A stretch of DNA of 55,927 bases from Sulfuricella sp. (GTDB lineage Bacteria; Pseudomonadota; Gammaproteobacteria; Burkholderiales; Sulfuricellaceae): NCBI GenBank assembly GCA_028714315.1, contig JAQTMN010000008.1, positions 1 through 55,927 of the forward strand, read 5' to 3'. This document shows, in pieces, positions 1-55,927 of the stretch. The notes below the pieces were generated by a model that saw only the letters and a list, made by a program, of their open reading frames with translations, did not search any database and was not told the DNA's origin. Made by a program: the position numbers and the translations under genes. Positions within the stretch are counted from its first letter, which is position 1; every line of letters begins with the position of its first letter.

Positions 1-388
1 CACCATCGGCGTATCGCCGATGGATTTGCTGGTGTTGCCCAAGATGCTGGCGCTGGTGGTGGCGCTGCCGCTGCTCACGGTGTACGCTGACATCTTGGGG
101 GTGTTCGGCGGCATGATCATGGCCCAATCCCAGCTCCATGTCAGTTTTACCGATTTTCTCGATCGCTTCGGCGAAGGCATCAAGATAAGTTCATTCCTGG
201 TCGGCGTCGGCAAGGCGCCGGTTTTCGCCGCGATCATCGCGCTGGTCGGCTGTTTCCAAGGATTCCGGGTAAGCGGCAGCGCCGACAGCGTCGGGCGGCA
301 GACCACCACCAGCGTGGTGCAGGCGATCTTCCTGATTATCGTGGTCGATGCCCTGTTCTCAGTGATCTTCAGCTGGTTGCAAATATGA
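1..388 (+). CDS. mlaE: MlaE-family ABC transporter permease, C-terminal part
   Basis: The reading frame is open from the window edge (frame beginning at base 2) to a TGA at 386-388, so the 5' part lies outside. The visible ~128 residues contain the typical MlaE/YrbE C-terminal sequence: a TIGVSP-DLLVLPK stretch followed by hydrophobic segments (VALPLLTVYADILGVFGG, then a final membrane helix ending SVIFSWLQI). MlaE permeases form the inner-membrane part of MCE-type ABC systems that move phospholipids between the inner and outer membranes. The stop overlaps the ATPase start by ATGA, which indicates translational coupling. The family call is firm; the substrate is inferred. Confidence 0.9.
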   Translation, partial: TIGVSPMDLLVLPKMLALVVALPLLTVYADILGVFGGMIMAQSQLHVSFTDFLDRFGEGIKISSFLVGVGKAPVFAAIIALVGCFQGFRVSGSADSVGRQTTTSVVQAIFLIIVVDALFSVIFSWLQI

Positions 389-1185
389 ACAATGCGAATG
401 AACCAGTCATCGCAATCCGCCAGCTCCACACCCGTTTCGGCGCGGCGGTGGTACACGAGGATGTGAATTTTACCGTGCAGCGCGGGGAAATTTTCGCCTT
501 GGCCGGCGGCAGCGGTTGCGGAAAATCCACATTGTTGCGCGAAATTCTGCAACTCGAACAGCCAGTGTCAGGGTCGATCAGGCTGTTCGGACACGACGTG
601 TTGGGCATGAGTGAGGATGAAGGCCTGATTCTGCGCCGCCGCCTGGGTGTGATGTTCGAGCGCGGTGCCTTGTTTGGCGCGCTGACGGTGCTGGAAAATG
701 TCGGCTTGCCGCTGCGCGAGCACACCGCCCTGAGCGACGAACTGATCGACCAGATTGCCGCCGTCAAGATCGATTTGGTGGGCTTGCCGGCCAGCGCCGG
801 CGTCAAATATCCCGCCGAGCTGTCTGGCGGCATGCGCAAGCGGGCGGCGCTGGCGCGCGCCATCGCGCTAGATCCCGAACTCCTGTTCCTGGACGAGCCC
901 ACCGCCGGACTCGATCCGCTGAGCGCCGGCGGTCTTGACGAACTGGTGCGGCACTTGAAAGAATTGCTTGGACTGACCATCCTGATGATTACCCACGACA
1001 TCGATCTCTTGTGGCGCACGGCCGACCGGGTCGCGGTATTGGGCGACGGACGCGTGCTGGGAATGGGCACCATGGAAGAATTGTCCCGATCGGAACATCC
1101 GATGGTGCGCGAATATTTTTACGGGCCGCGCGGGCGCGCGGCTCGGGTTCAGGCTGAGGAGCATGCGGCGTGGAATCGAAAGTAA
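385..1185 (+). CDS. mlaF: MlaF-like ABC transporter ATP-binding protein
   Basis: 266-residue ABC ATPase. Walker A GGSGCGKST is at residues 41-49, the signature LSGGM at 146-150, Walker B LLFLDE at 166-171 followed by PTAGLDP, and the switch histidine is H204 (MITHD). This order and the short C-terminal extension fit MlaF, which powers the MlaE permease. The gene overlaps the permease by 4 bp and the MCE gene by 16 bp, so the three are one transcription unit. The start ATG at 385 lies inside the permease stop. Function as a lipid-transport ATPase follows from the family and from the adjacent MCE protein. Confidence 0.93.
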   Translation: MNNANEPVIAIRQLHTRFGAAVVHEDVNFTVQRGEIFALAGGSGCGKSTLLREILQLEQPVSGSIRLFGHDVLGMSEDEGLILRRRLGVMFERGALFGALTVLENVGLPLREHTALSDELIDQIAAVKIDLVGLPASAGVKYPAELSGGMRKRAALARAIALDPELLFLDEPTAGLDPLSAGGLDELVRHLKELLGLTILMITHDIDLLWRTADRVAVLGDGRVLGMGTMEELSRSEHPMVREYFYGPRGRAARVQAEEHAAWNRK

Positions 1186-2072
1186 ACTTTACCGTCGTCG
1201 GACTTTTCACCCTGCTGCTGAGCGCGGCACTGGTTGCCATTCTCCTCTGGCTCGGCTCGAGCGGGAAATACTACAAGACCTACGATACCTATTACGTCTA
1301 CACCAGCGAATCGGTTTCCGGCCTGAACCTGAACGCCCCGGTCAAACTTCGCGGCGTGGAAGTCGGCCTGGTGCACGAGATCGCGCTCGACCCGACCGAT
1401 TCGGAACGGGTGCTGCTGCTGCTCAAAATAGAGCGCGGCACCCCGGTTAAGGCGGATTCGGTGGCCGTGCTGCGCACTCAGGGCCTGACCGGCATCGCCT
1501 ACGTCGAGCTAACCGGCGGCAGCCGGCAATCCCCCTTGCTGACGCCTGCGCCCGGCGAGAAATACCCGGTGATCCGCAGCGGCCCGTCGCTGATGACGCG
1601 CCTGGATGCCGCGCTCACTGGCCTCCTCGCCAGCATCAACCGCATCTCCGACAGTGTCAATGCGGTGCTGGATGAAGACAACCGCCGCGCCTTCAAGCGC
1701 AGCCTGGCGCAGATCGACCAAGTCACGCACGCGCTGGCGGTGCATTCCCCGGCAATCGAGGCGGGAATGGATAACGCGGCGAAAACGCTGGAACACAGCG
1801 CGCGAGCCAGCGCCGACCTGGAGCGCCTGATCGAGCGCGCCGGGCGCAGCGCGGACGCGATCGAACGGGCGGCGAACGAAGCGGCGCACACCGCCAGCGA
1901 GGCTTCCCGCGCGACGACTGCGGTACCCGACACCTTGCGCGACATTCATCTTCTGGTCGAAGACCTGCGGGAACTGAGCGCATCCATGCGCCGCACCAGC
2001 GAACAGATAGAGAACAATCCGAACGCGCTTCTTTTCGGCAAGCCGCGACCCAAACCGGGGCCGGGGGAATAA
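1170..2072 (+). CDS. mlaD: MlaD-family MCE substrate-binding protein
   Basis: 300 residues starting at a GTG (GTG GAA TCG) preceded by a GAGGAG ribosome-binding site that lies inside the ATPase gene. An N-terminal membrane anchor (residues ~7-27, VGLFTLLLSAALVAILLWLG) is followed by one MCE domain (~40-120; SVSGLNLNAPVKLRGVEVGLV is the diagnostic start). A long Ala/Arg/Glu-rich helical region (~150-285) is predicted coiled coil. This is the architecture of the periplasmic, inner-membrane-anchored MCE subunit of Mla/Ttg2-type transporters. It is longer than E. coli MlaD (about 180 residues), mainly through the helical tail, as in many long single-MCE proteins. Confidence 0.9.
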   Translation: MESKVNFTVVGLFTLLLSAALVAILLWLGSSGKYYKTYDTYYVYTSESVSGLNLNAPVKLRGVEVGLVHEIALDPTDSERVLLLLKIERGTPVKADSVAVLRTQGLTGIAYVELTGGSRQSPLLTPAPGEKYPVIRSGPSLMTRLDAALTGLLASINRISDSVNAVLDEDNRRAFKRSLAQIDQVTHALAVHSPAIEAGMDNAAKTLEHSARASADLERLIERAGRSADAIERAANEAAHTASEASRATTAVPDTLRDIHLLVEDLRELSASMRRTSEQIENNPNALLFGKPRPKPGPGE

Positions 2073-2073
2073 T

Positions 2074-2214
2074 CCTAAAAAAAGCAGTTATCAAGGAGAA
2101 TGCTTAGAAAAATCAATATATTGCATAGAGTTTGCATTTCACCCATTGGGTGAGTGCTCGATATCGCAAACGCTTTGTTTTGCTCCGTGCTCGCCGTGGT
2201 TAAAATGGGTTTTT
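2074..2214. repeat. Dispersed CACGGAG-family intergenic repeat, copy A
   Basis: Starts CCTAAAAAAAGCAGTT just after the MCE gene and ends at CTCGCCGTGGTTAAAATGGG. It shares long stretches with 6624-6786 and 18164-18262: GCAGTTA, ATTGCATAG, TTTCACCCATTGGGTGAG, GCTCGATAT and CTCCGTG. The flanks form an imperfect inverted repeat (AATCCTAAAAA against TTTTTCGGAT). It separates mlaD from the lipoprotein gene without an obvious promoter of its own. Confidence 0.75.
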
Positions 2215-2238
2215 CGGATAATAGAGGAGGGGAGTGGC

Positions 2239-2880
2239 ATGGGCGGTTTGAATCGTGGACGCCGGTTTCGAAATGCGGCCGCGCTCGTCGGCGCGCTGGT
2301 CCTGTGCGGCTGCGCTGGTCTGGGTCCGCCGGAAATGGCGCCGGAGCATGTTTATGTCCTGGAGGCTCAGGTCGATCCAGTGGCGCAAGCGAAGGTGATT
2401 CCTCTCACGTTGGTCGTCTCCTTGCCGCGCGCCGCGCCCGGTTTCGATACGTCGCGCATGGCTTTCGTCCGCCAGCCCTACGCGCTCGAATATTTCTCCA
2501 GGAACCGCTGGGCGGATGCGCCGGCGAAAATGATCGGACCGCTACTGGTTCGCGCGTTGGAGCAAAGGTCCGGATTCAACGCGGTGGCGCCTGCTGCCGG
2601 GCTGGTGAAGGGCGATGTGCGCCTGGATACCGAACTTCTCCTGCTCCAGCAGGAATTCACCACCTCGCCGAGCCGGCTGCATTTGAGCCTGCGCGTCCAG
2701 TTGGTGGAGTTGGCGAACCGACGGGTATTGGCCACGCAAATATTCGAAGCCACGGAGAACGCGTCCAGCGATGATCCCTACGGCGGCGTTGTCGCCGCCA
2801 ATCGGGCGCTACAGCGCCTGCTCGCTCAAATTGCCGATTTCGCCGCAAGCGCCCGCGAACCGCAAAAATCACGAGATTAA
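2239..2880 (+). CDS. ABC-type transport auxiliary lipoprotein (PqiC/YmbA-like)
   Basis: 213 residues from the ATG at 2239, chosen because a GAGGAGGGG ribosome-binding site (2224-2232) precedes it; an upstream in-frame ATG at 2146 lies in repeat DNA. A short signal peptide ends in the lipobox LCGC with C25 as the predicted lipidated cysteine. The body (VYVLEA, FDTSRMAFVRQPYALEYFSRNRWADAP) has the pattern of the ABC_trans_aux family. These are outer-membrane-facing lipoproteins that work with MCE transporters, as PqiC does with PqiAB. Its place after mlaEFD supports the same role. Confidence 0.88.
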   Translation: MGGLNRGRRFRNAAALVGALVLCGCAGLGPPEMAPEHVYVLEAQVDPVAQAKVIPLTLVVSLPRAAPGFDTSRMAFVRQPYALEYFSRNRWADAPAKMIGPLLVRALEQRSGFNAVAPAAGLVKGDVRLDTELLLLQQEFTTSPSRLHLSLRVQLVELANRRVLATQIFEATENASSDDPYGGVVAANRALQRLLAQIADFAASAREPQKSRD

Positions 2881-2984
2881 TCAGGATTCGGATGCTATAT
2901 TAATCGCGAAAATACATGAGCACCGTTCAGTAGGTGCCGGGTTGCGGGATCGCACGTCGTGAAATAAAAAGGGAATATCTTCCA

Positions 2985-3692
2985 ATGTCAGTTGCAGAAT
3001 GCCCCGCATCCAAAGGCAAACGTAAAATCTTTATTGTCGATGATCATCCGATTGTGCGCCAGGGAATAGCCCAGCTGATCAATTGCGAAAAAGACCTGCT
3101 GGTATGCTGCGAAGCAGGCGATGCCGAAGAGGCATTGGAGGCCCTACAGGGATGTACTTGCAGTTGCTGCAATCTTCCGCAAAATGCGGACATCGCCATT
3201 GTGGACATGTCGCTTCCGGGAATTTCCGGGATAGAGCTGATCAAAACCCTACGCAAGTATTATCCGAAGATGCCGGTGCTGGTGATTTCCATGCACGATG
3301 AAGCGCTTTATGCGGAACGTGCACTCAAAGCCGGCGCCAAAGGCTACATCATGAAGCAGGAAGCCACGGGAAAAGTCCTGGTCGCCGTTCGGCAGATTTT
3401 GGGGGGCGAAATTTATATCAGCGCAAAAATGCACTCGAAAATTTTGCAGCGGATTGTAGAAAACCGCGTCGAAACCCCATTTTCACCGGTTTCCTGCCTG
3501 AGCGACAAGGAACTGGAAGTCCTGTGTTCGATCGGCAAGGGCTTTAGATCGGCCGATATCGCCATTCAGCTCAATCGGAGCGTGAAAACCGTCGAAGCAC
3601 ACCGTTCCGGCATCAAAGCCAAACTCGGCCTGAAAAACGCCACAGAACTCATTCGATTCGCCGTGCAGTGGGTGGAAAGCGAAAACGGTTGA
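2985..3692 (+). CDS. Orphan LuxR/FixJ-type response regulator
   Basis: 235 residues from the ATG at 2985 (purine-rich AAAAAGGGAA upstream). Receiver domain ~14-135: acidic pair D19/D20 in IFIVDDHP, phosphoacceptor D74 in IVDMSLPG, and the conserved lysine in GYIMKQ. A C-terminal LuxR helix-turn-helix runs ~175-230 (SDKELEVLCSIGKG, VKTVEAHRSGIKAKLG). An insertion before the phosphorylation strand carries the run CTCSCC (57-62), which is absent from ordinary NarL-type receivers. No histidine kinase is adjacent, so partner and regulon are unknown. Probably a phosphorylation-controlled DNA-binding transcription factor. Confidence 0.88.
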   Translation: MSVAECPASKGKRKIFIVDDHPIVRQGIAQLINCEKDLLVCCEAGDAEEALEALQGCTCSCCNLPQNADIAIVDMSLPGISGIELIKTLRKYYPKMPVLVISMHDEALYAERALKAGAKGYIMKQEATGKVLVAVRQILGGEIYISAKMHSKILQRIVENRVETPFSPVSCLSDKELEVLCSIGKGFRSADIAIQLNRSVKTVEAHRSGIKAKLGLKNATELIRFAVQWVESENG

Positions 3693-3944
3693 AAGGGCGG
3701 GATTCCCGGTCATGCGGGTACTGGCCGCAGTCAACACCGTGCGCGCCTCATCAGCCGCTGGGCGCCGCCCACCGAGAATAATACCGGCGCCTATATCCAG
3801 GCCGTCGCCAGCGCCGTCGGAGTGAGCCCGGATAGCGCCATCGACACCGCCAACCCGGCCACGCTCGCCGCCATCGTCACCCACGAAAACGGCCGCAACG
3901 TCTACGCCATGAGCGACATTAACAGCGCGGTGGCCGCTGCATGA
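3693..3944 (+). pseudogene. C-terminal remnant of a phage structural P5-like protein
   Basis: Two reading frames joined by a frameshift give a recognisable tail. One frame reads MRVLAAVNTVRA (from ~3713); the next (from ~3743) reads LISRWAPPTENNTGAYI, then VGVSPDSAIDT and IVTHENGR, ending at TGA 3942-3944. The WAPPTEN ... HENG pattern is typical of proteins annotated as structural protein P5 in phages and prophages. The N-terminal part is missing and the remnant begins directly at the stop of the response regulator gene. Inference: decayed phage gene. Confidence 0.6.
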
Positions 3945-4132
3945 ACCGGAACCTGATCTGGGCCGGCGCTGCCCTCGCTGCCGTCTATCTCGCCTACCGG
4001 CTCACCCACAAGCCTACCGCGGCGAGCGGCAATACCGCCGCCAATTCGAGCGCCACCGGCCCGGCCGACTGGGTGAAGTCCGGCAGCCAGCAGGATCTGA
4101 TGCTAGCCGCTCAAAACGCGGGGCTGGTATGA
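3941..4132 (+). CDS. Small single-helix membrane protein of the phage-like relic
   Basis: 63 residues overlapping the previous remnant by ATGA. One N-terminal hydrophobic helix (LIWAGAALAAVYLAYRL) is followed by a Ser/Ala/Thr-rich segment and GSQQDLMLAAQNAGLV. Its stop overlaps the ATG of the next reading frame. Tight ATGA coupling to flanking phage-like genes suggests a structural or assembly protein of the same element. I do not recognise a family. Confidence 0.45.
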   Translation: MNRNLIWAGAALAAVYLAYRLTHKPTAASGNTAANSSATGPADWVKSGSQQDLMLAAQNAGLV

Positions 4133-4453
4133 GCTGGGAAAGAATCTCCCGGCCATCGCGATCGGCGCCGGCGTGCTGGTGGTCGGCGTCCTGATCTGGC
4201 GCGCGAAGTCGTCCATTGCCGCCGCCATCGCTGATCCGGTGGGCACCGCCGAGAAGGTCGCCACCGGCGCCATCGACCTGGCAGGCGGTATGGCATCGGG
4301 AACCGTGATCGGCGTCGGCCAGGCAGTCGGCATTCCCGCCACCAACAAGACACCGCCGGGGTGGTGTGGGGCGTGCTCAAGACCAAAATGAAATACTTGC
4401 GCCGCGACGTGGATCATGCCCACAAGCGGATTGACACCATCAAGGGAGATTGA
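4129..4453 (+). pseudogene. Frameshifted small phage membrane protein
   Basis: The coding pattern moves through three frames. It starts ATGAGCTGG at 4129, shifts to a frame reading LPAIAIGAGVLVVGVLIWRA (a membrane helix) and DPVGTAEKVATGAIDLAGG, then near 4350 shifts again to VVWGVLKTKMKYLRRDVDHAH and ends at TGA 4451-4453. The continuity of protein-like sequence across two breaks is evidence for a once-intact gene of ~105 codons. It belongs with its neighbours in the relic. Sequencing error could explain one shift but is less likely for both. Confidence 0.5.
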
Positions 4454-4454
4454 A

Positions 4455-4595
4455 ATGAACAAATTCGTTTACGACGACAAAGGCAACGTGTTCCACTACA
4501 TCAACGATGAACTGCGCGCCAGCGTGCCGGCCGCGCACGTGGATGAATATCGCGCCATCTGGCCGGATTGCCCGGCGCCGCCGACTTCCGGCTAA
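4455..4595 (+). CDS. 46-residue hypothetical protein of the phage-like relic
   Basis: ATG at 4455 follows AAGGGAGATTGAA, a good ribosome-binding site inside the end of the preceding remnant. The product starts MNKFVYDDKGNVFHYINDEL and ends CPAPPTSG. It is acidic and aromatic-rich, with no signal peptide or membrane helix. The strong ribosome-binding site and coupling to the preceding gene support a real small gene. No function recognised. Confidence 0.45.
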   Translation: MNKFVYDDKGNVFHYINDELRASVPAAHVDEYRAIWPDCPAPPTSG

Positions 4596-4666
4596 AAACA
4601 ACGGCCTGCCTTTCTCTTTGAGGTGTTCGGGCGTAGAATTAAAGCTCATCTTCTGAGGGGAAGGCA

Positions 4667-4846
4667 ATGAACACCACGCCACGCAAATCAGACAAGCCGG
4701 ATAAATACCGCGAATGGTTCGATCGTGAAGTCAGTCTCGGCTTGGCCGACCTGGAAGCCGGCCGAGTCGTCAGCCACGAATCCGTTATGGCCGATGCGGA
4801 AAAACTGATTGTCAAACATGCCAAGCATCGTAAGAAGGCGGCTTGA
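4667..4846 (+). CDS. Antitoxin of a ParE-type toxin-antitoxin pair
   Basis: 59 residues from the ATG at 4667, preceded by GAGGGGAAGGCA. The sequence (KYREWFDREVSLGLADLEAG, then SHESVMADAEKLI) resembles small type II antitoxins, with a short DNA-binding segment and a helical toxin-binding tail. It overlaps the toxin start by 29 bp, which is usual for such pairs. Binding to its own promoter is expected from the family, not seen here. Confidence 0.7.
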   Translation: MNTTPRKSDKPDKYREWFDREVSLGLADLEAGRVVSHESVMADAEKLIVKHAKHRKKAA

Positions 4847-5120
4847 TTGGTCCAAGCGTGCCCGAAGCGACATGCTGGGCATCCTCGATTACTACCTGGA
4901 AGAAGCTTCTCAATCCGTTGCCGTGGATTGCCTGCTTGAAGTCAAAAATAGCTTGGACCGGATTGCCATCCTTGGGCTTAAATTTCGCCAGGGGAAGAAT
5001 GACACCCGCGAATGCACTGTGAAGCGGTTCCCTTATACCATCGTTTACCGCATCACCGCGCGCACGGTCCGCGTGGTGCGCGTCCTGCATCAGCGCAGCG
5101 GCTACCCGTTCAACAGTTAA
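4818..5120 (+). CDS. ParE/RelE-superfamily toxin
   Basis: 100 residues from the ATG at 4818; a TTG at 4809 in the same frame is an alternative start. The pattern (RLDWSKRARSDMLGILDYYLEE, IAILGLKFRQG, ECTVKRFPYTIVYRI, VVRVLHQRSGYP) is that of ParE-like plasmid-stabilisation toxins, which are gyrase or ribosome-directed RelE-fold proteins. It follows and overlaps the antitoxin. Its stop region overlaps the 3' end of the convergent regulator gene by 4 bp. Which target it hits cannot be read from the sequence. Confidence 0.8.
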   Translation: MPSIVRRRLDWSKRARSDMLGILDYYLEEASQSVAVDCLLEVKNSLDRIAILGLKFRQGKNDTRECTVKRFPYTIVYRITARTVRVVRVLHQRSGYPFNS

Positions 5121-5596
5121 CCCACCATCCTCACCAGCGCCAGCCCCAACGACGCCTCCAGGCGCACCTGGCGCCGATAGAAATACACCCGTTCCTCCAG
5201 CTGCTCGATCTCGGCTTGCTGCGCCGCCTTGTCCCGTTGCGCCTGGCGCAGATCGGCGCGCAGGCCGGCCGCCAGTTGCGTCGTGATCCACATCCCGGCC
5301 AGCTCCCGGCCGGTGAAGCCGCGCCGCCATTGCGGGTGGTAGAGCAGCCCATCGGCGCCGAATCGCCAATCCTCCCAGTCCGGCCCGACCAGGCCGCGGC
5401 AGCGAAGCCGGAACAGCTGGGCGACGGCGTAGGGGATCGGCGACGAACCGGCCAGCCAGCGGCGCACCGTGCCGGGTGAAACGCCGGCAATTTCGGCCAC
5501 CTGGTCAACGGATGTGCCGAAGGTCAGGCTCTGAAATTCGTCGGGATCGACAAAAAAGCGGGTGGAGTCGGTCGGTTTTTTGGATTTTTTCTTCAT
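5117..5596 (-). CDS. DUF3653-like phage regulatory protein
   Basis: 159 residues. A basic start (MKKKSKK) is followed by a helix-turn-helix segment (~30-50, VDQVAEIAGVSPGTVRRWLAG) and the hallmark SSPIPYAVAQLFRLRCRGL, then WEDWRFGADGLLYHPQWRRGFTG; together these match DUF3653-type phage proteins. A C-terminal helix (~115-150) is coiled-coil-like. Such proteins are common in filamentous and other small phages. Its gene is convergent with the toxin and is the right-hand gene of the relic. It probably binds DNA; its target is unknown. Confidence 0.65.
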   Translation of the reverse strand: MKKKSKKPTDSTRFFVDPDEFQSLTFGTSVDQVAEIAGVSPGTVRRWLAGSSPIPYAVAQLFRLRCRGLVGPDWEDWRFGADGLLYHPQWRRGFTGRELAGMWITTQLAAGLRADLRQAQRDKAAQQAEIEQLEERVYFYRRQVRLEASLGLALVRMVG

Positions 5597-5775
5597 TATT
5601 TTTCCTAAAGGCTATGAAATGTTTTTATGGATGATGCAGGTATCAATTAGCGTGGCTTATTGACGCAGGGCGAAGCGAGGGAAAGGCTAGACGGGATGAA
5701 ACTTGAAGAAAATCGGGGAAATCCTAAAAATTGAACAGATCGCGCCAAATGTTCTGTTTTTTCCGGCGCCGCGTC

Positions 5776-5803
5776 TTTTGACATAATATACATTATACGA
5801 AGT
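5776..5803 (-). other. dif-like XerCD recombination site
   Basis: Read on the minus strand, this 28-bp block has left arm ACTTCGTATAA, central TGTATA and right arm TTATGTCAAAA. By hand alignment it agrees with the E. coli dif sequence at 22 of 28 positions: all six central bases, 9 of 11 in the XerD arm and 7 of 11 in the XerC arm. It lies ~180 bp beyond the phage-like regulator. It could be the chromosomal dif, or an attachment site left by a Xer-dependent element. Confidence 0.6.
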
Positions 5804-5808
5804 ATAAA
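5779..5808 (+). promoter_or_regulatory. Sigma-70-like promoter overlapping the dif-like site
   Basis: TTGACA (5779-5784), an 18-bp spacer and TATAAA (5803-5808) match sigma-70 consensus well. No plus-strand gene starts until 6057. The elements coincide with the Xer-like palindromic bases, so the match may be a by-product of that site. Confidence 0.3.
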
Positions 5809-6056
5809 AAGTTATGTAATCCAGATCGCCGGATTCTTCAAGCTATCGTGGCCTTTTTCGTGGTTTGGCAAAAGCGGCAATCTCGCTCATGAGACCAAAT
5901 ATGGATTGCATGCCGGCGATGTATTCGGCGGCAGCCCGGTTTGACATCTCCGACCCAGCCTCTACAAAGAATAAATGAGCGCACGGGGCGTTTCGCCTCA
6001 TTGCGGCGCGCTCACCTGTCGGTTTAACTCTTTGCCACCAGAGGAGGATGCACATC

Positions 6057-6263
6057 ATGAAGACTTCGAGAGCAATGGCGGTTTCCGGCTTGTTGATATT
6101 CACCTTGATGACGGCGTCCTGTAGTACGGTCACCGGCGCTGCGGTGGGCGCCGGATCTGGGGCTGCCATCGGTGCCGGCACGGGGACCGGTGCAGGCCAT
6201 GGCGCTTTGATCGGCACCGGGATCGGCGCCGCAATCGGCGCCATCTACGATATAACGAAATAA
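6057..6263 (+). CDS. Glycine-zipper lipoprotein
   Basis: 68 residues. The ATG at 6057 is preferred over 6048 because GAGGAGG then sits 9 nt upstream. A signal peptide ends in a TASC-type lipobox (C22). The mature part is almost entirely Gly/Ala repeats (AAVGAGSGAAIGAGTGTG, LIGTGIGAAIGAIYDI), a glycine-zipper pattern that packs as membrane-associated helices. Similar small envelope lipoproteins are common in proteobacteria. The next secreted protein starts 11 nt downstream, so the two are likely co-expressed. Confidence 0.75.
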   Translation: MKTSRAMAVSGLLIFTLMTASCSTVTGAAVGAGSGAAIGAGTGTGAGHGALIGTGIGAAIGAIYDITK

Positions 6264-6274
6264 TGGAGGCGACG

Positions 6275-6547
6275 ATGAAAAACTGGATGCGTTTGATGAG
6301 TTGGGCAGCCGGCGGATTCATGCTTTTGAGCGGAATTGCGTTGGCTGAAGATAAGCCGGCCGGTTGCAGCAAGGCGGGCACGCCGGAAAATGTCGAAGGC
6401 CAGGTCATGAAGGTGGATCCGGCGCAAGGCAAGTTGACCATGCGCACGGGCGACGGCACGGTGCATGAATTCCAGGCCGCGAAGGAGACGCTCCAGAATT
6501 ACAAGGTCGGAGATACCATCAAGGCAAAGCTGAGGTGCGAAAAATAG
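6275..6547 (+). CDS. Small secreted protein of unknown function
   Basis: 90 residues from the ATG at 6275 (GGAGG 7 nt upstream). The signal peptide ends near residue 27 (SGIALA|ED). The mature ~60 residues alternate strands (VEGQVMKVDPAQGKLTMRT, GTVHEFQAAKETLQNY, VGDTIKAKLRC), consistent with a small beta-barrel/OB-like fold. There are two cysteines, one near the mature N-terminus and one next to the C-terminus, which could pair in the periplasm. The pattern recalls periplasmic copper-binding OB-fold proteins, but I cannot assign it. Confidence 0.6.
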   Translation: MKNWMRLMSWAAGGFMLLSGIALAEDKPAGCSKAGTPENVEGQVMKVDPAQGKLTMRTGDGTVHEFQAAKETLQNYKVGDTIKAKLRCEK

Positions 6548-6623
6548 TAATACTTAAGCTGCGCCTCCACAAAATCCCCCTACGAAACAAAACCCGGCGC
6601 GGTCAGATGCAACATCCGGGTTA

Positions 6624-6786
6624 AACCTAAAAAAAGCAGTTAACCACGGAGGTCACGGAGAAAAAACAAGATATTGCATAGCGCTTACGTTTCACCCATT
6701 GGGTGAGCGCTCGATATTTCCCGAAAGCTTTGGTTTTACTCCGTGTTCTCCGTGCTCTCCGTGGTTCAAATGAGGTTTTTAGGTTA
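6624..6786. repeat. Dispersed CACGGAG-family repeat, copy B (best preserved)
   Basis: Terminal inverted repeats are nearly perfect: AACCTAAAAA at the left and TTTTTAGGTT at the right. Inside, TTAACCACGGAGGTCACGGAG pairs with CTCCGTGCTCTCCGTGGTT. The minus-strand GST stop codon (TTA at 6784-6786) sits in the right terminus. Closely related copies lie at 2074, 16951, 18164 and 49357, with a diverged one at 9290. Confidence 0.8.
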
Positions 6787-7509
6787 AATGTCGAGTTCCG
6801 GATAATGCCGGAAGATGCCCTCTTCGCTAAACGGCAGGCGCCGCTCCGAAGCCAGGTAGGCGGCGATATGCGGGCGCGCCGCAATCCGGTCGTGCAGCGA
6901 GGTCAGCCGGGGAATGGAGGATTCCAGGCGCGCCATTGCCCTGGAAAAGGCATAGCGCAGCCCGGCGATCAGCTGAAAAATCGACAGGTCCACATATGAC
7001 AATGTCCCGCAGGCCATGTGTTCGTCGTGGGAATTGCGTTCGAGCACCCGTTCGAAATAGCCGAGAAATTTGGGTATGCGCCCCCGAACGAACAGTTCGG
7101 CGGCGTGGCGCGCTTCCCTCTTCTGTTCTTCATAATAGAGGTCGGCCCCGATCGGGTGATGGGTATTGTGGATTTCCGCGACCAGGTCGGCGATCGTCAG
7201 TTGCAGCTGGTGCACCCACAGCCGTCCAGCCTCGTCCTCAGGCGCCAGGCCAAGCCGGGGGCCGAGGAAAAACAGGATATTGGCGGTCTGCGCAATGATC
7301 CGGTCGCCGGCCTTGAAGAACGGCGGCGCGAATGGCGGGCGCTCCAGTTCCGCAGAATCGAGAAAATGCAGCAGCGCCGATTCGCCCATGCCGTCGCGCT
7401 CGGGCAAACGCGCCACGTCCACATAATCGGCCCGCGCTTCTTCCAGGGCGAGCCTGACGAATTCGCCGCGGCCCTGTATGGACGGCCAGTAATAAAGCTC
7501 GTAGCGCAT
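6784..7509 (-). CDS. Glutathione S-transferase family protein
   Basis: 241 residues. An N-terminal thioredoxin-fold GST domain (ELYYWPSIQGRGEFVRLALEEA at ~4-25; PPFFKAGDRIIAQTANILFFLG around 60-85, containing the cis-Pro/glutathione region) precedes an all-helical C-terminal domain (~95-235). The organisation resembles Sigma/Alpha-like GSTs. Twelve bases separate it from the upstream Vgb-like gene, so they probably form an operon. The likely role is glutathione conjugation or peroxide/electrophile detoxification in the cytoplasm. The stop codon falls in the dispersed repeat. Confidence 0.85.
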   Translation of the reverse strand: MRYELYYWPSIQGRGEFVRLALEEARADYVDVARLPERDGMGESALLHFLDSAELERPPFAPPFFKAGDRIIAQTANILFFLGPRLGLAPEDEAGRLWVHQLQLTIADLVAEIHNTHHPIGADLYYEEQKREARHAAELFVRGRIPKFLGYFERVLERNSHDEHMACGTLSYVDLSIFQLIAGLRYAFSRAMARLESSIPRLTSLHDRIAARPHIAAYLASERRLPFSEEGIFRHYPELDI

Positions 7510-7521
7510 GTCGGCCGTGGC

Positions 7522-8499
7522 TTATTTGGTGGTGCGGTATACCACGAGATGATCGGTGCCCGATTCGGCTCCCCACACCTCCCCTTCCCTGCCGCTCAGC
7601 TGTCGAATATCGGCGCCCGGCCGGGGAGCGGGGAAAATCTCGAACAGATTGGTGTTGGGATCGAAGCGCAAAACGGCATTGGCGGCAAAATCGCTGAGCC
7701 AGACCTTGTCTTTTTCATCCACGTAAATTCCATAAGGCTTGGGCTTGTCGCCGGGCAAAGGCCACGACCGCCATTTGCCGGTGGCCGGCTCGTACGCGCT
7801 CAGCTGCCCCGCATTCCATTCGGCGATCCACAGCCGTCCGGTGGAATCCGCCGACAATCTTCTCGAGCCTTGCTTGGGGGTGGGCGGATTGATCACGCCG
7901 GCGGCGCCGGTCGCCGTGTCGATCCGGGCGATGTGGCTGCCGGCAAAAGATGCGTAATAGATGTCGCCGCTCGGGGTCGCTGTCATCCCGTAAGGACCGG
8001 CGCCGCCCGGTGCATCGAAAACCTTTATTTCGGAGCTGCGCGGGTCGATCCGCCCATAGATCCCGGTTTGCCCGGTGAACCACAGGATGCCGTGTTTATC
8101 GAAGGTCGCGCTGTTCAGGTTTTCATTGGGCCGCGAAGGGGACAGGTAAAAATAGGTCAGCCCGCCGGTTTTCGGTTCGACCCGGACAATGGCGTTCAGG
8201 CCGCCGTCGGCTACCCAGATCGCGTTGTCCGGGCCGAAAATCAGGCCATGGGGCGCCGAATCCTTGCCGAGATGAATTTCCTTGACCGCCTTGGTTTTTG
8301 GGTCCAGGCGGCCGATGGTGCCGCGTCCCTGCGCGGTGTACCAGACGTAATGGCTGCCCTTCTCCGGCGCAACATCGTGCGGGTGCGACCCGGCCGGGAC
8401 ATCGAAGGATTGCGTCTCCGTGGCGGCATGAACCGCCGACATCCCGAACATCCAGGCAAATGCAAGCATTGAAAAGCGGAAGCCCCATTTTTGCGCCAT
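7522..8499 (-). CDS. Secreted Vgb/SMP-30-like beta-propeller protein
   Basis: 325 residues with a signal peptide (cleavage near AVHA|AT, residue ~25). Repeated blades follow the motif HGL-F-GPDNAIWVADGG, NSATFDKHGILWFTGQTG, GMTATPSGDIYYASFAGSH and GIYVDEKDKVWLSDFAAN. This is typical of the virginiamycin B lyase/streptogramin lyase-like seven-bladed propeller. Most family members are not proven antibiotic lyases, so a periplasmic lactonase or binding role is as likely. The start is supported by GGAAGGAAAAAATCG just upstream. Co-oriented with the GST gene. Confidence 0.8.
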   Translation of the reverse strand: MAQKWGFRFSMLAFAWMFGMSAVHAATETQSFDVPAGSHPHDVAPEKGSHYVWYTAQGRGTIGRLDPKTKAVKEIHLGKDSAPHGLIFGPDNAIWVADGGLNAIVRVEPKTGGLTYFYLSPSRPNENLNSATFDKHGILWFTGQTGIYGRIDPRSSEIKVFDAPGGAGPYGMTATPSGDIYYASFAGSHIARIDTATGAAGVINPPTPKQGSRRLSADSTGRLWIAEWNAGQLSAYEPATGKWRSWPLPGDKPKPYGIYVDEKDKVWLSDFAANAVLRFDPNTNLFEIFPAPRPGADIRQLSGREGEVWGAESGTDHLVVYRTTK

Positions 8500-8554
8500 C
8501 GATTTTTTCCTTCCGTTTAACGTGAAACTTGCGAAACAGGATGGGTACCGGCTA

Positions 8555-8770
8555 TTACTTGCGCGCGAAAAGCAGCAACAACACCCCCGCCGCTATCGCC
8601 CCCGCACCGGCCCAGACCGGGATATCCACCGTTTTCGTTTCCTTCACCGACAATTCGAGCGAACCCAGCTTGGCCTCGTGCGTCTCCCTGGTGTAGCTGA
8701 AACTGCCGTAGGCCAGCCCCAGCGTCCCCGCCGCGATCAATATGACAGCCAGTATCTTGACGGCATTCAT
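8555..8770 (-). CDS. 71-residue two-helix membrane protein
   Basis: Two hydrophobic helices (residues ~4-24 and ~50-68) flank a charged segment (YTRETHEAKLGSLELSVKETKTVDIP). A strong ribosome-binding site (GGGAGCG) precedes the ATG. Small proteins of this layout are widespread next to CsbD/DUF genes and are usually left as uncharacterised (DUF3185-like). Neighbours are other tiny stress-associated membrane proteins, so an envelope stress role is inferred only from context. Confidence 0.65.
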   Translation of the reverse strand: MNAVKILAVILIAAGTLGLAYGSFSYTRETHEAKLGSLELSVKETKTVDIPVWAGAGAIAAGVLLLLFARK

Positions 8771-8801
8771 GTTTCGCTCCCGGCATGGATATGCCGAACG
8801 G

Positions 8802-8948
8802 CTACAAGCCCCGCCCCTGGATGAGGCGTATCAATATCGCCACGATCGCAATGACCAGGAGAATGTGAATGAAACCGCCCATGGTATATGAGGAAACCAG
8901 GCCAAGTAGCCACAGGATGATCAGGATGACTGCAATGGTTTCGAGCAT
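8802..8948 (-). CDS. 48-residue Lmo0937-like membrane protein
   Basis: Begins MLETIAVILIILWLLGLVSS and continues GGFIHILLVIAIVAILIRLI before RGL-stop. This pattern of two closely spaced helices is typical of the Lmo0937 family of small membrane proteins. The ribosome-binding site GGGAGGG lies 7-8 nt upstream of the ATG. It sits between the two-helix protein gene and csbD on the same strand. Function unknown in the family. Confidence 0.75.
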   Translation of the reverse strand: MLETIAVILIILWLLGLVSSYTMGGFIHILLVIAIVAILIRLIQGRGL

Positions 8949-8993
8949 TTTCACACCCTCCCGTTTTGAGCGGATTCCCATGAGAAATCGGAG

Positions 8994-9215
8994 CTATCCC
9001 TTGTTTTCCAGGTCATCGTGGATGGACGCAGCGAATTCATCGATCTGTTTTTCCGCCTCTTCCTTGCCGATGCCGTAAATTTCCTGGATCTTGCCCAATA
9101 GCTGCTCGCGCTTGCCGGCAACGATATCGATGTTGTCGTCGGTAAGTTCGCCCCATTTCTCCCGCGCCCTGCCCTTGAGCTGCTTCCAGTTGCCTTCGAT
9201 CTTGTTCCAGTTCAT
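8994..9215 (-). CDS. CsbD family stress-response protein
   Basis: 73 residues starting MNWNKIEGNWKQLKGRAREK, followed by WGELTDDN and IVAGKREQLLGKIQE-YGI, the full CsbD signature. GGAGTG 6-7 nt upstream supports this ATG over one 15 codons further out. CsbD proteins are small, hydrophilic and induced by general stress; their molecular role is not settled. The next downstream genes on the same strand are tiny membrane proteins. Confidence 0.92.
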   Translation of the reverse strand: MNWNKIEGNWKQLKGRAREKWGELTDDNIDIVAGKREQLLGKIQEIYGIGKEEAEKQIDEFAASIHDDLENKG

Positions 9216-9289
9216 CGCGCACTCCTTCCAGATCCATGGGTGTAGGGAAACGCCGATCAAATCGGAATAAACCCTGAAAATTTAGTTCG

Positions 9290-9408
9290 AGCCACCGAGA
9301 TCACAGAGACGATGCGGGTTCCTGGTGAGCGGAAAAATGCGGGCAATCGATTGTTTTCTCTTTGTGAACGCTGTGTTCTCTGTGGCTGGTAAATCGCTTT
9401 TTTTAGGA
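9290..9408. repeat. Diverged member of the CACGGAG repeat family, copy C
   Basis: The left arm GCCACCGAGATCACAGAG is matched by the right arm CTGTGTTCTCTGTGGC, followed by a T run and TAGGAAACC. Same organisation as copy B but with many substitutions. Confidence 0.55.
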
Positions 9409-9414
9409 AACCGT

Positions 9415-9513
9415 TTAGTATCCCTCCATGTCCTTATTCAGCGACCAGGCGATTAACCCGACCGCCCCGACAACGGCGGCACCGATGCCCAGGACGAAAA
9501 TAACGAAGCTCAT
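9415..9513 (-). CDS. 32-residue single-helix membrane peptide
   Basis: MSFVIFVLGIGAAVVGAVGL followed by IAWSLNKDMEGY. GGGAGG lies 6 nt upstream of the ATG, a very good ribosome-binding site for so small a gene. One N-terminal transmembrane helix and a short charged tail. It lies downstream of the BON lipoprotein gene on the same strand. No known family assigned. Confidence 0.55.
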   Translation of the reverse strand: MSFVIFVLGIGAAVVGAVGLIAWSLNKDMEGY

Positions 9514-9552
9514 TTTGGCCTCCCCGCTCACTGCTTGCGCAATAAAATTATT

Positions 9553-9596
9553 GATTTGCTTCACTTGATTTGCTTCACTTGTGATTTGCTTCACTT
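9553..9596. repeat. Three tandem copies of a 14-bp unit
   Basis: GATTTGCTTCACTT occurs at 9553, 9567 and 9583; the first two are directly adjacent and the third follows a 2-bp spacer. The stop codon of the BON lipoprotein gene lies in the third copy. Confidence 0.8.
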
Positions 9597-10034
9597 GGGC
9601 GTTTTTACCACCAGCCGGTTTTCGACCCGGTTGACGCCGGCGACCGCGCCGGCTATTTCCGCGGTTCGATCTTTGCCCGCCTGCGAATCGACCGAACCGG
9701 TCAGCGTGACCACGCCGTCCGCGGTGGCGACGTTGATTTGCAGGGTTTTCAGACCGGGCTCGGCAAAAATGGCGGCCTTGACCTTGGCGGTGACCACCGT
9801 ATCGTCGATGGCCGTACCGGTTTTCCGGCTTTGTTCTGTGATTTTCTGCGACGCCTGTCCGGCTTTTTCGCTGGCTTTTTCGGCTGCCTGCTCCGCTTTC
9901 TCGCCGGCTTTTTCAGCCGCCTGATCGATTTTTTTGCCTGCCGTTTCCGCCGAATCCGGCTTTTGGCAGCCGCCAAATCCGATCGTGAAACATGTCGTCA
10001 TCACGGCCACTTTGAATTTTCCCAAGGTGTTCAT
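9591..10034 (-). CDS. BON-domain lipoprotein with Ala/Lys/Glu coiled-coil linker
   Basis: 147 residues. A signal peptide ends in a lipobox-like FGGC (C23). Residues ~28-70 are a near-periodic helix (AAEKAGEKAEQAAEKASEKAG), probably an extended coil. The BON domain follows (~75-145: DTVVTAKVKAAIFAEPGLKT, VATADGVVTLTGSV, GVNRVENRLVV). BON proteins such as OsmY/DolP are envelope proteins that bind phospholipid. The name-giving motif is clear. The gene precedes the 32-residue membrane peptide on the same strand. Confidence 0.85.
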   Translation of the reverse strand: MNTLGKFKVAVMTTCFTIGFGGCQKPDSAETAGKKIDQAAEKAGEKAEQAAEKASEKAGQASQKITEQSRKTGTAIDDTVVTAKVKAAIFAEPGLKTLQINVATADGVVTLTGSVDSQAGKDRTAEIAGAVAGVNRVENRLVVKTPK

Positions 10035-10258
10035 TTACGCCCCACTGTCCATGACGCAGCTGCCGACGGCGAGCGCCCCGCGCCCATTAATAACCATAGG
10101 ACAAAACAACGGGATTTCAATCGGACAGCGGAAAGCCTGGGGGGGCCATGACCGTCTATAGTTAAGGATGCGCCGATTCCGGTTGCGCCAATCCAGCGCG
10201 GGTATGAATCACTAATTTTCAGCGACTTGGCATGGGATTTTAAGAAGGCTTGTCAACC

Positions 10259-12193
10259 ATGGCCATCCTCACTCGCATATTGATCGCCCTTGCCGTTATC
10301 ATGACGGCGCTCGCCGTTTTCCTCGCCACGTTCGACTGGAACTGGCTGCGGTCTTATGTCGAGCGTGGCGTCGCCGAGCATACCGGGCGGGAATTCAGCG
10401 TCGGCGGCAACCTGGAGGTGGAGCCGTTCTCCCTGCCGCCCCGCGTCCGCATGGAAAAAGTGCGGTTCCAGAATGCGCCATGGGGTACGGCACCGGAAAT
10501 GCTCCGGAGCGAAACCCTGGAATTCAGGATAAATCCCTTGTATCTGCTGGTCGGCAAGGTGGTCCTGCCCGAGGTGCGCCTATCGCAACCGTCCATCGTG
10601 CTGGAAAGAAGCAAGGACGGGAAGCGCAACTGGATTTTGAAGAAAACTCAGACCGAGGCGGACCGCCCGCCTTATATCGGCCGGCTGATGGTGGATCGCG
10701 GAGTGCTGATCTACCGCGATCCGGCCGGCAAAACCGACCTGAGGATCGAAGTCTCCACCCCTCCCGCCGCGGACGGCCAACAAGCCGGCATCAGGTTCAC
10801 CGCCGGGGGGCTGTTCGAGGGGCTGCAGACCAGCGCGCGGGGCGAAGGCGGCCCGGTGCTGCGGTTGCGCGACGAAACGACGCCCTACCGGATCGACGCC
10901 CGGTTTCGCGCCGGCGACACCCGGCTCGACTTCGACGGGACGGTGACGGGCCTGGTCTCGCTCGCCGCCGCGAGAGGCCGTCTCAAGCTGGACGGGAAGG
11001 ACATGGCGGAGCTATTCCCGATCCTGAAAATTTCCCTGCCGCATACGCCGCCCTACCGCATCGACAGCGAGCTCGATCACAGCGCGGACCGCTGGAAACT
11101 CCAGCATTTTTCCGGGCGCGTCGGCCGGAGCGACCTTTCAGGCGACGCCGAAATCCAGGCCAGCCACGATCGCCGCAAGCTGACCGGCGATTTGCATTCG
11201 AAGCTGCTCGACGTCGCCGACCTGTCCGGCTTCATCGGTTCCGCGCCGCCGGTGATGGCGAGCTCCTCCGCCGCGCAGAAAAAAGAAGCGGCCGAGGAGG
11301 CCGCGCGCAGCCGCGTGCTGCCCAGCGCGACGTTCGGCCTGCAACGCATCAAGGCGATGGACGCGGACGTGCGCTTCGAGGCGAAGAGCATCCAGCGCAA
11401 AGGGCTGCCGCTCGACAACCTGACCACCCACCTGGTGCTCCAGGACGGTGTGTTGACGCTGAAGCCGCTGAATTTCGGCGTGGCGCAGGGCAATATCGTC
11501 GCCAAAATCCGCCTGGACGCCAACCAGACCCCGCCTGCCTTTCGGTCAGACGTTGAATTCAGGAAGCTTCAGCTCGCCGAACTCGTGCCCCAGTTGAAAT
11601 CGACCAAAGCCAGTTTCGGCCTCGCCGGCGGCCATGCCGACCTGTCCGGCCGGGGGCAATCGTTTGCGGAAATACTTGGGCAGGCCAATGGCGAAGTAGC
11701 CTTGGCGGCGTCCGGCGGCACCGTCAGCAGCTTGTTGCTGGCCTTTGCCGAGATCAACGTCGGCGAAATCATCCGGGCTCTGCTGGCCGGAGATTCGAAT
11801 GTGCCGATGCGTTGCGGCGTATTCGACTTCAGCGTAAAAAACGGCATCATGGATAGCCGAACCTTCATCATCGACACCCAGGTCAGCACCATCACGGGCA
11901 GCGGCCAGATCGACCTGAAGAACGAGACCGTCAATCTGACCGCGAAGGCAAGCGCGAAGCAGCTCAGCGTCCTGGCCGCCCCCTCGCCGATCCACGTCAC
12001 CGGCACTTTCAAACAGCTCCATGCCGCTCCTGAGGCCGGCCCGCTGGTCGCGCGCGGCGGCGCGGCGGCGGTGCTGGGCGTGCTGACCGGCGGGATCGGC
12101 GCGATCATCCCTCTGATCGAGGCCGGACCAGGGAAGGACAGCCCTTGCGGCGAGTTGATCGCACGGGCGACCGGAAAAGCCGTGGGCAGATAA
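10259..12193 (+). CDS. AsmA family protein
   Basis: 644 residues from the ATG at 10259 (AGAAGG 10 nt upstream; TTG at 10250 is less well spaced). An N-terminal membrane anchor (~2-23) is followed by the AsmA start (DWNWLRSYVERGVAEHTGREFSV, LPPRVRMEKVRFQNAPWG). A long beta-rich region and the conserved C-terminal AsmA_2 part (GDSNVPMRCGVFDFSVKNGI, STITGSGQIDLKNETVNL) complete it. AsmA-like proteins are inner-membrane-anchored, span the periplasm, and are implicated in phospholipid traffic to the outer membrane. This fits a neighbourhood rich in MCE transporters. Monocistronic. Confidence 0.9.
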   Translation: MAILTRILIALAVIMTALAVFLATFDWNWLRSYVERGVAEHTGREFSVGGNLEVEPFSLPPRVRMEKVRFQNAPWGTAPEMLRSETLEFRINPLYLLVGKVVLPEVRLSQPSIVLERSKDGKRNWILKKTQTEADRPPYIGRLMVDRGVLIYRDPAGKTDLRIEVSTPPAADGQQAGIRFTAGGLFEGLQTSARGEGGPVLRLRDETTPYRIDARFRAGDTRLDFDGTVTGLVSLAAARGRLKLDGKDMAELFPILKISLPHTPPYRIDSELDHSADRWKLQHFSGRVGRSDLSGDAEIQASHDRRKLTGDLHSKLLDVADLSGFIGSAPPVMASSSAAQKKEAAEEAARSRVLPSATFGLQRIKAMDADVRFEAKSIQRKGLPLDNLTTHLVLQDGVLTLKPLNFGVAQGNIVAKIRLDANQTPPAFRSDVEFRKLQLAELVPQLKSTKASFGLAGGHADLSGRGQSFAEILGQANGEVALAASGGTVSSLLLAFAEINVGEIIRALLAGDSNVPMRCGVFDFSVKNGIMDSRTFIIDTQVSTITGSGQIDLKNETVNLTAKASAKQLSVLAAPSPIHVTGTFKQLHAAPEAGPLVARGGAAAVLGVLTGGIGAIIPLIEAGPGKDSPCGELIARATGKAVGR

Positions 12194-12397
12194 ACGCTGT
12201 CATATCGGGGACCGACACCCGTGTCTCACGGGGCGGCATAGTCGCTTGCCGTCCCAGCACCTTCTGGGTTACCAAGTCGTTGATGTTAGACTATGCGGTT
12301 CTGGAGTGTTGCGCGAACGGCTCCGTCCTGCGATACGGTGGGCGCCGTTGACCGCTGAGTCGAACCACATTTTCACGTTTGAGCAAGGATCGAACCC

Positions 12398-13450
12398 ATG
12401 AATTGGCGCAATGGTTTGCGGCCGCCAGGCGTCATGGCGGCGCTCGGTGCCGCGCTATTGTTTGGAGCAGGCACGCCGCTCGCGAAGTTGCTCTTGAACA
12501 CAATCAACCCCTGGATGCTGGCGGGTTTGCTTTATCTTGGCTCGGGAGTGGGCCTCGCGCTGTTTCGCCAAATCACCCGCGCGCCGGCGGTCCGCCTGCC
12601 ACGAAACGAGGTGACGTGGCTGGTCGGTGCAATTGTCGCCGGCGGCGTGGTCGGCCCCGTGTTGTTGATGCTGGGCCTGACCGGGATGCCGGCCTCGGGC
12701 GCGTCGCTGCTGCTCAATGCCGAAAGCGTGTTCACCGCATTGCTGGCGTGGTTTGCCTTCAAGGAGAACTTCGACCGCCGGATCGCGCTCGGCATGGTGG
12801 CCATCGTGGCTGGCGCGGCCGTTCTGACCTGGCCCGGCGAAGCCCGCTTTGCAGGCACATGGCCCGTGCTCGCCGTGCTGGGCGCGTGCTTTGCCTGGGG
12901 CATCGACAACAATCTGACGCGCAAGGTGTCCCTTTCGGATGCGACTTGGATCGCATCGCTTAAAGGGCTGATCGCCGGCCCGGTTAATCTTGCACTTGCC
13001 TTCTTCGCGCTGGGCGCCAAGCTTCCTGCATGGTCGCATCTGGCCGGCGCCATGTTGGTCGGTTTGCTTGCCTACGGCGTGAGCCTCGCCTTGTTCGTGG
13101 TCGGTCTGCGCCATCTCGGCACAGCCCGCACTGGCGCTTATTTCTCGATAGCGCCGTTTTTGGGCGCGTTGCTCGCGGTGGCGATGGGAGAACCGGTCAC
13201 CGCGCCGTTGCTACTGGCGGGTAGCCTGATGGCGCTTGGCATTTGGCTGCATCTGACCGAGCGACATGAGCACGAACATACCCATGAAGCGTTGGAGCAC
13301 GAACATGAACACGTGCACGACGAGCATCATCAACATCCGAGCGATGTCCCCGTTGCACCGGGTATCAAGCACAGTCATCGGCATCGGCACGATCCGCTGA
13401 CGCACACGCATGCGCATTTCCCGGACGCTCATCATCGGCATGACCACTAG
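12398..13450 (+). CDS. EamA/DMT-superfamily permease with His-rich C-terminal tail
   Basis: 350 residues. Ten predicted membrane helices in two EamA halves (~15-140 and ~150-280; GAALLFGAGTPLAKLLL starts the first, GACFAWGIDNNLTRKVSLSD the second). The last ~66 residues form a hydrophilic tail with about 23 histidines (HEHEHTHEALEHEHEHVHDE, HSHRHRH, HTHAHF). DMT permeases export metabolites or ions; the tail strongly suggests divalent metal (Zn, Ni, Co) sensing or transport. Substrate is inferred. The ribosome-binding site AAGGATCG precedes the ATG. Convergent with ackA. Confidence 0.88.
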   Translation: MNWRNGLRPPGVMAALGAALLFGAGTPLAKLLLNTINPWMLAGLLYLGSGVGLALFRQITRAPAVRLPRNEVTWLVGAIVAGGVVGPVLLMLGLTGMPASGASLLLNAESVFTALLAWFAFKENFDRRIALGMVAIVAGAAVLTWPGEARFAGTWPVLAVLGACFAWGIDNNLTRKVSLSDATWIASLKGLIAGPVNLALAFFALGAKLPAWSHLAGAMLVGLLAYGVSLALFVVGLRHLGTARTGAYFSIAPFLGALLAVAMGEPVTAPLLLAGSLMALGIWLHLTERHEHEHTHEALEHEHEHVHDEHHQHPSDVPVAPGIKHSHRHRHDPLTHTHAHFPDAHHRHDH

Positions 13451-13470
13451 CTTTTTTGCCCAGCGTGTTT

Positions 13471-14580
13471 TCAGGCAAGCGGAGGCGTGTTTCCGCCGCC
13501 GCTTCGTTCCAGCACGTTCGCAACCAGCACGGCGATCATTCTTTCCTCGTCGGCGGCGATCCTCAGGATCGGCTTCGAGTCCCGCGCGCCGAGCAGCACT
13601 TCGTTGTCCCGGTTGGATTTGGCGTCCAGCGCAAATCCCAGGAATACCAGCGGATCGCAGATCATGGAGCGAATCTGCGCGGAGTGCTCGCCGATGCCGC
13701 CGGTGAAAACCAGTCCGTCGATCCCTCCCGCTTTCGCGGCGAAGGCACCGATGGCCGCGCGAACTTGGCGGCAGAAATAATCGACGGCAAAGCGCGCCGC
13801 ATCGCTGCGGCTTTCGAGCAATGGCGCCATTTCGCTGCTTTCGCCGTCGGACAGCGCGAGCAGCCCCATGCGGTGGTATGTCAGCCGGGCAAGCTCCGCG
13901 GCGCCGAAACGGTTCGCCAGTTCCAGCATGACTCCCGGATCGAGGTCGCCGCTGCGCGTGCCCATCGGAATGCCGCCCGCCGGGGTATAGCCCATGCTGG
14001 TGTCCACCGACCGGAGGTTTTCCATCAGGCACAGGCTGGCCCCGGCACCGAGGTGGGCCACGACGATGCGGCCGACAGCCTTGTCGCCGATGACGTCGGG
14101 CAGCATCCGCGCGACGTGGGCGTAATTGATGCCGTGAAATCCGTAGCGGCGCATCCCCAGTTCCCGAGGGATCGGCAGCCGTCTGGAAAATTCCGGCATG
14201 GTGGCGTGGAACGCGGTATCGAAGCACGCCACCTGCGGCACGTCGAAGCGCTCGCGGCACATCGACAGCCCGAAAAGATTGCCCGGCATATGCAGCGGAG
14301 CCAGGTGGACCAAGCTCTCCAGGCGCGCCTGCTCGGCCGCGTCCACCCTCCGCGCGGCGTCGGCGACGTCGCCGCCGTGAACGAAGCGGTGCCCCACCGC
14401 GTCCGGCCGGTCGTTGCTCAAATCCCGCATCAGGTCGTCGAAGGCTTTGCCGTGGCTGCGGGGAAAATCCTGCCCGACGTGTTCGTAGCGGAAATCCCGG
14501 CGCGCGCCGTCGGCGCGGAACAGGCTGGCCTTGAGGCTGGACGAGCCGCTGTTGATGGTGAGCAGGCTCAATACGGCCAA
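13471..14580 (-). CDS. ackA: Acetate kinase
   Basis: 369 residues from a TTG at 14580, six bases after GAGGAGGG; another in-frame TTG at 14571 overlaps the phosphoketolase stop as TTGA. No ATG fits. The acetokinase fold is clear: [16 protein letters not shown] at the start, [49 protein letters not shown], and [12 protein letters not shown] near the C-terminus. The enzyme makes ATP and acetate from acetyl phosphate. It lies immediately downstream of phosphoketolase, so the pair forms a bypass: sugar phosphate to acetyl phosphate to acetate plus ATP. Confidence 0.93.
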
Positions 14581-16940
14581 GTCCAGCCCTCCTCTTCGGG
14601 CGGGTCGATGCCGTTCAGGTGGGCGAAATTGCGGCACTCGATCTTGCGGTTGCGCATTTTCTCCTTCACGTGCGCGCCGGCCACGCGCAGGGCGGGAATG
14701 CGGTCGATCGCGTCGATCGTCAGGCTGAAGCGGTCGATTTCATTCTGGATGGCGAGTTCGAGCGGCGTATTGATGTTGCCTTTTTCCTTGTAGCCGCGCA
14801 CGTGGATGTTGTCGTGATTGGCGCGGCGGTAGGCGAGCCGGTGAATCAGCCAGGGATAGCCGTGGAAGTTGAAAATGACCGGCTTGTCGAGCGTGAACAG
14901 GCTGTCGAAATCCCGGTCCGGCAAGCCATGCGGATGCTCGCTGGCCGGAGTCAGCTTGTACAGATCGACGACGTTGACGAAGCGGATTTTCAGGTCGGGG
15001 AAATGTTCGCGCAGCAGCGCCACCGCCGCCAGCGCCTCCTTGGTCGAGGTGTCGCCGGCGCTCGCCATCACGATGTCCGGCTCGCGGCCGTCGTCGTTGC
15101 TCGCCCAGTCCCAGATGCCGATGCCCTTGGTGCAGTGCTCGATGGCCGCCTCCGTGTCGAGGTATTGCAGGTGCTTCTGCTTGTCGCAGACGATGACGTT
15201 GATGTAGTCGGTGCTTTTCAGGCAATGCTCCGAGACCGACAGCAGCGTGTTGACGTCGGGCGGCAGATAGATCCGGGTGACCTTCGGGCTCTTGTTCACC
15301 ACCACGTCGAGAAAGCCCGGATCCTGGTGGGTGAAGCCGTTGTGATCCTGCCGCCAGACGGTGGAGGTGATGAGCAGGTTGAGCGACGCGACCGGCGCGC
15401 GCCAGGGAATCTCCTTCGCCATGGCGAGCCATTTGGCATGCTGGTTGAACATCGAGTCGATGACGTGGACGAAGGCTTCGTAGGTGGAAAAAAAGCCATG
15501 GCGGCCGGTGAGCAAATAGCCTTCGAGCCAGCCTTCCAGCGTGTGTTCGGAAAGCATCTCCATCACCCTGCCGTCCGGCGACAGCTCGCCGCCGTCGGCG
15601 TCTTCCGGCAGATAGTCGGCCAGCCAGGTTTTCTTGCTGGCTTCGTACAGGTTATCGAGCTTGTTCGAGGTGTTTTCGTCGGGACCGAATACGCGGAAGG
15701 TATCCATGTTCCGGCGCATGACATCGCGCAGGAACTTACCCAGCGGCCGGACATTTTCGGCGGTGGCGATGCCGGGACCTGGCAGGTCGATGGCGTAATC
15801 CCGGAAGTTCGGCAAGTGCAGGGCCTTGCGCAGCAGGCCGCCGTTGGCATGAGGATTGGCGCTCATGCGGAGCTCGCCTTCCGGCGCCAGCGCCCGGAGC
15901 TCGCTCCGCAGCCTGCCGCCCTCGTCGAACAGCTCGTCCGGGCGATAACTGCGCAGCCAGGATTCCAGTTGGGCGAGATGCGCGGGATTGTCGCGCACAT
16001 TGCTGAGCGGCACCTGGTGGGCACGCCAGTAGCCTTCCACCAGGTGGCCATCGACTTCCTTCGGCCCGCTCCAGCCCTTGGGGCTGCGCAGGACGATCAT
16101 CGGCCAGCGCGGGCGGCCCGGTTTGCCGCTCGCCCGCGCTTCGGACTGGATGCGGCGGATTTCCAGCATGCATTGTTCCAGCGCCGCCGCCATGGTCCGG
16201 TGCATCGAAGCGGGATCGCCGCCTTCGACGAAATAAGGCGTCCAGCCGCAGCCCCGGAACAGGCTGTCCAGTTCCTCGTGGGAAATGCGCGAGAGGATGC
16301 TCGGGTTGTTGATCTTGTAGCCGTTGAGATGCAGGATCGGCAGCACCGCGCCGTCGCGGATGGGATTGAGGAACTTGTTGGAATGCCAGGAAGTGGCCAG
16401 CGCGCCCGTCTCCGCTTCGCCGTCGCCCACCATCACCGCCACCAGCAGGCCGGGGTTGTCGAACGCCGCGCCGAAAGCGTGCGATACGCTGTAGCCCAGT
16501 TCGCCTCCTTCGTGGATCGAGCCGGGCGTTTCCGCCGTGCAATGGCTGCCGATGCCGCCGGGGAAAGAGAATTCCTTGAAGAACTGGCGCATGCCTTCCG
16601 CGTTCTCGCCCTTTTCCGGGTAGATCTCGCTATAGGTGCCTTCCAGGTACACCGGCGCCAGCACGCCGGGAGCGCCGTGGCCCGGCCCGGTGACGAAAAT
16701 CGTGTCCTGGCCGTATTTGACGATCAGCCGGTTGAGGTGAACGTAGGCGAAGGCGATGCCGGGGCTGCTGCCCCAATGGCCGAGCAGGCGGTGCTTGACG
16801 TGCTCCGGCTTGAGCGGCTCCTTGAGGAGCGGGTTGTCGGACAGGTAGATCATCCCGACGGCCAGGTAATTGCAGGCGCGCCAGTAGGCGTCGATCCTGG
16901 ACAGTTCCTCCTGGGAAAGCGCGGTGGCTGGGGTGTTCAT
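14568..16940 (-). CDS. xfp: Xylulose-5-phosphate/fructose-6-phosphate phosphoketolase
   Basis: 790 residues, full family length. Diagnostic motifs: [20 protein letters not shown] near the N-terminus, [42 protein letters not shown], the thiamine-diphosphate region [23 protein letters not shown], and the C-terminal [15 protein letters not shown]. It uses TPP and phosphate to cleave xylulose-5-P or fructose-6-P into acetyl phosphate and a triose or tetrose phosphate. Overlaps ackA by 13 bp if the TTG at 14580 is used. GGAGG precedes the ATG. A dispersed repeat lies directly upstream, so the promoter is in or beyond it. Confidence 0.96.
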
Positions 16941-16950
16941 GTTGCCTCCG

Positions 16951-17083
16951 TTAATCTAAAAACTCATTTGAACCACGGGGAACACGGGGAACGACATGGG
17001 ATTTGAATGGGTGATATGGGCAAAACACGCAACAAATCGGTTTTACCCCGTGCTCCCCGTGGTTAACTGCGTTTGTAGGGTAA
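16951..17083. repeat. Dispersed CACGGAG-family repeat, copy D
   Basis: The left arm TTGAACCACGGGGAACACGGG pairs with the right arm CCCCGTGCTCCCCGTGGTTAA, separated by ~60 bp. The right end GTTAACTGC matches the GCAGTTAAC start of copies A, B and F. It lies between xfp and pqiB. Confidence 0.75.
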
Positions 17084-17089
17084 TTCGGG

Positions 17090-17995
17090 TCATATCTCGC
17101 TCTCCGGTGCAATCGGGATGTCCGGGGACCAGTCCAGCCACGCCTGTTCCGGTTTTTCGTAAAGGCGGAACAGCATGCCATCCTTGGGGGACGCGGCTTT
17201 GGGGCCTGGCGGGGTGGCGAAGGCGATTCCGCCGAGCACCAGCGATCTCAGCGATTCCATATTGACCTCCAGGCCGCGCAGCAGGCCGAAATTGACATCC
17301 ACGCCGCTGACATTCCAGAACATCGAGTCCTCCCGCACCAGATTGGCGTAGCGCCGTTTGATGTAGGCGCGCAGCTCCACGGCACGGGCATTGCGGCCGA
17401 GCCGGATATCATGCACCGCGCCGACTTCCACGCCGCGGTAATAAATCGACGTGCCGGGCCGCAGGGACGAGACGTTGCCGGACAGCAGTACGATCTTGAG
17501 CACATTGCGTTCCAACACCACCGGCGAACTTTCCAGCCCGACAAATTCGGATTTGGCTTTGCCGGAGCCCGGCAGGACGCCGATTTCGGGTCCGCTGATG
17601 ACCGTTCCCAATCCGGTAACGCTCCCCGCCGCCACTTCGGGCCGCACGATCCAGAACGACGTGCCCTCCCTCGCCACCGACGCGCCGGACCGGCGCAAAC
17701 GCGCCTTGACCAGCACTTGCCTCCGGTCCTCGCTCAGTTCGACGTCGGTCACTTCACCGATGTTGACGCCACGGTATTTGATCGGCGTACGGCCGGTTTT
17801 GAGGCCGCTCACGTCCTTGAACCTGATCGTAATCGTCGTGCCATACTCGCGGACGCGGTCGAAAACAAGGTAGCCGGCGACGACGGCCGCGACCAGCGGA
17901 ACGACCCAGATGACCGGAACGGTCCATTTCGTTCGCCTCACCTTCGCGCTGGGCAGTTCTTCGACGACTTTAGGATTTTCTTGTATGTCGTTCAT
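17090..17995 (-). CDS. pqiB: PqiB-like MCE protein (two MCE domains)
   Basis: 301 residues. Cytoplasmic start, membrane helix ~25-46 (VPVIWVVPLVAAVVAGYLVF), then two MCE domains: the first ~50-145 (FKDVSGLKTGRTPIKYRGVN) and the second ~165-260 (SGNVSSLRPGTSIYYRGVEV). Classical E. coli PqiB has three MCE domains and ~546 residues, so this is a short version. MCE proteins of this class form hexameric periplasmic tubes carrying lipids. The PqiA-type membrane protein gene is close but on the far side of ~200 bp of repeats, on the same strand and upstream. Confidence 0.85.
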   Translation of the reverse strand: MNDIQENPKVVEELPSAKVRRTKWTVPVIWVVPLVAAVVAGYLVFDRVREYGTTITIRFKDVSGLKTGRTPIKYRGVNIGEVTDVELSEDRRQVLVKARLRRSGASVAREGTSFWIVRPEVAAGSVTGLGTVISGPEIGVLPGSGKAKSEFVGLESSPVVLERNVLKIVLLSGNVSSLRPGTSIYYRGVEVGAVHDIRLGRNARAVELRAYIKRRYANLVREDSMFWNVSGVDVNFGLLRGLEVNMESLRSLVLGGIAFATPPGPKAASPKDGMLFRLYEKPEQAWLDWSPDIPIAPESEI

Positions 17996-18048
17996 CCTGA
18001 AACCTTATTCAACCGCCGATAATGCGTTTATCTGCGTTTCCTTAACTG

Positions 18049-18131
18049 CTATGGGCTAAAGCCCATGCGGAATCGTATGCCCTAAAGGACTCCGATCCGC
18101 TATGGGCTAAAGCCCATGCGGAATCGTATGC
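18049..18131. repeat. Tandem 32-bp repeats with internal palindromes
   Basis: The same 32-bp block starts at 18049 and 18100. It contains the palindrome ATGGGCTAAAGCCCAT followed by GCGGAATCGTATGC. Each copy can form a hairpin. They lie between pqiA and pqiB. Confidence 0.8.
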
Positions 18132-18163
18132 GGGCGAGGGGACGAGGTCTCGCTTCGCGAGTT

Positions 18164-18262
18164 TTACGTTAAAAAGCATGGAGCTTGCGTTTCACTCATC
18201 GGGCGAGTGCTCGATATTTCCCGGATGCTTTGTTTCTCCGTGATCTCCGTGGTTCAAATGCA
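18164..18262. repeat. Dispersed CACGGAG-family repeat, copy E (right half)
   Basis: TTTCACTCATCGGGCGAGTGCTCGATATTTCCCGGATGCTTTG and CTCCGTGATCTCCGTGGTT match the right halves of copies A and B (listed here in parts). Only one arm is present. The PqiA stop codon and its last ~20 residues lie inside it. Confidence 0.7.
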
Positions 18263-18863
18263 TATCCGATTCATCCCAGATCGCGATCGGATCGAAGCTG
18301 GACGAGGCCAGGATGGTCAGCACCACCAACGCGGAAAAAGCCAGCAGCCCGGTTCCCGGCAGAATGGTGGCGATTTGCCCCAGCTTGACCAGGGCCACCA
18401 GGATCGACAGCAAAAACACGTCGAGCATCGCCCACGGGCCGATTACGCCGATAACCCGGTAAATCCATGTGCGTTCCAGCCGCCGGCGCGGGGAATTGAA
18501 TTTTGCCGTGACGGTCAGGTAGAACAGCCCGAGCAGCTTGAACAGCGGAATCAGGATGCTGGCGAGGAAAACGATTATTGCCACCAGCCACTGGCCGTCC
18601 CGAAACAGCGCCACGCAGCCGTCCCACACCGTGTTTTCCGAATAGGCGCCGTACAACTCGATGCTCAGGATCGGATAGATATTGGCCGGCGCATAGAAAA
18701 TCAGTGCGGCCAGCGACAGCGCCGCGGTGCGCCTGAGGCTGTCGATTTTGCGCCGGCGGAGAATGGCGCCGCACCGGCAACACTCCGCCGTGGCGCCGGG
18801 CTCCAGCGCTTCAATGCGCTGCACCAGGCCGCAGGTTCCGCATGCGGCGACGGTTTTTTCCAT
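18192..18863 (-). CDS. pqiA: PqiA-domain inner-membrane protein
   Basis: 223 residues from the ATG at 18863 (MEKTVAACGTC). An N-terminal zinc-ribbon-like pair CGTC...CCRC (~8-35) is followed by four membrane helices (~50-195; NIYPILSIELYGAYSENTVW and GPWAMLDVFLLSILVALVKL are PqiA hallmarks). Classical PqiA has two such domains; this is a single-domain form. The last residues (NHGDHGETKHPGNIEHSPDE) are encoded by the dispersed repeat and are unlikely to be ancestral. It probably works with the PqiB-like protein in lipid transport. Confidence 0.85.
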   Translation of the reverse strand: MEKTVAACGTCGLVQRIEALEPGATAECCRCGAILRRRKIDSLRRTAALSLAALIFYAPANIYPILSIELYGAYSENTVWDGCVALFRDGQWLVAIIVFLASILIPLFKLLGLFYLTVTAKFNSPRRRLERTWIYRVIGVIGPWAMLDVFLLSILVALVKLGQIATILPGTGLLAFSALVVLTILASSSFDPIAIWDESDMHLNHGDHGETKHPGNIEHSPDE

Positions 18864-18879
18864 CCGTGCGCCGGGCTCA

Positions 18880-19023
18880 GAGGTTGTGAAAAAATCCGTC
18901 GCGAGCGCAGCCAGGTTGGGGGAGGACGGAGCACAGGAACCGGAATGTATATAGAAATACATGAGGATTCCGCGCACCGCCCGACTCCAACATGGCAAGC
19001 GCAGCAGGATTTTTCATAACCTC
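18880..19023. mobile_element. 144-bp MITE-like element with terminal inverted repeats
   Basis: Left end GAGGTTGTGAAAAAATCC and right end GGATTTTTCATAACCTC are near-perfect inverted repeats (one substitution and one extra A). The centre is non-coding and carries no transposase. It lies immediately upstream of pqiA, so it could move or supply a promoter. Confidence 0.65.
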
Positions 19024-19123
19024 TCACCATTCCCGCAGCGCACGCGGATAATCGCCCGTGCCGGGGCAAAGACGCCCATCCAGCCGTGTCGCCCCGACAA
19101 AAATGCCGGGCTGCCGCCGCCCA

Positions 19124-19241
19124 CTAAGGAAACGCTGAATAAGCCGTCACCCCCGCGAAGGCGGGGATCCAGGGTTTTGATTTGACTGGATTCCCGCCTT
19201 CGCGGGAACGACGAAAAAGACTTGATCAGCATTTCCCTAAG
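19124..19241. mobile_element. 118-bp MITE-like repeat, copy 1
   Basis: Ends CTAAGGAAACGCTG and CAGCATTTCCCTAAG form terminal inverted repeats. Inside are two hairpins, CCCCGCGAAGGCGGGG and TTCCCGCCTTCGCGGGAA. A second copy in reverse orientation is at 52633-52751. The inner hairpins resemble the dRS3-like CCCGC-N-GCGGG motifs common in betaproteobacteria. Confidence 0.8.
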
Positions 19242-19482
19242 GGTTCCCGGACGGACCTGCGGGAGGAGTGCCGGTCTGGCCGCCTTGCGGCGCGCCGTTC
19301 GGCTGCGGCGAAGTCTCGCCCGGCGCCATTTGTCCGGGTGCCGGCGCCGGGGTTTGCGGGGCACTGGACTGGGGCGGCTCCGATGGGGCAGCGGGGGGCG
19401 GTTCTTCCTTCTTCTGGCAGCCGGCCAGGGAAAGCGCCAGCAGCGCGGCGACGAGCGCGGACTGTTTCAATACCTGTTTCAT
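19237..19482 (-). CDS. Small proline-rich lipoprotein
   Basis: 81 residues from the ATG at 19482 (AAGGAGAAACGAA upstream). Signal peptide with lipobox LAGC (C22), then KKEE and a low-complexity Pro/Ala/Gly/Gln tail (PPPAAPSEPPQSS, PAPAPGQMAPGE). No folded domain is visible. Probably a small outer-membrane lipoprotein or spacer. It sits 37 bp downstream of the HiPIP gene on the same strand. Its last codon and stop reach into the adjacent 118-bp repeat. Confidence 0.7.
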   Translation of the reverse strand: MKQVLKQSALVAALLALSLAGCQKKEEPPPAAPSEPPQSSAPQTPAPAPGQMAPGETSPQPNGAPQGGQTGTPPAGPSGNP

Positions 19483-19519
19483 TTCGTTTCTCCTTACGTG
19501 GTTATTCAACCCGGCAGCC

Positions 19520-19834
19520 TCAGACCGGTTTCGGCGTAAACAGCGTGCACCAGCCGCTGGGACTGATCTTGCCTTCGACCAGATTGCAAGAGTTGGGAGG
19601 CACGAAGTTGTTGCACACGGCGCATTGTTGTTGACCCTTGGGTTTTTCCTGGTATTTTGCCTGCGCCTTGCTGACCTTTTTGACCTTTCCACCGCCGGCC
19701 TTCGGAGCGGCGGCGGGCTTCGGCACCCCGCCGGGCACCGTCTCCGTCCCCCAGGCAACCGGCACGCACAGCGCGCACCCGGCGGCAAGCACCTTGCGCA
19801 GTGCGGTTCTACGCGCGGGATCAAAATCCGGCAT
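19520..19834 (-). CDS. High-potential iron-sulfur protein (HiPIP), Tat-exported
   Basis: 104 residues from the ATG at 19834 (AAGGAAAG upstream). A twin-arginine signal (ARRTALRKVLAAG, then a hydrophobic stretch) suits a cofactor-loaded periplasmic protein. The mature part has the four-cysteine HiPIP arrangement: CAVCNNF, NSC, and GWCTLF near the C-terminus, binding one [4Fe-4S] cluster. HiPIPs carry electrons in the periplasm between bc1-type complexes and oxidases or reaction centres, and in some iron oxidisers. A Lys/Pro/Ala-rich linker precedes the domain. Neighbours are other small exported proteins. Confidence 0.92.
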   Translation of the reverse strand: MPDFDPARRTALRKVLAAGCALCVPVAWGTETVPGGVPKPAAAPKAGGGKVKKVSKAQAKYQEKPKGQQQCAVCNNFVPPNSCNLVEGKISPSGWCTLFTPKPV

Positions 19835-19868
19835 CCTGTTCTTTCCTTGAAAACGACCTCTCACCCTC

Positions 19869-20165
19869 CTACCGCTCTTCACGCTTCGCCTCGGTGTAAT
19901 TGCGGTATTCGTCCGGATCGACGCGGCCGTCGCTGTCAGTGTCAGCCGCCTTGAAGGCCAGTTCGTCCAGGCCCGCGGCCTTGAATTCCTCCATCGACAG
20001 GTATCCGTCCCCGCTCTTGTCGAGTTTTCTGAAATCCTGCTTGAGAGTGGGCATATCCTTGATGCGTTTGCCGGCCGCGCCGACCGGCGTGCACGAGACA
20101 GCGGTGCCGATGATGCACGCGGCCAGGAGTGCTGGAACTGGAGTGGCGCTCTTTCGGGTCGGCAT
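19869..20165 (-). CDS. Exported EF-hand calcium-binding protein
   Basis: 98 residues from the ATG at 20165 (AAGGAAGAACTC upstream). N-terminal signal sequence (~10-31), then two EF-hand loops: DKSGDGYLSMEEF and DTDSDGRVDPDEY, each with the D-x-D/S-x-D-G pattern and the final Glu/Asp. The protein is predicted periplasmic or envelope-attached and binds calcium. It is co-oriented with, and 35 bp upstream of, the HiPIP gene. A functional link is not proven. Confidence 0.85.
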   Translation of the reverse strand: MPTRKSATPVPALLAACIIGTAVSCTPVGAAGKRIKDMPTLKQDFRKLDKSGDGYLSMEEFKAAGLDELAFKAADTDSDGRVDPDEYRNYTEAKREER

Positions 20166-20358
20166 GAGTTCTTCCTTCAGATTGCGTTGGCAGTCAGCCG
20201 ATGCCACACGATTTCTCAATATAGTTAGAAATTCAGAAGATGCAGGATCGGGGGCGAAGTTGACAGTGTGCGATATCGTTTCTATGTTGAAACTGCCGTG
20301 CCGGAAGCACTGCGAGTGGCCCAAATTTCAATAAACGCAGCCCCTAGGAGGAAAAATC

Positions 20359-20748
20359 ATGATCCGCACGCTCAAGCATCTTTTTATCTATTTCCTGATC
20401 ACTTCGTTTACCTTCATCGGCCTGACCCAGTCCGCGCGCGCCGCGCTGGTCGGCACCGAACAAGCGGTTTCCTCCAGTGCCCAGGACAGCCGGGCCAATA
20501 TCAACGCCGCGCTGGACCGGCCAGAGGTGCGCGGCAAGCTCGAAGCGCTCGGCATCAGCAAGGCCGACGCGCAGGCCCGCGTGGCCGCGCTAACCGACGA
20601 AGAAGCGACTTCGCTCAACAGCAAGATCAATAGCCTGCCCGCCGGCGGCGACGGCATCCTCGGCGCGCTGCTGCTGATTTTCCTGGTCCTGCTGGTGACC
20701 GACATCCTGGGATTGACGAAAGTTTTCCCGTTCACGCGTGCGCGCTGA
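20359..20748 (+). CDS. PA2779-like exported membrane protein
   Basis: 129 residues, AGGAGG 8 nt upstream of the ATG. Signal/anchor helix ~8-28 ending SARAALVGTEQAV, a conserved middle (RANINAALDRPEVRGKLEAL, ARVAALTDEEATSL) and a C-terminal helix (~100-118). This matches the PA2779 family, usually found beside a C39-peptidase-like PA2778 gene; that partner is absent here. Function unknown. The next gene downstream encodes the MlaC-like protein. Confidence 0.75.
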   Translation: MIRTLKHLFIYFLITSFTFIGLTQSARAALVGTEQAVSSSAQDSRANINAALDRPEVRGKLEALGISKADAQARVAALTDEEATSLNSKINSLPAGGDGILGALLLIFLVLLVTDILGLTKVFPFTRAR

Positions 20749-20836
20749 TTGGCCGCCTGACAGGCACACACTTCGCCATTCCCACGAAAGCGGGAATGGT
20801 GAAGGAATCGCATGTTTCACGGCATGGAGAGTGGAT

Positions 20837-21454
20837 ATGAGACCGATGCGTCTGTTGCTGCTGTTTTTTACCCTGCTGGCGTCGGCGACGATCGCCTTCG
20901 CGGCCGAAGAGGCGCCCGATGCGCTCGCCAAGCGCACCACGGACGAGGTGCTCACGATCATCCGGCAAAACAGCGAAATCAAGCACGACAAGGCGAAGCT
21001 GTATCCCCTGATCGATGCCAAAATCCTGCCGCATTTCGACTTTGCGCACATGACGCGGCTCGCCGTGGGCCGCCATTGGTCGGAGGCCAAACCCGAGCAG
21101 CAGCAGACCTTGACCAAGGAATTTCGCACCCTGCTGGTGCGCACCTATTCCACCGCCCTGACCACTTACAAGAACCAGAAAGTCGTGTTCAAGCCGCTGC
21201 ATATGGCGGAAGGTCAGACCGACGTCACGGTCAGGACGGAATCGATCCAGGCCGGGGAAAAACCCGCCCCCATCAACTACACGATGGAAAAGACCGACAA
21301 CGGCTGGAAGGTGTATGACGTCGTGGTGGACAACGTCAGCCTGATCACGACATATCGCGGCACCTTCGGCAGCGAAATCAGAAAAAACGGGGTCGATGGG
21401 CTGATCAAGATGCTGCAGCAAAAGAATCAGACGGCGGGTTCGGAGAAAGAGTAG
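20837..21454 (+). CDS. mlaC: MlaC/Ttg2D-family phospholipid-binding protein
   Basis: 205 residues from the ATG at 20837. Signal peptide ends around residue 20 (IAFA|AEEAP). The MlaC domain fills the rest: VLTIIRQNSEI, IDAKILPHFDFAHMTRLAVG, HWSEAKPEQQQTLTKEFRTL, and NGWKVYDVVVDNVSLITTYR. MlaC is the soluble periplasmic shuttle between outer- and inner-membrane Mla complexes. It lies 20 kb from the mlaEFD genes at the left of the window; whether they partner is inference. A discoidin-like gene starts 2 bp after its stop. Confidence 0.92.
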   Translation: MRPMRLLLLFFTLLASATIAFAAEEAPDALAKRTTDEVLTIIRQNSEIKHDKAKLYPLIDAKILPHFDFAHMTRLAVGRHWSEAKPEQQQTLTKEFRTLLVRTYSTALTTYKNQKVVFKPLHMAEGQTDVTVRTESIQAGEKPAPINYTMEKTDNGWKVYDVVVDNVSLITTYRGTFGSEIRKNGVDGLIKMLQQKNQTAGSEKE

Positions 21455-21456
21455 CG

Positions 21457-21954
21457 ATGGACGGGAAGCTGAGGAAAAAAATCGTCCCGGCCGCGGCACC
21501 GGGCGGCGTGCTTCCGCCGGCGCGGTACATCGACATCGCCGCCAGCGCGGAAGTGATCGCGACTTCCGAGTCCGACAATTTTCCTCTCGACAACATCATC
21601 GACGGCAGCACCGGTCCGGGCAGCACGCAGTGGGTGGCGGCAACCACCGGGCCGCAAACGCTGATATTCAAATTCGACAAGCCGCAGCACATCACCGGCA
21701 TCTTCTACGAAATCGAGGAGACCGAGTTCGCGCGCACCCAGGAGATCTGTTTCGAGACCTCGTCCGATTCCGGCCTGCATTTCCGGGAAGTGCTGCGCCA
21801 CGAGTACAATTTCAGCCCCAGCGGCAGCACTTTCCAGAAGGAAAACCTGAAGCTCGATCTGCCCGACACCACCGACCTGAAAATGACCATCAAGCCCGAC
21901 AAGGGGAATGTCCCCTGCCGGGCGAAGCTGAACGATATCGCGTTTGTGGTGTGA
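21457..21954 (+). CDS. Discoidin (F5/8 type C)-like protein of unknown function
   Basis: 165 residues, no signal peptide. The pattern SDNFPLDNIIDGSTGPGSTQWVAATTGPQTLIFKF, in two parts (DNIIDGSTGPG and WVAATTGPQTLIFKFDKPQ), followed by HITGIFYEIEE and a beta-rich end (LNDIAFVV), resembles F5/8-type C/galactose-binding-like jelly rolls. Such domains bind carbohydrate or lipid head groups. It is translationally close to the MlaC-like gene (2-bp gap), so it may be co-expressed. The fold is a moderate-confidence call; no ligand is implied. Confidence 0.6.
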   Translation: MDGKLRKKIVPAAAPGGVLPPARYIDIAASAEVIATSESDNFPLDNIIDGSTGPGSTQWVAATTGPQTLIFKFDKPQHITGIFYEIEETEFARTQEICFETSSDSGLHFREVLRHEYNFSPSGSTFQKENLKLDLPDTTDLKMTIKPDKGNVPCRAKLNDIAFVV

Positions 21955-21963
21955 ATATTCGTA

Positions 21964-22054
21964 GTAGGTCGGGCGCCCCGTGCCCGACGGGTTGGCGCCC
22001 GAAGGTTTGACGGTTGTCGGCCGGCATTTGTCGGGCACGGGGTGCCCGACCTAC
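21964..22054. repeat. Intergenic inverted repeat, GTAGGTCGGG type
   Basis: GTAGGTCGGGCGCCCCGTGCC at the left pairs with GGCACGGGGTGCCCGACCTAC at the right, giving arms of about 20 bp around a ~50-bp centre. Between two plus-strand genes. Confidence 0.8.
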
Positions 22055-22085
22055 AATTCGCACTAGACAAACAAAACCACGCGCA

Positions 22086-23258
22086 ATGCACCCCGCCTCT
22101 TCCCTGATTCAGCAATGCCTCGGCGAATCGCGCCGGCTGCTCCGCGACAATCTCACCGCGCACGGCCCGCTCGCGGCGAGCCGGACGCCGCAGGCCGAGG
22201 AGCGGCGCTACACGCGCGTGTTCGGGCGGGACGCGGCCATTTGCGCCTTGGGCATGCTGGTCTCCGGCGATGCCGCGCTCGTTGCCGGCGCCAAGGACGG
22301 GCTGCTTACCCTGGCCCGCCACCAAGCTGAAAACGGCCAGATCCCCAAGCATGTCGATCCCGCTTCCGACTATGCCGATTTCTGGTATCTGGGCTGCATC
22401 GACGCCACCCTGTGGTGGCTCGTCGCCGTCAAGTTCTACGCCCGCCACGCGCCCGCCGAGAAGCTCGAGGAACAACTCGCGGACGCCATCGCCCGCGCGC
22501 TGACCTGGCTAAAATGCCAGGAGCACCCGCAAATCTTCCTGGTGCGCCAGGACGAGGCCAGCGACTGGGCCGACATCATGCCCCGCTCGGGGTTCGTGCT
22601 TTACAGCAACGCGCTGTGGTATTACGTCAAGCGCCTGTATGGGCTGCCGCACGCGGCGGAAACCAAGTACCACTTCAACCACCTGTTCTTCCCCTTCTCT
22701 ACCCACCGGCCGGATTACCACCGCCTGCGGCTGCTGACCCATTACGTGCGCAACCGGGCCAAGCGAGGCGATCTGTATCTGAGCTTCGTCAATTTTTCGT
22801 TCTGGGGCGACGAGGGGGATGTGTTCGGCAACCTGCTCGCGGTTCTCTTCGGCCTCGCCGACGATGGCCCGGCCAACCGCATCCTGCGCGCCCTGCGGCG
22901 GGCGTTCGCCGATCAGCCGCATCCGGTGGCGAGCGTGCTCAAGCCCATCGCCATGACCGACCCGCTGTGGCGCCTCTATATGGGCCGCCACCGCCAGAAT
23001 CTGGAATACCAGTACCACAACGGCGGCGCGTGGCCGTTCATCGGCTGCTTCTGGGTCATGGCGCTGGCCGCCCTCGGCAAGACCAGCCTGGCGCTGGATC
23101 AGCTGGAACAAGTAGCCAGGAGCAACGCCGTCGGCGGCTGGCAGTTCAACGAATGGTTCCACGGCCGCACCGGCGAACCGCGCGGCATGGCGGGCCAATC
23201 GTGGAATGCCGCGATGTTTCTGCTGGCGCATCACGCCTTGACGCATAAGGTGTTTTAA
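22086..23258 (+). CDS. (alpha/alpha)6 glycoside hydrolase, GH100-like
   Basis: 390 residues from the ATG at 22086. Motifs RYTRVFGRDAAICALGMLVSG, ARHQAENGQIPKHVD, WYLGCIDATLWWLVAVKFY, DEASDWADIMPRSGFVLYSN and FNEWFHGRTGEP-GMAGQSWNAA resemble GH100 neutral invertases and related bacterial amylo-1,6-glucosidase-like (alpha/alpha)6 barrels; D in FGRDAA and E in FNEWF are candidate catalytic acids. Cytoplasmic (no signal). Position next to the trehalose/glucan array suggests sucrose or alpha-glucan cleavage. Exact specificity is uncertain. Confidence 0.7.
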   Translation: MHPASSLIQQCLGESRRLLRDNLTAHGPLAASRTPQAEERRYTRVFGRDAAICALGMLVSGDAALVAGAKDGLLTLARHQAENGQIPKHVDPASDYADFWYLGCIDATLWWLVAVKFYARHAPAEKLEEQLADAIARALTWLKCQEHPQIFLVRQDEASDWADIMPRSGFVLYSNALWYYVKRLYGLPHAAETKYHFNHLFFPFSTHRPDYHRLRLLTHYVRNRAKRGDLYLSFVNFSFWGDEGDVFGNLLAVLFGLADDGPANRILRALRRAFADQPHPVASVLKPIAMTDPLWRLYMGRHRQNLEYQYHNGGAWPFIGCFWVMALAALGKTSLALDQLEQVARSNAVGGWQFNEWFHGRTGEPRGMAGQSWNAAMFLLAHHALTHKVF

Positions 23259-23273
23259 AAAGGAGGCAGCGAG

Positions 23274-23513
23274 ATGGGAGCGATGTTCAAGATCGAAGTC
23301 GAGGACGACAAGGGAGTCTGGTCCGACGTGCGCGGCGCTGACGGCAGCATCCTGACCTTTGGAAGCGAAGAGGGCGCGCGGGCCAAACTCGCGGAGCTCT
23401 ATCCCATCATGGTGCAGATGGAGAAATATGCCGGCGGCAAGCATACGCGCGTCGTCCGCGTTTTCCGCACCGACGAGGAATGGGAGGAAGGCACGCCGCC
23501 GTCCGGTAGTTAG
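23274..23513 (+). CDS. 79-residue cytoplasmic protein of unknown function
   Basis: AAAGGAGG precedes the ATG. It starts with MFKIEVEDDKGVWSDVRGADG, then LTFGSEEGARAKLAELYPI and HTRVVRVFRTDEEWEEG. It looks like a small alpha/beta protein with no membrane segment. It begins 15 bp after the GH100-like gene and is likely in its operon. No family recognised. Confidence 0.65.
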   Translation: MGAMFKIEVEDDKGVWSDVRGADGSILTFGSEEGARAKLAELYPIMVQMEKYAGGKHTRVVRVFRTDEEWEEGTPPSGS

Positions 23514-23557
23514 TCACGAAGAGATGCGGACAGCAAAGCCTTTTTAGCCGGTAGGTT

Positions 23558-23612
23558 GTAGCTGGTGGCTTGTAGCGAAACCAGCGCGGCGAAGCCGCAC
23601 AAAACCAGCTAC
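23558..23612. repeat. Imperfect intergenic inverted repeat
   Basis: GTAGCTGGT (23558-23566) is matched by ACCAGCTAC (23604-23612), with an inner GCGGC-GAA-GCCGC hairpin. It lies between a plus-strand and a minus-strand gene end and may form a bidirectional stop. Confidence 0.6.
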
Positions 23613-23620
23613 TAGCTACC

Positions 23621-23645
23621 CGCTACGAGCCCCGTAGCGGTTTTT
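23621..23645 (+). terminator. Intrinsic terminator candidate
   Basis: Stem CGCTACG / CGTAGCG with loop AGCCC, followed by G and TTTTT. It suits termination of the plus-strand GH100-like operon. It overlaps the stop of the convergent BON gene. Confidence 0.6.
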
Positions 23646-24039
23646 ACTGCGAACCCTTGTTCATCTCCGAACCTTTTTTCATTTCCGAGCCTTTGCTCAT
23701 CGGGCTCTTCACTTCCAGCTGGTTGTCGACCGACACCACGCCCTTCACCTTTTGGGCCACTTCGGCCGCGTGTTCGACAGCCTCTTGCGTTTTTACCTTG
23801 CCGGTCAAGCGCACGACGCCTTCGGTGGTCTTGACCTTGATTTGCATCACCTTGAGCATGCGATCGCCGAGGATGGCGGCCTTGACTTTGGTGGTGATGG
23901 CCGCATCGCTGATGGCTTCGCCAACGCTCTCGCGTTTGGCTCCCGTGTCGGCGCCTTTATCGTCGTAGGCGTAAACCGATAGCGGCGCGGCGAGGCATGC
24001 GCAGAGCGCCATGCCGAGGCAAGCGGTTTTCTTGTTCAT
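23644..24039 (-). CDS. Periplasmic BON-domain protein (OsmY-like)
   Basis: 131 residues from the ATG at 24039 (CAGGAG upstream). Signal peptide ends near SVYA|YD (~24). One BON domain (~40-112: ISDAAITTKVKAAILGDRML, VKTTEGVVRLTGKVKTQEA, GVVSVDNQLEV). The C-terminus is a short tandem repeat (KGSEMKKGSEMNKGS). Family members are envelope proteins of osmotic or stress response. Divergent from the PRC-barrel gene and close to the trehalose array, which fits osmotic stress. This is the second BON protein in the window. Confidence 0.87.
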   Translation of the reverse strand: MNKKTACLGMALCACLAAPLSVYAYDDKGADTGAKRESVGEAISDAAITTKVKAAILGDRMLKVMQIKVKTTEGVVRLTGKVKTQEAVEHAAEVAQKVKGVVSVDNQLEVKSPMSKGSEMKKGSEMNKGSQ

Positions 24040-24351
24040 GGTCGGTACTCCTGTAAAAGTGATGGGCATCGCGCCCGTTGGCGAACCTTTTCTGTATAGG
24101 ACACGCCTCGCGCCTGTCAAGGAAGACGGAAGACGCCATGCATGTTCAGAGCGGTAAAAAGACCGATTGACGCATGGCCGGAATTTTATCCGGGTAATCC
24201 GGTCGAATTTTTAATTGCTGAAGGTCGAATTATTTCTAAAAAGATTATTCAATTTTCGTTACGACATCTGTCAATTAATCGCAACCGTCAGTGATACGGC
24301 GCTTCAGGCGCCGGCTTATCCATCGATCAACTGGTTAATCAGGAGATGAAC
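24040..24351. other. 312-bp divergent intergenic region
   Basis: AT-richer than its surroundings (24170-24290) and flanked by divergent stress-type genes, so it should hold two promoters. I see one short hairpin (GGCGC-TTCAG-GCGCC, 24298-24312) and no gene. Confidence 0.5.
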
Positions 24352-25215
24352 ATGGCTTACACAGAACTTCAAGGCAAGAGCCAGACCGGCCGGAAAGGGC
24401 CTGGCCCGGCGCTGATGGGCGCGGATACGCTGATCGGCGACGACGTATACAATCCGCAGGAAGAAAATCTGGGAGAGATCAAGGAAATCATGCTGGACAC
24501 GCGCAATGGCAGGGTGGCTTATGCCGTCTTGTCGCTGGGCGGCTTCCTGGGCCTGGGCGAAAAGCTTTTCGCCGTGCCCTGGAGTGCGTTGAGGCTGGAC
24601 ACCTCGCATCACCGGTTTGTCCTCGACATCGACAAGAAAACACTGGAAAACGCGCCGGGTTTCGACAAGGATGCCTGGCCCGACATGGCCGATCCCGAGT
24701 TTGAAAAGCTGGTGCATTCTTTTTACGGGACCGAACCGCAGTCGTCCGCAGCCGGTCGGCAATCGATGGTGACGGGCTTGTTCAGGGACAGAAACGACGC
24801 GGAACAGGCTTATCAGGCCGTTCTCAACCGCGGCTACGGCAACATGGAAATCAACCTTGTCATGTCGAACGATACCTGCAACCGCTATTTTTCAAGCATG
24901 ACCGGTGAAGCCGGCAAAGCGCCGGAAGGCGCCATCGCAGGTGCGGTCGACGTCAGCCAGGCCATTCCCGGTTTGGGATTGACCGTCGCCGGCCCGATCG
25001 CGGCGTCCCTGTCCGGCATCGGCGCGGGCGGAGTAACCGGCGGCCTGGTCGATGCCATGATCAAATGGGGCATCCCGGACGAGCGCGTCAAGCATTATGA
25101 TTCCGGCATCAAGGAAGGCGGCATCCTGCTGAGCATCAAGCCTCGTTCCGAGGAGGATGCCAAATTTATCGAACTGGAATGGAAGGCCGATCGCGGCGAG
25201 CAGGTCTGCCGGTAA
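24352..25215 (+). CDS. PRC-barrel domain stress protein
   Basis: 287 residues; ATG at 24352 chosen because AGGAG sits 6 nt upstream (the ATG at 24346 would have no spacer). PRC-barrel at ~20-90 (ALMGADTLIGDDVYNPQEEN, GEIKEIMLDTRNGRVAYAVL, KLFAVPWSALRLD). The C-terminal half (~135-280) resembles the YflT/general-stress type with an internal Gly-rich hydrophobic stretch (IPGLGLTVAGPIAASLSGIG), as in heat-induced stress proteins. Cytoplasmic or peripheral membrane. Context is the same stress/osmotic set as the BON protein opposite. Confidence 0.85.
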   Translation: MAYTELQGKSQTGRKGPGPALMGADTLIGDDVYNPQEENLGEIKEIMLDTRNGRVAYAVLSLGGFLGLGEKLFAVPWSALRLDTSHHRFVLDIDKKTLENAPGFDKDAWPDMADPEFEKLVHSFYGTEPQSSAAGRQSMVTGLFRDRNDAEQAYQAVLNRGYGNMEINLVMSNDTCNRYFSSMTGEAGKAPEGAIAGAVDVSQAIPGLGLTVAGPIAASLSGIGAGGVTGGLVDAMIKWGIPDERVKHYDSGIKEGGILLSIKPRSEEDAKFIELEWKADRGEQVCR

Positions 25216-25275
25216 TTTGATCGTACGACACCAGTTCGACCGCAGCGGCCGCCAAGGAGATCTGGCCGCTGCGTT

Positions 25276-25336
25276 GTAGGTGCGAATTTATTCGCACGGC
25301 CAACGTTGTTTGTTGTGCGAATGAATTCGCACCTAC
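25276..25336. repeat. GTAGGTGCGAAT inverted repeat, copy 1
   Basis: GTAGGTGCGAATTTATTCGCAC, then a spacer, then GTGCGAATGAATTCGCACCTAC. Other copies are at 25422, 33136 (short) and 36096. About 40 bp to the left of copies 1 and 2 also match (GACACCA-TTCGACCGC, GATCTGGCCGC), so a larger unit was duplicated here. Confidence 0.85.
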
Positions 25337-25421
25337 AGGTTCGTGCTCAAGCTTCTGCTTTCCTTCCTGGCGCCCGCGACACCAATTTCGACCGCCATCT
25401 GGCTGATCTGGCCGCCGCGCT

Positions 25422-25479
25422 GTAGGTGCGAATTCATTCGCACAGCTCACGTCAATCGTGCGAATAAATTCGCACCTAC
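25422..25479. repeat. GTAGGTGCGAAT inverted repeat, copy 2
   Basis: Same structure as the copy at 25276. It overlaps the 3' end of the small lipoprotein gene and supplies its stop codon. Confidence 0.85.
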
Positions 25480-25659
25480 GCGCCCGCGCTCACCCCCGCC
25501 GCTCTCGGCCGCGACGGCGACCTGCTGGAGATTGTTCATCCCGGCGCCAACCTTGGGCGCGGGAGGCGTTTCCTCCTTCTTGCCGCATGCCGGCAAGGCC
25601 AGCACGGAGCCCATCAGTAAAGCCAATGCGAGACTGTTCCGATATATTTTCATTGCCAT
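25447..25659 (-). CDS. Small lipoprotein
   Basis: 70 residues from the ATG at 25659, with AGGAGGAGATC just upstream. Signal peptide with lipobox LPAC (C25), then GKKEETPPAPKVGAGMNNLQ. The last ~12 residues (RVGANLFARLT) are encoded by the GTAGGTGCGAAT repeat, so the original C-terminus has probably been replaced. It resembles other short KKEE/Pro-type lipoproteins of the window (19237-19482; start of 44101-44574). It is 64 bp downstream of the MalQ-TreY gene on the same strand. Function unknown. Confidence 0.65.
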   Translation of the reverse strand: MAMKIYRNSLALALLMGSVLALPACGKKEETPPAPKVGAGMNNLQQVAVAAESGGGERGRVGANLFARLT

Positions 25660-25723
25660 GACGATCTCCTCCTGGGAATTGGGACCCACCTTCGTGTCAC
25701 TATAGACCACGCGGCGAGCCGTG

Positions 25724-28700
25724 TTAGCGCGAGCCTCGCTTGACCAACAGCGCGCACGGAAAGCTGCCGAAAACTTTGGCCGCGTCGAAAAACCCCGTCT
25801 CTCCGTGTTTGTGTACCGCCACCGTTTCCCCGGTGAAAACGTTGACCCATTCCGCGTCCGCGAACGGCGCCTCGATCCGGGTGTCGCCCCAGACTTCGGA
25901 GCCCAGCGGCAAACCCTCATCCCCAGCGGCCAGTTCGGCGAACCAGCGCGGCGCGGCGACGATGACGGTCTCTTCCCCGTTCTGCCGGGCGTAGGCGCAC
26001 AGGTGTTCCGCCCGTTCGCCTTCGACCGCGAGCGGAAGGTAGTCGCCGTCGCGGAACAGGGCCTCTTGTTCCCGGCGCAGCTTGAGCGCCCGCCAGATCA
26101 GATAGAGCTTGGCGCGGCCGTCCGTCATCGCGTCGAGCAGTCCGCGGGCGCGCCCGGCCATCTCCGGCGCGTCGTCGGCGAAGAGGCTTTGCAGCTGCGC
26201 CAACAGCTCGCGCCGCAGTGCGAAATCCACCGGGTGGCGATTGTCCGGATCGACCAGGCTGTAATCCCATAGCTCGCAGCCCGGATAGATATCGGGAATG
26301 CCCGGCGCGGTGAGCTTGAGCAGCGCCTGGGACAGGCTGCTGAACATGCCAAGCCGCGCCACCCGCGCCTGCAGCGGCAGGAAGGCATCGAGGAACGGGC
26401 CGTTCCTCGGCGGAGTCAGCAGCGCGCCGACAAACTTGGTCAGCGCCTGTTCGTAGTCGGCGTTGGGGTTGATCCAGCTGGTATTGACCTTGGCCTCCCG
26501 CGCCGCCTTCAGCATATAGGCCTCGATGCGTTCGCGGTAGGCGTCGCGGTTGCCCTCCCCCACGCCTTCCAGCGGCCAGGTGCCAAGCAGGGTCTGGTAG
26601 AGCAGATATTCGTCGTTCGCCGAAGGCACGCGCCGCCCGTCCGCCCGGCCCTTGCGCGGGCGGTTCAGCCGGGCCCAGCGGCGCACCTGGCGATCCCATT
26701 CGACTGGGATTTCGGACAGGACGTCGATGCGGGCGCGCACGTCCTCGCTGCGTTTCGAGTCGTGAGTCGAGGTGGCGAGCAAGGTGTGCGGCCAGTCGCG
26801 GCGGCTCTCCAGGCAGGCGCGGTGAAACAGGTCGAGCGGCACGCCGAAATTCCGCGGATCGCCGCCGACTTCGTTGAGGGACACCAGCCGGTTGTAGAGA
26901 TAGAAAGCGGTGTCTTCCAATCCCTTCGCCATCACCGGGGCGGTGTACTGCTGGAATTTCATGGCGAAGGTCACCACCGCCTCGCGATAGGCGTCGCTCT
27001 TGCCGGCGGCAATGCTGGTCAGGAGCACCTCGCGCACGAAATCGAAAATGCCGGTATCTCCAGCCCGATTGCGCCTTTTCGCCACCGTCACCGCCAGATC
27101 GACGTAGCGCGCGTCCTCCCGCGACGGCCCGGCGCCGGTGACGTAGGTGCGGTAGATCGGGAACGCAGCGACGATTTCCGCAAGGGCGAAGCGCAGCCCG
27201 TTCAGGGTGAAATCGCAGGTGCGGATATCGGCTTCGGCGATCCGGCTCAGCTGGTTGGCCAGCACGTTGAGTTCGCTCGACATGGACGATTTCATGATCA
27301 GCCGCTTGCAGCCGTACACGAGCTGCTCGTAATCCGTGTCCCCGTCGGCGAAGCGGCGGTAGGTGCGCGTCAGTTTGGCCGCCGCGCTCCCCCGGATCAT
27401 CAGCCCGTTGACCAGATTGAGGAACTGGTAGCCGGTGGTTCCATACACCGGCCACGGCGCGGGCAGATTTTCAAAGTGCGCGACGATTTTCTCGATCAGC
27501 AGGAACAGCGGCCTGGCGCCGACCTGTGCGCAGATGCGTCCCTGCAACGCCCCGAAATAGCCGGCGGGATCGTACAGCCCGTCGGGGTGGTCGATGCGCA
27601 GCCCATCGACCTTGCCTTGGGCGATCAGCTCGAACACCAGCCGGTGGGTGGTCTCGAACACCAGGGGATCTTCCATGCGCAGCGCCGCGAGGTCGTTGAT
27701 ATTGAAAAAGCGCCGGTAGTTGATCTCGTCGGCGGCGACCCGCCAGTAGGCAAGGCGGTAGGCCTGCGCCTCGATCAGGTCGTGGAGCGGTCCGTAGCTC
27801 GCGGGGACGCCCGGCGTACCGTTGTATTCGCGCACGTTCTCCTCGATGTACCAGCCGATATCCGGGCTGGCGGCGCATACGGCGGCCAGATTGCGCTTGA
27901 GCAGCTCCTTGTCGCGCTGGCGCTCCGCGACCTGTTCCGCCGACGCTTCGGAGCGCGCCGGCAGGTGGCCGCAGGCGGTGACCAGGCTCTGGAACGCGGA
28001 CAGGTTCGGGTCGTCGGGGGCCAGGCGGGCAGCGAGCGCCTCCACGCGGCGCGCCAGAATGTGCGGGTATTCGCGCGGATCGACCGGAAAGCGGTGCTCG
28101 GCGTAATGGACGCTAAAGCTGCCCCGCTCGCGGTCGAACGCCAGCCGCAGCTCGCCGTTCTCCAGCACCACGCCGTAGTGATCGCCCAGCACCGGCAGCA
28201 GCACCTTGCCTTGCAGTTCGGTCTTGTAGGAGAACCAGTCGATGTCGAAGAAGCGCGCATAGGCCGAAGCCGGGCCGTTTTCCAGCACATCCAGCCACCA
28301 CGCGTTGTCGGCGCCCATCACGCCCATGTGGTTGGGTACCATGTCGAGAATCTGACCCATGCCGCGCTCGTGCAGCGCGGCGACGAAGGCGTCGAAATCC
28401 TCCGGACTGCCGATCTCCGGATTGAGCGCGTTGTGGTCAATGATGTCGTAGCCGTGACTGCTGCCGGGCCGCGCCTTCAGGTAGGGCGAGGCGTAGCAGT
28501 GGCTGATTCCCAGCGCGTCGAGGTAGGGCGCCAGTTCGGCCGCCTGGCGGAAGGTGAAATCGCGGTTGAACTGGAGCCGGTAGGCGGCGCGTGGAATGCG
28601 CGGCGCCGGGCACGCGGTTTCGGGCGAAATCGGCGGGGCCGGCGGCTGCACCGAGACGCCGCGCTCGCGCTTCATGGTTTCCACCAGCCCCGCCACGCGC

Positions 28701-30832
28701 GAGTCGGCGCGCCATTCCTCCAGGTTGAGCGGCAGCTTGCGCCGCCAGCTCGGATATTCCAGGTCGGTGGTGCCGGGCAGGTTGGCCTGCTCCAGCTGGC
28801 CGAACATGTCCTCCAGCTGTACCAGCGCGAGCTTGGCCGGGCTGCGCGCCAGATAGGCATACACCGCCTGGATGTAGTCGGCGTTCATCTCCGGCACCGA
28901 CACCGGATTGGGAACCACCCCCGCCGGCAGCAGCCCTTCCCGCTCAAGCGCGACCAGCAAGTGGGCGCGCTCCTGGGCGCGGCCGACGATCTGCGCCTCG
29001 CGCTGCGCATCAGATGGGAACAAGCCGAGCTCGCTGCGCAGGTCGAGATCGGTTCCCTGCCAGAAACCGGCCAGCGTAGGCAGGTCATGGGTGCCTACCG
29101 CCGCCACCGCGCGCGCCGGATAGTCGGCCGGCGCCTTGAAGCTGCCCTCAGCGCCCTTTTCGAAATAAAGCAGGCGATAGGACAGCACGCCGAGCGATTC
29201 GAGCGCCTCGCGCACCATATCCGGCACGGTGCCGAGATCCTCGCCGACCACCAGGCAACGGTTGCGCCGACTTTCAAGCGCCAGGATGCCGAGCAGGTCC
29301 GCGATGGGATAGGACACGTAGGCGCCGTCCGCCGGCCGCCTGCCGGACGGCACCCAGAACAGACGCATCAGCCCCATGACGTGGTCGATGCGCAGCGCGC
29401 CGGCGTCGCGCATGCACTCGCGCAGGATGGCGATGAAAGGCGCGTAAGCCGCCGCCCTCAGGCGGTAGGGAATGAACGGCGGCAGCCCCCAGTCCTGGCC
29501 GTGCATGCTGAAATCGTCGGGCGGCGCGCCAATGCCGGCGCCGAGCGCGAACAGCGGCTGGTCGGCCCAGACGTCCGCCCCGCCCCGGCTGACGCCGACC
29601 GACAAGTCGAACAGCAGGCCGACACCCAGCCCCAGTTCCCTGGAATGGCGCCCGGCGGCGCGAAGCTGGAGCGACGCCTGCCATTGCAGATATTCGTAGA
29701 ACTCCACCTGCTCGAGATGGCCGCTGTGGAAGGCCGCCACCTCGGACGAGGCGGGATCACGAAAGGCCTCCGGCCACGCCGGCCAGCCCCACGTCGCGGC
29801 ATCCAGTGTCCGAAAATGGCCTTGCAGCGCCTCGTACAGAGCATGGCGGCGCAGCGCCTCGCCGCGTCTGGCCTGAAAGGCGCGGAAGTCGGACGCGCGC
29901 TCGCTGCCGGGGCCGAGGTGATGCTCGCGAAAATGGCGATAGAGCCGCTCCAGGATCGGAAATTTGGCGGCGGCCACCTGCGTGTACCGGACCAGCGCTT
30001 CCGCCCGCAATGCCCGCAGCTGCGCCTGGAACTGGGCGTCGTTCACCGCCTCGCGCGCCGTCTCGCACTCGGCAAAATCGGCGATGGCCTCGACGTCCAG
30101 ATACAGCACATCGAGAAACAGCCGGCTGGACGGGCCATAGGGGCAGGCGTGCTCGGGATTGTCCGGAAACAGGGCGTGCAGCGGGTTCACCCCGGCCACG
30201 CCGGCGCCCTGTTCGCCGCAGAATTGCACCAGCGCCTTGAGGTCGCCGAAATCGCCGATGCCCCAGTTGCGTTGCGAGCGCAGCGCATACAGCTGCGCCG
30301 ACGGGCCCCACACCCGTCCGTCGCCGGCCAGCGCGTCGGGCCGATAGCAGCTGGCGGGCGCGACGATCAGGCTCATCGAGTCGCCGCCCAACTCGAAACG
30401 GTGGTAGCCGATATCGGGCGCATGCGGCAGCGGGAAGGCATAGCGGCGCAGGGTCGCATCGCCGAGCTTGTGGCGTTCCACTTCATCCAGCTCCGCCGCC
30501 ACCACTTCGCCCTCGAAGCGCCTGCCGTCCTCCTGCACCAAAGCCCAGCGCAGGCGCTCGCGGCTGCGCCGGGCGGGAAGCGTGAGGATGACGTGCCCCC
30601 CGCTTTCCCGCATGACCTGCACCGGCGGCAGCGGACGATGCCAGACGTCGGCCTCGAATGCCTGCAACGCCCGCCGCACGTCGCCCAAGGTCTGCGCGGC
30701 GACGCCCATCGCCGCGAGCAGCGCGTGCTTTGACTGGTCGGATACCGCGTGCCGGTTGCCCCAGATGTCGGCGTATTCGAGCTGGATGCCGTAAAGCGCG
30801 CAGAGCCGGTCGAGCAGTTTATGCCGCGTCAT
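25724..30832 (-). CDS. Fusion of 4-alpha-glucanotransferase and malto-oligosyltrehalose synthase
   Basis: 1702 residues. Residues ~1-720 are a complete GH77 MalQ: N-terminal beta domain, DFGDLKALVQF, nucleophile Asp ~483 in ALRIDHVMG, acid/base Glu ~530 in VVGEDLGTVPD, THDLPTLAGFW ~582. After a ~25-residue Pro-rich linker, ~746-1702 are a complete GH13 TreY: YRLQFNRDFTFRQAAELAPY, GYDIIDHNALNPEIG, nucleophile Asp ~1080 in GLRIDHPDGLYDP, acid Glu ~1112 in LLIEKIV, STHDSKRSEDVRAR ~1358. MalQ disproportionates maltodextrins; TreY turns the reducing end into a trehalose unit that TreZ releases. GAGGG precedes the ATG. No frameshift is seen at the junction. Confidence 0.94.
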   Translation of the reverse strand: MTRHKLLDRLCALYGIQLEYADIWGNRHAVSDQSKHALLAAMGVAAQTLGDVRRALQAFEADVWHRPLPPVQVMRESGGHVILTLPARRSRERLRWALVQEDGRRFEGEVVAAELDEVERHKLGDATLRRYAFPLPHAPDIGYHRFELGGDSMSLIVAPASCYRPDALAGDGRVWGPSAQLYALRSQRNWGIGDFGDLKALVQFCGEQGAGVAGVNPLHALFPDNPEHACPYGPSSRLFLDVLYLDVEAIADFAECETAREAVNDAQFQAQLRALRAEALVRYTQVAAAKFPILERLYRHFREHHLGPGSERASDFRAFQARRGEALRRHALYEALQGHFRTLDAATWGWPAWPEAFRDPASSEVAAFHSGHLEQVEFYEYLQWQASLQLRAAGRHSRELGLGVGLLFDLSVGVSRGGADVWADQPLFALGAGIGAPPDDFSMHGQDWGLPPFIPYRLRAAAYAPFIAILRECMRDAGALRIDHVMGLMRLFWVPSGRRPADGAYVSYPIADLLGILALESRRNRCLVVGEDLGTVPDMVREALESLGVLSYRLLYFEKGAEGSFKAPADYPARAVAAVGTHDLPTLAGFWQGTDLDLRSELGLFPSDAQREAQIVGRAQERAHLLVALEREGLLPAGVVPNPVSVPEMNADYIQAVYAYLARSPAKLALVQLEDMFGQLEQANLPGTTDLEYPSWRRKLPLNLEEWRADSRVAGLVETMKRERGVSVQPPAPPISPETACPAPRIPRAAYRLQFNRDFTFRQAAELAPYLDALGISHCYASPYLKARPGSSHGYDIIDHNALNPEIGSPEDFDAFVAALHERGMGQILDMVPNHMGVMGADNAWWLDVLENGPASAYARFFDIDWFSYKTELQGKVLLPVLGDHYGVVLENGELRLAFDRERGSFSVHYAEHRFPVDPREYPHILARRVEALAARLAPDDPNLSAFQSLVTACGHLPARSEASAEQVAERQRDKELLKRNLAAVCAASPDIGWYIEENVREYNGTPGVPASYGPLHDLIEAQAYRLAYWRVAADEINYRRFFNINDLAALRMEDPLVFETTHRLVFELIAQGKVDGLRIDHPDGLYDPAGYFGALQGRICAQVGARPLFLLIEKIVAHFENLPAPWPVYGTTGYQFLNLVNGLMIRGSAAAKLTRTYRRFADGDTDYEQLVYGCKRLIMKSSMSSELNVLANQLSRIAEADIRTCDFTLNGLRFALAEIVAAFPIYRTYVTGAGPSREDARYVDLAVTVAKRRNRAGDTGIFDFVREVLLTSIAAGKSDAYREAVVTFAMKFQQYTAPVMAKGLEDTAFYLYNRLVSLNEVGGDPRNFGVPLDLFHRACLESRRDWPHTLLATSTHDSKRSEDVRARIDVLSEIPVEWDRQVRRWARLNRPRKGRADGRRVPSANDEYLLYQTLLGTWPLEGVGEGNRDAYRERIEAYMLKAAREAKVNTSWINPNADYEQALTKFVGALLTPPRNGPFLDAFLPLQARVARLGMFSSLSQALLKLTAPGIPDIYPGCELWDYSLVDPDNRHPVDFALRRELLAQLQSLFADDAPEMAGRARGLLDAMTDGRAKLYLIWRALKLRREQEALFRDGDYLPLAVEGERAEHLCAYARQNGEETVIVAAPRWFAELAAGDEGLPLGSEVWGDTRIEAPFADAEWVNVFTGETVAVHKHGETGFFDAAKVFGSFPCALLVKRGSR

Positions 30833-30908
30833 GCAAAACCCTCAGTTCGTTGACCGCGATGGCGAAGGAAACAAAAAATGGCTTGGCGGCAAAAAAGCAC
30901 AATTCTTG

Positions 30909-31262
30909 TTGGCCGCGAAAAGGCACAAAAGTCACAAAAAATGCTCAAAACAGAGAATCGGTTGCGGGAACTTCGCGGTAGTCGGCATGCTCACCCTCCC
31001 TTTTCCCGCGGGCGGGAGAAGGGCCGGGGATGAGGGTATTTGCATCCAAGCAAGCGCTGCCCCAAGCGCAAAGTCCCTCACCCCAACCCCTCTGATGGAA
31101 CTACTAGCCATTCGACTAGGGCAGCAAAAAACGCTGCCCAAGTCGCTGGTTATCCCGCCCGCGGGAGAGGGGCTTTTATGCCGCATTTCGCTACTTGCCT
31201 CACCACTCACCCCTCACCAGGTTTAAGATTTTTTTGTGACTTTTGTGCCTTTTCGCGGCCAA
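30909..31262. mobile_element. 354-bp element with perfect 33-bp inverted ends
   Basis: Left end 30909-30941 (starts TTGGCCGCGAAAAGGCAC) is the exact reverse complement of 31230-31262. The similarity continues imperfectly ~25 bp outward on both sides (AAAAAGCACAA-TCTTG). The interior holds CCCGCGGGCGGGAGAAGGG and CCCGCGGGAGAGGGG, a common beta-/gammaproteobacterial intergenic motif. No transposase. It separates treZ from the MalQ-TreY gene. Confidence 0.85.
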
Positions 31263-31284
31263 TAAGATTTGTTCTTTTTCGTGG

Positions 31285-33114
31285 CTATAAGACCCCATCC
31301 CCTTCAAGAAACCAAGCTGCCGACCAGGCTGGCAGCACGCCTTTCGCCAGCTCCGGTTCGAGATCGCCGGCGCCGGCGAACAGCGGCACACCGGCGGGAC
31401 GCGCCGCGCCGGCAACCGGCGATGCGCCCAGATTGGCCAGCAGGGTGAGGCGGCTGCCGTCGCCCAGCCGCCAGCCGGCTTGCAACGCGCGTTCGCCGAG
31501 GGGCGCCGTCCGCGCCTGCCCGGCCTCGATCCCCGCCAGGCGCGGCACGATTTCGCGCAGCCGTATCGCCAGCAGGTGATGGTAAAAATGGAGCCATTCG
31601 TGCTGCTCGGGCCGCGCCAGGCTATCCCAGTCGAGCCGGCTGCGCAGGAAGGTGGCGGGCGCATTGGGATCGGGAATGTCGGCTCGGGCGGCGGGATCGC
31701 CAAAGCGCGCGAAATGCGCGAACTCGCGGCGGCGTCCTTCGGTGACGGCGGCGGCCAGCTCTCCGCCGAAATCGCAAAAAAACTGGAACGGCGACGCCGC
31801 GCCGAATTCCTCGCCCATGAACAAAAGCGGCGGCGAAGGCGCGAGCAGCATCACCGCCACCGCCGCGCGCAAGGCCTGCGGCGGCGCCAGCGCGGTCAGC
31901 CGCTCGCCCCAGGCGCGATTGCCCACCTGGTCGTGGGTTTGCAGGAAAGCGACGAAAGCGGTCGGCGGCAGCGCGCGGCTCGGCTCGCCCCGCGCCGCGC
32001 CGTCGCGGTAGCGGGATACCTCGCCCTGGTAAGCAAAGCCCTCCTCCAGGCAGCGCGCCAGATGGCGCAACGGCCGATCCGCATAGTCGGCGTAATAGCC
32101 GTCCGCCTCACCGCTGACGAGCGTGTGCAGGACATGGTGGAAGTCGTCGTTCCACTGCGCATCGTATCCGGTGCCGCGCGCGAGGTAATGCGCCGCGTTG
32201 CAGTCGTTCTCCAGGACCAGGTGAACCTCGCGCTGCCGGCCCGGCCCGTTGCGCACGGCGGCGGCGAGCTCTTCCAGGATGTCCGGGCGCGAATCGTCGA
32301 AAATGGCGTGCACCGCGTCCAGGCGCAAGCCGTCCAGGTGGTATTCTTCGAGCCAGTAGAGCGCGTTGTGAATGAAGAAATCGCGCACCGTGCGGCTGTC
32401 CGGGCCGTCGTAATTGATCGCCGGGCCCCACGGCGTCCGATGGCGCGCGCTGAAAAACGGCGGCGCGTAGCGGTGCAGGTAGTTTCCCTCCGGCCCGAAG
32501 TGGTTGTAGACCACGTCGAGAAAAACCATCAGGCCCCGCGCATGGGCGCTTTGCACCAGTTCCTTGAGCGCCTCCGGGCGGCCGTAGCTGTGGTCCGGCG
32601 CGAACGGCAGCACCCCGTCGTAGCCCCAGTTGCGCGCGCCTGGGAAATCTCCCACCGGCATCAGTTCGACGGCGGTGATGCCAAGATCGGCCAGGTAATC
32701 CAGACGCTCCGTCACCTCCGCGAACGTCCCCGACGGGCTGAACGCACCGACGTGCAACTCGTAGAATACCGCTTCCTCCCACGGACGCCCGCGCCAGGCG
32801 CCGTCGCGCCAGTCGAATTCGGCCGGGTGGATCACTTCGCTCGCGCCGTGCACGTCGGCGGGATTGAACCGCGAAGCCGGATCGGGCACCCGGATGTCGC
32901 CGTCGATGCGGAACCGGTAGCGGCTGCCCGGCCCGGCCCGGCCGGTCGCTATTTCGAACCAGCCGCCGGGCAGCGCCGCCATCGGCAGGATGGCGTCGTC
33001 GGCGCCCTCCAGGCACAGCGCGACCTCGCGCGCGGCGGGGGCCCACAGCCGAAAGCGCACCTGGCCGCTTTGCAGTATCTCGGCCCCGAAGGGCATTTGA
33101 TGGCGACGGTTCAT
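31285..33114 (-). CDS. treZ: Malto-oligosyltrehalose trehalohydrolase
   Basis: 609 residues from the ATG at 33114 (MNRRHQMPFGAEIL). N-terminal CBM48-like domain (VRFRLWAPAAREVALCLEG), GH13 barrel with FYELHVGAFSPSGTF, VELMPVGDFPGARNWGYDGV, nucleophile Asp ~265 in GLRLDAVHAI, acid Glu ~301 in HLVLENDCNA, and LQTHDQVGNRAWGERL. The enzyme cleaves trehalose from the end made by TreY. Upstream and on the same strand as the TreY fusion, but separated from it by the 354-bp element. A short GTAGGTGCGAAT palindrome lies just before its start. Confidence 0.94.
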   Translation of the reverse strand: MNRRHQMPFGAEILQSGQVRFRLWAPAAREVALCLEGADDAILPMAALPGGWFEIATGRAGPGSRYRFRIDGDIRVPDPASRFNPADVHGASEVIHPAEFDWRDGAWRGRPWEEAVFYELHVGAFSPSGTFAEVTERLDYLADLGITAVELMPVGDFPGARNWGYDGVLPFAPDHSYGRPEALKELVQSAHARGLMVFLDVVYNHFGPEGNYLHRYAPPFFSARHRTPWGPAINYDGPDSRTVRDFFIHNALYWLEEYHLDGLRLDAVHAIFDDSRPDILEELAAAVRNGPGRQREVHLVLENDCNAAHYLARGTGYDAQWNDDFHHVLHTLVSGEADGYYADYADRPLRHLARCLEEGFAYQGEVSRYRDGAARGEPSRALPPTAFVAFLQTHDQVGNRAWGERLTALAPPQALRAAVAVMLLAPSPPLLFMGEEFGAASPFQFFCDFGGELAAAVTEGRRREFAHFARFGDPAARADIPDPNAPATFLRSRLDWDSLARPEQHEWLHFYHHLLAIRLREIVPRLAGIEAGQARTAPLGERALQAGWRLGDGSRLTLLANLGASPVAGAARPAGVPLFAGAGDLEPELAKGVLPAWSAAWFLEGDGVL

Positions 33115-33135
33115 GTGTTGGCCTTGTGAAGGCGG

Positions 33136-33161
33136 GTAGGTGCGAATGAATTCGCACCTAC
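33136..33161. repeat. GTAGGTGCGAAT inverted repeat, short copy 3
   Basis: 26-bp near-palindrome GTAGGTGCGAATGAATTCGC plus ACCTAC, lying in the 56-bp gap between glgX and treZ. Confidence 0.8.
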
Positions 33162-33170
33162 AACCCCTCG

Positions 33171-35306
33171 TTACTTCGCCGCCTTCGGCTGACGCAGCAA
33201 CACCAGCGAGCGGGGCTGCACCGGGTAGGCGCTGCCGCGTGCGTAGTGCTTGGCGATCGTCGGTTCGGCGGGAAAGCTGGTGTCCACCACGTGCAGCCAG
33301 CGCTGGCTCTGGCTGTAGCTCGGCAGCACGAAGCGGATCTCGTCGTTGGAGGCGTTGAGCAGGAGCAGGAAATTGTCGTCCGCGACGGCTTCTCCCTTCC
33401 GGTCGTCCTCGCCGATATCGTTCCCGGCGAGATACATGCCGAGGCAGCGGGCAAAGCCCTGGTGCCACTCCTTCTCGCTCATCTCCAGCCCGTCCGGGTT
33501 GAACCACATGATTTTCTTGACTCCGCCCTGGGCGGACGATTCCTGGAAGAAACTGCGGCGGTGGAAAGCCGGATGGCTCTTGCGCAAGCCGATCATGTGC
33601 TGGACGAACGCGAGCAGTTCCTCGTCTTCCGGCTTCAGGTTCCAGTCGATCCAGCTCACTTCGTTGTCCTGGCAATAGGCATTGTTGTTGCCCTGCTGGG
33701 TGCGTCCCATTTCGTCACCCGCCAACAGCATGGGCACGCCCTGGGACAGGAACAGCGTGGCGATGAAATTGCGTTTCTGCCGGGCGCGCAGGGCAAGTAT
33801 CCCGGCGTCGTCGGTCGGCCCTTCGACACCGCAGTTCCAGGCCTGGTTGTTGTCGTTGCCGTCGCGGTTTTTTTCGCCGTTGGCCAGGTTGTGCTTCTGT
33901 TCGTAGCTGACCAGGTCGTGCAGGGTGAAGCCGTCGTGCGCGGTGATGAAATTGATGCTGGCGTAGGGATGGCGGCCGTTGCTGGCGTACAGGTCGCTCG
34001 ATCCGGTAAGGCGGTAGGCGAGGTCGCCGATCAGCCCACCATCGCCCTTCCAGTAGGCGCGCGCGGCGTCGCGGTACTTGGCGTTCCACTCGGTCCAGCC
34101 GACCGGAAAGTTGCCGACCTGGTAGCCGCCTTCGCCCAGGTCCCAAGGCTCCGCGATCAGCTTGACCTGGGACAGTATCGGGTCCTGGTGGATGATGTCG
34201 AAGAAGGCGCCGAGCCGGTCCACCTCGTGCAATTCCCGCGCCAGCGCAGCAGCCAGGTCGAAGCGGAAACCGTCCACGTGCATTTCCAGCACCCAGTAGC
34301 GCAGGCTGTCCATGATGAGTTGCAGCACGCGCGGGTGCATCATGTTGAGGGTATTGCCGCAGCCGGTGTAGTCCATGTAAAAGCGCGGATTGTCCGGCGT
34401 CAGGCGGTAGTAGGAAGCGTTGTCGATGCCGCGGAAGCACAAGGTCGGCCCGAGATGGCTGCCTTCGGCGGTATGGTTGTAGACCACGTCGAGGATCACC
34501 TCGATGCCGGCCCGGTGCAGCGCCTTGACCATCCCCTTGAATTCCCGCACCGCGTCGTCGGTCGCCATGTAGCGCCGGTCCGGCACGAAAAAACCGATGG
34601 AATTGTAGCCCCAGTAATTACCCAGCCCGCGCTGGATCAGGTGGCGCTCGTCGACGAAGCAATGCACCGGCAGCAGTTCCACCGCGGTCACCCCCAGCTT
34701 CTGCAGATGTTCGATGGCCGGCGGGCTGGCGAGAGCTGAATAGCTGCCCCGCAATTCCTCGGGAATGCCGGGATGGAGAATGGTGAAGCCCTTGACGTGC
34801 AGTTCGTAGATGACCGTATTGTTCCAGGGCGTGGCCGGCGGCCGGTCTCCCTCCCAGTCGAAGGTGGGGTCGATCACCTGGCATTTGGGCATGACCGGGG
34901 CGTTGTCGCGCCAGTCGAAGGACAAATCCTCCCGGTCCGAGCCAACCTTGTAGCCGAAATGAGCGTCAGTCCAGCGCAGCTTTCCCGACGCCATCTTGGC
35001 GTAAGGATCGAGCAGCAGCTTGTTGGGGTTGAAGCGATGGCCACGCTCCGGCTGGTATGGCCCGTACACGCGGTAGCCGTATAACAGGCCGGGCTTCGCG
35101 CCGGGCAAATAGCAATGCCAGGCCAGGTCGGTCTGCTCGCGCATCTCGATGCGTTCGGTTTCGCGCCGCCCGCGCGCATCGAACAGGCACAGCTCGACCT
35201 TGTCCGCGTTCTCGGAAAACAGGGCGAAATTCACCCCCTCCCCGTCCCATGTCGCCCCTTGGGGATAAGGCTTCCCCGCCCATACGGATCTTGTTTGCTT
35301 GGTCAT
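33171..35306 (-). CDS. glgX: Glycogen debranching enzyme GlgX
   Basis: 711 residues. CBM48 N-terminus ([20 protein letters not shown]), GH13_11 barrel: [40 protein letters not shown], nucleophile Asp ~349 in [12 protein letters not shown], acid Glu ~385 in [14 protein letters not shown], Asp ~456 in [34 protein letters not shown]. It hydrolyses alpha-1,6 branches of limit dextrin and gives linear maltodextrins for MalQ, TreY and GlgE-type reactions. AAAGGCGAC precedes the ATG. It follows the MscS-like gene by 42 bp in the same orientation. Confidence 0.95.
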
Positions 35307-35348
35307 GTCGCCTTTCTGATTTGCGTGTGCCGGGCACGTGCCCGACGA

Positions 35349-36083
35349 TCATTTCGAGGAATCGGTTTTTTCATCCGTCTGGCGCTTGTCGCCAGACCTG
35401 CCACCCTTGCCGTCCGCGTCCTGCCTCGGCCACCATAGATCCAGCAATTCCGCCGCCCGCCGCCGGCCGCCCAGGCCGAAGGCGAGCGCCAGCGCCAGCA
35501 CCACCCCGGCGAGGAGGATCAGGAAACTCAGGCGCACCAGCTCGGTCTCCACCTGCACCTGTTCGAGCGCGATCAGCACCACGAACACCATGATCGCCCA
35601 GCGCGCCAGGCTGCCCAGGATTTCGGCATCCTGCAGTCCGACGTTCCGGCCGTAGGCGGTGACGGTTTCGCCGATGAAACTGGAAAAATAAGCGCCGAAC
35701 GCCAGCACCAGCACCGCCACGATGACCTTGGGGATGAACAGCGCGACCCGCCCGATCAGTTCGGTCACGTTGGTCAGCCCCAGGCTGTTGAACGCGATCA
35801 TCATGGCCGCGAGGATGGCGAGCCAGTAGACCAGCGCACCGAGTATGCCGATGGTGTCGGTCTGTATGCCGCCCTGCCGCAAAAAGCCGTCGATCCCTGC
35901 CCGCTCGGCGAGCACGTGGAAGTTGAAAGCCTTCAGGGCCTTCGCCACCGCGAGCCGGATCGCCTTGGCCAGCAGCCATCCTCCCAGCAGGATCAGGACG
36001 GCGATCAGCAGGCGGGGAAGAAATTCGCCGAGCTGGACCAGAAAACTCCGCAGCGGCTCCAGCGCCATGTCCACTTTTTCCAT
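35349..36083 (-). CDS. MscS-like (TM-helix family) membrane protein inside the trehalose array
   Basis: 244 residues, AAGGAG upstream of the ATG. Conserved mechanosensitive TM-helix repeats: FLPRLLIAVLILLGGWLLAK (~22-41), GIQTDTIGILGALVYWLAIL, AFNSLGLTNVTELIGRVALF, ARWAIMVFVVLIALEQVQV; about five helices. The beta/C-terminal MscS cage is absent and the tail is charged (DADGKGGRSGDKRQTDEKTD). Proteins of this type are usually annotated as mechanosensitive ion channel-like. Being embedded between treS and glgX suggests a link to osmotic control; gating itself is not demonstrated by sequence. Confidence 0.75.
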   Translation of the reverse strand: MEKVDMALEPLRSFLVQLGEFLPRLLIAVLILLGGWLLAKAIRLAVAKALKAFNFHVLAERAGIDGFLRQGGIQTDTIGILGALVYWLAILAAMMIAFNSLGLTNVTELIGRVALFIPKVIVAVLVLAFGAYFSSFIGETVTAYGRNVGLQDAEILGSLARWAIMVFVVLIALEQVQVETELVRLSFLILLAGVVLALALAFGLGGRRRAAELLDLWWPRQDADGKGGRSGDKRQTDEKTDSSK

Positions 36084-36095
36084 TGAAAGCTCCTT

Positions 36096-36154
36096 GTAGG
36101 TGCGAATTCATTCGCACAGAATCGACGAGATTGTGCGAATGAATTCGCACCTAC
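36096..36154. repeat. GTAGGTGCGAAT inverted repeat, copy 4
   Basis: GTAGGTGCGAATTCATTCGCAC, then AGAATCGACGAGATT, then GTGCGAATGAATTCGCACCTAC (arms of 22 bp). It lies between the TreS-maltokinase and MscS-like genes, 5 bp after the TreS stop. Confidence 0.85.
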
Positions 36155-36158
36155 AAAC

Positions 36159-39446
<3,288 letters not shown>

Positions 39447-39454
39447 GCCGCCCC

Positions 39455-41422
39455 CTAGAAGCAGGTCTCCACGTAGTCGCGGTAAGCCCAGCGCGTGATC
39501 CGGTAGATTTCCGCCGGATTTTGCCGGGGATCGAGATCGACGATATGGCGGTGGCCGCGCCACAGGTGCTTCCGCCCGGTCAGCAGCTCCTCGACCTGGA
39601 AGGTCTTGTCGCGGGGGATGCCCAGTTCCTGCAACGGAAATTCCAGCACCGCCTGGTGCGCCTCGAACGGGTCGAGATTGACCGCGACGAAGACGGTGTT
39701 CGAGCCGTCCAGCGTAGCCTTGCCGTAGAACAGCACGTTGTCGTCGTCGGCCGGGTAAAAGCGCAGGTTCTCCAGTTCGTGCAGGGCCGGGTTTTCCAGG
39801 CGGATGCGGTTGATCGCGGCGATTTCTTCCTTGATGTGGCCGGGGCGATCCCAGTCCCACACCTTGTAGTCGTATTTCTCCGAATCGAGGTATTCCTCGG
39901 TGCCCGGAACCGCCGCCGCCTCGCACAGCTCGAACCCGTTGTAGATGCCATACACGCTGGACAGCGTCGCCGCCAGCACCAGACGGATGATAAACGCCGG
40001 CCGCCCGCCGCTTTGCAGGAAGGCCGGCAGAATGTCCGGGGTGCAAGTGAAAAAATTCGGGCGCAGGTATTCCTTGACTTCGGACTGCGTCAGTTCGGTG
40101 AGATAGTCGGCGAGTTCCTGCTTGAAATTGCGCCAGGTGAAGTAGGTGTAGGACTGGGTGAATCCCGCCTTGGCCAGCGCCTTCAGCAGCTTGGGACGGG
40201 TGAAGGCTTCGGCCAGGAAGATGATGTCCGGACGCTCGTTCTGCACCTCGCGGATCAGCCATTCCCAGAATGCGATCGGCTTGGTGTGCGGGTTGTCCAC
40301 GCGGAATATCTTCACCCCCTGCCCGATCCAGAACAGCACCACGTCAAGCCATTCCCGCCAGATCTCGTCCTTCGCCGGGCTGTAGAAATCGACGTTGAAG
40401 ATGTCCTGGTATTTCTTGGGCGGGTTCTCGGCGTATTTGATGCTGCCGTCGGGACGGTAGCGGAACCAGTCCGGGTGTTCCTTCAGGTAGGGATGGTCGG
40501 GCGAGCACTGGATGGCGAAATCCAGCGCCACTTCCAGACCGTGCTCGCCTGCCTGCCGTACAAAAGCGCGGAAGTCCTCGAGCGTGCCCAGCTCGGGATG
40601 CACCGCCTTGTGTCCGCCCGCCTCCGAGCCGATGGCGTAAGGACTGCCCGGCGCGCCGGGGACGAGTTCTTCGGTGTTGTTCGGCCCCTTGCGGTGGGTC
40701 GCACCGATGGGATGGATCGGCACCAGGTAAACCACGTCGAAGCCCATCGACCGAATTTCCGGCAGGCGCGCCGCGCAATCCCTGAAGGTGGCGCTCTTGC
40801 CGCGCACCCTGCCCTGCGAACGCGGGAACATCTCGTACCACGCCGCGAAGCGCGCCGCCGGCCGGTCCGCGACCACTTCCAGCTCGCGCTCGCAGGCGGC
40901 GGCCGTGCTCCGGTCGGGATGACGCACCATCAGACGGCGCAGCGCCGGGGCGAGCAGCAAATCGGTGCGCTCCGCATCCAGCGTCTGGCGGTCGAAGTTT
41001 TCGACCACGCGCCGCAACTGGCTGCGGTCGTCGTCCGCCGCCCGCTCTGCCGCGGCAGCCACCAGCTGGCGGCCTTCCAGCAGTTCCAGGCCAACGGCCT
41101 GCCCGGCTTCGAGTTTTTTTTCCAGCTCCGCACGCCACGATTCGAATTGATCGACCCACGCCTCGATCGCATAGCGGTAGCGGGTATTTTTCTCCAGCGC
41201 GAAGCCGCCGCGCCAGCGGTCGTTGACCACCTGAGCCATCGGCGCTTCGAGCCAGTCGGCGGCGTCCGCTTCGCGGTATTTGACCACAGCGGCGAGCAGG
41301 TCGTGGCCTTCCTTGAAAATGTCCGCCTCGACTTCCAGGCGATCGCCCACCTCGCGCTTGACCGGGTAGCGGCCGCAGTCCAGCTCGGGGTAGATGTTCT
41401 CGATGACGATCGTGCCGGTCAT
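39455..41422 (-). CDS. glgE: Alpha-1,4-glucan:maltose-1-phosphate maltosyltransferase
   Basis: 655 residues. N-terminal domain (ENIYPELDCGRYPVKREVGD), GlgE barrel: AWYEMFPRSQG, VYLVPIHPIGATHRKGPNNT, GSEAGGHKAVHPELGT, nucleophile Asp ~375 in FRVDNPHTKP, acid Glu ~402 in FLAEAFTRP, YTYFTWRNFKQEL. It transfers maltosyl from maltose-1-phosphate onto a growing alpha-1,4-glucan, so trehalose can be stored as glucan. Starts at ATGA overlapping the amylase stop, and is followed after 8 bp by treS-mak, its substrate supplier: a classic GlgE-pathway operon. Confidence 0.96.
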   Translation of the reverse strand: MTGTIVIENIYPELDCGRYPVKREVGDRLEVEADIFKEGHDLLAAVVKYREADAADWLEAPMAQVVNDRWRGGFALEKNTRYRYAIEAWVDQFESWRAELEKKLEAGQAVGLELLEGRQLVAAAAERAADDDRSQLRRVVENFDRQTLDAERTDLLLAPALRRLMVRHPDRSTAAACERELEVVADRPAARFAAWYEMFPRSQGRVRGKSATFRDCAARLPEIRSMGFDVVYLVPIHPIGATHRKGPNNTEELVPGAPGSPYAIGSEAGGHKAVHPELGTLEDFRAFVRQAGEHGLEVALDFAIQCSPDHPYLKEHPDWFRYRPDGSIKYAENPPKKYQDIFNVDFYSPAKDEIWREWLDVVLFWIGQGVKIFRVDNPHTKPIAFWEWLIREVQNERPDIIFLAEAFTRPKLLKALAKAGFTQSYTYFTWRNFKQELADYLTELTQSEVKEYLRPNFFTCTPDILPAFLQSGGRPAFIIRLVLAATLSSVYGIYNGFELCEAAAVPGTEEYLDSEKYDYKVWDWDRPGHIKEEIAAINRIRLENPALHELENLRFYPADDDNVLFYGKATLDGSNTVFVAVNLDPFEAHQAVLEFPLQELGIPRDKTFQVEELLTGRKHLWRGHRHIVDLDPRQNPAEIYRITRWAYRDYVETCF

Positions 41423-42723
41423 CCCGCGCCCTCCACATGAAACACCCGCATCTCCAGCGGTGCCAGGTGGATCGTGTCGTGCTCGGAGAGCGGCCCGTGG
41501 GGGTTCTCCGGCGTGATTTCCCGGATGTCTGCAACGCCGCTTCCCATTACCTCGGCCAAGGCGTGAACGGCGAAATCCTGGTCATGCTCCGGATCACGGT
41601 TGATCAGCGCCGCCGCCCGCCCCGGCGACTGTTCGCCTTGGCGCAGCAGCCCGACCAGCGGCGAGTCGGGCGAGGTGAAGCGCACTTGCCGGCCTTCCTC
41701 GTTCAGCACCGGCGTGGCGGATTTCATCGCGTTGACGGCGCGGACGAACGGGCCGATATCGAACAGCGTCTCCTCCCAATCCTCGGGCCTGGTCTTCACC
41801 ACGTCGAGCTTGCGGCGAAAACCGTATTCGAATCCCATCGGCATCATCACTCCGGCCGAGAAAAAAGCGGCAAAAAGATATCGCAGCCGCGACACCCGCT
41901 CGTCACCGCTCGACTCCGCGGCCAGTCGCTCGGTATCGTGGCTCTCCGGGAATGCCACCGAGGGCGCGATGTGACGGTAGGTTTCGTACTGATCGAGCAG
42001 CCAGTCGGCGCGGAAGTCCCACCACTTGGCGCTGTTGAACAGATAGTCGAAGCCGGCGGCATGCAGCTGCGCCACTTCCGGCGGCTGCGCGCCGAGGGTT
42101 TCCGCGAAGAAATGCGCCTCCGGGTTGTGCGAGCGCGCGGCTTCGATGAGTTGCGCCCACACCGCGCCCGGCACTTTGTAAGCCGCATCGCAGCGAAAGC
42201 CGTGGAAGCCGAGCTGGGTATAGTGCAGCACCAGCTCTTTCCAGTAGGCGATCAGGCCGTCCCGGTCGACGGGGTGTTCGTAGTTGATTTCCGCCAAGTC
42301 GCCCCATACGGTGCGGCGGGAAACGTCATCCGGATGGTCGGGGTCGAGCGCGAACGGCGAGCGGATCGAGCCGTCCGCCTCGCGCGCGAACCATTCCGGG
42401 TGCTGCTCGACCAGCAGCGCATCCTTGGCCGTGTGGTTGATCACCAGATCCATCATCACGTTGATGCCCTGCTCTTCGGCCTGGCGCAGGAATTCGGCCA
42501 GCAGCTCGTCGGCGCTTTTGCCGCTGTGGCCCTGAAACAGCGGATGCAGGCGGTAATAATCCTTCACCGCGTACAAGCTGCCCGAGAATCCCGGATAGTG
42601 GAACGGGTTCAAGAACACCCAGTCGAACCCCAGCCCAGCGATGCGCGGCAGCTGCGTCTCCCAGTCGCGCAGCGAGCCCGCCAGAAGCGGGAATAGATTG
42701 TAGATGCGTGGGCCTTGCCCCAT
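41419..42723 (-). CDS. GH13 alpha-amylase family protein, glgE-linked
   Basis: 434 residues, cytoplasmic. Motifs: YNLFPLLAGSLRDWETQLPR, MMDLVINHTAKDALLVEQHP, catalytic Asp ~179 in FRCDAAYKVPG, Glu ~207 in FFAETLGAQ, Asp ~262 in FPESHDTERL. Shorter than secreted amylases and without a carbohydrate-binding module; this type commonly precedes glgE. It is the first gene of the minus-strand array and overlaps glgE by 4 bp. Likely acts on maltodextrins or maltosyl groups; exact reaction is not predictable. Confidence 0.87.
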   Translation of the reverse strand: MGQGPRIYNLFPLLAGSLRDWETQLPRIAGLGFDWVFLNPFHYPGFSGSLYAVKDYYRLHPLFQGHSGKSADELLAEFLRQAEEQGINVMMDLVINHTAKDALLVEQHPEWFAREADGSIRSPFALDPDHPDDVSRRTVWGDLAEINYEHPVDRDGLIAYWKELVLHYTQLGFHGFRCDAAYKVPGAVWAQLIEAARSHNPEAHFFAETLGAQPPEVAQLHAAGFDYLFNSAKWWDFRADWLLDQYETYRHIAPSVAFPESHDTERLAAESSGDERVSRLRYLFAAFFSAGVMMPMGFEYGFRRKLDVVKTRPEDWEETLFDIGPFVRAVNAMKSATPVLNEEGRQVRFTSPDSPLVGLLRQGEQSPGRAAALINRDPEHDQDFAVHALAEVMGSGVADIREITPENPHGPLSEHDTIHLAPLEMRVFHVEGAG

Positions 42724-42831
42724 TTTTTTCCCCGATTTTTTGCCGGCAACGAGCCTTTTTCAGGGTAGTCACGGGGTAGGCATAAATCAAATGACGGCGG
42801 GAAGCAGGGATTAGCTGTGTGGTACGGGTGT

Positions 42832-42896
42832 TGTGGGTACGGCTCTTGTGCCCTTTAGGGCGCAGCCGTACAGGTCAGGCTGAAGCCTGACCCACA
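42832..42896. repeat. TGTGGGT-bounded intergenic inverted repeat
   Basis: TGTGGGTACGGCT ... AGCCGTAC and GTCAGGCTGAAGCCTGAC, ending CCCACA. A related shorter copy is at 55537-55583 with the two hairpins in opposite order. Between divergent amylase and mscS genes. Confidence 0.75.
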
Positions 42897-43018
42897 TGGC
42901 TGCTCGCCGTGCAGCGCGCGAGGAACACAGGACAGGAAATCCGCTCTGGTTGATCTACAGGCCATGCGTGCGGTGCCCTGCTATATTGAGTTTTCCGCAA
43001 ACCCGCGAAGGAACTTCG

Positions 43019-43960
43019 ATGAAGGAATTCCTCCACGTCTTCAGCTGGGCCGAAATCGAGGAATGGACCAACCACGCCAAACCGTTCCTGCATGTCGTGC
43101 TGATCCTGGCGATTGCCTGGCTTGCGCTGCGCCTGTCCCAGCGCGGGATCGCGCTGTTCCGCCTCTATATGGGAACCCGCTCCCTCGATGGAGAGGACAC
43201 CAAGCGTGTCGAGACCCTGGCGCGCGTGTTCGGCTACATTGCTACCGTCGTCATCAGCGTGGTCGCCGGCATGCTGATGCTGAGCGTGTTCGGCATTTCC
43301 ATCGCGCCGATCCTCGCCGCGGCCGGCGCCGTGGGCATCGCCGTGGGATTCGGCGCGCAGAACCTGATCAAGGATTACTTCAACGGCCTGTTCATCCTGC
43401 TGGAAAACCAGGTACGCCAGGGCGACGTGGCCGAACTGGGCGGCAAGAGCGGGATGGTAGAGGAAGTAACGCTGCGCTACATCCGCCTGCGCGGCTACGA
43501 AGGCAACGTGCATTTCGTCCCCAACGGCACCATCACCACCGTGACCAACATGAGCCGCGGCTATTCCTACGCCGTGATCGACGCCTCGGTCGCCTATCGG
43601 GAGAACGTGGACGAGGTATTCGAGCTGATGCGCAAAACCGGTGCGGAATTGCGCCAGGATGGCCAGTTCGGCCCGAAAATCCTGGAGGATTTGGAGCTCG
43701 CCGGGGTGGACAACTGGGCAGACTCCGCCGTGGTGATCCGCTGCCGCATCAAGGTGCGGCCCCTGGAACAATGGAACGTAAAGCGCGAATTCCTGCGCCG
43801 CCTGAAACAGACCTTCGACGCCAACGGCATCGAAATTCCCTACCCCCATCTCACCATTTACCCCGGCCAAGGCAAGGACGGATCGGCGCCGCCGTTGCGT
43901 GTCGTTGCGCAAGAAAGCGTCCTGAATCTACCTGAGCCCGCACAGGAAAAGAAAAAATAG
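43019..43960 (+). CDS. mscS: Small-conductance mechanosensitive channel
   Basis: 313 residues from the ATG at 43019 (AAGGAAC upstream). Three membrane helices: ~22-42, ~68-90 and pore-lining TM3 ~95-115 (APILAAAGAVGIAVGFGAQN), followed by the MscS beta domain (GDVAELGGKSGMVEEVTLRY, VPNGTITTVTNMSR) and the C-terminal cage domain (~170-285). It releases solutes upon hypo-osmotic shock. Divergent from the trehalose array, which makes compatible solute; the two suit opposite phases of osmotic adaptation. Confidence 0.93.
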   Translation: MKEFLHVFSWAEIEEWTNHAKPFLHVVLILAIAWLALRLSQRGIALFRLYMGTRSLDGEDTKRVETLARVFGYIATVVISVVAGMLMLSVFGISIAPILAAAGAVGIAVGFGAQNLIKDYFNGLFILLENQVRQGDVAELGGKSGMVEEVTLRYIRLRGYEGNVHFVPNGTITTVTNMSRGYSYAVIDASVAYRENVDEVFELMRKTGAELRQDGQFGPKILEDLELAGVDNWADSAVVIRCRIKVRPLEQWNVKREFLRRLKQTFDANGIEIPYPHLTIYPGQGKDGSAPPLRVVAQESVLNLPEPAQEKKK

Positions 43961-44100
43961 AACGCCCTCCCCATTCAGGACGCACCCTCCCCTTGAAGCG
44001 AAAGGGATAACCATGCCCTTCCCCGCTTCTGTCATTTCAATAAGCCTGTGCTACACATAAATTTCCCCCCGCGTTACTTCGAATAAAGAAAGGAGTGGTC

Positions 44101-44574
44101 ATGATCAGCAACAAGCGCTGTGCCTCGGTCGTTTTCATCCTGCTGCTTGCCGGCACCGCCGTGCTGGGCGGCTGCGGCAAAAAGGAAAAGCCGCCGGAGC
44201 AGCCCTCGCCCATCTCGCAAGCTCCTGCTCCGACGCCCGCTCCAGCATCGGCGGGGATGGCCGCGAGCAACCCCGCCGTGACGATTGCCGACGCCGAGGC
44301 GGCGATGAAAAAAAGCGACTGCTTCACCTGCCACGCGGTGGACAAGAAACTGGTCGGCCCGGCCTATTCGTGGATCGCGTTCCGCTACAAGGACGACAAG
44401 GACGCAGTGACCAAACTGGCCGCCAGCGTCAAGAACGGCAGCACCGGCATGTGGGCCGCCTATACCGGCGGCGCCGCGATGCCGCCCCATCCGCAGCTGC
44501 CCGACCATGACATCCGGGCCATGATCCAATGGGTAATGAGCCAGCAGCCGGTAGAAGCGCCGCCCAAGGTTTGA
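44101..44574 (+). CDS. Lipoprotein cytochrome c (class I, c551/c552-like)
   Basis: 157 residues from the ATG at 44101 (AAAGGAG 6 nt upstream). Lipobox LGGC (C26), then a KKEKPPEQPSP spacer rich in Pro/Ala, then a cytochrome c domain (~75-150): haem motif CFTCH, LVGPAYSWIAFRYKDD, and axial Met in GGAAMPPHPQLPD. Membrane-tethered periplasmic electron carrier. Alone in its transcription unit, ~140 bp after mscS. Its redox partner is not evident. Confidence 0.9.
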   Translation: MISNKRCASVVFILLLAGTAVLGGCGKKEKPPEQPSPISQAPAPTPAPASAGMAASNPAVTIADAEAAMKKSDCFTCHAVDKKLVGPAYSWIAFRYKDDKDAVTKLAASVKNGSTGMWAAYTGGAAMPPHPQLPDHDIRAMIQWVMSQQPVEAPPKV

Positions 44575-44699
44575 TTCACGTATACGCGGCGCAGGAGTCA
44601 GTATCCCCCTGTTTTTGGGAGTCTATGGCTAACGGACGCGGCGGTAGATGACCTCATCATTGAGCATCCTTTGACCGCTTAACTAATAGGAGAAACAAC

Positions 44700-45089
44700 A
44701 TGCGAGTAGCCAAAGAGCAAGTGGACGTCAAGATGCAGATTCCGGGGGCCGTAATCCGTCAACGAATGGATTTCGGCGATGCTACTGGACTAGGTAAGTT
44801 TAGCTGCGAGTACTTCACCCTGTCGGCGGGCGTCGATACCACGCCGCTTTTCCAGGGACTACAAGGTGATTCGTGTCAGTGCCCCCATTGGGGCTTCGTA
44901 TTGCGCGGCAAACTTACTACGACCGACGAACGCGGCGCGCAGGAGACCGTCAACGCAAATGATCTTTTCTACTGGCCGCCTGGGCACAACGTCAGGGTCG
45001 ATGCCGATGCGGAGATCGTCATGTTTAGCCCTCAGCATGAGCACACCCTTGTCATCAACCACATGATCGAGAAGGTGAAGAGCAGCTAA
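44700..45089 (+). CDS. Cupin-domain protein
   Basis: 129 residues, AGGAGAAACAAC upstream of the ATG. Beta-rich small-barrel pattern with GDSCQCPHWGFVLRGKLTTT, NANDLFYWPPGHNVRVDADA and EIVMFSPQHEHTLV; the HWG and the later H residues are possible metal ligands as in single-domain cupins. The neighbouring CQC is unusual. Cytoplasmic. Enzymatic role unknown. The downstream region is gene debris. Confidence 0.7.
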   Translation: MRVAKEQVDVKMQIPGAVIRQRMDFGDATGLGKFSCEYFTLSAGVDTTPLFQGLQGDSCQCPHWGFVLRGKLTTTDERGAQETVNANDLFYWPPGHNVRVDADAEIVMFSPQHEHTLVINHMIEKVKSS

Positions 45090-45226
45090 CAAGCCGCCCA
45101 ATCGGAAGATTTCCCTGTCAACGTGGTGGCCAGCGCCACTTCCCCGCCCTTACTTTCAATATAGCCCTTGAGTTTGGCCAGCGTGCCGCCCTGCCCGATG
45201 AAATCGTCAACGAGCAGATAGGTTGG
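45086..45226 (-). pseudogene. C-terminal fragment of a phosphoribosyltransferase
   Basis: The minus strand reads YLLVDDFIGQGGTLAKLKGY then IESKGGEVALATTLTG and stops at 45086-45088. VDDFIGQGGT is the PRPP-binding loop of type I phosphoribosyltransferases. The open frame is lost upstream of ~45226, so only ~45 codons survive. It overlaps the cupin stop. Remnant of a deleted or disrupted gene. Confidence 0.6.
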
Positions 45227-45287
45227 TGGTCATCGTTGTGCACACAAAAAAATTGACAGACTCCACTCCCCGATATGAGTCGGCGCG

Positions 45288-45763
45288 ATGAAGCTCTACA
45301 AGCTGAGATCACTGAACAACTTTGAGCGCGTTCTCGACATCGTCTTGAACGAACGGCTTTACTGTTCACCTTTCCAAGACCTCAATGATCCATTTGAGGG
45401 AATCTTTCTCGCGGTTTCCCATCTGCCGCCTGTAATGCTGCAATCCAAGGGAACGTTGATCCATGAGCTTCGGGCTGTATCTGGCTTGTATGATTATGAC
45501 CAGTACACTGGCAGTACGAAGATGAAGTTCGTATTATTCAGGCGAATGCCTACTATCCCGTAACTGGCCGAATTACCTCTGTATATCTCGGAGCGCGAAT
45601 GTCGAAAGATCACAAACGCATGCTAGACAAGGTGCTGCCAGATCACATTGCGATGATCGAAACGAGGATCAACGAAGTTACGCTGGAGATCGTGCCTAAT
45701 AATCCTTTCCAGCGGATAGTCGGCCAGCTTCGCTACTCGCCTGCCACTGAACTCCATCCTTGA
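45288..45763 (+). pseudogene. DUF2971 protein gene with internal deletion or frameshift
   Basis: The first ~80 codons (MKLYKLRSLNNFERVLDIVL, ERLYCSPFQDLNDPFEGIFL) match the N-terminal part of DUF2971. The frame then breaks near 45535. The C-terminal part continues in another frame (ITSVYLGARMSKDHKRMLDK, INEVTLEIVPNNPFQRIVGQ) to a TGA at 45761-45763. The central CSLS...WAHYADGH-type block of the family is missing, so a deletion is likely as well. Confidence 0.6.
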
Positions 45764-45960
45764 CGCTGCAGTGAACAATAGAGGTCACACCCAGGCCACA
45801 CCCCGCTTATTGCCGCTAGGTCAACAACGAGATGGTGTCGATGTTTTGTAGCACCAATTTTCCATCCGTCGGCAAATCATGATGGATGAATATTGAAGTA
45901 CTCGGCCAGTTGAGGCAAGATGTGCGAACAAATCTTATTCTACAGTTTTCATTAGAGCGC

Positions 45961-46374
45961 ATGAAAATCGCACGCCTTGGACTATTGATGCTTTGGGCCA
46001 CATTCTCGTGGCCGTCATTTGCCACATGTACGTCTTTGCCGTCTGGCTCTGCTCAAGAGCAAAAGGCGTTTGCTCGCATTTCCGCGATCCCAGAGGTAAA
46101 GGCATGGATATCGCAACTGTCTTCGCGGCCAAATGTGCACGCCGCTTTTGTGCCCTCTGCCGCGCCACAAACAATTGACGGCCGCTGCTATTGGGAAATC
46201 ACTGTCTATTCTGACGAAGGAAGCCATCTACATCTTTGGAACACATTTTTTGTGAGCGCCACAGGCGACCGCTTGCGGATTGCTGATAGCGAGGGTAGCC
46301 CACTTACTATCAAACGGTGGCGCCATAACAATCCGCTCAATCCGAGCACGCCGCAATTACCTCACGCTGGTTAG
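45961..46374 (+). CDS. Secreted hypothetical protein
   Basis: 137 residues from the ATG at 45961; signal peptide ~1-22 (LMLWATFSWPSFA|T). The mature part has two cysteines (CTSLPSGSA and GRCYWE) that could pair. The core FARISAIPEVKAWISQL and GRCYWEITVYSDEGSHLHLW and FFVSATGDRLRIADSEG suggests a small alpha+beta fold resembling NTF2/PepSY-type secreted orphans. Base composition is less GC-rich than the neighbouring core genes, which fits acquired DNA. No function assigned. Confidence 0.6.
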   Translation: MKIARLGLLMLWATFSWPSFATCTSLPSGSAQEQKAFARISAIPEVKAWISQLSSRPNVHAAFVPSAAPQTIDGRCYWEITVYSDEGSHLHLWNTFFVSATGDRLRIADSEGSPLTIKRWRHNNPLNPSTPQLPHAG

Positions 46375-46428
46375 CTTTTATCGTTTGACGGTCAATCGGC
46401 TTATTTGCGACGCGGGGAGCTTCCAGCC

Positions 46429-46926
46429 ATGTCTTCTATTTCATTTCACCGAACCCTACTCCTTTGTCTCTTCCTCGTTGCAGGACAGGCTCTCGCATGG
46501 GATACGCCAGATCAGGCCTTGTCCGAGTTTCTGAAATTTGAACTCGGTGGCGGCCGCCTCACCGGGGCCAATTGGACAGCCTATGTTTCACGGTATATCG
46601 CCGCGCCAAAGGGCTACGACGAACCAGGGTGGGATGAGGCCACAATCGTGACTGGCTACCGCATTCGCACCAAAAAATGCTCCTCTACTCAGTGCGTTGT
46701 GCCCGTTGAATTCTCCCTGTTCCCCACGGCAGGCCTTGACGATCCCAACGTTGTTGCTCACGCGCATGGGGGTCAAGAGGTTATCAAGTATTCATTGGTC
46801 CTGCGGGGCAAGGCGTGGTTGCTGGAACCGAAATTTGGGAGCCCGCGTATTACGCTAAATACATACAGAAAGCTCAGAGGGCAGCCGACGTCCCGGTCTG
46901 GCGAGCGTAAATCACCGTCACCGTAG
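46429..46926 (+). CDS. Secreted hypothetical protein
   Basis: 165 residues from the ATG at 46429 (GGGGAG upstream). Signal peptide ~1-23 (LFLVAGQALA|WD). Mature segments DQALSEFLKFELGGGRL, TIVTGYRIRTKKCSSTQCVV, PVEFSLFPTAGLD and VIKYSLVLRGKAWLLEPKFG suggest a small beta-rich periplasmic domain with one disulfide (KKCSSTQC). The stop codon TAG (46924-46926) is the start of the adjacent intergenic repeat, so its C-terminus may be altered. Together with the upstream gene it forms a low-GC island. Confidence 0.6.
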   Translation: MSSISFHRTLLLCLFLVAGQALAWDTPDQALSEFLKFELGGGRLTGANWTAYVSRYIAAPKGYDEPGWDEATIVTGYRIRTKKCSSTQCVVPVEFSLFPTAGLDDPNVVAHAHGGQEVIKYSLVLRGKAWLLEPKFGSPRITLNTYRKLRGQPTSRSGERKSPSP

Positions 46927-47010
46927 GGCGCCAATAAGCGAAGCGCATTGCGCCGGATGTAACGCGTTCCGACCAACATCCGGCGGATTACGCCGTGCTA
47001 ATCCGTCTAC
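46923..47010. repeat. GTAGGGCG intergenic repeat, copy 1
   Basis: Starts GTAGGGCGCCAATAAGCGAA and ends CGGCGGATTACGCCGTGCTA ATCCGTCTAC. A second copy lies at 55627-55728. Arms GCGCATTGCGCCGGATGT and ACATCCGGCGGATTACG are inverted. Confidence 0.85.
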
Positions 47011-47083
47011 GACTACATCCCGCCCTCGCCACATCCAGCCCGCGTTCCCCAACCTGCTTGCGCTTCCTGATGTGCATGCTGGT

Positions 47084-48340
47084 TCAGGGTACTTTTTGTC
47101 GAGAAAGATATATCGCATATGGCGTCTGCTCGGCGTGTTGAAGCGCCCTGTCAATGGCTTTTCGTCCAATACGGACATCCTGGTCCTTCAGCGTAGCCCG
47201 ATAAAAATCCGCATAAAACGCGTCAGGTTCCACCACGATCCTGGTGGTCAGAGCGATGGCTCGCGGATGCAAATTTCTCCGGTAAACGTAACGGCGGGTT
47301 TCATCCGGCATGATGCGAGTGTCGGACTTCTCCATGGTGAGGTCCAAGCTCACATCCCTTGCAATCAAGTGGCGTTCGATCGTTGACGCTATCATTTTCC
47401 CGCCCGCCGATTCCTGCCCGATTTCAACCCAGACCCGTGGCGTCACGTAAGTCGGGAAAGCATGGCCGACGGCACGGTTGGTGATTTGCAATTGCGCTGA
47501 AACCTGTCCCTTTGAGATGATCGGCGGCGAAGATTCGATTCCCAGCCCGGATTTCACCATTTCCGGGTCGTGAATGCCGCGCCATAAATGGCGGCGATCC
47601 GGCATGTGGCAGGACTGGCACGAGCGGTTCTCGCGGGCGTGGCGGCTGGCCCGCCATTCCTCATAGGTGTTCTCCAGCAATTTGCCGTTCAGTGTCGGGC
47701 CGTCGGCCTCGAACTGGTGGCAGGCGGCGCAGAAACGCGAATCCTCGAAGGCGTCCGTCGCTTGCCAGCCGTCATGCGGGAGTTGTCGCGGGGGCGCGCT
47801 GCCGTCCTTGCGCGGCGGCCCGAAAACCTGGCGGTTGCGGACATGGCATCCGGCGCACGTCAGGCCGTGGGCATGGGAAACGCCATCGGGACGGGGCGGC
47901 ACGGAATGGGGAGCATTGGCCAGGGTTTGGCGCAGGTGCTCGCCTTGTTCGGCAAGCGGTGCGTGGCATTGTAGGCAGGCTTGATGGTCGTCTCCGGCTG
48001 CTGCGCCCATTTCCTGCAATTGCCCGAACAATCCCGGACTCATCGCCCGGCTGTGCAGCGCGGATTTCCAATCCTCGAATTGGCGGGGATGGCAAGTGCC
48101 GCAGGCGGACGGAGCGAGCGATGCTTCCAACGCACTGAAATTTTCGGGAGCTGCACCTTGAGGCGCCAATGGCCGCCGCCAGTACTTTTCCAGAAACGCC
48201 GAGCGGGCGCCAGGCAAAGAGGCAGACGAGGAAGGAGACTGCGGCGAGGAAGCCGATCCGGGATCGGGGCTGGGATTGCAGCCGGTCAATACCAGGAGTA
48301 ATGCCGCGACTCCAAATAATGACCGCATCCCCATGCCCAT
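47084..48340 (-). CDS. Pentaheme cytochrome c lipoprotein
   Basis: 418 residues. Lipobox LTGC (C21), a Ser/Pro-rich spacer (~22-45), then five CxxCH haem sites in order: CGTCH, CLQCH, CAGCH, CAACH, CQSCH, all in residues ~80-245. The C-terminal ~170 residues are beta-rich with GHAFPTYVTPRVWVEIG, a feature of cytochrome c554-like multihaem proteins. Predicted periplasmic, outer-membrane-anchored electron carrier or oxidoreductase. It is the last gene of the NPC-peptide/sigma-factor array, 18 bp after the NPC peptide gene. Partner and substrate unknown. Confidence 0.88.
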   Translation of the reverse strand: MGMGMRSLFGVAALLLVLTGCNPSPDPGSASSPQSPSSSASLPGARSAFLEKYWRRPLAPQGAAPENFSALEASLAPSACGTCHPRQFEDWKSALHSRAMSPGLFGQLQEMGAAAGDDHQACLQCHAPLAEQGEHLRQTLANAPHSVPPRPDGVSHAHGLTCAGCHVRNRQVFGPPRKDGSAPPRQLPHDGWQATDAFEDSRFCAACHQFEADGPTLNGKLLENTYEEWRASRHARENRSCQSCHMPDRRHLWRGIHDPEMVKSGLGIESSPPIISKGQVSAQLQITNRAVGHAFPTYVTPRVWVEIGQESAGGKMIASTIERHLIARDVSLDLTMEKSDTRIMPDETRRYVYRRNLHPRAIALTTRIVVEPDAFYADFYRATLKDQDVRIGRKAIDRALQHAEQTPYAIYLSRQKVP

Positions 48341-48358
48341 CCCGGATCTGCCGGTGAA

Positions 48359-48595
48359 TCACTTCTTGGAGCAGGGATTGGCGGCCTTCTGGGCGCACGG
48401 ATTGGCGGGTTTTGCCGCACACGGATTGGCCGCGCAGGGGTTGGCCTTCTTGCCTTTTTTCATCATCTTGGCTTTGGCCGGCGCACAGGGATTAGCCTTG
48501 GGCGCGCACGGGTTGGCCATTTCTTCCGCGGCAGCGGGGAACGCCAGGGCGGCGGCGATGAGGGCGGCGGAAGCGAGAGTCAGGATTTTTTGCAT
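48359..48595 (-). CDS. Secreted Asn-Pro-Cys repeat peptide
   Basis: 78 residues. Signal peptide ends at ~23 (AFPAAA|EE). The mature ~55 residues consist almost only of NPC units: ANPCAPKANPCAPAKAK, then MMKKGKK, then ANPCAANPCAAKPANPCAQK and AANPCSKK; six cysteines, all in NPC, interspersed with Ala, Lys and Pro. No folded family is visible. The spaced cysteines suit metal chelation, haem/thiol chemistry or cross-linking. The preceding gene encodes a cytochrome c that ends in the same repeats. Strong RBS (AAAGGAGCAAC). Function is open. Confidence 0.8.
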   Translation of the reverse strand: MQKILTLASAALIAAALAFPAAAEEMANPCAPKANPCAPAKAKMMKKGKKANPCAANPCAAKPANPCAQKAANPCSKK

Positions 48596-48641
48596 GGTGT
48601 TGCTCCTTTGGCGAAGTTAAATTAGGCGGCCCTACGGGCCT

Positions 48642-48765
48642 ACGCGAGTGCTGGCGGACGTTTTGCGGCCATTTTCGTTGCTTGCTCGTCGCCCATGGAA
48701 CAACCATGGGACTCCTCCCAAGCAACGAAACTGCCTCGCAAAACGCCTCGCCATCATCTCGCGTC
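48642..48765. repeat. Long imperfect inverted repeat (hairpin) between the two NPC genes
   Basis: Complementary blocks in order: ACGCGAG/CTCGCGT, GTTTTGCG/CGCAAAAC, TTTCGTTGCTTG/CAAGCAACGAAA, CCCATGG/CCATGGG. The whole folds as a ~60-bp imperfect stem. As RNA of the minus strand it would separate the cytochrome and peptide messages; it may be a processing or attenuation structure, or a MITE. Confidence 0.7.
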
Positions 48766-48798
48766 CTAATGGATTATCTGGGTTAAAAGCGGCGCGAA

Positions 48799-49332
48799 TC
48801 ATTTCTTCGCGCACGGGTTTGCCGGCTTCGCCGCGCAGGGGTTTGCGGGCTTGGCCGAACAAGGATTGGCCGGCGCCTTGGCGCCCGGCTTGAAGGTTTT
48901 CTGCACGCCCAGCGTATAGGCCTTCAGCGCGGCCAGTTCGCGGGAATCCCACGGCAACGGTTTGGCCGCCATCGGCATGACCATGCAGGCCTGAATCATC
49001 TCGTCGAGGTGCACCCTTTTCATGCCGGCCTTGTCCCTGGCCATGGCCACCTGGTGCGGGTAGGGTTTGGCGAAGCTCGATTGGAAAGCGCCGTGATCCT
49101 GGTGGCAGCTGTTGCAGGAAAGGCCGTTGGTCGAGAGTTTGGTGTCGTGCCAGAGCTTTTCACCGAGTTTGGCATCGCCCGCCATCGGCTTGTAGCCTTG
49201 CGGACGGGTGATGGTTTTGGCGTCGATTTCCGGCTTGCCCGCGGCGCAGGGATTGCCGGCGGCGGATGCCGACCCGATGGGAAAATTGCCGATGGCTGCG
49301 GACAGCAGTAGCACGATGGACAGCGTTTTCAT
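48799..49332 (-). CDS. Cytochrome c with C-terminal NPC-repeat tail
   Basis: 177 residues from the ATG at 49332 (AAGGAG upstream). Signal peptide ends at ~24 (SASA|AG) and is followed at once by an NPC unit (GNPCAAG). Class I cytochrome domain ~50-150: LGEKLWHDTKLSTNGLSCNS then CH, so the single CxxCH is CNSCH, with HLDEMIQACMVMPMAAKPLP as the distal methionine region. The tail is three NPC repeats (ANPCSAKPANPCAAKPANPC). Periplasmic. The same repeat forms the next gene product, a strong clue to joint function. Confidence 0.85.
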   Translation of the reverse strand: MKTLSIVLLLSAAIGNFPIGSASAAGNPCAAGKPEIDAKTITRPQGYKPMAGDAKLGEKLWHDTKLSTNGLSCNSCHQDHGAFQSSFAKPYPHQVAMARDKAGMKRVHLDEMIQACMVMPMAAKPLPWDSRELAALKAYTLGVQKTFKPGAKAPANPCSAKPANPCAAKPANPCAKK

Positions 49333-49356
49333 GGCTTTCTCCTTTTGGAAAGTGAT

Positions 49357-49420
49357 CTGAGCAAAACACATAACAAATGAATTTACCCCGTGTTCCCCGC
49401 GGTTAACTGCTTTTCATGGG
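49357..49420. repeat. Dispersed CACGGAG-family repeat, copy F (half)
   Basis: Minus strand reads GAAAAGCAGTTAACCGCGGG then GAACACGGGGTAAA, the left arm of copies B and D. It lies between the CcdA-like gene and the cytochrome gene in the same operon, next to the CcdA-like stop. Confidence 0.7.
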
Positions 49421-49421
49421 T

Positions 49422-50150
49422 TCAAATCGACGTCGTCAGGCGCACCAGCCATTCCGGCGCGACACGCAGTACCCAGGTCTCGAACAGCTTGTCGGCGCCG
49501 CTCAGGATCAGTAGGCCGAGCGCCAGCATGACGCCGCCCAGCAGCATTTTTCCGAGCTTGCCCGTGGCCAGCAACCTGCCGCGGACTCTTGCCATCGCCC
49601 CCCGCGACGCCAGCCCCAGAACGGCCAGCGGCAAGGCGGCACCGACACCGAACAGCGCCATCATCAGCGTTATCTGGCCGAGGCTTTGTCCTTGGCTGGC
49701 CAGTGTCACCGCCGCGCCAAGCGTTGGCCCGACGCAGGGACTCCAGACGACACCGAGCAGCAACCCAAGAACGAACTGGCCCGAGAGCCCGTCGAGCGAC
49801 ACCTTGGACAACAGCGAATTCCCCGCACCGGAAAGGCCGGATGCCGCCATGGCGAAACGCTCCTGCAAACGCGAGGACAACAGCACGATGCCGAAGGCGA
49901 TCAACAGGATTGCCGCGATCAGGCGGAACACGCCCTGGTCGATTCCCAGCGCGGCGCCCAGGCTGGCGACGAACACCCCGACCGCGGTAAACGACAGCGT
50001 CAGTCCGCCCGCCAGCGCAAACGCGCCGAAACGGTGCGCTGACACGGCGGTGGCAAGCAGGATCGGCAACAGCGGCAGCACGCAGGGGGAAAGCGTGGAC
50101 AGGCCGCCCGCAGCGAGGGCAAGACCGTAGGTTGCCGGACCGAATTCCAT
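49422..50150 (-). CDS. CcdA/DsbD-like thiol-transport membrane protein
   Basis: 242 residues with six helices in two homologous halves. Each half carries one conserved cysteine: LSTLSPCVLPLLPILLAT (~18-35) and VVWSPCVGPTLGA (~134-146). These two cysteines are the CcdA/ScsB-type pair that passes electrons from cytoplasmic thioredoxin to periplasmic partners. GAGGAG overlaps the stop of the thioredoxin gene upstream, so both are one unit. Probable client: the downstream periplasmic thioredoxin-like protein, apocytochromes, or the NPC peptide. Confidence 0.9.
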   Translation of the reverse strand: MEFGPATYGLALAAGGLSTLSPCVLPLLPILLATAVSAHRFGAFALAGGLTLSFTAVGVFVASLGAALGIDQGVFRLIAAILLIAFGIVLLSSRLQERFAMAASGLSGAGNSLLSKVSLDGLSGQFVLGLLLGVVWSPCVGPTLGAAVTLASQGQSLGQITLMMALFGVGAALPLAVLGLASRGAMARVRGRLLATGKLGKMLLGGVMLALGLLILSGADKLFETWVLRVAPEWLVRLTTSI

Positions 50151-50162
50151 GATCGCGGCTCC

Positions 50163-50543
50163 TCAGAGCGCCTTCTTCAACAGCGCCGCGATGCTGTCTT
50201 TTCGGGTGTCTCCGGTGGAACGGCCCACTTCCTTGCCGCCCTTGAAGACGATCAGCGTGCTTTGATATTGCGCCTTGAAAGCCCTGACCGCGTCCTTCTG
50301 CTTGTCGAAATCGACACGCAGCGCGGTCAGCCCCCGCAACTCCGGCGTCTTGAGCAGCTCGGAAAGAATCGGTTCCTGCGCCTTGCAGGTCGGGCACCAG
50401 TCGGCGTGGATCGCCACCAGAATCGGTTTGCCCTGTTGTTGCAAGGCATCGAAGGCGGCTTGGTCGAAGGCTTGCCCGACAGCCTGCGCCTGTCCGGCGG
50501 CGAGCAGCGAAAGCAGCAACAGTGAACGGATGAACCTGAACAT
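50163..50543 (-). CDS. Periplasmic thioredoxin-family protein
   Basis: 126 residues; signal peptide ~1-21 (LLAAGQAQA|VG). Thioredoxin fold with active site WCPTC (residues ~49-53, DWCPTCKAQEPIL), ALRVDFDKQKDAVRAFKAQY and the cis-proline region STLIVFKGGKEVG, where Ser-Thr replaces the usual Thr-Pro. Reduced periplasmic thioredoxins maintain apocytochrome or metal-site cysteines. AAGGAG upstream of ATG. Gene order with ccdA-like supports a CcdA-powered reductase. Confidence 0.9.
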   Translation of the reverse strand: MFRFIRSLLLLSLLAAGQAQAVGQAFDQAAFDALQQQGKPILVAIHADWCPTCKAQEPILSELLKTPELRGLTALRVDFDKQKDAVRAFKAQYQSTLIVFKGGKEVGRSTGDTRKDSIAALLKKAL

Positions 50544-50601
50544 GGCGAATCTCCTTGTTTGAGGGTGGTTGTGCGTATTAGTCGGTGCCGCCCGGGATTC
50601 C

Positions 50602-50808
50602 TTACACGGGCGGCCGATCGTTTTCCGGTTTTATTTCGGTCTCCGGGTAACGTGCGCAGGCGGTGTGGAGAAACGCCATCTGTTTGCGAAAATTCCGGCA
50701 GCCGGCGCACATCGCCACATGGAAGCGCAAACTCAAATGCTCGCCAAAGGCGAGAGAATCATCCTGTTCCCGCGACATCAATTCGGTGGCCTGTTTGCAA
50801 TTCAGCAT
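50602..50808 (-). CDS. Zinc-finger anti-sigma factor (zf-HC2-like)
   Basis: 68 residues from the ATG at 50808 (AAAGGAAAGATC). Pattern MLNCKQATELMSREQDDSLA then LRFHVAMCAGCRNFRKQM, giving the H-x3-C-x2-C zinc site of anti-sigma ASD domains. No membrane helix, so it is a soluble, possibly redox-sensing anti-sigma. Overlaps the sigma gene by 7 bp. A cysteine-linked zinc site next to a thioredoxin/CcdA pair suggests control by thiol or metal status. Confidence 0.88.
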   Translation of the reverse strand: MLNCKQATELMSREQDDSLAFGEHLSLRFHVAMCAGCRNFRKQMAFLHTACARYPETEIKPENDRPPV

Positions 50809-51383
50809 GATCTTTCCTTTTCCGGGTCGAACCAGGTTTTGTCCAGGCACAGGCGCAATCCCATGCGGGCGCGGTGCAGCAGCACCCAGCAATTAGTCGG
50901 CGTGATCCCCAATTCCTTACAGATTTCCCCGGTATCGAAACCGAGAAACTCGCGCATCATGAAAACGCGCGCGGTGTGTTCCGGCAAATGGTCGAGGCAA
51001 GCCTCGAAGACCGCCCAGAAACGGGTGTTCTCCAGGCTTTTGGCGGGATCGCCCCAATCCGCTGGGCGTTCGTCCCTTTGCCAATGGCCGCGCCGGTCGA
51101 ACAGCGAGTCAAAAGAATCGTCGGGAATGTCATCGGCGATGTTGCCCAGCGCCGGTTCCCGGCTGCGCCGGCGAATGGTGTCGATGATCTTGTGCTTGAG
51201 AATGGCAAACATCCAGGTCTTGAGTTGCGACCGGCTGTCGAATCCTGGCGCAGCTTCCAGCGCCGCGACCAGAGTTTCCTGGACGGCATCCTCGGCAGCC
51301 GCCCGATCGCGCAATTGCAGGATGGCGAAGCGCAGCAGGTCGCCACGGAAAGCGCCGAGCTGCTCGGAAATCGCCACGTTCAT
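50802..51383 (-). CDS. ECF RNA polymerase sigma factor
   Basis: 193 residues. Sigma-2 region ~10-80 (DLLRFAILQLRDRAAAEDAV, LKTWMFAILKHKIIDTIRRR) and sigma-4 region ~125-180 (EHTARVFMMREFLGFDTGEI, LGITPTNCWVLLHRARMGLR), with a linker in between. The TPTNCWVLLHRAR variant is typical of a group of ECF factors paired with soluble zf-HC2 anti-sigmas. Start ATGA overlaps the HD-GYP stop. It likely drives its own operon, including thiol and cytochrome genes. Confidence 0.93.
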   Translation of the reverse strand: MNVAISEQLGAFRGDLLRFAILQLRDRAAAEDAVQETLVAALEAAPGFDSRSQLKTWMFAILKHKIIDTIRRRSREPALGNIADDIPDDSFDSLFDRRGHWQRDERPADWGDPAKSLENTRFWAVFEACLDHLPEHTARVFMMREFLGFDTGEICKELGITPTNCWVLLHRARMGLRLCLDKTWFDPEKERSC

Positions 51384-52237
51384 TGCTGCAACGCGGCCAA
51401 ACCGATGACACGCGCCGTTTCCCGCACCAGATTTTCGATCAGGTTGTCATCGATATCCGGTTGCAAGTCCGCGGGCGTCCCCTTGCGCCCGGTCGCGGTG
51501 ACGTGAATGGCGTCTCCATCTCGCTCGACCAGTGCCTCGCCGCCGCAGTGGCGGCAGAAAACCCGGTCGCCGCTCTTCTGCTCGCGGCGGACGACGATGG
51601 TGGGGCCGCATATCGGGCATTCCTGCAACGGGATGCCCGCCTGGCTGTGGCCGACAATGTGGTCGAGCAGCCCGGCGCGGCCCAGCCGCAGAAAGCGCTC
51701 GCCGAGGGTGCGGTCGAACTGGCGGCCGAGGTTTTCCGCGATGATGGCAAGCGCCTTTTCCACCGCCATACCGCGCCGGTAGGGGCGAGTGCTGGTCATC
51801 GCGTCAAAGGCGTCGCAGATACCGACGATGCGCGCGTCCAGGGCAATCGCATCGCCCGACAAACGGTGCGGATAGCCGCTGCCGTCGGGCGTCTCGTGGT
51901 GCGACAGCACGGCGGCGCGCGCCAGCTCGGCGAGGGGGTGGCCCGACAGCAGGCGATTGCCGACTTCCGGATGGGTTTTGATGACCGCATATTCCTCGTC
52001 GGTCAGACGATCCGGCTTGTTGAGAATGGCGTCCGGCACACCGACCTTGCCCAGGTCGTGCAGGAAGCCGCCCAACGTGATGCGCGCCACGTCGGTATCC
52101 GGCAGCCCGGCGTCCTCGGCCAATAGCCGGCTGAACTGCGATACCCGCCAAAGATGGCCGCCGGTGTAAGGATCGCGGGCCTCGACCATGGAGGCCATGA
52201 TGTAGAGGCTTTTCAGCAAATCTTCGAGGTAACGCAT
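51380..52237 (-). CDS. HD-GYP domain phosphodiesterase with C-terminal zinc ribbon
   Basis: 285 residues, AAAGGAAAATCCG upstream of the ATG. HD-GYP domain ~15-180: HLWRVSQFSRLLAE, GFLHDLGKVGVPDAILNKP, LSHHETPDGSGYPHRLSG, ICDAFDAMTSTRPYRRG. These are hallmarks of cyclic-di-GMP phosphodiesterases (metal ligands in HD, HHE). A CPICGP...CRHCGG zinc ribbon (~205-235) and a short acidic tail follow; no receiver or sensor domain. First gene of the sigma operon, so cyclic-di-GMP turnover may be linked to the same response. Confidence 0.92.
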   Translation of the reverse strand: MRYLEDLLKSLYIMASMVEARDPYTGGHLWRVSQFSRLLAEDAGLPDTDVARITLGGFLHDLGKVGVPDAILNKPDRLTDEEYAVIKTHPEVGNRLLSGHPLAELARAAVLSHHETPDGSGYPHRLSGDAIALDARIVGICDAFDAMTSTRPYRRGMAVEKALAIIAENLGRQFDRTLGERFLRLGRAGLLDHIVGHSQAGIPLQECPICGPTIVVRREQKSGDRVFCRHCGGEALVERDGDAIHVTATGRKGTPADLQPDIDDNLIENLVRETARVIGLAALQQ

Positions 52238-52795
52238 CGGATTTTCCTTTCATCGGCGGCGCCGCACGGCGGATGCGAAAGAACATGGCATGGTCGTTTT
52301 CGCCGCTTCTTTATTTGTCGGACGAGCGACGAAAACCTTACATGAGGGCCAAACTATTTTCCACCGATTCGCATGTTCGCGGCGCGGCGAGATTGAGTAG
52401 GAGGATTTGGCGCCCGACAAAACCACCATGCGCCAGCCGCCGCTTGGCAGACTTGGTGCCGCCACGGTGGCGGCGATTCCAGCGCTCCCGCTCCGGCAAT
52501 TCGCCGCCCGTTGACGATCGAAAAAATCGCCCAATTCGGCTGCGGGGGTGGCAGAATCGGGTTTTCTACAGGTTTGTTAGGCCTACATCCCGCCTCGTTT
52601 GGGGCACGCAGGGACTCCATCGCCGCCAGAAACAAAGGAAACGCTGATCCAGTCTTTTTTCGTCGTTCCCGCGAAGGCGGGAACCCAGTCAAATCAAAAT
52701 CCTGGATCCCCGCCTTCGCGGGGATGACGGCTTATTCAGTGTTTCCCTAAGGCTATCTCCGTAGCAGAACTATGAAATTCGAGGAGCGGAAATAA
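52238..52795. other. 558-bp intergenic region
   Basis: Divergent from the HD-GYP operon and rsgA, so at least two promoters are expected. The right part holds a copy of the 118-bp repeat (52633-52751). I see no gene or clear RNA in the left ~390 bp. Confidence 0.5.
52633..52751. mobile_element. 118-bp MITE-like repeat, copy 2 (inverted)
   Basis: Starts CAAAGGAAACGCTG and ends GTTTCCCTAAG, with inner hairpins CCCGCGAAGGCGGG and CCCCGCCTTCGCGGGG. It is the reverse-oriented copy of the element at 19124-19241; the two inner hairpins occur in opposite order. Confidence 0.8.
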
Positions 52796-53866
52796 ATGAA
52801 AAATCAGCACCGTGAATTCAATGAGTTGGGCTGGAGCGATTGGTTCGAGCAAAGGATAGAATGCCAACCATCGGATGCCGTCGCCCGCGTTGCCGCTGTC
52901 GATCGCGATCAGTTATTGCTCATGGATCCGTCCGGCACTTTCCGGGCAAAGCTGGCCGGTAGCTACCTGCACCGCCATCATCTATCTCATGAGTTGCCGT
53001 GCGTGGGTGACTGGGTCTGCCTGGAGAAGCACCCAGGCGACGATGATTTCGGGGTGGTCCATGCGCTTCTGGAGAGAAGGACGTCGTTGCGCAGGAAGTC
53101 GGCGGGGAACGTCATCGAGTATCAGATGATCGCGGCGAACGTGGACTACGTGGTTATCGTTCAGTCATGCCACTTCGATTTCAACTTGAAACGGTTGGAA
53201 CGCTATCTCGTCATGGTAATGGACGGCGGGGCCGAGCCATACATTCTGCTCACCAAGGCGGACCTGGTGGATCCTGCCATTGTGGCCGCGCAGTTGGCTG
53301 AAATACGTTCTGCCGGCATCACCGCACCAATAGTGACTTCAAGCAACGTAACGCGGGACGGCGTGGATGATCTCAAGCGGTTGTTGTTGACTGGAAAGAC
53401 CTATTGTTTCGTTGGGTCGTCGGGCGTTGGCAAGAGCACGCTGATCAATCGGCTGATTGGCCGTGACACGTTGGAAACAGGTGCCGTGAGCGGAACAGGC
53501 GAAGGGCGGCATACAACCGTTCGTCGTGAGCTGATTCGCCTCGAGGGTGGTGCGCTGGTCATCGACAATCCGGGAATGCGGGAATTTGGCATTCTTGGCG
53601 CGGAAGACGGTATAGGGCGCAGTTATTCCGACATCACCGCCATCGCGTCCAGCTGCCGCTATCGCGACTGTAGCCATACGGGCGAGTCAGGCTGTGCTGT
53701 GCTTGAGGCCGTGCATTCCGGCGAAATTAGCCGGGAGCACTTTGAAAACCACCTGAAACTCAGGGAGGAATCCGAGTTCTACCAGATGTCCCATGCCGAA
53801 AAGAGAAAGAAAGATCGAGACTTTGGAAAATACCTCAAGTCGGCAAAAAAAGACTTGCGAGGATGA
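52796..53866 (+). CDS. rsgA: RsgA-type circularly permuted ribosome GTPase
   Basis: 356 residues, GAGGAGCGG upstream. OB domain ~30-85, then the permuted GTPase: G4-type LLTKADLV (~160), G1 GSSGVGKST (~208-216), G3-like DNPGMREFG, SGTGEGRHTT switch, and a C-terminal zinc site C-x5-C-x-H-x5-C (CRYRDCSHTGESGC). RsgA assists 30S subunit maturation. The long OB start and extra basic C-terminal helix (EKRKKDRDFGKYLKSAKKDL) are typical of the second RsgA paralogue type (YloQ-like). A canonical copy may lie elsewhere. Confidence 0.92.
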   Translation: MKNQHREFNELGWSDWFEQRIECQPSDAVARVAAVDRDQLLLMDPSGTFRAKLAGSYLHRHHLSHELPCVGDWVCLEKHPGDDDFGVVHALLERRTSLRRKSAGNVIEYQMIAANVDYVVIVQSCHFDFNLKRLERYLVMVMDGGAEPYILLTKADLVDPAIVAAQLAEIRSAGITAPIVTSSNVTRDGVDDLKRLLLTGKTYCFVGSSGVGKSTLINRLIGRDTLETGAVSGTGEGRHTTVRRELIRLEGGALVIDNPGMREFGILGAEDGIGRSYSDITAIASSCRYRDCSHTGESGCAVLEAVHSGEISREHFENHLKLREESEFYQMSHAEKRKKDRDFGKYLKSAKKDLRG

Positions 53867-54064
53867 CTGGTGTGTTTGCTGCTAACACTTCCAGACGTAA
53901 ATATTGTCTGAACTTTACCACAGCCCTTTCCTCGAAATATGTGAATGACTTTTTTCTTGTGATTGATTGAAAACGCTTTTCTTCTGATCATCAATCAACA
54001 CCGTCATTCCCGCGCAAACAAACGGACTCATCCGCTTGATCGACTCGATATGCAGGAGGTCAAC

Positions 54065-54112
54065 ATGGCACCGGTGATGGCCGCGCCTCACGGCATACAC
54101 AAGACATCATGA
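54065..54112 (+). CDS. 15-residue leader ORF upstream of the disulfide reductase
   Basis: AGGAGG 4 nt before the ATG, then MAPVMAAPHGIHKTS and a TGA that overlaps the reductase ATG (ATGA, 54109-54112). The reductase itself has no good ribosome-binding site. Seen directly: excellent RBS and overlap. Inferred: translational coupling or attenuation. Confidence 0.55.
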   Translation: MAPVMAAPHGIHKTS

Positions 54113-55479
54113 AAGAGTTTGATATCGCCATTGTCGGTGCCGGTCAAGCCGGCCCTGCGCTGTCAAAATCGCTGGCGAAAGCCGGCCGCCGCGTCGCGCT
54201 CATTGAACGCGAGCACATGGGCGGTTCCTGCATCAATTTCGGCTGCACGCCGACCAAGGCGGTTCTGGCGTCGGCGCGCGTCGCCCATTTGGCGCAACGT
54301 GCCCAGGATTTCGGCATCGCCATTCCCTCGGTCCAGATAGATTTTCCGGCGGTTTTGAGACGCGCCGAGAGCATCGTGCAGCGCATGCGCGATTCCTTGC
54401 AAGAGAGTTTCGGCGGGGACAATCCGCTCTTGCTGTCGGGGCATGCACGCTTCCTGGCGCGGGAAGAATCCGGTTTTCGCCTTGCGGTGGGCGACGAGGA
54501 AATCCGGGCCAAACAGGTGGTGCTCGACACCGGCACGCGTAGCGCACTGCCGGACATCGACGGCTTGCGCGGCATCGATTTTCTCGACGCGGAGAACTGG
54601 CTGCTGCGGCGCGAATTGCCGCAGCATCTGGCGATGGTCGGCGGTGGCTACATCGGGCTGGAGATGGCGCAGTTCTATCGCCGCATGGGCGCCGGCGTGA
54701 CGGTAATCCAAAGCGGCGGCCAAGTGGCGGAGAAGGAAGATGCCGACGTGGCGGTCGCGCTGCAGCGATTGCTGGAAAACGAAGGCATCACCTTTTGCTT
54801 GAACAGCAAGGCGGTACGATTCCGAAAAGCCGACGGTGGCGTTATGCTGACCTTGGAAAGCGGCGGCAAGACGACGGAATTTTTCGCCTCGCACGTGTTC
54901 ATCGCGCTCGGCCGCAAGCCGAACACGGACGACCTGGGATTGGAAAATATCGGCCTGCGGCCGACGGAAAAAGGCCTATTGGAAGTGGACCGGCGGCTCT
55001 GTACAAAAGTCCCCGGAGTATGGGCGGTAGGCGATATCCGCGGCGGCCCCATGTTCACCCATATCGCGTGGGATGACTACCGCATCGTCGAGTCGCAGCT
55101 GATCGGCGATGAGTCGCGCACCACCAAGCGCATCGTGCCGTATGCGATTTTCACCGACCCCGAACTGGGCAGGGTGGGCATGACGGAAAAAGAAGCGCGC
55201 GAGAGCGGCAGGAATATCCAGGTCGCGCGCTTCGACATGAAAGCCAACGGCAAGGCGGTGGAGATGGGTGAGGCCGAGGGCTTCGTCAAGGTGGTGACCG
55301 ATGCCGACTCGCAGCGCATCCTGGGCGCTGCCGTTCTGTCCGCCGAAGCGGCGGAACTGGTCCACATCTACGTCGCGCTGATGAACGCGGATGCGCCTTA
55401 CACGGTGTTGAAAAATGCGATCCAGATTCATCCCACCTTGTCGGAAGCGATACAGAGTGCGGTCTCATCACTCCGTTAA
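54109..55479 (+). CDS. FAD-dependent dihydrolipoyl dehydrogenase/mercuric reductase-like protein
   Basis: 456 residues. FAD-binding GAGQAGP (~10-16), redox-active pair in GGSCINFGCTPTK (C41 and C46), NAD(P)-binding GGGYIGLEMAQFYRRMG, second FAD motif GVWAVGDIRGGP, and the C-terminal His-Pro-Thr-Leu-Ser-Glu acid-base motif (IHPTLSEAI). This is a class I pyridine nucleotide-disulfide oxidoreductase. There is no N-terminal HMA or C-terminal Cys-Cys, so it is not classical MerA; a lipoamide- or other disulfide reductase is likely. The dehydrogenase complex genes are not nearby. Confidence 0.92.
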   Translation: MKEFDIAIVGAGQAGPALSKSLAKAGRRVALIEREHMGGSCINFGCTPTKAVLASARVAHLAQRAQDFGIAIPSVQIDFPAVLRRAESIVQRMRDSLQESFGGDNPLLLSGHARFLAREESGFRLAVGDEEIRAKQVVLDTGTRSALPDIDGLRGIDFLDAENWLLRRELPQHLAMVGGGYIGLEMAQFYRRMGAGVTVIQSGGQVAEKEDADVAVALQRLLENEGITFCLNSKAVRFRKADGGVMLTLESGGKTTEFFASHVFIALGRKPNTDDLGLENIGLRPTEKGLLEVDRRLCTKVPGVWAVGDIRGGPMFTHIAWDDYRIVESQLIGDESRTTKRIVPYAIFTDPELGRVGMTEKEARESGRNIQVARFDMKANGKAVEMGEAEGFVKVVTDADSQRILGAAVLSAEAAELVHIYVALMNADAPYTVLKNAIQIHPTLSEAIQSAVSSLR

Positions 55480-55536
55480 AGTCCGTCGATGGCTTTCTGG
55501 TTTTAGCGTGAAACCTGCAAAACAGGAAACGCGATC

Positions 55537-55583
55537 TGTGGGTCAGGCTTCAGCCTGACTGTACGGCTGAAGCCGTACCCACA
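55537..55583. repeat. TGTGGGT-bounded intergenic inverted repeat, copy 2
   Basis: TGTGGGTCAGGCTTCAGCCTGAC then GTACGGCTGAAGCCGTACCC ACA; two hairpins bounded by TGTGGGT/ACCCACA. Related to 42832-42896. Immediately 3' to the reductase gene, so it may also act as a terminator. Confidence 0.75.
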
Positions 55584-55626
55584 ACGGACGCCGTTTCATG
55601 ATTCGGAGAGACAATTCGCTATGACC

Positions 55627-55728
55627 GTTAGGGCGCCGTAGAGCGCCAATAAGCGAAGCGCATTGCGCCGGATGTAACACGCTGCCACCACAACATCCGG
55701 CGGATTACGCTGCGCTAATCCGCCCTAC
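55627..55728. repeat. GTAGGGCG intergenic repeat, copy 2
   Basis: GTTAGGGCGCC, then GCGCCAATAAGCGAAGCGCA, GCGCCGGATGTAAC, ACATCCGGCGGATTACGCTG and ATCCGCCCTAC. Same unit as 46923-47010, with a slightly longer left end. Confidence 0.85.
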
Positions 55729-55745
55729 GACTGCAACCGCCCGAC

Positions 55746-55927
55746 CTACGCCGGCGCGCCGGCCGCCTCCCCCTCCTCCGCTTCCCGCTTGGCATGTTCA
55801 GCCGCCAGCATCATGTACATCGCCGGCACGACGAACAGGGTGAACAGCGTGCCGATGGCGATGCCGGTGGAGATCACCAGGCCCATGTTGAAGCGGCCCA
55901 CGGCGCCGGCGCCGGTGGCGGCCACCA
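55746..55927 (-). CDS. RND efflux transporter, C-terminal end (partial)
   Basis: The minus strand is open from the window edge to a TAG at 55746-55748. The visible ~60 residues read GAGAVGRFNMGLVISTGIAI then GTLFTLFVVPAMYMMLAAEH and a charged tail AKREAEEGEAAGAPA. This is the last transmembrane helix of HAE1/MexB-like RND pumps. N-terminal ~1000 residues lie outside. Substrate cannot be inferred. Confidence 0.85.
   Translation of the reverse strand, partial: VAATGAGAVGRFNMGLVISTGIAIGTLFTLFVVPAMYMMLAAEHAKREAEEGEAAGAPA

Follow-up and report, generated by a model that had tools for sequence, protein, structure and literature searches.

Background

The Sox system (SoxAX, SoxYZ, SoxV/SoxW) is one of the described systems closest to the locus reported here. 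The two have in common a cytochrome of the SoxA/TsdA fold, reactive cysteines on flexible segments and a thioredoxin together with CcdA; our comparison for sulfur binding is with the swinging arm of SoxYZ (PMC5336275), and SoxV appears in the reference list of PMC10451225 as a CcdA orthologue that reduces SoxW. Enzymes of the SoxA family act through a haem-ligating cysteine, and the dihaem TsdA has Arg119 and Ser127 around its haem Cys123 (both according to PMC4423706). PMC11582611, which treats the YeeE/YedE-like SoxT and the PmpAB importers, describes the import of sulfur into the cytoplasm as poorly understood and leaves open which species is transported. These proteins, themselves transporters, are encoded next to many of the DUF6969-type cysteine-repeat peptides described below.

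Repeated exported cysteines also mark the bufferins and oxazolins (PMC12452194), which resemble the peptide reported here in being small, signal-bearing peptides with repeated cysteines, in the sigma-factor genes found near some of them and in an adjoining partner gene. The Asn-Pro-Cys (NPC) repeat itself is met in the open-licence literature on bacteria only in CdeC of the Clostridioides difficile exosporium, a self-assembling protein that contains six NPC in its repeat (PMC7677010); CdeC is a Gram-positive spore-coat protein and is likened to our peptide by the repeat alone. The strings NPCAAK, NPCAAKNPC and ANPCAAK are absent from the open-licence literature, the phrase "NPC repeat" in connection with cytochromes is absent among the matches listed there, and no mention of DUF6969 was found in it.

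The window analysed here is a stretch of 55,927 nucleotides from Sulfuricella sp. It encodes an NPC-repeat peptide next to a cytochrome c with NPC arms (genomes and loci used for comparison carry G and L numbers, the window genome being G000). We consider the system new in its make-up, with several components of known fold, because it lacks a feature that defines each of the systems compared (bufferins, SoxYZ and the enzymes SoxA/TsdA) and no description was found in the open-licence literature.

The repeat peptide and its cytochrome neighbour

The first-pass annotation had read a 78-residue peptide with six NPC units and, adjacent to it, a cytochrome with one NPC after a signal-like segment and three at its C-terminus. 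Open reading frames, coordinates, repeat numbers and adjacency all proved correct (Table 1). The six cysteines of the peptide lie without exception within NPC units. In 20,000 shuffled copies of the peptide NPC occurred 0.06 times on average and at most twice, against six in the real sequence; the same number of shuffles of the cytochrome gave a mean of 0.03 and a maximum of 2, against four. Among the 111,850 six-frame residues of the whole window there are 15 NPC, ten of which fall in these two genes. The NPC counts lie far above those of shuffled copies, and the common repeat module proposed for both proteins is supported. A fixed ANPCxAKP spacing could not be upheld: the repeats are real, but the spacers vary (APK, AAK, AQK, SKK, APAKAK and others).

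The peptide matched no Pfam family at E 0.1, and against NCBIfam only WGxxGxxG appeared (E 0.22, below its cut-off). The statement that no named family explains the pair therefore holds for the peptide and fails for the cytochrome, which falls into the SoxA/TsdA fold family. The signal-peptide-like start of the peptide was judged by eye, and its putative export rests on hydrophobicity and inspection rather than on a signal-peptide program.

Table 1. Features of the NPC locus in the window, in window positions.
Feature	Coordinates	Strand	Evidence and remarks
Pentahaem c-type cytochrome	47084..48340	(-)	lipoprotein-like start (by eye); weakly ExtKL-like, 40.3 bits vs cut-off 250
NPC-repeat peptide	48359..48595	(-)	78 aa, six NPC, signal-like start; ORF and motif count
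Long imperfect palindrome, 191 nt	48610..48800	(-)	between cytochrome and peptide genes; folding energy -92.4 kcal/mol (z -7.45)
Monohaem SoxA/TsdA-like cytochrome c with NPC arms	48799..49332	(-)	177 aa; one CxxCH (CNSCH at residues 73-77); conserved Cys116
CcdA/DsbD-type membrane thiol-disulfide transporter	49422..50150	(-)	Pfam PF02683
Thioredoxin-like protein (WCPTC)	50163..50543	(-)	Pfam PF00085; signal-like start by eye
zf-HC2 anti-sigma factor	50602..50808	(-)	NF052368 70.2 bits, cut-off 50; start placed by eye at an internal ATG, longest ORF reaches 50892
ECF sigma factor, TIGR02943 family	50802..51383	(-)	264.8 bits, cut-off 162
HD-GYP-like protein, C-terminal zinc-ribbon-like segment	51380..52237	(-)	Pfam HD_5; overlaps ECF gene

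Gene order and recurrence in relatives

Read in the direction of transcription, the row on the minus strand comprises the HD-GYP-like, ECF sigma, zf-HC2, thioredoxin, CcdA, NPC cytochrome, NPC peptide and pentahaem cytochrome genes. The HD-GYP-like gene neighbours the ECF gene also in G014 and G057. Cytochrome and peptide genes are separated by 203 bp in the window and by 35 bp in G014 and G003, the latter figure depending on the chosen starts; gene calls were heuristic. The palindrome in the window's gap is a single copy in the sequence examined, bar one 20-bp match in G003; it might represent a structure formed in the transcript or else a small mobile element.

Of 61 genomes (its own and 60 relatives), 15 had a match to the cytochrome at E <= 0.001, and only its own genome, G014, G003 and G032 had one below 1e-50. 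In all four the cytochrome bears NPC arms and its gene is succeeded first by that of the peptide and then by the pentahaem gene. Pair, order and neighbours are found again in two further genera. The peptides of these genomes and of G057 (alignment A2) have six NPC in five of five cases, with differing linkers. Unconserved repeats or neighbourhoods had been named beforehand as grounds for abandoning the idea of a common module; both recur in relatives. G057 combines an open six-NPC peptide with the pentahaem gene and the block of ECF, zf-HC2, thioredoxin, CcdA and HD-GYP genes, and a pentahaem gene lies near NPC genes in G102, G150 and G178 as well. The NPC cytochrome of G057 is a C-terminal remnant beside the open peptide (L027 8530-8634), followed by a bufferin operon.

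Thioredoxin and CcdA genes adjoin the cytochrome gene in the window, G014, G032, L033, L035, L036, L085 and L087; a thiol supply of the SoxV/SoxW type is thus encoded together with the window system. On a wider scale, a profile of the NPC repeats matched in 16 of 399 genomes of the order, and a scan in which each species was represented by a single genome yielded 23 cytochrome loci, with hosts that include a Hydrogenophilales MAG (probably the same record as G003), a Rhodocyclales MAG, Stutzerimonas, Oceanisphaera, Zobellella, Marinobacter, Halospina, Vreelandella, Nitrosomonas halophila and Aquisalimonas. These 23 loci, 14 NPC loci of the order and 29 DUF6969 loci make up the 66 loci whose neighbourhoods are referred to below.

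Two further kinds of neighbour were recorded. Near NPC cytochromes, the window (54109-55476) and ten other loci of the 66 encode a pyridine nucleotide-disulfide oxidoreductase, in many cases as a fusion with a VTT membrane domain, which may belong to the same pathway. A chemotaxis-receptor-like cluster (c12) lies near NPC genes in five loci and a cluster c20 in three, L086 and L089 being among the loci concerned; both were labelled by eye.

The cytochrome domain

By Pfam the cytochrome matches PF21342 (38.4 bits, cut-off 27) and CCP_MauG (32.5 bits, cut-off 25.6), while its score for the SoxA equivalog TIGR04484, 29.6 bits, lies under the cut-off of 110 bits. The AlphaFold model consists of a domain predicted with confidence (80-98 in blocks of ten residues between 31 and 150) and disordered ends of low confidence, which is in part due to a thin alignment in which all rows other than the window's were cut back to some 100 residues past the haem motif. 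In a Foldseek search ranks 1-12 were all TsdA or SoxA(X), with TsdA structures such as 5lo9 and 4wq7 at the top; the best match had E 0.009 (none reached E <= 0.001) and a probability of 1.00, and the TM of just 0.42 results from the disordered ends being counted in the length. By sequence, the profile matched dihaem peroxidases in the PDB best (6e1c at 2e-5, 1iqc at 8e-5), through the haem motif only, and SoxA 1h31 third, at 3e-4 for the whole sequence and 0.19 for the stretch that pairs the conserved cysteine with a SoxA cysteine. An hhalign comparison with the SoxA of G014 was likewise weak (29% probability). The predicted fold of the cytochrome is that of SoxA/TsdA.

Conserved residues were read from 36 cytochrome cores (the window, G014, the 23 one-per-species loci and 11 more). 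The haem motif, a P-H pair, a methionine and M-x-Q-x-C are invariant; the extraction pattern itself demanded M-x-[QW]-x-C, and all 36 loci tried matched it. A cysteine occupies the candidate distal haem-ligand position in every core, where the weak alignment to SoxA 1h31 places it, and a cysteine-ligated haem is plausible. Around this cysteine the TsdA arginine at Cys-4, which is also present in the SoxA of G014 (by eye), is replaced by methionine in 36 of 36 cytochromes, and the TsdA serine at Cys+4 by proline in 35 of 36. In view of these replacements the haem is unlikely to conjugate thiosulfate in the canonical way. The window cytochrome, although TsdA heads its structural matches, thus differs from that dihaem enzyme in having one haem, Met/Pro for Arg/Ser, and NPC arms.

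Repeat arms and separate peptides

At least one PC-repeat unit lies outside the domain in 31 of the 36 cytochromes, and none in five (L036, L047, L050, L051, L053); the longest arms have 20-28 units. A separate NPC peptide is encoded in the examined stretch of 14 of the 36 cytochrome loci, a count that includes L033 and excludes L052, whose seemingly separate peptide is the N-terminal arm of the cytochrome itself read in a different frame. Eleven loci with arms of 12-28 units (L038-L044, L046, L048, L049, L054, among which L046 and L049 are short stretches) and L088 with 15 units have no separate peptide, whereas L086, L089 and L095 have both 13-14 arm units and a separate peptide. To judge from these sequences, long arms may stand in for the peptide as a tendency, not as a rule.

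Arms on both sides of the domain would suit polymerisation, and with the pentahaem cytochrome as neighbour one might think of NPC chains that cross-link by disulfides or tether cytochromes to one another and so build up an electron-conducting or protective layer, comparable to the self-assembly of CdeC. We regard such a structural role as very unlikely: the adjoining thioredoxin and CcdA would reduce disulfide links, the linkers are rich in lysine and the chains short, and the linkage to YeeE and rhodanese genes described below would not be accounted for. The disorder of the arms in the model is in keeping with a role as carriers.

DUF6969 as a second partner

In several relatives a gene with the uncharacterised domain DUF6969 (PF22308) adjoins the NPC cytochrome or peptide gene. 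An unbiased search of the class, in which DUF6969 was the sole query against 369 genomes, found it in 29 genomes of 22 families. A cysteine-repeat protein, either peptide or NPC cytochrome, is encoded on the same strand within 1 kb of DUF6969 in 26 of these 29 genomes and 20 of the 22 families, in most cases no more than 60 bp away from the DUF6969 frame; L131 and L132 (one genus) and L151 have no such neighbour. The first scan used PC motifs only, L135, L136 and L152 were decided by reading the flanks, and all were rechecked; L141 and L143 count among the 26 with just two units and L129 is cut by a contig end, its start unseen. The repeats beside DUF6969 are of the types NPCAAK, NPCAPS, SPCSLD, PCGLD, CAATC (L135) and CCG (L136); the constant feature is a low-complexity cysteine chain behind a hydrophobic N-terminus and not the letters NPC. 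In about a dozen of the 26 (PCGLD/SPCSL type) this hydrophobic stretch could be an anchor instead of a cleaved signal.

In L136 the CCG repeats stand at the end of a peptide (6925-7128) upstream of DUF6969. Outside the 29 loci, a Rhodoferax MAG (L036, about 7469-7801) encodes a KCAPK-type Cys-Lys repeat peptide that has a signal-like start; DUF6969 and a cytochrome without arms are encoded nearby.

A YeeE/YedE or PmpAB sulfur transporter is encoded in the examined stretch of 15 of the 29 DUF6969 loci and a rhodanese in 14, these families being verified on one example each; a common order is yeeE, peptide, DUF6969, rhodanese. For comparison, the window's genome has one YeeE/PmpAB-type transporter gene in 2.9 Mb, which corresponds to a chance of about 0.4% for a stretch of 13 kb, far below the observed frequency; since the DUF6969 loci are related by descent, the formal probability calculated for this association is an overstatement.

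This linkage bears on the idea that the NPC repeats have no cargo of their own and are substrates of thiol quality control or of cytochrome c maturation, the thioredoxin and CcdA then forming the thiol pathway of haem attachment. System II maturation indeed commonly relies on CcdA and a thioredoxin for its thiol chemistry. We consider this highly improbable, since the association with DUF6969 and YeeE would be left over and non-haem cysteine-repeat peptides occur with no cytochrome-domain match in the examined stretch (e.g. L128-L130, L133, L137-L150; the matches of L126 and L127 to the cytochrome are to its repeats).

The DUF6969 protein gives a confident model (pLDDT 88, from nine sequences), with no usable match in the PDB by sequence or by fold (best E 0.3). 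YHxH, EHGHxHxF, a later histidine, a glycine and NxWV are invariant in the 36 of 46 sequences that were aligned (alignment A5; the ten omitted are near-duplicates or rows such as L043, L102 and L107 that cross a stop), a pattern that suggests a metal site. A cytosolic DUF6969 metalloenzyme might accordingly modify the cysteine repeats before export, similar to MNIO in its working and unrelated to it, with the window's lineage as a derived form that lost the enzyme. The invariant histidine motifs, a confident fold without PDB counterpart and the constancy of the neighbourhood across very different repeat types favour such a role. Loss of DUF6969 from a common cluster would fit, since in G102 an open DUF6969 frame stands in line with the genes of the cytochrome, the peptide and the pentahaem protein, and G032 retains a short DUF6969 remnant at the same place, just past the pentahaem gene and before a YeeE-family frame. 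However, no DUF6969 match was found in the window genome (85% complete), G003 (87%), G057 or the complete G014, all of which have open NPC peptide genes; DUF6969 is not known to have an enzymatic activity, and a chaperone or a sulfur enzyme would explain it as well. As the account of the whole system we therefore hold modification by DUF6969 to be decidedly unlikely; it would be compatible with sulfur carriage or with metal buffering. The DUF6969-linked cysteine-repeat peptides, a group defined here, share repeats and cytochrome with the window type, which has thioredoxin and CcdA and does without DUF6969.

Sulfur genes, metal genes and bufferins

In the complete genome G014, soxX, soxA, soxY (with GGCGG end) and a soxZ-like frame (by eye) start on the opposite strand at a distance of about 6 kb from the NPC cytochrome gene, with the ECF gene, the HD-GYP gene and a gene for a SulP-family transporter in between. 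SoxY is not enriched with NPC across genomes (11 of 16 NPC genomes against 237 of 383 others, p 0.79), and a YeeE gene is present in the examined stretch of only one of the 23 cytochrome loci. The SoxY domain (PF13501, C-terminal GGCGG) is absent from the peptide by Pfam, a separate SoxY-family gene being found elsewhere in the window genome. In contrast to the Sox system, the window peptide bears many cysteines in low-complexity sequence where the folded SoxY carrier has one, and the cytochrome has a single haem and lacks an arginine of the TsdA/SoxA type. Taken together, the neighbourhoods point to sulfur handling first (YeeE/PmpAB, rhodanese, and sox genes in one genome) and to arsenic genes second.

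The main rival to a sulfur function is the buffering of metals or metalloids, in which periplasmic NPC cysteines would bind Cu(I), As(III) or Hg(II), the ECF and zf-HC2 proteins sense the metal, thioredoxin and CcdA reduce the thiols, and the cytochrome serve as electron outlet or sensor. It would account better than the sulfur reading for the ECF genes, which occur in 12 of 37 cytochrome/NPC loci (seven of the 23 cytochrome loci), and for the bufferin operons (DUF2282-type peptide, MNIO, DUF2063) beside NPC genes in G057, G133 and G542. It is also in line with the repeated exported cysteines that mark bufferins and oxazolins, with ACR3 and ArsM genes in four of the 66 loci each and with the 11 loci (nine of the 23 cytochrome loci) that encode a VTT/flavin-disulfide-reductase fusion or a protein related to it; the labels ACR3, ArsM and mercuric-reductase-like were given by eye, an SBF/ACR3-type protein being confirmed by Pfam for L032 only. 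Yet the arsenic genes are confined to a small minority of loci, motifs of copper ATPases and multicopper oxidases, looked for by a motif scan, are absent from the 66 loci, MNIO is not enriched (6 of 16 NPC genomes against 190 of 383 others, p 0.45), and the linkage to YeeE and rhodanese would be left unexplained. We rate metal buffering as possible, if somewhat unlikely.

A modifying enzyme had been among the shared partners proposed in the first-pass annotation. As a requirement, a bufferin-type enzyme is ruled out by the absence of MNIO (PF05114) from G000, G003, G032 and the complete G014. Where MNIO does lie beside NPC genes (G057, G133, G542), it has a DUF2282-type substrate peptide of its own, confirmed by Pfam for G057 and G133 and by eye for G542. 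The window peptide has no DUF2282 match and, by inspection, no EGKCG motif. The NPC type thus differs from bufferins and oxazolins in needing no MNIO and in lacking DUF2282 and EGKCG, and its relatives have DUF6969 and sulfur-transport neighbours.

A proposed carrier function

We interpret the locus as encoding a disordered multi-cysteine carrier of sulfur or thiols, with the peptide acting in trans and the cytochrome arms in cis, kept reduced by thioredoxin and CcdA and wired to respiration by the cytochrome. We give this reading a probability of roughly 0.4, and no more, because we infer both cargo and export and because the cytochrome does not have the known catalytic residues. The sequences themselves show the genes, the repeats, their conservation and linkage and, as a prediction, the fold of the cytochrome; the direction and all enzymatic steps are inferred as well. 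Peptide and arms would form a single functional module, an exported disordered cysteine chain, whose thiophilic cargo is most likely sulfur, as persulfide or thiosulfonate, comparable to that on the single cysteine of the SoxY swinging arm. The periplasmic thioredoxin and CcdA would hold the chain cysteines reduced in the manner of SoxW/SoxV in the Sox system. The SoxA-fold cytochrome might accept electrons when the cysteines are loaded or oxidised, passing them on in the window's lineage probably via the pentahaem cytochrome.

In relatives, an exported rhodanese may serve the carrier, which would pass its sulfur to the YeeE/PmpAB importers. DUF6969, presumably cytosolic and likely to have a metal site, could act there either on the carrier prior to its export or on sulfur that has been imported; the window's lineage would manage without it. 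A more far-reaching reading is an undescribed exported carrier of disordered multi-cysteine chains, free or on both ends of a SoxA-fold cytochrome, which collects periplasmic sulfur or another thiophilic cargo for YeeE/PmpAB and whose chain is modified before export by DUF6969 as a metalloenzyme of unseen fold. In this full form we consider it rather unlikely.

Conclusions

DUF6969 gains a consistent partner across most of the families in which it was found. The fusion of the repeats to a cytochrome indicates a possible electron-exchange partner of the cysteine chain. If the cargo were a metal, the system would be an MNIO-independent counterpart of the bufferins. If the carrier reading is true, a widespread cysteine-repeat peptide whose gene lies between those of sulfur importers and rhodaneses would directly suggest itself as the agent that hands sulfur over to YeeE/PmpAB.
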